IMG/VR virus record: IMGVR_UViG_3300017781_000155
Span: 1-22,691 of that record
Strand: one strand, 5' to 3'
DNA from: a virus
DNA length: 22,691 bases
Positions 1 to 22,691 of the stretch are shown here, piece by piece. A model generated the notes under the pieces. It was not told the origin of the DNA. It was given only the letters and a program-made list of their open reading frames with translations, and did no database searches. Numbering within the stretch: the first letter of the stretch is position 1; the number at the start of each line of letters is the position of its first letter. A program made the translations under genes and the position numbers.

Positions 1-2011
1 CAAAAGGACTATAAGAAATATCTAATTTTTTATTTGCAGATCCACCATAACTAACACTTCCAGAATCTCCTGTAAGTGCTATGAGTTTATCATCTGCGGC
101 AATAGTTTGTCCTGCCTTAGTCGGCATTCTGGAACCTCCACTACGAAGAGATAAATCATTAGCAGTATCCCTTTGACCATCTCTAATTCCAGCAGCGATA
201 GATGATCTCTTAAGTGTTCCAAAAATTTGCTGCTGCTTCTCAATAATATCGCGAGCAAATCCTGCTTTAAGTTGTTTAACGGTATCTTTAACTCTTCTGT
301 CTCTCTCAATAGGTGAATAACCATCCACAAGTCCACCTTTAGAGAACTTTTGAATGATTTGTCTCAACATTGTCATTGGTGCTGGCAGTGCAGCATCAAA
401 GAAATTCACCATATTCTTAGCAATATCCTGTATGGTTTTATTGGATACTGTTTTTCCACTCAGAATATCGATACCAAGACTCATAATCTTGGATATCATT
501 GTGGTTCTGCCATCAGATATTTTTTGCCTAGCTTTTGTTAAAAATTCAAAAGCACCACCCTTCTTCTTCAAATTTCCAAAGACTCTTTCAAATAAGTTCT
601 TCTTAGTTGCTTCAGGTTCTTTGCTAACTTTAGGATTAGGAGTTAATCTGAATTTGTTTACTCGTCTCTGATTATCCCGTTCTCTTTCTTTTTCTAACTT
701 CTTTGCATCACTTTGCGATTTTCCAATTTCACCTCCTCGCTCTCTCCCTTCAGTTCCTTCAGGAATATCGACAGGTTTTTTCTTATCAAAGAATGTATCA
801 TATAACCACTTTCCTGCGGCATCACCTGCAAGACCACCTAAAGCAGCACCAACAAAGTTTCCTGCAACAGGAATGACTGATCCTGCCGTTGCACCGAGAG
901 CACCAAGAATAGTACTACCAATAGCAGCAAACGCAGATCTACCAAGAGGTTCTTTAAATACAAAATAATTTAAAGCAAAATCAATCAGTCCACCAATGAT
1001 GGGTATTCTCTTAACAACTGGACTGATGAAGTTTTTAAGGATTCCCAATGCTGACCTTGTACCACCTCTACCAAGAACAGCTACTGCAGCTCTTCTAGCA
1101 ACATTAGTAGCACCAGATCTGGCATACCTGCCACCCAAACTTTGAACTGCCTTTGGTCCAAATCTTTTTATTGCAGCGTCTCTTCCATGCCTATCAGCAA
1201 ATCTTCTAGCAGCAGAAGCAGTAGTGCCACCTCTTGTGACTCTACCTGCTTGATTACGCATACCTTGTATGCCTGTTTGATTTCTACCACCAGGACCTCC
1301 ACGTCTTCTACCAAGACCTAAATCACTTCCACCAGTGCTCAACATCGCAGCGATGATGGCAAGGTTCATGAACTTTGTAAATGTTCCCTGGAACTCCTTA
1401 AACTTTTTAAGACCTTCATCACCAAATAATTCCTCAACCTTATCTTCTGCTTTCTTTTTAATATCATAAGCACCATCAATAAATCCAACAAATCCATTGA
1501 AGACATCACCTACAAATCCTTCAATCCAAGTAGCAATCGGTTTTATTCTCTCAAGAAATGCAGAAAATTGTGGGGCAAACTTAATTAACCTAAACGTCAA
1601 CCATCCTAAAAATATAGAACCTAAAAAGTTTTTAACTCTAGTAAAGAATGGCACTTTGGGCATAGATATACCCAACTTCTTCTTCCCTTTCTTATCTTCA
1701 CCCTTCTCTAGGGCATCTTCTCTACCAGCTCGTTTAGTTTTTTCCTTCTTTTTACGATTATCTCTAAATTGTTTTAAATCTATTTTTACACTCTTTCTCA
1801 GAACTGCCTTAATTTTTGTAGTAGATGTACGAATTGCATCAACATCACCTTCTAGAGTACTCTTAAGTTTCTCCTCTGTTTTGTCACCCACAACCTCTGG
1901 CATCGCAAACTTTCCTTGCGGAGAGTATGGAACCAATGAACTTTTTGGAATAGCACCTTTAACTATAGCTCCACCTGAAGAAGGTAAAAACTTTTGGGTA
2001 TTAACTGCCAC
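1..2011 (-). CDS. Tape-measure-like virion structural protein, C-terminus outside window
   Basis: An open frame runs from a GTG at 2011 to the window edge (670 codons plus one base) without a stop. An in-frame TAG at 2020-2018 rules out a longer N-terminus; the start MAVNTQKFLPSS looks like those of cyanophage tail proteins. Residues about 45-110 are highly charged (Lys, Arg, Glu) and probably coiled coil. Residues about 120-175 are hydrophobic/amphipathic (FLGSIFLGWLTFRLIKF). An Arg/Gly-rich stretch lies near residue 230, and a small-residue hydrophobic segment (Gly, Ala, Ile) near 350-405. That mix suits a tape-measure or hub-associated protein that could touch the host membrane. It starts two bases after the stop of the 831-residue gene, so it belongs to the same operon. 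It resembles the N-terminal half of that neighbour (see findings). No enzymatic motif is visible in the part present, and I do not recognise a specific T4 counterpart. Confidence 0.72.
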   Translation of the reverse strand, partial: MAVNTQKFLPSSGGAIVKGAIPKSSLVPYSPQGKFAMPEVVGDKTEEKLKSTLEGDVDAIRTSTTKIKAVLRKSVKIDLKQFRDNRKKKEKTKRAGREDALEKGEDKKGKKKLGISMPKVPFFTRVKNFLGSIFLGWLTFRLIKFAPQFSAFLERIKPIATWIEGFVGDVFNGFVGFIDGAYDIKKKAEDKVEELFGDEGLKKFKEFQGTFTKFMNLAIIAAMLSTGGSDLGLGRRRGGPGGRNQTGIQGMRNQAGRVTRGGTTASAARRFADRHGRDAAIKRFGPKAVQSLGGRYARSGATNVARRAAVAVLGRGGTRSALGILKNFISPVVKRIPIIGGLIDFALNYFVFKEPLGRSAFAAIGSTILGALGATAGSVIPVAGNFVGAALGGLAGDAAGKWLYDTFFDKKKPVDIPEGTEGRERGGEIGKSQSDAKKLEKERERDNQRRVNKFRLTPNPKVSKEPEATKKNLFERVFGNLKKKGGAFEFLTKARQKISDGRTTMISKIMSLGIDILSGKTVSNKTIQDIAKNMVNFFDAALPAPMTMLRQIIQKFSKGGLVDGYSPIERDRRVKDTVKQLKAGFARDIIEKQQQIFGTLKRSSIAAGIRDGQRDTANDLSLRSGGSRMPTKAGQTIAADDKLIALTGDSGSVSYGGSANKKLDISYSPF

Positions 2012-2012
2012 C

Positions 2013-4508
2013 TTACTCTACCCCCACAATTCCGTAAATTTGTATATTCATCATCCTTGATGCTGTGGTAAGAGCAGTGTCAAATTCAGGAATATCTCTA
2101 TTATTACTTGGATTGGTAGTTAAATTTCCCTTTGCATCCGTACTGGTCTGTATTGTAGTGACATTAACCGTTGATCCAGCAGGTGGATCTGGAACGGGTT
2201 GTTTTTCAGAATATGGAATTACCTGAAGTGGAGTCGGTTTAGGTGCAGATTGAGGTTTTTCTGATACTGCACCAGTAAATGGTGCCGAAAATGAATTTGC
2301 AGGTAGAGTTTTTGGTGCTACCATAGATTCCCCATTATCAGGTGCTTCTGGAGTAGGAGGAGCAGCAACAACTGCAGAACTTTTCAATCCTTTAAAACTA
2401 GATCCCAAATTAGAACTAGATCCATTTGAAGAACTTGGAGTTCGACTCATTGGATATTGCATCTCTGGTGGTAACTCTACACTTCCACTATTTCCAGATG
2501 ATCTCATTGTTGGAGATGCAGTTTTTGCTCTCTCCAACATTTTGAATTTCCTAAATTCAACCATTGTTTTTTGAATACCAACTTGCTCTACTCTTTCATC
2601 AAAACCAAATCTTCTCCTTTGTTCTTCTTGTGCTGCTATTATATCAATAGAGGGAATATTATTAAAATCTACACCGATCCTACCACCTTGTTGAGCAAAT
2701 TGTAATCCATTCAAAAACTTAGGAGCATTAGTTCCGCCACCAGCTTTATTTAAATCCAAAAATAATTGAGGACCAAACTTATCTACAGCACCCTTACTCA
2801 TAACAAATTCGCCAGGTTGAGCGACAATCATCTGAGTATCCTTACCACCACCCCTTACACGATTACCACTAGACTGTGTGACTCTACCACCAGAAAGTGG
2901 AGTTTTTCTTGGAACTTTACCACCACCAGCAAGACCAGGAGCATTTAAAGAAGGTAGTATACCTCTAGTAAATGTTTCCATAATACTACCAGGTTTTGAT
3001 AGTTCATCCGCTTGCTGCTTTGGAGGAGCATCACTCAGACCTTTATCTTCTAATTGCTGTTCAGTGCTATCCTTAGCTCTGAATGCCATAACACCAGCAG
3101 CAACGCCAGTACCGATTGCAGCAGCTGCAAGTGGATTCTTTGCAACAAATCTCAAGAGCATTGGTATGCCCCGTTTCAACATAGTTAATGTAAGTTTTGC
3201 TATGGTCCCCATAACTGTTCTTACTAATAAACCAAGAGGCGTTGCAAATAATAAGAACCCTGCAAGTAACGCTGGCCACCAGTCTTTCACAAACTGTATG
3301 ACATTATTAAGTTTACCCTGATTCTCAGAATTACCCAACCATTCAATAAGTTTATATAATATCCTACCAAGGATAATTGTTTTCAGGAAGTTCATTATCC
3401 TTCCCAAAATATCAAATACTGGAGAGAGTACCTTTCTAGCGGCACTCATAGTCTTTTTGACTGCGCCTTCTAATTTATTCTCCCTATCTTCTCTAGTAGA
3501 TCTCTCAAATGCTTTGCGATTAGCACCAATCGCTTTCATTTTTTGCTTGAGAGAATTCTCAAGAATTTTTTGTATCGCTTCTACATTTTTACGAATTGCA
3601 GCAACATTCTCTTCAAGAGATGCCTTTTTCTTCTTCCTTTTCTTTTTAGGTCCTTCTGCTGGAGCAAGTAATTTTTGTTCTTTTTCTGGAGCACCTGTAA
3701 TAAAATTTTTAGCTGCCTTTACTGGAGATGGAGCTGTTGGATCAGATCCTATATTTACCTTCTTCTGCTTAATCTTAAATCTACCAACTTTCTTCTTTAC
3801 TCTCTTAAATTCATTTGATATTAATTCTGCTTCTTCAGTGCTAATCTTAGCACCTGTCATTCTAGCAGCAACACTCCACTCTTTTAAAAGAGTGGTGTAA
3901 GTTGCATAATCAATATCTTCAATTACATCTAATCCTAACATTCTTAGGATTCTTTCATCAATCTCCTCATCACCAATTAAATCATCTTCCTTTACACCCT
4001 CATATATTGTAAGAGCGGGGGAAGGTTTTTTCTCCTTTGGTTTTGATTCTGTCTTTGGAATAGATAGGAGACCGTCATCATCACCATATCCTTCAAACTC
4101 ACCCTCTGAAGTTACTTGAGGAGGTTCTTGATCTAAAGTTGTTTTTGGTTTTGGTGGTTCTGGTTTTTTCTGCTTTGGTAGTTTAGGCGGTGCTTTTGGT
4201 TTTGCTGGTTCTTTCTTATTCTGAACATAGTATTCCCAAAGGTATAGACAATATTCATTGAATACACCAAATTCAGCAATATTTTGAGGTGTTATAACGG
4301 ACGGTGATGGATAATCTTTTTCAGATTTATCCCATGCTTTAAGAAATATACTTACTACTCTATCATAATCAACGTCATATGCGTCACCAATAAGAATCTT
4401 AGACCGTTCCATATAACTGGAAACAGTCTGTCTAAACCCATCTTTCCTCTTTACAAGACGAGAATATGGGATTATTTCGCTTAGATACTTTGGTAACTTA
4501 TTAGCCAT
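2013..4508 (-). CDS. Putative tail tape-measure or hub structural protein, 831 aa
   Basis: Long structural protein of cyanomyovirus type, with no T4 gene I can name with certainty. In order: a short folded N-terminus (1-95); a Pro/Lys-rich linker (about 98-170); an acidic region; a Lys-rich coiled-coil stretch (about 296-345, around AIRKNVEAIQKILENSLKQ); a hydrophobic block (about 400-480, including WWPALLAGFLLFATPLGLLV and an Ala/Gly-rich helix); then Gly/Ser/Pro-rich sequence with a conserved-looking PGEFVMSKGAVDKFG element near 570; and a disordered Pro/Ser-rich tail. Length, long helices and an internal membrane-like segment are classic tape-measure traits. The position also fits: the gene directly follows the gp26/frameshift-ORF pair, where lambda-like phages keep the tape measure. 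The start ATG (4508-4506) overlaps the upstream TAA as TAATG, implying translational coupling. The tape-measure role is inferred, since in T4 that job belongs to gp29. Confidence 0.75.
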   Translation of the reverse strand: MANKLPKYLSEIIPYSRLVKRKDGFRQTVSSYMERSKILIGDAYDVDYDRVVSIFLKAWDKSEKDYPSPSVITPQNIAEFGVFNEYCLYLWEYYVQNKKEPAKPKAPPKLPKQKKPEPPKPKTTLDQEPPQVTSEGEFEGYGDDDGLLSIPKTESKPKEKKPSPALTIYEGVKEDDLIGDEEIDERILRMLGLDVIEDIDYATYTTLLKEWSVAARMTGAKISTEEAELISNEFKRVKKKVGRFKIKQKKVNIGSDPTAPSPVKAAKNFITGAPEKEQKLLAPAEGPKKKRKKKKASLEENVAAIRKNVEAIQKILENSLKQKMKAIGANRKAFERSTREDRENKLEGAVKKTMSAARKVLSPVFDILGRIMNFLKTIILGRILYKLIEWLGNSENQGKLNNVIQFVKDWWPALLAGFLLFATPLGLLVRTVMGTIAKLTLTMLKRGIPMLLRFVAKNPLAAAAIGTGVAAGVMAFRAKDSTEQQLEDKGLSDAPPKQQADELSKPGSIMETFTRGILPSLNAPGLAGGGKVPRKTPLSGGRVTQSSGNRVRGGGKDTQMIVAQPGEFVMSKGAVDKFGPQLFLDLNKAGGGTNAPKFLNGLQFAQQGGRIGVDFNNIPSIDIIAAQEEQRRRFGFDERVEQVGIQKTMVEFRKFKMLERAKTASPTMRSSGNSGSVELPPEMQYPMSRTPSSSNGSSSNLGSSFKGLKSSAVVAAPPTPEAPDNGESMVAPKTLPANSFSAPFTGAVSEKPQSAPKPTPLQVIPYSEKQPVPDPPAGSTVNVTTIQTSTDAKGNLTTNPSNNRDIPEFDTALTTASRMMNIQIYGIVGVE

Positions 4509-4681
4509 TAGCTATTTGCTCGCTGTTGTTCAGCTTTAAGTTTTTCTTCTTCCAAATGAGCTTTTAGTAATGCCACATAGACTTCCCGCTCCCATGGAAT
4601 TAGATTTTCAACTTCGGTTAATGAATATTTATGGTACTGTATTAACGCAAAGTTTAACTTATAATAATTCTCCAAATCCAT
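4508..4681 (-). CDS. gp51-position small ORF, probable -1 frameshift extension of gp26
   Basis: A 57-residue reading frame (MDLENYYKLNFALIQYHKYS..., then ENLIPWEREVY) ending in a charged helix rich in Glu and Lys. In T4, gene 51 (a baseplate hub assembly factor not retained in the particle) sits beside gene 26, so position suggests a gp51 counterpart, although I cannot show sequence homology. The short helical style, with a Trp-Glu-Arg-Glu core before a Leu/Glu-rich helix, resembles C-terminal parts of frameshifted tail-assembly chaperones. The bases before ATG 4681 are pyrimidine-rich (CCCTCTCTCAC) and offer no Shine-Dalgarno sequence. The frame is open upstream to a canonical slippery heptamer at the end of gp26, so it is probably translated mainly as a gp26 extension of about 301 residues. 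Its TAA overlaps the ATG of the tape-measure-like gene. Confidence 0.75.
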   Translation of the reverse strand: MDLENYYKLNFALIQYHKYSLTEVENLIPWEREVYVALLKAHLEEEKLKAEQQRANS

Positions 4682-4692
4682 GTGAGAGAGGG

Positions 4693-5412
4693 CTATGCGA
4701 AAAAACTAGATAACCCCTCCAAAACAACAGTGCTCACAACACCAGTTTTTGGATTCTTCACTTTTATCTCATGAGATAGTTTTGGCATAGTAGCAAAAAA
4801 TTTCTCAATCTTTTTAAATTGAGCAGAATTCATTTGATCCAAAAATGCCTGTACCTCTTTTTTAGGAACATCTTCTACAGCCCAAGACTCATCAGCAGTA
4901 AAAATTTGACTGATGCATGAAGCAATCAAATTAAATGATTGCTCAACTCCGACATCATTGGTAAAATCAAAATTTGTTTGAATAAATTGTTCCAGTGATG
5001 GATATTTCATCTCCATCGCAAGTTGCTCGTCAATTTTAATATTATTATCATGGTCTTCATTTTTGACGACTTTAATATCATCAATATTAATTGTGGTGGG
5101 GACATAAGTTTCTTCATCATCGGGACAAAGAACATTTACTTCCAATTCTTCACCAACTGACTTACCTCTAATGTTTAAAAACAAATATTCAATATCAAAA
5201 GTTGGAAGACTCTCAACTTTGATTGTCTCAGTTTTTATACAATTGGTAATTACTGATTTAATTGCAGTGGTTATCTGCTTAGAATCTTCACTTTCTAAAG
5301 CAAGAACAAGTAATTTTTCTTCTCTAACTAAAAAGGGACGATATTGTACAGATTCTCCAGTTGATGGCAACTCAAGTTCATAGGTTGGAGTTGATATAGT
5401 AGGTAATGGCAT
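4693..5412 (-). CDS. 26: gp26-family baseplate hub assembly protein / tail chaperone
   Basis: A 239-residue protein matching the T4 gp26-family pattern of cyanophages. The N-terminus is a PLPTISTPTYELELPSTGE-type beta strand followed by YRPFLVREEKLLVLALESED; the middle is acidic; the C-terminus carries KVKNPKTGVVSTVVLEGLSSFF. T4 gp26 is needed to build the baseplate hub and is thought to act largely as an assembly factor. The last codons form a slippery heptamer leading to the next ORF in the -1 frame, as in tail-assembly chaperones. No clear Shine-Dalgarno sequence precedes the ATG. A late-promoter-like GATAAATA lies 23 bases upstream, just inside the end of the preceding gene. Downstream follow the 57-residue ORF and the tape-measure-like gene, which supports a chaperone role for the pair. 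Confidence 0.82.
   Translation of the reverse strand: MPLPTISTPTYELELPSTGESVQYRPFLVREEKLLVLALESEDSKQITTAIKSVITNCIKTETIKVESLPTFDIEYLFLNIRGKSVGEELEVNVLCPDDEETYVPTTINIDDIKVVKNEDHDNNIKIDEQLAMEMKYPSLEQFIQTNFDFTNDVGVEQSFNLIASCISQIFTADESWAVEDVPKKEVQAFLDQMNSAQFKKIEKFFATMPKLSHEIKVKNPKTGVVSTVVLEGLSSFFA
4699..4705 (-). other. Programmed -1 ribosomal frameshift site (T TTT TTC)
   Basis: Read on the minus strand, gp26 ends AGT TTT TTC GCA TAG. The last T of AGT plus the next two codons form T TTT TTC, an X XXY YYZ heptamer in exactly the phase needed for tandem -1 slippage. After a slip the frame continues CGC ATA GCC CTC TCT CAC ATG GAT, with no stop, straight into the 57-residue ORF. The product would be gp26 residues 1-238 plus six linker residues (RIALSH) plus 57 residues. 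No strong downstream stem is obvious to me, only short TCTC/GAGA complementarity. The same logic is established for lambda G/GT and many tail-assembly chaperone pairs. Confidence 0.72.
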
Positions 5413-5434
5413 AGTTATTATAAGTTCATGTGGT

Positions 5435-5442
5435 TATTTATC
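5435..5442 (-). promoter_or_regulatory. T4-type late promoter (GATAAATA) for gp26
   Basis: The minus strand reads GATAAATA, seven of eight matches to the T4 late consensus TATAAATA, in the 31-base gap between the tube-fold gene and gp26. A start site about 10-12 bases downstream would give a leader of roughly 12 bases before ATG 5412. T4 late promoters need only this element plus gp55, gp33 and the sliding clamp; gp33 is encoded in this window. AT-rich DNA gives chance matches, but intergenic placement right before a late structural gene supports it. Confidence 0.55.
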
Positions 5443-5443
5443 G

Positions 5444-6265
5444 TCAAAATTGAAAGTTAAAATCAAGTGGGACTTGATTGGAAATAAGATCACTAAATCC
5501 TAAATTATTAAAACTTGCATCATCATTATCCATATTAAACATTTGTGTTGAATCAAATGGATTGGGTCTCCCACCACCACCAAATCCAGTTTTGAGATCG
5601 ATTCCTAGATTAAAATCAAAATTTTCTCCAGGTGCAGACAAGGCTGCATAATCAGTTCTAGACTTTTCTTTACCAATAAAGTATCTAGTGTAAGTCATTG
5701 ATACTGTACACTTCAAAAGTTGAGAAGCTTCATATGATATTTGAATGGTATTCATCGATTTAGGGAATGCATCAACAAAATTATAAACCAAAACAGGATT
5801 TATTAGTTCCTTACCACTCCCAAGACTCTTCTCATACTTTACAATTTGGAAGTTAGTTTGATATTCACTTGGGTATCTAGCTCTTTGATGAATCTTTCCA
5901 TTCATCTGCTGATCACTATAAAGTTCCTCCCCAACTATCCATTTCATCCAATAATCAAAGAATCTAATCTGAAGGTAATTACTGTCTAAAGTAACTAAAA
6001 ATGTAAGATCTATAGTTTCGTCATACAGTCTAGCATATGCATGCCTTTCAACAACACCCATATAATCTCTACTCGTCTCAACCGTGGCGAGACTAGAACC
6101 TGGCAATGCTGCCTCTATACAGGTAAGTTCAAACAATTCCCTGTCCTGTTGCATACCAAAGGAAGGTTGGTTCATCAAAACAGAATACACTGATGTCATA
6201 GAAGGATTCAAAATCCTACTCTTCAGTGTACTCATTGGAACGCCTGGAGTTATTCCTAAGGACAT
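5444..6265 (-). CDS. Tail-tube-fold baseplate protein, possible gp54 equivalent
   Basis: A 273-residue structural protein. Residues about 45-115 (FELTCIEAALPGSSL, then a YARLYDETIDLTFLVTLDSN-type stretch and FDYWMKWIVG) follow the pattern of the T4 gp19/gp48/gp54 tail-tube superfamily: a target-loop-like segment, alternating beta strands, then the helix in which FFDYW-like residues pack. A Tyr/Val-rich strand region (YNFVDAFPKSMNTIQISYE, LLKCTVSMTYTRYFIG) completes the fold, and the C-terminus is Gly/Asn/Asp-rich and probably disordered. In T4, gp54 starts tube polymerisation on top of gp48; a gp48 homologue is encoded on the opposite strand nearby, so this could be the gp54 partner. It might instead be another tube-like cyanophage virion protein. 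It is the first gene of the leftward tail operon and diverges from gp4. Confidence 0.62.
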   Translation of the reverse strand: MSLGITPGVPMSTLKSRILNPSMTSVYSVLMNQPSFGMQQDRELFELTCIEAALPGSSLATVETSRDYMGVVERHAYARLYDETIDLTFLVTLDSNYLQIRFFDYWMKWIVGEELYSDQQMNGKIHQRARYPSEYQTNFQIVKYEKSLGSGKELINPVLVYNFVDAFPKSMNTIQISYEASQLLKCTVSMTYTRYFIGKEKSRTDYAALSAPGENFDFNLGIDLKTGFGGGGRPNPFDSTQMFNMDNDDASFNNLGFSDLISNQVPLDFNFQF

Positions 6266-6294
6266 CTAAATAAAGATATTAAGTCTATATTATA
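6265..6294. promoter_or_regulatory. Divergent promoter region between the tube-fold gene and gp4
   Basis: The 43-base gap between the two divergent operons must hold signals for both. The plus strand has TCTAAATA at 6265-6272, one mismatch from the T4 late octamer and about 37 bases before gp4. The minus strand has a TATAAT at 6294-6289, about 24 bases before the tube-fold start, with no convincing -35. The gap is so AT-rich that chance matches are likely. Neither flanking gene has a clear Shine-Dalgarno sequence. Confidence 0.35.
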
Positions 6295-6308
6295 TGTAGC
6301 CAACTTTT

Positions 6309-6752
6309 ATGAACGAAAGTATTAAAAGTAGATATCGCCCTTCGTATCCTAAAAAATACAAAGGAAATCCAAATAATATAATTTGTCGAAGTAGTTGGGA
6401 GCGCAAGTTCTGTTCTTGGTGTGATTTGAATGAAAATATAATTGAGTGGGCGAGCGAAGAGTTTTGCATACCTTACTTATCCCCAATTGATGGAAGGGTT
6501 CATAGATACTTTCCAGACTTTTTAATAAAGGTACAAGAAAAGAATGGGTCTACAAAGACATACGTTATAGAAGTAAAACCTAAAAAACAAACTGTGCCAC
6601 CAAAAAGAAAGTCTAGAGTAACAAAATCATTCATATATGAAGCAAAAACATATGAAGTTAATAAAGCAAAATGGAAGGCTGCTGAAGAATGGTGTAAAGA
6701 TAGAAGATTAGAATTTAAAATAGTTACAGAAGACGAATTAGGTATCAAGTAA
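6309..6752 (+). CDS. 4: gp4 head completion protein, PD-(D/E)XK nuclease fold
   Basis: A 147-residue homologue of T4 gp4 (also called gp50/65), needed to finish DNA-filled heads before tails join. The gp4 signature is plain: a basic N-terminus (SRYRPSYPKKYKGNP), then SSWERKFCSWCDLNENIIEWASEE, then RYFPDFLI and YVIEVKPKKQ. The Asp of FPDF and the Glu-Val-Lys of IEVKPK give the PD...ExK catalytic pattern of TnsA-like endonucleases, and the Glu in WERKF is the usual helix residue. A C-terminal Lys-rich helix (VNKAKWKAAEEWCKDRRLEF) ends the domain. It is the first gene of the rightward structural operon, and its TAA overlaps the next ATG (TAATG). All apparent active-site residues are present, so it is probably catalytically competent. 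Confidence 0.92.
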   Translation: MNESIKSRYRPSYPKKYKGNPNNIICRSSWERKFCSWCDLNENIIEWASEEFCIPYLSPIDGRVHRYFPDFLIKVQEKNGSTKTYVIEVKPKKQTVPPKRKSRVTKSFIYEAKTYEVNKAKWKAAEEWCKDRRLEFKIVTEDELGIK

Positions 6753-7390
6753 TGTCAAATCAAACTGTATTTGAAGAATTAAGAGAGCGTGTTGACCTAG
6801 AAGCAGGTAAATCACCATTCTTTTATAGAAGAGCATTTAGAAGTCTGACTCGCAGTTATATGCGTCGTCCTGGTAAATTCATTATTGATGAACGTGCAGA
6901 TTCTAAAGATCCAATAGAAGAAAGAGATCAAAATCTCATAAGAAGAATACCAAAGCAGGGACATCTTTTTATGTTTGAATATACTTCAGAAAAAGAGACC
7001 GTAAAGATATTCGATCCTTTTCCATTAGCATATGTAATTAAGTTTGATGGTCGATCATTCGATGCATGCAATTTACACTTAATACACCCAATAAGAAGAA
7101 GATATGTTGTAGAAAATTTAAAACGTGACAAACTCACATTGCCATACAATTCAATATCTAAATATAACATAAGTCAAGTTAGAGGATTATTGCTAGATAT
7201 AGCAATTAATGAGTGGGATACTGCATCCATGCTACCTGTTGAAGACTTCGTATCAATCAAAGAAGGTAAACCTAGCAGTTTAAGTGCTAAGGATATCTGG
7301 AAAACAAATAATAGATCATTTAGAAAAATGTTGCGTGGAGCAAGGATCTATAAAGGATACGGCAAACATGATTCTAACTTTAAAGGTTAA
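6752..7390 (+). CDS. Conserved T4-like virion protein between gp4 and gp48, function unknown
   Basis: A 212-residue basic protein. Its best landmarks are a Tyr/Arg-rich N-terminal helix (SPFFYRRAFRSLTRSYMRR), a central beta region with LFMFEYTSEKETVKIFDPFP, and NLHLIHPIRRRYVVENL near residue 115. The hydrophobic Phe-Asp-x-Phe-Pro and Asn-Leu-His...Pro...Arg pattern recalls a family common in T4-like and jumbo phages as a virion or DNA-packaging accessory protein, but I cannot place it exactly. In T4 the neighbours of gene 4 are genes 2 (DNA end protector) and 53, so a head-finishing or tail-joining role is plausible. Coupling to gp4 by TAATG and the five-base gap to gp48 show it is a late structural gene. 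There are no membrane segments and no catalytic motif. Confidence 0.8.
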   Translation: MSNQTVFEELRERVDLEAGKSPFFYRRAFRSLTRSYMRRPGKFIIDERADSKDPIEERDQNLIRRIPKQGHLFMFEYTSEKETVKIFDPFPLAYVIKFDGRSFDACNLHLIHPIRRRYVVENLKRDKLTLPYNSISKYNISQVRGLLLDIAINEWDTASMLPVEDFVSIKEGKPSSLSAKDIWKTNNRSFRKMLRGARIYKGYGKHDSNFKG

Positions 7391-7395
7391 ATAAA

Positions 7396-8862
7396 ATGGC
7401 ACAACCCGCTCGCATCGCAAAAAAATCAGAATTCTTTAGAGCTTTTAGACAGGCTGATGTAACGAATAAAGACAATCAAGTTTACGTATCACCTCCCAAT
7501 CAGATTGTAGTTAAGACTGGATCTAAAGGTTCACAAACTACAGAGAGTGTGCAATATGTAACTGTACACGACCCTGGAACTAATGAAACTCTAATATACG
7601 AGCAAGACTATGTTCTCGGAGCACAACAAAAACTAGATCCTGACAAATTAATTGCAACAAGAAATGCGGATGGCAGCTATGAACCATCAACATATGCTTC
7701 TGGAAGTGATTTTAATTCAAGTGTTGCAGATGCTATTATAAACAATAAAGATACTCTCTCTGGTTTAGAGGCACAAAGAAGATATACTATTCAGAGTGCA
7801 TTGAAAACCAAAAACGGAAAAAATCCCACTGCTGCAGAACTTGCAACAGCACTAGGAACAAGTGTAGAGGAAGAAGCAGACGATCTCCCAGATCCACCAC
7901 CTGGAGAGAATGACAGAGACACTGGTGGGGACGATAGTAGTGATGAAAATGATGGTAGCACTGCTGCTACCACTGAGAGGAACGACCTATCTGGAACAAA
8001 TGGACAAATTGTTGGTCAAACATCTAGTCAAGCATCTTTAACATCAGATGTAGTCTATCCAACTGCGAGAGCAGAATCGATGGCCAGTGATTACATAAGA
8101 TTTTCTTCTTTAGAATATAAACCAGCGACTTACAGCAAAGGCACTTTTAGTTTTGGAAAACAAAAAAATCAAAAAATAGGGAAGTCTGTATATCTACCCA
8201 TTCAAGGTAGTATAACAGATTCAAATGGTGTTGGATGGAATGAAGATACAATAACTCCTCTTCAAATTGCTGGTGCTGAAATTGCAGGTACAGCAATACA
8301 AGATGGACCTGCGGCAGCAATTAACGCACTTCAGGGGCAGCTTGGAAAAGTAAGTGGTTTTAGTGGAGATGCTCAAAAGTATGTTGTTAAGGCAGCAACA
8401 GAAGCTGCAATTGGTGCAAATATCTTTCCAAGAACAGAACGTGCTATTTTTAACCCTAACGTAGAGTTATTGTTCAATGGTCCTCAACTTAGAGCGTTTA
8501 CATTCCAATTTAAGTTAACTCCAAGAAGTGCAGATGAAGATAGAAATGTAAAGCAAATTATTAAATTCTTTAAAATAAATATGTCAGCGAAGACAACTCA
8601 ATCTGAGTTGTTTTTAAAAGCACCCAACGTATTCCGAATAGAATACTTATACAGAGACGGAGCTCACCCTGGTATAAATCTTATTAAAGACTGTGCTCTA
8701 CAAAATTTCTCAGTAGATTATACTCCAGATGGCACTTACATGACATTACCTAATGGTGGTATGTTCTCATACGCCCTTACAATGTCATTCATGGAACTTC
8801 TGCCAATTTACTCCACAGATTATGATGAAGGCGAAGCCGCAAATCACCCAATCGGATATTAA
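7396..8862 (+). CDS. 48: gp48 baseplate tail-tube cap
   Basis: A 488-residue homologue of T4 gp48, the tube-like ring that caps the baseplate hub and nucleates the tail tube together with gp54. The conserved part is C-terminal: FNPNVELLFNGPQLRAFTFQF, LTPRSADEDRNVKQIIKFFK, then FLKAPNVFRIEYLYRDG and YMTLPNGGMFSYALTMSFMEL, the strands and helix of the tail-tube fold. A preceding Ala/Gly-rich helical stretch (residues about 295-340) resembles the insertion seen in T4 gp48. Residues about 155-200 form a highly acidic, Pro/Ser/Thr-rich linker. At 488 residues it is longer than T4 gp48 (364), mostly from the N-terminal region and linker. A short AAGGT before ATG 7396 can serve as ribosome-binding site. 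gp53 follows after three bases. Confidence 0.88.
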   Translation: MAQPARIAKKSEFFRAFRQADVTNKDNQVYVSPPNQIVVKTGSKGSQTTESVQYVTVHDPGTNETLIYEQDYVLGAQQKLDPDKLIATRNADGSYEPSTYASGSDFNSSVADAIINNKDTLSGLEAQRRYTIQSALKTKNGKNPTAAELATALGTSVEEEADDLPDPPPGENDRDTGGDDSSDENDGSTAATTERNDLSGTNGQIVGQTSSQASLTSDVVYPTARAESMASDYIRFSSLEYKPATYSKGTFSFGKQKNQKIGKSVYLPIQGSITDSNGVGWNEDTITPLQIAGAEIAGTAIQDGPAAAINALQGQLGKVSGFSGDAQKYVVKAATEAAIGANIFPRTERAIFNPNVELLFNGPQLRAFTFQFKLTPRSADEDRNVKQIIKFFKINMSAKTTQSELFLKAPNVFRIEYLYRDGAHPGINLIKDCALQNFSVDYTPDGTYMTLPNGGMFSYALTMSFMELLPIYSTDYDEGEAANHPIGY

Positions 8863-8865
8863 ACA

Positions 8866-11244
8866 ATGGCAAATTATTTCAGTCATATACCATTTTTAGC
8901 ATACGTCTCTAGAGATCAAGAGAGAAACTCTCTTAATGACTATACTGTCGTTAAAAATCTTTTTAAGCGTGGCAAGATCCGTTCGGACATTTTTCAAAAT
9001 GTAAGTTACTTTAATAAGTATCAGATTATAGGTGATGAAAGACCTGATCAAATTGCTAATAAAATTTATGGTGACTCAACATTAGATTGGGTAGTTTTAC
9101 TGGCAAATAATATTCAAAACCTTTATGATGAATGGCCAAAGACTCAAGTTGCCTTTGATAAGCACATGCTTCAAAAATATGGATCATATGAAAAATTATA
9201 TTCAACTCATCACTACGAGACTATAAAGAAAACAACAGAAGATGGTCATATTATTGTAGAAACTGGTATTGAAGTCAATGAAGGATTCTTCAAAGCTCCA
9301 GAGTATGATATAGAGAGAGATCAAAGTATTATTCTTCCTTCCGAAGTAGAAGGTATATTTGCAACGGCAACAGCAACAGTAAATCAACAGTCAGGACAAC
9401 TTACGTCACTCTTATTAGCAAACGCTGGAGCTGGATACACCGAAACTGCAGCAGTTGATATTGATCCTCCACCAACTCCAAGAGTTGGCATAATTACGGT
9501 ATCTTTAAATCCACCCCCAGATGATAGAGAAGTTGGTCCATTCACACTCCTTGATGCTGGTGGAGGTTATACATATCAACCTATAGTAACGTTTAGTGAC
9601 CCACCACCAACAATTCCACCACAATTAGAAGCAGTCATTGGTACTGGAGGAACTATTGCAAGTGTAGGAATTACATCTGCTGGTGAGGGTTATACGTTTA
9701 CACCCATAATTACATTCCCACCACCACCAAATATTATTGAAAGTGCAATATTTGAATCTGCTTCACCCTTCACGATGGAGAGTGGATTTGAAGGTATGTT
9801 TTTGGATGCTCTTGGCAAACAATTATTTACTGCTCATGGAGCAAACTCATATACTGTAGGTAAGATTCAAAAGTATGACATGACCACATCTCATGATATG
9901 TCAACGGGTAGTTTTACACAAGAGTTAATATTAAATATAAACGCATTAACGTTTGAATACGCTACCTGTGTCGAATTTAAACCTGATGGTTCAAGGATGT
10001 ATGTTAGTGGTTTAACAAACTCTGGTAACAAAGTAGCACAATATGATTTATCAACTCCATGGGATCTTAGTACAGCAGTTTTAGATGTCTCTATAAGTAT
10101 GCCAGCAGTATCTTCTGTAAGAATGCAGGATACTGGTGAGCACATGTTTATATTAGATGTTCAAGATCCCGATACTCTTAAAAAGTATGAGATGGTTACT
10201 CCATGGGATATTGGATCAATGTTCCCATTACCAGTACAAACTCAAAACATAGCAATAATAACTCAACCAGCAGAGTCATCAATTCGTGGATTATCATTCA
10301 AGGATGATGGATCTAAAATGTATGTCTCTGGAACAGACAATAACTCTTTGTCTGTAATTACTTTAGGAACTAACTGGGATCTAAACAGTCTAACACTTTT
10401 GGGAGTGTTGAACGTACAATCTGCTAGTGGTGACTCAACACCATTAGATACATACACCAATTTTACAGAAACCTTATTTTTTGTTGGTGGTGGTATTAAT
10501 AGAAAAGTATATACCTATAATACTGATGTTACTGCCGCTGCAACAGCGACTGTTGGTATTGGTACTAGAGCAGAGACTATTGTTAACGTAACCGTCACAA
10601 AACCAGGTTCTGGTTATACAACTGCTCCATTACCAACGATTCAAATACAACCACCCATCCCACACAGAACAGCAACGGGATACGTAACTATTGATAAAGG
10701 TGTTGTTGCAAATCTTGTAATGCAAGATCGTGGGTATAACTATAGAACACCACCAACAGTAACAATAGAAGAACCTCTCTTCCCAATTACGGCAGAAGGA
10801 TTTGCAAAAGTAGAGAATGGAGAAATTAAAGAACTCAGTCTCATAAATCCTGGAAGAGGATACTCAGCAATTCCAAATATAACATTTAGCAAACCAGGTC
10901 CTTTATACACTCCAGCAGCTAATGAAGTGTATGAGAAAGGAGGACAAGAATGGAAGTTTGATGGATATAACTGGAGAAGAAGACTTAGTTATGGAACTGT
11001 TTTCTATGATAACACAACCAACGAATTGGTGGAAATTCCAGGAAAACTTGCATCTCAATCAGTATCAAACTACACATATGAAGAACGTTTAGAGAACAAT
11101 AAGAGAAATATTTTTATACTCAAACCAGATCTACTATCATTAGTATTTAATGATATGGATAATATTATGCCATACAAAAAAGGTTCTGGACAATATGTGT
11201 CCGAGAACCTTAAGAGAGGGGATAACCCCAGATTGTATGACTAA
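8866..11244 (+). CDS. 53: gp53 baseplate wedge protein with large beta-propeller-like insert
   Basis: The ends are T4 gp53: residues 1-130 carry the LysM-like wedge domain (NDYTVVKNLFKRGKI, then DERPDQIANKIYGDSTLDWVV, LLANNIQNLYDEWP). Residues about 690-792 give the gp53 C-terminus (EWKFDGYNWRRRLSYGTVFY ... NIFILKPDLLSLVFNDMDNI). T4 gp53 is only 196 residues; here some 550 residues are inserted. The insert starts with three G-x-G-Y-T/P-rich repeats (GAGYTETA near 186, GGGYTYQP near 231, GEGYTFTP near 273). Next comes a propeller-like region (about 300-555) with units such as EFKPDGSRMYVSG...YDLSTPWDLST, SFKDDGSKMYVSG...NWDLNS and MQDTGEHMFIL...TPWDIGS. Three more GYT repeats follow (GSGYTTAP near 581, DRGYNYRTP near 622, GRGYSAIP near 664). 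gp53 joins neighbouring wedges, so the insert probably decorates the baseplate rim. Confidence 0.9.
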   Translation: MANYFSHIPFLAYVSRDQERNSLNDYTVVKNLFKRGKIRSDIFQNVSYFNKYQIIGDERPDQIANKIYGDSTLDWVVLLANNIQNLYDEWPKTQVAFDKHMLQKYGSYEKLYSTHHYETIKKTTEDGHIIVETGIEVNEGFFKAPEYDIERDQSIILPSEVEGIFATATATVNQQSGQLTSLLLANAGAGYTETAAVDIDPPPTPRVGIITVSLNPPPDDREVGPFTLLDAGGGYTYQPIVTFSDPPPTIPPQLEAVIGTGGTIASVGITSAGEGYTFTPIITFPPPPNIIESAIFESASPFTMESGFEGMFLDALGKQLFTAHGANSYTVGKIQKYDMTTSHDMSTGSFTQELILNINALTFEYATCVEFKPDGSRMYVSGLTNSGNKVAQYDLSTPWDLSTAVLDVSISMPAVSSVRMQDTGEHMFILDVQDPDTLKKYEMVTPWDIGSMFPLPVQTQNIAIITQPAESSIRGLSFKDDGSKMYVSGTDNNSLSVITLGTNWDLNSLTLLGVLNVQSASGDSTPLDTYTNFTETLFFVGGGINRKVYTYNTDVTAAATATVGIGTRAETIVNVTVTKPGSGYTTAPLPTIQIQPPIPHRTATGYVTIDKGVVANLVMQDRGYNYRTPPTVTIEEPLFPITAEGFAKVENGEIKELSLINPGRGYSAIPNITFSKPGPLYTPAANEVYEKGGQEWKFDGYNWRRRLSYGTVFYDNTTNELVEIPGKLASQSVSNYTYEERLENNKRNIFILKPDLLSLVFNDMDNIMPYKKGSGQYVSENLKRGDNPRLYD

Positions 11245-11250
11245 TTCACA

Positions 11251-12222
11251 TCAACTTTCAGCAAGTTTCTGAAAGTAACTCATAGGATCTTCATCATCAC
11301 TAGATGAAGATTTCGCCATAATATCAGGATCATTAAATCCACCAGATGGGGGAAGATCACTGAGTTGCTGCTTCATTTCAGAAGGCAGTTCAGACTCCTG
11401 TTGGCGATTGCCAAAACTAGGAGTAAAATTACCACGCATATTATCCTCGTTCTCAACCTCTTCATCCTGAGGACGAGCCTTGCCCTTACGACCAAGAACA
11501 TAATCCAGACGAGTCTGAAGTTGTTCGTATGTCTTAAACTGATCTTCAGCAGTCATTGCCGAAAGAGAATACTCCTTCTTCCAAAGTGCTTCAAGAGCAT
11601 CATCATCGTCTAGCAGGGTAGCAAGACTATCAAATTCAGACTTATCATAATTCCAATACCCATCAACTTTACGAATCTTCAGTTTGAAGTTCGCACCTTG
11701 CCAAAAATCAAAGGGATTGATAGGACTCTCATCCTCAAACTCAGGTTGCATGGCTGCCATGATCTTATCAAAGATCTTCTTACCAAACTTAAACAGGAAG
11801 ACCTGCCCTTCGTTATGGGGATTAGTGGGATCCTTTACAACATAGATATTGCTGTAATAGGACAGTTTGCGTTTTTGTTTGCGTACAATCTCTTTATCTC
11901 CATCGTTGCCACTGTTCCAAAGAGTACGATTATGCTCAGACACAGGGTCCTTTTGACCAAGAGTAGTCAAAGAGTTTTCAATGTACCAACCACCAGGTCC
12001 TTGGAATCCATGGGAGTACATCTTTACCCAAGGAAGATCTTCACCGTCAGGGGCAGGAAGGAATCGAATAACGGCATAACCATTACCCGTTTTGTCCATT
12101 TCTGGTTTCCAGAGACGATCATCACCGCCACTAGAATTACTGTTCATCTTCTCAACTTCTTTGACCAGTTTAGATGTCAAAGATCCAAGAGAGGATTGTT
12201 TTTTGAGATTTGCAAAAGACAT
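11251..12222 (-). CDS. 32: gp32 single-stranded DNA-binding protein
   Basis: A 323-residue homologue of T4 gp32, which coats single-stranded DNA at the fork and organises replication, recombination and repair. Landmarks in order: a basic N-terminus for cooperative self-contact (FANLKKQSSLGSLTSKL); the core with GNGYAVIRFLPAPDGEDLPW, MYSHGFQGPGGWYIENSL, KRKLSYYSNIYVVKDPTNPH and EGQVFLFKFGKKIFDKI; then the acidic C-terminal tail (SSSSDDEDPMSYFQKLAES) that recruits partners. The region equal to the T4 zinc site reads GQKDPVSEHNR where T4 has CPVC, and the whole protein has no cysteine. It is preceded by its own promoter, a 10-bp inverted repeat and a GAGGT ribosome-binding site seven bases before ATG 12222. 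gp59 and gp33 lie just upstream, as in T4. Confidence 0.95.
   Translation of the reverse strand: MSFANLKKQSSLGSLTSKLVKEVEKMNSNSSGGDDRLWKPEMDKTGNGYAVIRFLPAPDGEDLPWVKMYSHGFQGPGGWYIENSLTTLGQKDPVSEHNRTLWNSGNDGDKEIVRKQKRKLSYYSNIYVVKDPTNPHNEGQVFLFKFGKKIFDKIMAAMQPEFEDESPINPFDFWQGANFKLKIRKVDGYWNYDKSEFDSLATLLDDDDALEALWKKEYSLSAMTAEDQFKTYEQLQTRLDYVLGRKGKARPQDEEVENEDNMRGNFTPSFGNRQQESELPSEMKQQLSDLPPSGGFNDPDIMAKSSSSDDEDPMSYFQKLAES
11254..11276. terminator. Hairpin between convergent gp53 and gp32
   Basis: The perfect 8-bp inverted repeat ACTTTCAG / CTGAAAGT with a seven-base loop sits over the last codons of gp32, only ten bases after the gp53 stop. It reads as a hairpin on both strands. Neither side has a T-run, so it is not a textbook intrinsic terminator. 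It may stop or pause convergent transcription, or protect 3' ends. Confidence 0.4.
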
Positions 12223-12267
12223 TCGGATTACCTCGTATTTGTTGTATTCGGCTTGTGTGTACCCTCA

Positions 12268-12310
12268 GGGCACTTGCGGCGAGTACGGACCTATATTAGT
12301 GCAAGTGCCC
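12268..12310. repeat. 10-bp inverted repeat spanning the gp32 promoter
   Basis: GGGCACTTGC (12268-12277) and GCAAGTGCCC (12301-12310) are perfect inverted copies 23 bases apart. One arm lies in the spacer between -35 and -10, the other in the 5' leader. Transcripts from this promoter would contain only one arm, so a full RNA hairpin forms only on readthrough from gp59; as DNA it could be an operator. The leader also holds a short hairpin, GTGCCC-TGA-GGGTAC, at 12260-12274. Confidence 0.7.
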
Positions 12311-12321
12311 ATGGTTGTCAA
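12293..12321 (-). promoter_or_regulatory. Sigma70-like promoter for gp32
   Basis: The minus strand reads TTGACA (12321-12316), a 17-base spacer, then TAATAT (12298-12293). The -35 is perfect, and the -10 has four of six matches. It sits in the 107-base gap between the DUF1825-like gene and gp32, leaving a leader of about 64 bases. The spacer contains one arm of the inverted repeat, so a bound repressor or a cruciform there would affect initiation. Confidence 0.6.
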
Positions 12322-12329
12322 TCAAGATT

Positions 12330-12662
12330 TCAAGTCTTCTCAACCTGATCTTTCATATGTTCAACTAACTTCTCCATATTACTAAAAATAAGGTTCATGT
12401 CCATATCAGATGGCATACCAAGCATGACAGCAGACTTAGCGATATGTTCCTTCATCTTTTTTGCCTCAGGATCATCTGATAGAGATAATCTAGCATAAAG
12501 AACTTTTTGCTTGTCAATAAGGGTCTTCAGTAATTCTACATGATCAAGCTTATCCTGCCTGTTCATCGTGTAAAAACTAAACATCTTATTATACAGTTTT
12601 TCTTGTAACTCATTGATGTGAACAATTTCTGCCCTTACAAGATCTGAATCAAAAAACGTCAT
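12330..12662 (-). CDS. DUF1825-like small helical protein between gp59 and gp32
   Basis: A 110-residue, all-helical protein. It begins FFDSDLVRAEIVHINELQEKL and continues with DHVELLKTLIDKQKVLYARL, SLSDDPEAKKMKEHI and a Met-rich end (MPSDMDMNLIFSNMEKL). The FFDS...E...LQ opening, the KQK...Y.RL.LSDD core and the Gly-Met-Pro...Met tail match my recollection of DUF1825, a family of cyanobacterial and cyanophage proteins of unknown function. The start ATG overlaps the gp59 stop (ATGA), so it is translationally coupled to the helicase loader. T4 has no gene here. Co-expression with gp59 and gp32 hints at a role near the fork, or in steering host polymerase, but this is inference only. Confidence 0.82.
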   Translation of the reverse strand: MTFFDSDLVRAEIVHINELQEKLYNKMFSFYTMNRQDKLDHVELLKTLIDKQKVLYARLSLSDDPEAKKMKEHIAKSAVMLGMPSDMDMNLIFSNMEKLVEHMKDQVEKT

Positions 12663-13243
12663 AAAACGCAGTCCTTTAAAATCTTACGAAATCTGAATAT
12701 ATCGATATTTAGGAAAGAATCATACTTCTTCATTGTCTTGGAAACCGTCTCCCAGACGGGATCTTCCAATTTTTTATCAAAATCTTGCATAAACCCCAAA
12801 ATTCGGTTTAAAATAATCAACGTCTCTATTGATATGTGTCCCTGAAGGTGCAATTTAAGCACTTTTGGATGTTGACCATTTTTTACGGAAAATAGAGAAT
12901 CTAAATCGGTATTTACGATCATATTCTCAACCTCTTCTCTAAAAAGATAGCTGAGACTTTGAATTCTCTTCTGCCAACTAATGTATGCAGATTCACCCTC
13001 TCGGATCATTTCCCCAATCCAGGTGCTGTCACCAGACGCGACAAAATTTGATACAAAGAAGTCAACGACTTCTCGATCATTTTTTTGCCTACTCATCTTC
13101 TCAAACCAATACCTATCTTTTCGTTTATAGAAGGATTGTAGGGAAGCACGAGTTTTACCACAATATTTGTGGTAGTCGTATTTATCTTTTGTGAAGTGAT
13201 TCTTCAATCCCAGATAAGTTTTATATACGTCAAAGGGAGTCAT
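12659..13243 (-). CDS. 59: gp59 replicative helicase loader
   Basis: A 194-residue homologue of T4 gp59, which binds forks and gp32 and loads the gp41 helicase. It shares the T4 layout: an N-terminal DVYKTYLGLKNHFTKDKYDY helix pair, then FYKRKDRYWFEKMSRQ (T4: RRDKYFFQKLSE), then FFVSNFVASGDSTWIGEM (T4: FISNLVANQDAWIGDI), and a C-terminal helical domain with HISIETLIILNRILGFM. I chose ATG 13243 (MTPFDVYK); a GTG at 13264 would add seven residues that do not look conserved. The length is close to T4's 217. It ends in an ATGA overlap with the DUF1825-like gene. gp33 lies 60 bases upstream. Confidence 0.9.
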   Translation of the reverse strand: MTPFDVYKTYLGLKNHFTKDKYDYHKYCGKTRASLQSFYKRKDRYWFEKMSRQKNDREVVDFFVSNFVASGDSTWIGEMIREGESAYISWQKRIQSLSYLFREEVENMIVNTDLDSLFSVKNGQHPKVLKLHLQGHISIETLIILNRILGFMQDFDKKLEDPVWETVSKTMKKYDSFLNIDIFRFRKILKDCVL

Positions 13244-13303
13244 TTTAACAAAAAGGGTTTTCACGAAATTTTCCCAGAGATAAATTTTCCGACTTTTTCT
13301 GAA

Positions 13304-13573
13304 TTAAAAGATCAATTTTGCCCTGGAGGTTCTCTTAAGAAAGTTTAACTCCGTTGCATCACATTTAATTTTTTCTTTAAGTGGTTTAGAGATTAGTTTA
13401 GGAACTGACTCTAGATCAATACTATTACAATCACAAAAGTGAATGATAGCTTCAATATAGTTCATCTCCCTATTGTCTCGCACAAGTACTTCAATTTCTT
13501 GTGCAAATTTAGTAGGACAGAAGAACTTTTTTTCTAGTGCCTTTTCAAACTCATCTTCGATTTTACTGGGCAT
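13304..13573 (-). CDS. 33: gp33 late-transcription co-activator
   Basis: An 89-residue homologue of T4 gp33, the protein that bridges host RNA polymerase and the sliding clamp for late transcription with gp55. The key region FAQEIEVLVRDNREMNYIEAI followed by HFCDCNSIDLESVPKLISKPLKEKI and ATELNFL aligns by pattern with T4 IIEKMVEEFGMSYLEATTAF...SIPETQFAKFI...KIQSEAI. The frame stays open upstream to 13696, but those residues only shadow the nuclease gene, so I chose ATG 13573 (MPSKIEDEF), which overlaps the nuclease stop by 11 bases. The order 33-59-32 is as in T4. Its presence supports reading the TAAATA-core motifs in this window as late promoters. Confidence 0.8.
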   Translation of the reverse strand: MPSKIEDEFEKALEKKFFCPTKFAQEIEVLVRDNREMNYIEAIIHFCDCNSIDLESVPKLISKPLKEKIKCDATELNFLKRTSRAKLIF

Positions 13574-14240
13574 ATGTTTCCAGTTTGTAGTTAAGAAATT
13601 CTCTAATGTATTCCTGTAAAAGGTTAATGTATTTGGTTTTGTCATACTCTTCATAAACAACGCAGTCTCCATTTTCACATGCCATAATAATGACAAGTTT
13701 TTTTACACTGATACCAGTGAGTTCGTAAAGCATACACCCATAAGCCATGCACTGAACAAAGTAATGTTCAATCCACTCCACTGGTTTAGGTTTTTTTGAT
13801 GTCTTAAAATCAATGATTGCTAATTCACCATTGAATTCAGCAATACAATCAACCGTGCCCGCGATTCCTAGCACCTTACTATATAGAGAACTTTCTAGAG
13901 CATGTATATTAGTTATCTTATTAAGATCTGGTTTGGCGATCTTAAAAAGATAATCTGACAACGGTTGGACCTTTGGCAGATCTTCATTCTTTAAATAATG
14001 CTCAGTCAAAGTATGCATGTCAGTACCACGACTCGTGGACTGCTTGGTGATCTTATCCGCCTTTGCATTTCCAACTTTTTTTCTCCAGTTAATAAAAATC
14101 TCACGATTTTTATGACTAGTAACAGAAGTGATGGAGACCAACTTAATGAGATCTCCATCATCAGGAACAGAATAATATCGAACTCCATCAAGTGTCTCTC
14201 GTTGGAGAGATGGGAGGTTCAATTCAACATGATTAAACAT
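13563..14240 (-). CDS. PD-(D/E)XK exonuclease (RecB/Cas4-like)
   Basis: A 225-residue nuclease of the PD-(D/E)XK superfamily, a type common in cyanophages. Visible motifs are the first helix GTDMHTLTEHYL (residues about 74-85), motif I/II GIAGTVDCIAEFNGELAIID, the catalytic core IIDFKTSKKPK (Asp-Phe-Lys), and the downstream Gln/Tyr helix HYFVQCMAYGCMLYE. These correspond to the H...D...D-x-K...Q-x-x-x-Y pattern of RecB-family exonucleases, which need two metal ions and degrade DNA from ends. The likely role is recombination, repair or host-DNA breakdown for nucleotide recycling. ATG 14240 overlaps the phoH stop (TGATG). There is no Cys cluster, so no Cas4-type iron-sulphur site. Confidence 0.85.
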   Translation of the reverse strand: MFNHVELNLPSLQRETLDGVRYYSVPDDGDLIKLVSITSVTSHKNREIFINWRKKVGNAKADKITKQSTSRGTDMHTLTEHYLKNEDLPKVQPLSDYLFKIAKPDLNKITNIHALESSLYSKVLGIAGTVDCIAEFNGELAIIDFKTSKKPKPVEWIEHYFVQCMAYGCMLYELTGISVKKLVIIMACENGDCVVYEEYDKTKYINLLQEYIREFLNYKLETYAQ

Positions 14241-14995
14241 CAAAGACCTAATTCGTGTTTTGCAATGAGGTATTCTTTACAAAGACCAGAGCGAACAATA
14301 TCATCAAGACCAAACTCAATAATATCAAACGAAGGCATGACCCTAAGGATCTTCATAAAGTCTACAATTCCATTTCTTTCATTGGTCTTCTGCAAATCAG
14401 ATTGAGTTGCATCACCACAGAAACAAATTTTTGTGTGCTCACCTGCCCTTGTAATTATACTATCAAGTTCATGAAAATTCAAGTTTTGAAATTCATCAAC
14501 AATAATAATAGCTTTATCAAGGGTTGTTCCCCTAAGAAAAGAAGTAGACCAAAAACTTACGCTGCCCTGAGTTTTTAAGTTACCATACAGCATCTCAAAT
14601 TCAGCATCAGATGCCATCTGGAACATGTATTTGACCATGTTCTTGTATGGAATTTGATAGATGTCTGCCTTATCTTCATGAGTTCCAGGAAGGAATCCAA
14701 TTTCTCTAGTAGCAACTAAAGAACGAACGATATAAATCTTCTCGTAAGGTGTATTCTCATCAAGAACATCTCGCAAGGCGTTGTAAAAAGTAATAAACGT
14801 CTTACCAGTTCCAGCACAACCGTATGCTACAAGATTTTTATCATTACTATATGATTCATACAGTATTGCTTGATTATCTGTAAGTGGTTCGATGTCAAGT
14901 AAAAAGTCCGTGTTAATTGGTTTCTTCCTTTTCATCTGCTTAGCAGTCATGCCAACACCAATTTGTTGCAGTTCAGTCTTTCTCTTTCTTGCCAT
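14240..14995 (-). CDS. phoH: PhoH-like P-loop ATPase
   Basis: A 251-residue PhoH-family protein, one of the most frequent auxiliary genes of marine phages. The nucleotide-binding loop GCAGTGKT is at residues 59-66 and the Walker B segment AIIIVDEFQN near 165-174. EPLTDNQAILYESY before the P-loop, IVRSLVATREIGFLPGTHEDK, and the FCGDATQSDL motif with its Asp (sensor region) are all family hallmarks. PhoH proteins resemble the ATPase half of superfamily 1 helicases. In hosts some are phosphate-regulated, but no pho box is obvious here and the phage function is unsettled. A late-type CATAAATA octamer lies about 40 bases upstream. The basic N-terminus (MARKRKTE...KQMKRKKP) suggests nucleic-acid binding. 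Confidence 0.93.
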   Translation of the reverse strand: MARKRKTELQQIGVGMTAKQMKRKKPINTDFLLDIEPLTDNQAILYESYSNDKNLVAYGCAGTGKTFITFYNALRDVLDENTPYEKIYIVRSLVATREIGFLPGTHEDKADIYQIPYKNMVKYMFQMASDAEFEMLYGNLKTQGSVSFWSTSFLRGTTLDKAIIIVDEFQNLNFHELDSIITRAGEHTKICFCGDATQSDLQKTNERNGIVDFMKILRVMPSFDIIEFGLDDIVRSGLCKEYLIAKHELGL

Positions 14996-15034
14996 AAAAT
15001 TTAACTTTAAGATGAGTGAGAGTGGTGGGGATAA

Positions 15035-15042
15035 TATTTATG
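15035..15042 (-). promoter_or_regulatory. T4-type late promoter (CATAAATA) for phoH
   Basis: The minus strand reads CATAAATA, one base from the T4 late octamer, in the 54-base gap between the 82-residue gene and phoH. Predicted initiation near 15025 leaves a leader of about 30 bases. A TTGACA lies just upstream (15053-15048), but no -10 falls at the right spacing, so the late-type reading is preferred. Confidence 0.5.
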
Positions 15043-15049
15043 ATCGATG

Positions 15050-15298
15050 TCAAAGTTTTTTAACTGTGGATCCAGGTGCTGTTTGTGCTTTAGCAAGAAC
15101 CTCATTCCATTCGGGTCTTTGCTTGATCAGTCTGGTTTGCCAATCACTAATTTCAACTCCCAGACCAGGTGAATTATCAGGTGTAAAAAACCTTTCCCAA
15201 TCTGGATTGTCAATCTTCCACTGATCCCATTCATGAACACTCATCTTCACTTCTTTGGTCTCACCAGTCTCCTTATGCTTAATGGGGTACGTTGCCAT
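15050..15298 (-). CDS. Small conserved cyanophage protein, 82 aa, Trp-rich
   Basis: A hydrophilic 82-residue protein beginning MATYPIKHKETGETKEVKMS and continuing HEWDQWKIDNPDWERFF, then WQTRLIKQRPEWNEVLAKA and a basic end (APGSTVKKL). I recognise the pattern as a recurrent small cyanomyovirus protein of unknown role. The N-terminal PIKHKETGETKEV part faintly recalls the first strand pair of FmdB-type zinc-ribbon regulators, but the cysteines are missing. ATG 15298 overlaps the thyX stop (TAATG), so I preferred it over an ATG nine bases upstream. Its link to thyX is probably co-expression only. Confidence 0.7.
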   Translation of the reverse strand: MATYPIKHKETGETKEVKMSVHEWDQWKIDNPDWERFFTPDNSPGLGVEISDWQTRLIKQRPEWNEVLAKAQTAPGSTVKKL

Positions 15299-15933
15299 TA
15301 CTTCCACTCCAGTGCTTCTGATATGATCGGGAACTGCTCAATGAAGATGGCACGAATGTCTCCAGCAAGTTCCATGTGTTCTTTTTGTGTACCATTAGCG
15401 GTACGCAAATCCAAATAATGTGCCCATGACCGAACATTTCCGCTCATGTAGAGTCTAGTTTGTGTGTTTTGTGGGAGCACAAAACGAGCACATTCCTTTG
15501 CCACACCCTTGTCAAGCAGGGCATTATAGACTTCAAGACTCTGTTGAAAGTGATTCTCAATCATCGCTTCCAAGTATGCTTTATCGCGTGGATTAATATC
15601 ATCAATAGAGTTTTGACGATTCTTTGTATCCTGACGACGAAGATCTGGAATGGGAATTTCTAATTGAAGTTCCTTACTATCAGCATAGCGTTGTGAAAAC
15701 TGTTGATATGTAAATGAACGGTGCCTCAGCACTTGAGTTGCCACTGCCAGTGATGTATTTAGTTCCACTGTCATGAACGCATGCTCAAAAATACTCCAAT
15801 GACGATGCTTAATACAATACTTTAGGAGTCCAGCAAAACTATCGTTATCCTGGTTCTTAGGGTTTGAAACACGGGCACAGTATGCAATTTGCTTCTCCGC
15901 ATCGGGAGTAACACTGATAAGTTTTGCGCTCAT
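15298..15933 (-). CDS. thyX: Flavin-dependent thymidylate synthase ThyX
   Basis: A 211-residue ThyX, which makes dTMP from dUMP using methylene-tetrahydrofolate, FAD and NADPH. The signature RHRSFTYQQFSQRYAD (residues 70-85) fits the ThyX motif RHR-x7-8-S-x-R-Y, which binds FAD and dUMP. KHRHWSIFEHAFMTVEL (about 42-58) and the C-terminal NTQTRLYMSGNVRSWAHYLDLR block, with the substrate-binding Arg residues, are also present. The length is normal for the family. It supplies thymidine for replicating an AT-rich phage genome in a carbon-limited host. It begins directly after the stop of the oxygenase-like gene, with no gap, and ends in a TAATG overlap with the 82-residue gene. Confidence 0.95.
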   Translation of the reverse strand: MSAKLISVTPDAEKQIAYCARVSNPKNQDNDSFAGLLKYCIKHRHWSIFEHAFMTVELNTSLAVATQVLRHRSFTYQQFSQRYADSKELQLEIPIPDLRRQDTKNRQNSIDDINPRDKAYLEAMIENHFQQSLEVYNALLDKGVAKECARFVLPQNTQTRLYMSGNVRSWAHYLDLRTANGTQKEHMELAGDIRAIFIEQFPIISEALEWK

Positions 15934-16503
15934 TTAATCCTCCAAATAATTTTTAAAAATTTCCAATGCAATATCCCAGTCAATAAATTGTTGTCTCTGA
16001 TTTACTGGAACAAAACAGAGAGTCCATCTTCCAAATGGTGTTGGATTAGTTGTTCCATGAAGAACACCAACGTTTACTAAACTGGGACGATTTGTATTTA
16101 CTTCGTACAGAAGTTCACAATCTTCTTCCTTTGCCCAAAGATTGTCATGATGTTCGGTGGTGTGTTCACCATACCCATCCATTTTTTTCCTGTAAGCTTT
16201 ATCAGACTTCCACCATTGTATCATACCTTCTTCTGGACCCCAAGTAATATTAATCTTGGCATGATTTGTGTACATACCATGATCAGTATGAATTGGAATC
16301 TTTGAGTATGGTGGTGTGTAAAAAACTTCTTTTAACATCAATATTAATCCCAGATCATCCATAAAATATTCCATTGGATAAAATGGATAGTCATTGATAT
16401 AAAAATGCTTAACTTTATCACCCTGCTCCTTAAAGATAGGTAATGGGGCGATAGTAAATGGTAAATTTAAATACCTATGGTAACAATTAGTCTCAGTCTC
16501 CAT
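15934..16503 (-). CDS. Putative 2OG-Fe(II) oxygenase-like protein, 189 aa
   Basis: The protein contains SKIPIHTDHG (His-x-Asp), then KINITWGPEEG and WWKSD, and later VNVGVLHGTTNPTPFGRWTL, with a second His and an Arg in the right order. That is the HxD...H...R layout of double-stranded beta-helix dioxygenases which use 2-oxoglutarate and iron. Such enzymes are frequent in cyanophages and hydroxylate proteins, nucleic acids or metabolites; the substrate here is unknown. The frame is open to 16620, but the upstream part overlaps the 61-residue gene out of frame, so I chose the last ATG of an ATGATGATG run (16503), giving an 11-base overlap. thyX follows without a gap. The HxD spacing is convincing, but I could not check the fold. 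Confidence 0.65.
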   Translation of the reverse strand: METETNCYHRYLNLPFTIAPLPIFKEQGDKVKHFYINDYPFYPMEYFMDDLGLILMLKEVFYTPPYSKIPIHTDHGMYTNHAKINITWGPEEGMIQWWKSDKAYRKKMDGYGEHTTEHHDNLWAKEEDCELLYEVNTNRPSLVNVGVLHGTTNPTPFGRWTLCFVPVNQRQQFIDWDIALEIFKNYLED

Positions 16504-16678
16504 CATCATCGTTAAAAATTTCGTCGTAGTCTGAGATAAGTGCAGGATATGATGCAGGATCATCAAAGTTCTCCCGCTTATCTGTATATGCACTAATGTC
16601 AGAGTAAACTTCGGTCTCAATCTCTTCGACTAATTCTCTTAGTTTACAAACCAATTCCTTTAGTTTACCTCTATCCAT
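16493..16678 (-). CDS. Small acidic cyanophage protein, 61 aa
   Basis: A 61-residue protein with an amphipathic N-terminal helix (MDRGKLKELVCKLRELVEEI) and an acidic tail (SDYDEIFNDDDGD). It looks like a recurrent cyanomyovirus hypothetical protein. The frame is open upstream to 16729, but that would place the start inside the terminator hairpin, so I chose ATG 16678. The predicted transcription start is only about 16 bases upstream, so the leader is very short and has no clear Shine-Dalgarno sequence. The oxygenase-like gene overlaps its end. Confidence 0.7.
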   Translation of the reverse strand: MDRGKLKELVCKLRELVEEIETEVYSDISAYTDKRENFDDPASYPALISDYDEIFNDDDGD

Positions 16679-16700
16679 ACAGATTAATAGTACTGCTTCT

Positions 16701-16729
16701 ATTATAGTACAAAAAAAGAGGGGTCGCAA
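16701..16729 (-). promoter_or_regulatory. Sigma70-like promoter embedded in a terminator
   Basis: The minus strand reads TTGCGA (16729-16724; four of six matches to TTGACA), a 17-base spacer, then a perfect TATAAT (16706-16701). The -35 covers the loop and closing pairs of the terminator hairpin, and the spacer contains the hairpin's 3' arm plus its T-run. Transcription would begin near 16694 and serve the 61-residue gene, the oxygenase-like gene, thyX and perhaps genes beyond. Confidence 0.6.
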
Positions 16730-16736
16730 CCCCTCT
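16711..16736 (-). terminator. Intrinsic terminator after the DUF4278 gene
   Basis: The minus strand reads AGAGGGGT-TGCG-ACCCCTCT followed by T7: an 8-bp perfect GC-rich stem, a UNCG-type tetraloop and a uridine run. It lies 20 bases after the stop of the DUF4278 gene and should end the transcript of the accessory cluster. A new promoter overlaps it. Confidence 0.88.
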
Positions 16737-16755
16737 CAATAAGTAAGTAAGTTAA

Positions 16756-16923
16756 TCACTTGCTATAGGTTTTACCACGATAGCAGAATGTGCCATGGGT
16801 TTCCTTCGAGTCCACACAACGTGTATCATACTCAACACCACGATATGTAGTGTGACTAATCTGTGCGTCGTGTAGTGCAGATGCTTTGTTGATCTGCTTA
16901 CGAATCATGTTTAACGTGTTCAT
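16756..16923 (-). CDS. DUF4278-family small protein, 55 aa
   Basis: A 55-residue protein: a basic N-terminal helix (MNTLNMIRKQINKASALHDA), then HTTYRGVEYDTR and a final TFCYRGKTYSK. The paired Tyr-Arg-Gly-x-x-Tyr motifs are the mark of DUF4278, a small cyanobacterial and cyanophage family of unknown function. An excellent AGGAGA ribosome-binding site stands seven bases before ATG 16923. The 3' arm of a hairpin in the gap to the upstream gene touches this site. An intrinsic terminator follows, so this gene closes its transcription unit. The N-terminal extension before the first YRG is longer than the bare domain. Confidence 0.85.
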   Translation of the reverse strand: MNTLNMIRKQINKASALHDAQISHTTYRGVEYDTRCVDSKETHGTFCYRGKTYSK

Positions 16924-16934
16924 TTGTCAGTCTC

Positions 16935-16968
16935 CTGAAGTTAGGGTTTTTAATCCCCGTTCCTTCAG
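16935..16968 (-). promoter_or_regulatory. Hairpin next to the DUF4278 ribosome-binding site
   Basis: On the minus strand CTGAAG (16968-16963) and CTTCAG (16940-16935) can pair, with an inner GGG/CCC stem across an A-rich loop. The 3' arm ends two bases into the AGGAGA site. Such a structure could mask the site, or be melted by ribosomes finishing the upstream gene, whose stop codon lies in the 5' arm. Confidence 0.4.
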
Positions 16969-17129
16969 TCGTGTGCGTCCCATGGGTAGCATTCAGGTGT
17001 TGATTCCTTCATGACCTCAATCAATTCCACCTTGTATTCAGGAGGAATATTCTCATTTGCTCTCATCCGAATCATAATTGAATCGGCTTGTTGGCAGGTG
17101 AGTGATGAATAGAATAATAATTCTAACAT
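16965..17129 (-). CDS. Small conserved cyanophage protein, 54 aa
   Basis: A 54-residue protein beginning MLELLFYSSLTCQQADSIMI with a charged continuation (RMRANENIPPEYKVELIEVM) and the end STPECYPWDAHD. I recognise it as a common small cyanomyovirus ORF; the function is unknown. The frame is open upstream to 17207, but that part (with repeated VHP) overlaps the promoter, so I chose ATG 17129, which lies 58 bases after the predicted transcription start. The nearest Shine-Dalgarno-like GGAG is 11 bases before the ATG and within a hairpin, suggesting regulated or weak translation. Confidence 0.75.
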   Translation of the reverse strand: MLELLFYSSLTCQQADSIMIRMRANENIPPEYKVELIEVMKESTPECYPWDAHD

Positions 17130-17184
17130 GGGATGAACGGCTCCGTTCCGCGACTTACTTGCGTCCCACAGAGTGGGATGAACG
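17129..17184 (-). promoter_or_regulatory. Structured leader with an 11-bp direct repeat
   Basis: The leader contains CGTTCATCCCA twice (17184-17174 and 17139-17129), the second copy ending on the A of the start codon. The first copy starts a hairpin TCCCAC-TCT-GTGGGA (17178-17164). The second is the 3' side of GAACG-GAGC-CGTTC (17148-17135), which holds the only Shine-Dalgarno-like bases in its loop. Copies able to pair differently suggest a translational switch; this is inference. Confidence 0.4.
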
Positions 17185-17193
17185 ACAGGTCTT

Positions 17194-17222
17194 ATTATAG
17201 ACCTCATACACTATTTAGTCAA
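17194..17222 (-). promoter_or_regulatory. Sigma70-like promoter for the 54-aa gene and DUF4278
   Basis: The minus strand reads TTGACT (17222-17217), a 17-base spacer and a perfect TATAAT (17199-17194). It lies in the gap after the SGNH hydrolase gene. The -10 box is framed by the inverted repeat AGGTCT / AGACCT (17187-17192 and 17199-17204), which could bind a dimeric regulator. The transcription start would be near 17187. Confidence 0.75.
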
Positions 17223-17248
17223 GTAAGTTAGTATACCGTGACACAGTT

Positions 17249-18100
17249 TTACAGAAGTAACTGTGATGATGGTACAATGGGATCACACATCATCAATTTT
17301 TTACACTCACGATAGAATTCTTTTCTTTTTTTAGTAGGAAAGTCATATGGATGAGTCCGTCTTTTTATATCACTATAAAATTCTAAGATTAATTTTTTAA
17401 ATTGATGATGGGTATTCCGAACTGCAAGCGTTGTATCATTACAAAATTTATAATCAAATAATTTATTAACATACTCATAATGTTCCTCCACAGTTGGATG
17501 CCCTTCATTATAGTACTTGTGGAGTTCTTTACAGTCTCGATCATACTTATTACTCATATCATCATTCCATATAAGATTATAAAAGTCAATCGATATTTTA
17601 TTAACTACATCCTCATACATGAGACTTAATTTATTGTCATTAAATTCTTCATGACAAATTTTACTCATAGATAAAAAATGATATTGTGTTTTACTAGACA
17701 ACAAACTATCAATTAATTTTATATAAGACAGATCTCTCATTAAAAAGTGTGTTCGATCTGCAATTTCATTGACAAGTTTTTTACTGTAGTAAGAGTTGTT
17801 GTATATATTTCCACCCGTAAACCACCCATCACCTTTCCATCTATCTTCCCTACTAATGCTAGTCCAACAAACTATGACTAGATCATTACTATTAAATTTA
17901 TAGACCTGATCTACCTGGGATATTACATTTGCAATGTAAGCATTACCAGCTCCAGATCTACCAAAATTATAGAACTCACATCCATGTAGCAATTGCAATT
18001 CATATCCCAGTATGTTTGCCCAAGTTGCCCAATCATGCGAAGTAAAACTGCACCCAAAAGTAAATAACCTTTTAGGTACAGTTTCATATAGTCTTCTCAT
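17249..18100 (-). CDS. SGNH/GDSL-hydrolase-like protein, 283 aa
   Basis: The N-terminus RLFTFGCSFTSHDWATWANIL carries block I of SGNH hydrolases, with Ser18 in the place of the usual nucleophile. NFGRSGAGNAYIANVI (residues about 45-60) gives block II and the Gly/Asn oxyanion elements, NDLVIVCWTSISRED resembles block III, and EGHPTVEEHYEYV near 205 fits the catalytic His of block V, although the usual Asp three residues earlier is not clear. Related esterases remove acyl groups from sugars or lipids, so action on host surface glycans is possible. About 75 C-terminal residues (FYSDIKRRTHPYDFPTKK...) lie beyond the catalytic fold. ATG 18100 follows the glutaredoxin stop by one base. No signal peptide is visible. 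Codon use is more AT-rich than in the core genes, perhaps indicating later acquisition. Confidence 0.68.
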   Translation of the reverse strand: MRRLYETVPKRLFTFGCSFTSHDWATWANILGYELQLLHGCEFYNFGRSGAGNAYIANVISQVDQVYKFNSNDLVIVCWTSISREDRWKGDGWFTGGNIYNNSYYSKKLVNEIADRTHFLMRDLSYIKLIDSLLSSKTQYHFLSMSKICHEEFNDNKLSLMYEDVVNKISIDFYNLIWNDDMSNKYDRDCKELHKYYNEGHPTVEEHYEYVNKLFDYKFCNDTTLAVRNTHHQFKKLILEFYSDIKRRTHPYDFPTKKRKEFYRECKKLMMCDPIVPSSQLLL

Positions 18101-18101
18101 T

Positions 18102-18338
18102 TCAAACAAACATACCCTTGTCACTCATATAGTGCAATGTATCATGCATGTTACCAAGGTGTTTAGCACCAATAGAAACTTGCGGATATGTAGCTTCTTC
18201 TCCAAACTCTGCTTCAAATGCTCTTTGAGTAAAATGTTCGTTAAGTTTATACTCCAAGAATTCCCCACCCATCGACTTAAGTAGTGCAGCAATACGCTCA
18301 CACTCTTGACTACCGTTAGAATAGATTACTGCTGTCAT
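18102..18338 (-). CDS. Glutaredoxin-like protein with modified active site
   Basis: A 78-residue thioredoxin-fold protein. The N-terminal strand AVIYSNGSQECERIAALLKS corresponds to the glutaredoxin active-site strand and helix, but the usual CPxC is SQEC: the first, nucleophilic cysteine is serine and only the second remains. The rest fits the family: a strand near EFLEYKL, the cis-Pro loop ATYPQVSIGAKHLG, and the C-terminal helix DTLHYMSDKGMF. Loss of the first cysteine argues against ordinary disulphide exchange. This variant seems usual for cyanophage glutaredoxins. The ATG overlaps the stop of the 70-residue gene (ATGA), and the SGNH gene follows after one base. Confidence 0.85.
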   Translation of the reverse strand: MTAVIYSNGSQECERIAALLKSMGGEFLEYKLNEHFTQRAFEAEFGEEATYPQVSIGAKHLGNMHDTLHYMSDKGMFV

Positions 18339-18547
18339 TTGTTTTTGTGATCGTATTCAATTACAATTTTTTGATGTTGAGTCTTTTTATCGGTGCAAAT
18401 ATAATGAGTTGCTTCACCACCCAATATTCTGCATATATTATCTAGTTGTATCTGAAGTGCAAATTTAGAACTATCATCTACAAGGTTACTAGTAATTGCA
18501 TTGTTAGTTTCTTCCCGTCGTTTTTCAGTCACGTTGTCTCCAGTCAT
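18335..18547 (-). CDS. Unrecognised small protein, 70 aa
   Basis: A 70-residue hydrophilic protein starting MTGDNVTEKRREETNNAITS with later IQLDNICRILGGEATHYICT and a basic end (KIVIEYDHKNK). I do not recognise the family. The frame is open to 18628, but ATG 18547 overlaps the upstream gene by only 23 bases and starts a more natural N-terminus. The ATGA overlap with the glutaredoxin start links the two genes. Two cysteines about 11 residues apart do not form an evident motif. Confidence 0.6.
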   Translation of the reverse strand: MTGDNVTEKRREETNNAITSNLVDDSSKFALQIQLDNICRILGGEATHYICTDKKTQHQKIVIEYDHKNK

Positions 18548-18839
18548 CTGGTTTGTCTCGTTGGAACCAATCTTTGATGTCATCAGCACTAGTGAACCCT
18601 GTTTTATGATTGGATGGATCGGGGTCACCTAAACCCATCCTATTCAGAAAATCATCGGTACTACCTTCCTCAATATCTTGAGCAGCTTGGCGTCGTGCTT
18701 GCTTCAACCAATCCCTAGCAAGTGTGTGTGCCTTTGCTAGTTTCTCTGCCCAGATCATATCATCTAGTTTTACTTCTTCCTTGTTAGCAATCTTCTTACA
18801 GATAAATTCTAGTCTTAGTCTGTATTTCGTAGATAACAT
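18525..18839 (-). CDS. Conserved cyanophage protein, 104 aa, helical
   Basis: A 104-residue protein: the helix STKYRLRLEFICKKIANKEE, then DDMIWAEKLAKAHTLARDWL, a basic QARRQAAQ stretch, an acidic linker and an end FLNRMGLGDPDPSNHKTGF...DDWRQRD. I recognise the pattern as a frequent cyanomyovirus hypothetical; no function is known to me. ATG 18839 comes two bases after the stop of the 64-residue gene with a GAGAG ribosome-binding-like stretch, and these two small genes share the strong promoter at 19062-19090. The WAEKLAKA and LNRMGLGDPDP features look conserved and are probably structural. Confidence 0.78.
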   Translation of the reverse strand: MLSTKYRLRLEFICKKIANKEEVKLDDMIWAEKLAKAHTLARDWLKQARRQAAQDIEEGSTDDFLNRMGLGDPDPSNHKTGFTSADDIKDWFQRDKPDDWRQRD

Positions 18840-18840
18840 A

Positions 18841-19035
18841 TTACTCTCGTAGTTTTGATTCTAGATCAGAAAGTTTGGTAAACTCTTTATGTGCAGTCTC
18901 TTGACGTTCGCACACAATATTTAGAATATCATTCAAAATGACCTGGTTATCAATATCTTCATCCAGATACTTATCCAGTGCTTCTTTTAAATATCTAAAC
19001 CTATGCCACTCAGGACTGTAGGGTTTATATGTCAT
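18841..19035 (-). CDS. Small conserved cyanophage protein, 64 aa
   Basis: A 64-residue protein starting MTYKPYSPEWHRFRYLKEAL, followed by DKYLDEDIDNQVILNDILNI and a Glu/Lys-rich helix (CERQETAHKEFTKLSDLESKL). The N-terminal PYSPEWHR-x-RYLKEAL is typical of a small family seen in cyanomyoviruses; no role is known. A perfect-consensus promoter ends about 27 bases before the ATG, making this the first gene of a strongly transcribed early unit that leads into glutaredoxin and the SGNH gene. A run of seven Ts rather than a Shine-Dalgarno sequence precedes the ATG. Confidence 0.75.
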   Translation of the reverse strand: MTYKPYSPEWHRFRYLKEALDKYLDEDIDNQVILNDILNIVCERQETAHKEFTKLSDLESKLRE

Positions 19036-19061
19036 AATAAAAAAACATTTTCATACGGTAC

Positions 19062-19090
19062 ATTATAAACAAGTCAAAGAGCATTGTCAA
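19062..19090 (-). promoter_or_regulatory. Perfect sigma70 promoter (TTGACA-17-TATAAT)
   Basis: Both boxes match consensus exactly: TTGACA at 19090-19085, a 17-base spacer, TATAAT at 19067-19062. The -35 contains the TGA stop of the 45-residue membrane protein gene. It also lies in the inverted repeat GAGCATT / AATGCTC (19079-19095), a possible weak hairpin for the upstream transcript. Transcription should start near 19055. Confidence 0.85.
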
Positions 19091-19224
19091 TGCTCCTTAT
19101 ACTTGTCAGGATTTTTCTCAACATCGTAAATATAGTACATAAAAGGAACTAATAGGAGACCCCCCATAATCGATCCAACTAAAGCAGGGTCAATAAAAAT
19201 GAAGAATTTATGTATTAGTAGCAT
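19087..19224 (-). CDS. Small single-pass membrane protein, 45 aa
   Basis: A 45-residue protein, MLLIHKFFIFIDPALVGSIM, then GGLLLVPFMYYIYDVEKN and PDKYKEH. One hydrophobic segment (residues about 7-33) is followed by a charged cytosol-like tail, so it should insert in the host membrane. GGAG stands six bases before ATG 19224, an excellent ribosome-binding site that supports translation, and the start overlaps the end of the upstream gene by 17 bases. Its stop codon is part of the next promoter's -35. The function is unknown; small membrane proteins of this kind may alter host envelope or photosynthetic membranes. Confidence 0.78.
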   Translation of the reverse strand: MLLIHKFFIFIDPALVGSIMGGLLLVPFMYYIYDVEKNPDKYKEH

Positions 19225-19420
19225 CTTCTTCTCCGCCGTAATTATCGAGCAAATCTTTAACACGAGTCTCAGTGCCAGAGAGATTTTTTATCTCATACAG
19301 AGGAGACTTCATATACTTTTTGAGATGTTTATATTCTTTAATTAGTTTTTCGATTTCTTCTTTTTGAATAATAACTTTGGCTTTACCATCACCAACGCCT
19401 TGACCAAATCCATTTGACAT
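19208..19420 (-). CDS. Small helical cyanophage protein, 70 aa
   Basis: A 70-residue protein: a Gly-rich start (MSNGFGQGVGDGKAKVII), a Lys/Glu coiled-coil-like helix (KEEIEKLIKEYKHLKKYM), then SPLYEIKNLSGTETRVKDLL and an acidic end. I do not recognise a function. The frame begins at a GTG (19429), but ATG 19420 has AGGTG six bases upstream and is preferred. It lies ten bases after the 85-residue gene and overlaps the membrane protein gene, so the three form one operon. Confidence 0.68.
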   Translation of the reverse strand: MSNGFGQGVGDGKAKVIIQKEEIEKLIKEYKHLKKYMKSPLYEIKNLSGTETRVKDLLDNYGGEEDATNT

Positions 19421-19429
19421 GTTGATCAC

Positions 19430-19687
19430 CTACTTCTTTTTATCTGCTGGGTTGTTCCACAGTTTAGGACTAATTCTACCCTCAGTTTGAGTCATATTCA
19501 AAAGATCTTTACGATACTTATCATAGTATTCATCAAAGATATCTACACGCCCTGCAGCAGTGACAATATCAAATTTTGTTATACCGTCTTGAAGATACTC
19601 AACCAAAAAAGCATTTGTTGGAAGTGTTTTGTCTTCAGCAGCAGTAGGATCACATTCCTTTTGGATAATTCTACAACCTTTTCCCAT
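19430..19687 (-). CDS. Small conserved protein, 85 aa
   Basis: An 85-residue protein, MGKGCRIIQKECDPT at the start, AFLVEYLQDGITKFDIVTAA in the middle and SPKLWNNPADKKK at the end. The beta-strand pattern suggests a small folded domain; I do not recognise the family. ATG 19687 overlaps the upstream TAA (TAATG) and has a strong GGAGGAA ribosome-binding site eight bases before it, so I did not use the earlier in-frame ATG. The AGRVDIFDEYYDKYRKDLL part resembles other cyanophage small proteins in style only. Confidence 0.7.
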   Translation of the reverse strand: MGKGCRIIQKECDPTAAEDKTLPTNAFLVEYLQDGITKFDIVTAAGRVDIFDEYYDKYRKDLLNMTQTEGRISPKLWNNPADKKK

Positions 19688-20253
19688 TAAGATCTTCCTC
19701 CCCAATTAATATCTGAATATGCTTCAGCAATAGCAGCCCGTGTAATCTTATATTTGGTTTGCAATTTTTTATCTTTAACTAAAACCATGATCTCTGCTTC
19801 TCTAGGATGAAGTCCTTCAAGCATTTGAATGAACATGGTTTCTCTACGAAGACTAGTCAGAGAGGGATTACCACCCTGAAGATAATTATAAAAATTTTGC
19901 CACTCTTTACGAATGGAAGTTGCTCTTTGTCTAACAACCTCATTCATTTTAGACAATCCTTCGACAGTATTTAATTTTTCTAAAGATGCTGACAAAGACT
20001 CGTTTGCTGCTGATTGTTCCTCTACTCTAGAATATGGTACTTCTCCAGGCGGGAGAGCAGAGATTGCGGTATCGTCAAAGTTCCAAATAAAGAGGGCAAC
20101 CAATCCCTCATTGCGATACTTTTGCAAAACTTCTACCTTTTTTGCAGTAGATCTTTGCTTGACTACTAATTCAAGAATCTCATGTTGAAATGGATTTGGT
20201 TGTAATTCAGGAATAGGGTTACTACTCTTCGTCGTCGTACTCTTCTGTGCCAT
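19687..20253 (-). CDS. DUF6433-type conserved cyanophage protein, 188 aa
   Basis: A 188-residue protein with KKVEVLQKYRNEGLVALFIW, then FDDTAISALPPGEVPYSRVE and the well-preserved NYLQGGNPSLTSLRRETMFI followed by LEGLHPREAEIMVLVKDKKL. These match my recollection of DUF6433, a family common in T4-like cyanophages: a Leu-Gln-Lys helix, L-PPG-PPY, the GGNP-L...R..MFIQLLE core and the LH..EA.....KDK helix. No biochemical function is known. ATG 20253 overlaps the upstream membrane gene by 32 bases; an in-frame TTG at 20265 is an alternative start. The end overlaps the next ATG. Confidence 0.8.
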   Translation of the reverse strand: MAQKSTTTKSSNPIPELQPNPFQHEILELVVKQRSTAKKVEVLQKYRNEGLVALFIWNFDDTAISALPPGEVPYSRVEEQSAANESLSASLEKLNTVEGLSKMNEVVRQRATSIRKEWQNFYNYLQGGNPSLTSLRRETMFIQMLEGLHPREAEIMVLVKDKKLQTKYKITRAAIAEAYSDINWGGRS

Positions 20254-20449
20254 CAGTGTGTTCAATCCTCAAAGCTAAAATTTCATCGGGAAGTATATTC
20301 CCATTTTCGTCAAACATCTCTGGATGTGTGTAGACTATATTTGGAGCGCTTTCATATACGTAAGAACGTACAAACCATCCAACTAATCCACCCACAATTA
20401 AAGAGATTATGCAAAACAAGGCGGAAAAAGTAAGTGCTATAGCTAACAT
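20222..20449 (-). CDS. Small membrane-anchored acidic protein, 75 aa
   Basis: A 75-residue protein with one N-terminal transmembrane helix (LAIALTFSALFCIISLIVGG then LVGWFVRSYVY) and a soluble tail with HPEMFDENGNILPDEILALR and an acidic end (GTEEYDDEE). AGGAG stands nine bases before the ATG. The same layout, membrane anchor plus HPEMFD-NG, recurs in cyanomyoviruses; the function is unknown. The helix could be an uncleaved signal anchor. Its last 32 bases also encode the start of the DUF6433-type protein in another frame. Confidence 0.8.
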   Translation of the reverse strand: MLAIALTFSALFCIISLIVGGLVGWFVRSYVYESAPNIVYTHPEMFDENGNILPDEILALRIEHTDGTEEYDDEE

Positions 20450-20466
20450 TGGTCTAACTCCTGATA

Positions 20467-20682
20467 CTACCTTTTACTAATCGTAAAACTTAATTCAAAA
20501 TTAAACTGTATCTCCCGCTTAAGAAGAGAGATAATCTTGCCAAACTTCAACCCAAATGTTTTAGGTTCTGGCACATCCCTCCTGCTGCGGTGCCGCAACA
20601 TTAACTCAAATCCTCTATTAATTTCAGAAGATTCTTCTGGTTTATTTAGATAACTTTTTCCTTCTTCCTGGTTTTTTGTCAT
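20467..20682 (-). CDS. Small conserved cyanophage protein, 71 aa
   Basis: A 71-residue basic protein: MTKNQEEGKSYLNKPEESSE, then INRGFELMLRHRSRRDVPEP, KTFGLKFGKIISLLKREIQF. The LRHRxRRDVPEPKTFG core looks like a family shared among cyanophages; the function is unknown. GGAG eight bases before ATG 20682 decides the start, and the gene overlaps the end of the 126-residue gene by 41 bases. The alternating hydrophobic C-terminus (FNFELSFTIS) suggests a beta strand. Confidence 0.68.
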   Translation of the reverse strand: MTKNQEEGKSYLNKPEESSEINRGFELMLRHRSRRDVPEPKTFGLKFGKIISLLKREIQFNFELSFTISKR

Positions 20683-21022
20683 TGCTGTATCTCCAAGCGT
20701 CTTCAAGAATACCATAAAGATATTCTTTTATTTTTCTTGCTTGTGGTTTTGGAATGTGACCGTAACCTTCTCGCAATTGCTTGTGAGTATCGTCTTGACC
20801 ACCCTGAAGATATCCTTCAAGATCCAGAATCAACAAATTAATTTCTGCTGCCGTTTTACTTTCGATAAAATCATCAGCATGTCGGCGTTTTGCATTATAT
20901 ATTTTTAGATAGTCATACATTTTAAGTACAAACTTACCTTCAAAGGCAAAATCGATTGCTTTCTCTACGTCGTAGTAGAGTGTAACAAACTCAACGTCCT
21001 CTTCCATTAGTGCAGAAACCAT
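20642..21022 (-). CDS. Conserved cyanophage protein, 126 aa, helical
   Basis: A 126-residue protein: an acidic start (MVSALMEEDVEFVTLYYDVE), KAIDFAFEGKFVLKMYDYLK, NLLILDLEGYLQGGQDDTHK and a C-terminal GYGHIPKPQARKIKEYLYGI followed by a very basic tail (KKPGRRKKLSK). I do not recognise a function, but the GYGH-PKPQARKIK region looks conserved and the basic tail could bind nucleic acid. The frame opens at a TTG (21040); ATG 21022 is preferred although it has no clear ribosome-binding site. It follows the carbamoyltransferase stop by 14 bases. Confidence 0.72.
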   Translation of the reverse strand: MVSALMEEDVEFVTLYYDVEKAIDFAFEGKFVLKMYDYLKIYNAKRRHADDFIESKTAAEINLLILDLEGYLQGGQDDTHKQLREGYGHIPKPQARKIKEYLYGILEDAWRYSNDKKPGRRKKLSK

Positions 21023-21036
21023 TGTAAAATTATATA

Positions 21037-22691
21037 TCAAAGATTGGATTTAAACAACCTCTTATTCTCAAAAAACCATAAGTAATCGAGCAAAGAGGAG
21101 CATAATGTATTCAGAGCATCCTCTGGCGCTTCTACCAAAGGTTCACCTGCTAAATTAAAACTTGTGTTTAGTAAGATACCATGCCCTGTTATATTTTTAA
21201 ACTCTAGGAGAAGGTCATGTAAGAAATGATCTGAATTTACGGTTTGAATTCTACAAGTACCATCAACATGAGTTACACCAGGAATTATATCAGATATCAC
21301 AGGAAAGCAAGATGTCATGTGTGGATTTGGAATTACATTGTCAAAGTATAAGTGAGCATCAGACTCTAGAACCATAGCAGCAAAGGGTCTATACCACTCC
21401 CTCTTCTTTATCTTGTTCACTATGTCCTTTGCCTCTGGATTAAGAGCATTGAATAGTATAGATCTATTTCCCAATGCCCTCTGACCCGCCTCTGCCTGCC
21501 CGTAGAAGACCGCTACAGATCGATTCTTAGATAAGAGTATAGCAACATCTTTTATCGATGCTCTAATGACTTTACAGTCTTTGTGTGCAACTGGGGCATG
21601 ATGAAGAACTCCATGATAACTCGTAGTTACTTCAGGATAAATCTTCATGTCTTTAGTTTTGCATCGATATGTATATAAGCAAGTACCAATTGACAAATTG
21701 CTATCATCACATACAGGATCAAAATAAAAATTTATATCAGGATATTTTTGCAACAACTCATAATTGGTGATGATATTCATAGCATATCCACCACTGATAC
21801 AAACATTTTTTATACCAGTAAGGGAGACATACTTATCAACAATGTCTATGACTTGCTCTTGACACTGGCGTTGAACTTCATGACAAAAATTAGCAAATGG
21901 TTGATAATTATCCTCAGTCATTTGTAACATACTGGATGAATCATATGCCTCTGTAAACAGTTGTCTCAACAGTTTAGGATAGTCCTTAAAGTATTGTTTT
22001 ATATTCTTATAAACATCCTCACCCCTCAAGTTAAAGTTTGGAATTGATTTACCATATGAAGACAGTCCCATTGCCTTGCCACAATTATCTGGGTCAGATC
22101 CTATCGCTATTGCAGCACAATTATAAAGATTACCAATATCTATTAGTCCATGATAAATTTTATGCATCTCAAAATCAACATCCTGCTTCGTCTTCATGCA
22201 TACACTAGTATTATCATCAAGTTTAGACATGTATCTTTTATATAATGGTTTAAATCTATGTGGATATGAAACCTCATAAACACTAGTGCATTCATATGCC
22301 TCTACGGGTTTATTATCCACACCTCTAAGAAAAGCTCCCGCAGAATCAATAGTTATCACTAAAGATTTTTTAAACCCACTAGCATAAAAAGCATGTGCTG
22401 CATGAAATAAATGATGATGACCTTCAGGTTCCACCATAGTACAACTTGGTGCATAACTCAGAAGTTCATAATCTTGTCTAATCTTTACCTCTTTAGATTC
22501 ACCATTAGAAAAAAGTAAGTAATCAAGATCATAAAATAAATTATTTTTCCTTGCTACCTCTATCAATACATCATAATTGTTGTCATGTTTTACTTTAGTA
22601 TATCTCTCAGACTTAAAATAAGTATCAACCACACCATCCTTTACGACACATAGTGATGCATCATGGCTACTACTTATACTCATTATTTTCA
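21037..22691 (-). CDS. NodU/CmcH-type carbamoyltransferase, start codon at window edge
   Basis: An O-carbamoyltransferase of the NodU family, which moves a carbamoyl group from carbamoyl phosphate (through an adenylate) to a hydroxyl. The N-terminal Kae1-like domain shows SISSSHDASLCVV, GHHHLFHAAHAFYASGF (metal-binding His cluster), VITIDSAGAF, CGKAMGLSSYG and NVCISGGYAMN. The C-terminal domain shows YGQAEAGQRALGNRSILFNA, REWYRPFAAMV and LLNTSFNLAGEPLVEAPEDA. An internal ATG lies at 22683, but upstream the frame stays open as xTG AAA ATA ATG, so the true start is probably an ATG or GTG whose first base falls just outside the window; MKIMSIS then fits the family's usual MKILGIS opening. Length is about 550 residues, normal for the family. 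The substrate is unknown; host surface sugars are one option. Confidence 0.9.
   Translation of the reverse strand, partial: KIMSISSSHDASLCVVKDGVVDTYFKSERYTKVKHDNNYDVLIEVARKNNLFYDLDYLLFSNGESKEVKIRQDYELLSYAPSCTMVEPEGHHHLFHAAHAFYASGFKKSLVITIDSAGAFLRGVDNKPVEAYECTSVYEVSYPHRFKPLYKRYMSKLDDNTSVCMKTKQDVDFEMHKIYHGLIDIGNLYNCAAIAIGSDPDNCGKAMGLSSYGKSIPNFNLRGEDVYKNIKQYFKDYPKLLRQLFTEAYDSSSMLQMTEDNYQPFANFCHEVQRQCQEQVIDIVDKYVSLTGIKNVCISGGYAMNIITNYELLQKYPDINFYFDPVCDDSNLSIGTCLYTYRCKTKDMKIYPEVTTSYHGVLHHAPVAHKDCKVIRASIKDVAILLSKNRSVAVFYGQAEAGQRALGNRSILFNALNPEAKDIVNKIKKREWYRPFAAMVLESDAHLYFDNVIPNPHMTSCFPVISDIIPGVTHVDGTCRIQTVNSDHFLHDLLLEFKNITGHGILLNTSFNLAGEPLVEAPEDALNTLCSSLLDYLWFFENKRLFKSNL

Follow-up and report, generated by a model that had tools for sequence, protein, structure and literature searches.

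A conserved -1 slip site very probably joins gp26 and the gp51-position reading frame into one tail-assembly-chaperone gene in a cyanophage fragment and its relatives

In a 22.7-kb virus record, a genome fragment analysed at its full length and referred to below as the window, gp26 and the 57-residue ORF that follows it very probably constitute a single tail-assembly-chaperone gene decoded in two ways via a -1 slip, a reading drawn from comparison of sequences. The frameshift arrangement is real but already known in kind, having been proposed earlier for T4-like phages. Comparison of relatives, together with structural evidence, strongly supports the original prediction on two counts, programmed -1 frameshifting and a role as chaperone.

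Organization of the gp26 locus

All features of the locus lie on the minus strand, a point left unstated in the original prediction:

5444..6265, minus strand: tail-tube-like protein, encoded upstream of gp26 (PHROG_45 tail tube, E 1.9e-28; Pfam PF23849)
4693..5412, minus strand: gp26, predicted short tail-assembly chaperone form (TAC-N), 239 aa (PHROG_150, E 2.9e-78; Pfam PF12322, E 1.4e-73; predicted N-domain resembling 2ob9, at a moderate Z of 7.7)
4714..4720, minus strand: GGAGGGG, Shine-Dalgarno (SD)-like, possible stimulator of the slip site that lies 8 nt downstream (anti-SD duplex and codon bias, 185 loci)
4699..4705, minus strand: slippery heptamer T_TTT_TTC in the -1 phase (TTTTTTN kept in 185/190 distinct loci)
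4682..4699, minus strand: six -1-frame codons R-I-A-L-S-H leading from the slip site to the ORF (open in the window; -1-frame codon constraint, 136 distinct sequences)
4508..4681, minus strand: 57-aa ORF, "gp51" in the annotation of relatives, predicted C-terminal domain of the fusion (TAC-C; PHROG_634, E 2.8e-25)
2013..4508, minus strand: 831-aa tape-measure-like protein, presumed client (weak tape-measure PHROG match, E 0.0024, residues 541-605)

The overlapping-frame pair of gp26 and the ORF is thus directly upstream of the tape-measure-like gene, in the order tube-like, gp26, ORF, tape-measure-like. The 3' end of gp26 reads GAG GGG TTA TCT AGT TTT TTC GCA TAG, placing T_TTT_TTC in the -1 phase 3 nt before the TAG as originally described, and the -1 frame is indeed free of stops through six codons into the ORF (FF-RIALSH-MDLENYYK...). 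The resulting fusion would comprise 238 + 63 = 301 residues, the length foreseen. Besides PHROG_634, the ORF hits the C-terminal part of PHROG_150 (241-280, E 2.4e-4); its ATG lies 9 nt beyond the gp26 stop. The earlier statements that it lacks a ribosome-binding site and that its stop overlaps the start of the 831-aa gene were both borne out: the stretch upstream of its ATG, TAGCCCTCTCTCAC, is pyrimidine-rich and contains no Shine-Dalgarno, and its TAA ends on the A that opens the ATG of the next gene (TAATG). The 831-aa protein is a putative tape measure on the basis of the weak PHROG match and of synteny, HTVC008M having a gene with the annotation "putative tape measure" in this position and the phiM12 gene there matching tape-measure PHROGs (E 1.8e-5).

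Predicted fold of gp26

The predicted structure of gp26 had a pLDDT of 87. The top PDB matches of its N-domain were 3fgx (Z 8.0), 2ob9, the HK97 tail-assembly chaperone (Z 7.7), and YqbN, 3klu (Z 7.3), with the next row at 4.9; these scores are moderate, and by the tool's own note a Z below 8 can be due to chance. The N-terminal ~90 residues of gp26 would have a fold in common with HK97 gp14 (2ob9; Z 7.7 over 84 residues), from which gp26 differs in sequence (10% identity) and in an extra C-terminal domain of ~140 residues. Searching the PDB by sequence with gp26 gave nothing useful and an NCBIfam search gave nothing. Taken together with the gene order, the matches of the modelled N-domain lend support to the reading of gp26 as a chaperone.

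Conservation of the slip site

Relatives were gathered on the similarity of their gp26, without regard to the junction, and comprised 190 distinct loci from several phage groups with gp26 identities to that of the window down to 27%; IMG/VR scans with the gp26 proteins of KVP40, Marzo and VP-1 as queries returned few loci. Alignment of the junction across relatives, a check suggested with the original prediction, found TTTTTT in the slipping phase at most 60 nt from the gp26 stop, with an open -1 frame, in 185 of the 190, a count that overstates the independent evidence because the loci are related. The -1 ORF is open for 56-73 codons in every one of these 185 loci, whereas only 0.34% of 50-codon -1-frame segments inside gp26 are open. 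Across loci the T's are invariant, the last base of the heptamer is variable (C, T, A, rarely G) and so is the amino acid preceding the slip site (S, N, D, A, T, H). All 80 of the nearest loci keep TTTTTTC one codon before TAG with the -1 frame open, and the slip site is also kept in KVP40, P-SSM2, PhiW-14, Marzo, Astolliot, phiM12 and HTVC008M. Elsewhere in these gp26 genes, by comparison, T_TTT_TTN is found at no more than 5 of the 199 remaining FF dipeptides.

A chance origin of the slip site is rejected by this difference and by the -1 ORFs being always open. As a bare string TTTTTTC is not enriched in the window (11 found, 12.4 expected), and the heptamer is notable because of its phase, place and conservation rather than its occurrence as such.

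The five exceptions among the 190 loci are of T4 type, of Ackermannviridae type and, in one case, an indel. In a relative nearly identical to Stenotrophomonas phage Marzo (L175, near position 3200) the gp26 frame continues beyond the slip site and enters the ORF. An indel at the T run is the probable cause, and it may reflect either an error of sequencing or a genuine fusion in frame.

Probable translation of the -1 frame from the slip site

The 57-residue ORF could instead be a separate gene, gp51, with ribosomes re-initiating at its ATG once they have terminated gp26, and the slippery run could be incidental. Depositors do list gp51 as a gene of its own, and the ATG lies 9 nt after the gp26 stop in many cyanophages as well as in the window, where some free gp51 might possibly arise by such re-initiation. 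However, besides the missing SD, 53 of the 185 -1 ORFs have no ATG, GTG or TTG in their first 13 codons, where the head is conserved, as in Melnitz-3 (LIALSHNSLENYF) and AdhaM_G2 (RITLVNHTIYDHF), and in these loci frameshifting is therefore the only evident route to the ORF. Constraint on -1-frame codons begins at the first codon after the slip, upstream of the ATG, with the second bases of codons 2, 4 and 6 nearly invariant and the third bases freer (136 distinct sequences). Together, the constraint upstream of the ATG and the ORFs without a start codon indicate that the -1 frame is translated from the slip site. Conservation of the T run, moreover, far exceeds what Phe codon usage would give. 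A separate gp51 gene with an incidental slippery run is accordingly regarded as very improbable.

Two Aeromonas phages, AdhaM_G2 (L092, 3205-3373) and AsFcp_4 (L257, 3211-3378), carry the slip site and a -1 ORF of 55-57 codons that is absent from the deposited annotation, a point that also speaks against a separate gene; the ORF was probably omitted there for want of a start codon.

Candidate stimulatory elements

Over the 185 loci, a GARGG sequence upstream of the slip site pairs with the anti-SD at a mean of -6.8 kcal/mol, against -2.5 kcal/mol elsewhere in gp26. This signal is partly forced, because a Glu-Gly pair is conserved there as protein; the codon bias is not so forced, GGG making up 23% of Gly codons at the SD-like position against 6% elsewhere in gp26, and GAG 65% of Glu codons against 32% elsewhere. 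The internal SD of Escherichia coli dnaX has a spacing similar to the 8 nt found in the window, and the SD-like sequence may, from its pairing and codon usage, promote the slip. No downstream stimulatory structure was found in the window. A conserved downstream hairpin was rejected as a general feature: in relatives the mean z over a 65-nt stretch was -1.5, and local hairpins near the slip were no commoner than in controls.

These observations also bear on whether the frame change could be made by RNA polymerase slipping on the T run rather than by the ribosome. Polymerase slippage would fit the fact that what is conserved is a homopolymer, reaching 7-8 T's in some relatives. In most relatives, however, the run is exactly six T's long, with C or A as the next base, and such a run is short for efficient polymerase slippage; the run is also held in the precise phase for a tandem slip and has an SD-like sequence upstream, as in dnaX. 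Transcriptional slippage is judged slightly less probable still than a separate gp51 gene, and ribosomal slippage is retained in what follows.

T4 and other relatives

A common frameshift mechanism for T4 genes 26 and 51, also part of the original prediction, did not hold. The two T4 genes are divergent, lying on opposite strands, and T4 is therefore unable to use the frameshift. T4 gp26 matches PHROG_150 over positions 14-235 and T4 gp51 over positions 13-280, so that the homology of gp51 extends over the whole fusion and not only over its tail. When a profile of the predicted fusion was compared with T4-type gp51, hhalign gave a probability of 99.6 and an E of 1.1e-24 over the length of gp51, and the alignment was ungapped at the junction (esFfrialshdsLenyyk against T4-type DVFKLLVNPDEIFTFYQ). 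T4 gp51 is on this account a naturally occurring counterpart of the fusion that is encoded in one frame, and its agreement with the profile across the junction provides independent support for the -1 product. The T4 pair resembles the locus of the window in having a short gp26 and a full-length fused gp51 homologous to the two predicted products, and differs from it in having two separate divergent genes and no frameshift; in T4 the short and long chaperone forms are, judged by homology, two separate genes. The window, by contrast, has a single copy of gp26 in its 22.7-kb fragment, followed by the 57-aa -1-frame ORF, in place of the T4-type two-gene arrangement. Among other Straboviridae, Karamvirus and Tulanevirus have both genes separate and divergent; the frameshift is kept in KVP40 and in Angelvirus AsFcp_4.

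A further arrangement was seen in Slopekvirus (Klebsiella phage KP15, L259, 2501-3795), where a full-length gp51 and a short gp26 are in tandem on one strand with 51 first, unlike T4.

Loci of Ackermannviridae type (CBA120, L255, 2270-2470; Marshall, L262; UPM 2146, L264; VP-1, L091; Vibrio K369, L267) have a conserved -1 ORF after gp26 (in Kuttervirus and Taipeivirus, HLIFEIDLLSYFVMCDEL...) and no tandem slippery heptamer, their gp26 genes ending ATT TTC ATT TAA, GTT TTT CGC TAA or CTT TTC AAG TAA. An ATG is present at the head of the ORF in Limestonevirus and Agtrevirus and absent in Kuttervirus and Taipeivirus, where the ORF is also unannotated. The ORF may possibly be reached by a single P-site slip on T_TTY or from an AUU start.

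Proposed mechanism and relation to known systems

We infer the occurrence and the frequency of the shift from the sequence pattern. Most ribosomes would end at the TAG and yield gp26, the short chaperone, and a minority, with T_TTT_TTC occupying the P and A sites as two Phe codons, would slip back by one base, continue with CGC ATA GCC CTC TCT CAC and arrive at a fusion of ~301 residues. If the analogy with lambda G/GT holds, numerous short copies and a few fusions would then bind and coat the tape-measure protein encoded next, the extra domain of the fusion would recruit tail-tube or hub subunits, and both forms would leave before the virion is completed.

A wider reading, held tentatively and with somewhat less than even confidence, is that in cyanophages and marine relatives gp51, annotated as a hub-assembly catalyst, is never independent and exists only as the tail of a frameshift product, that the shift is driven by the internal SD-like GARGG ~8 nt upstream and not by downstream RNA structure, and that the divergent T4 pair arose when a duplicate in which the fusion had become fixed in one frame took the place of the single recoded gene.

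T4 genes 26 and 51 are reportedly named in the abstract of Vladimirov, Gautam and Davidson 2022. The lambda slip sequence is GGGAAAG, and the present locus differs from lambda G/GT in this sequence and in belonging to a contractile-tail phage. Both have a short chaperone and, predicted in the present case, a minor -1 fusion, their genes lying immediately ahead of that for the tape measure (PMC5009743), and the G/GT frameshift has been reviewed as widespread except in T4 (PMC5009743). The original prediction left undecided whether the arrangement had been described for cyanophages; in kind it was described by Vladimirov et al. (Virology 2022, 566:9-15), who, as cited (PMC10885494, PMC12846349), identified tail-assembly chaperones of T4-like phages. 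The citing papers give one short and one fused gene in some T4-like phages (PMC10885494) and, in other groups, poly-T as known -1 signals in TAC-N genes (PMC12846349). As far as these citing descriptions go, the gp26-type TAC-N, the poly-T -1 slip site and the TAC-C before the tape measure are common to both and nothing essential differs, the present case being an instance from an uncultivated cyanophage. The chaperone locus of Vandenendeviridae and Andersonviridae likewise has a conserved open -1 frame, a T-rich slip motif and a position before the tape measure, and differs in its invariant motif (GTTTTT rather than TTTTTTN) and in the phage families concerned (PMC12846349).

The accepted view of tail-length control would stay unchanged. 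What would be corrected is the annotation of hundreds of cyanophage genomes that list gp26 and gp51 as two hub proteins, and the comparison provides quantified support for recoding in Kyanoviridae and uncultivated relatives, with T4, the textbook phage, as the different case.
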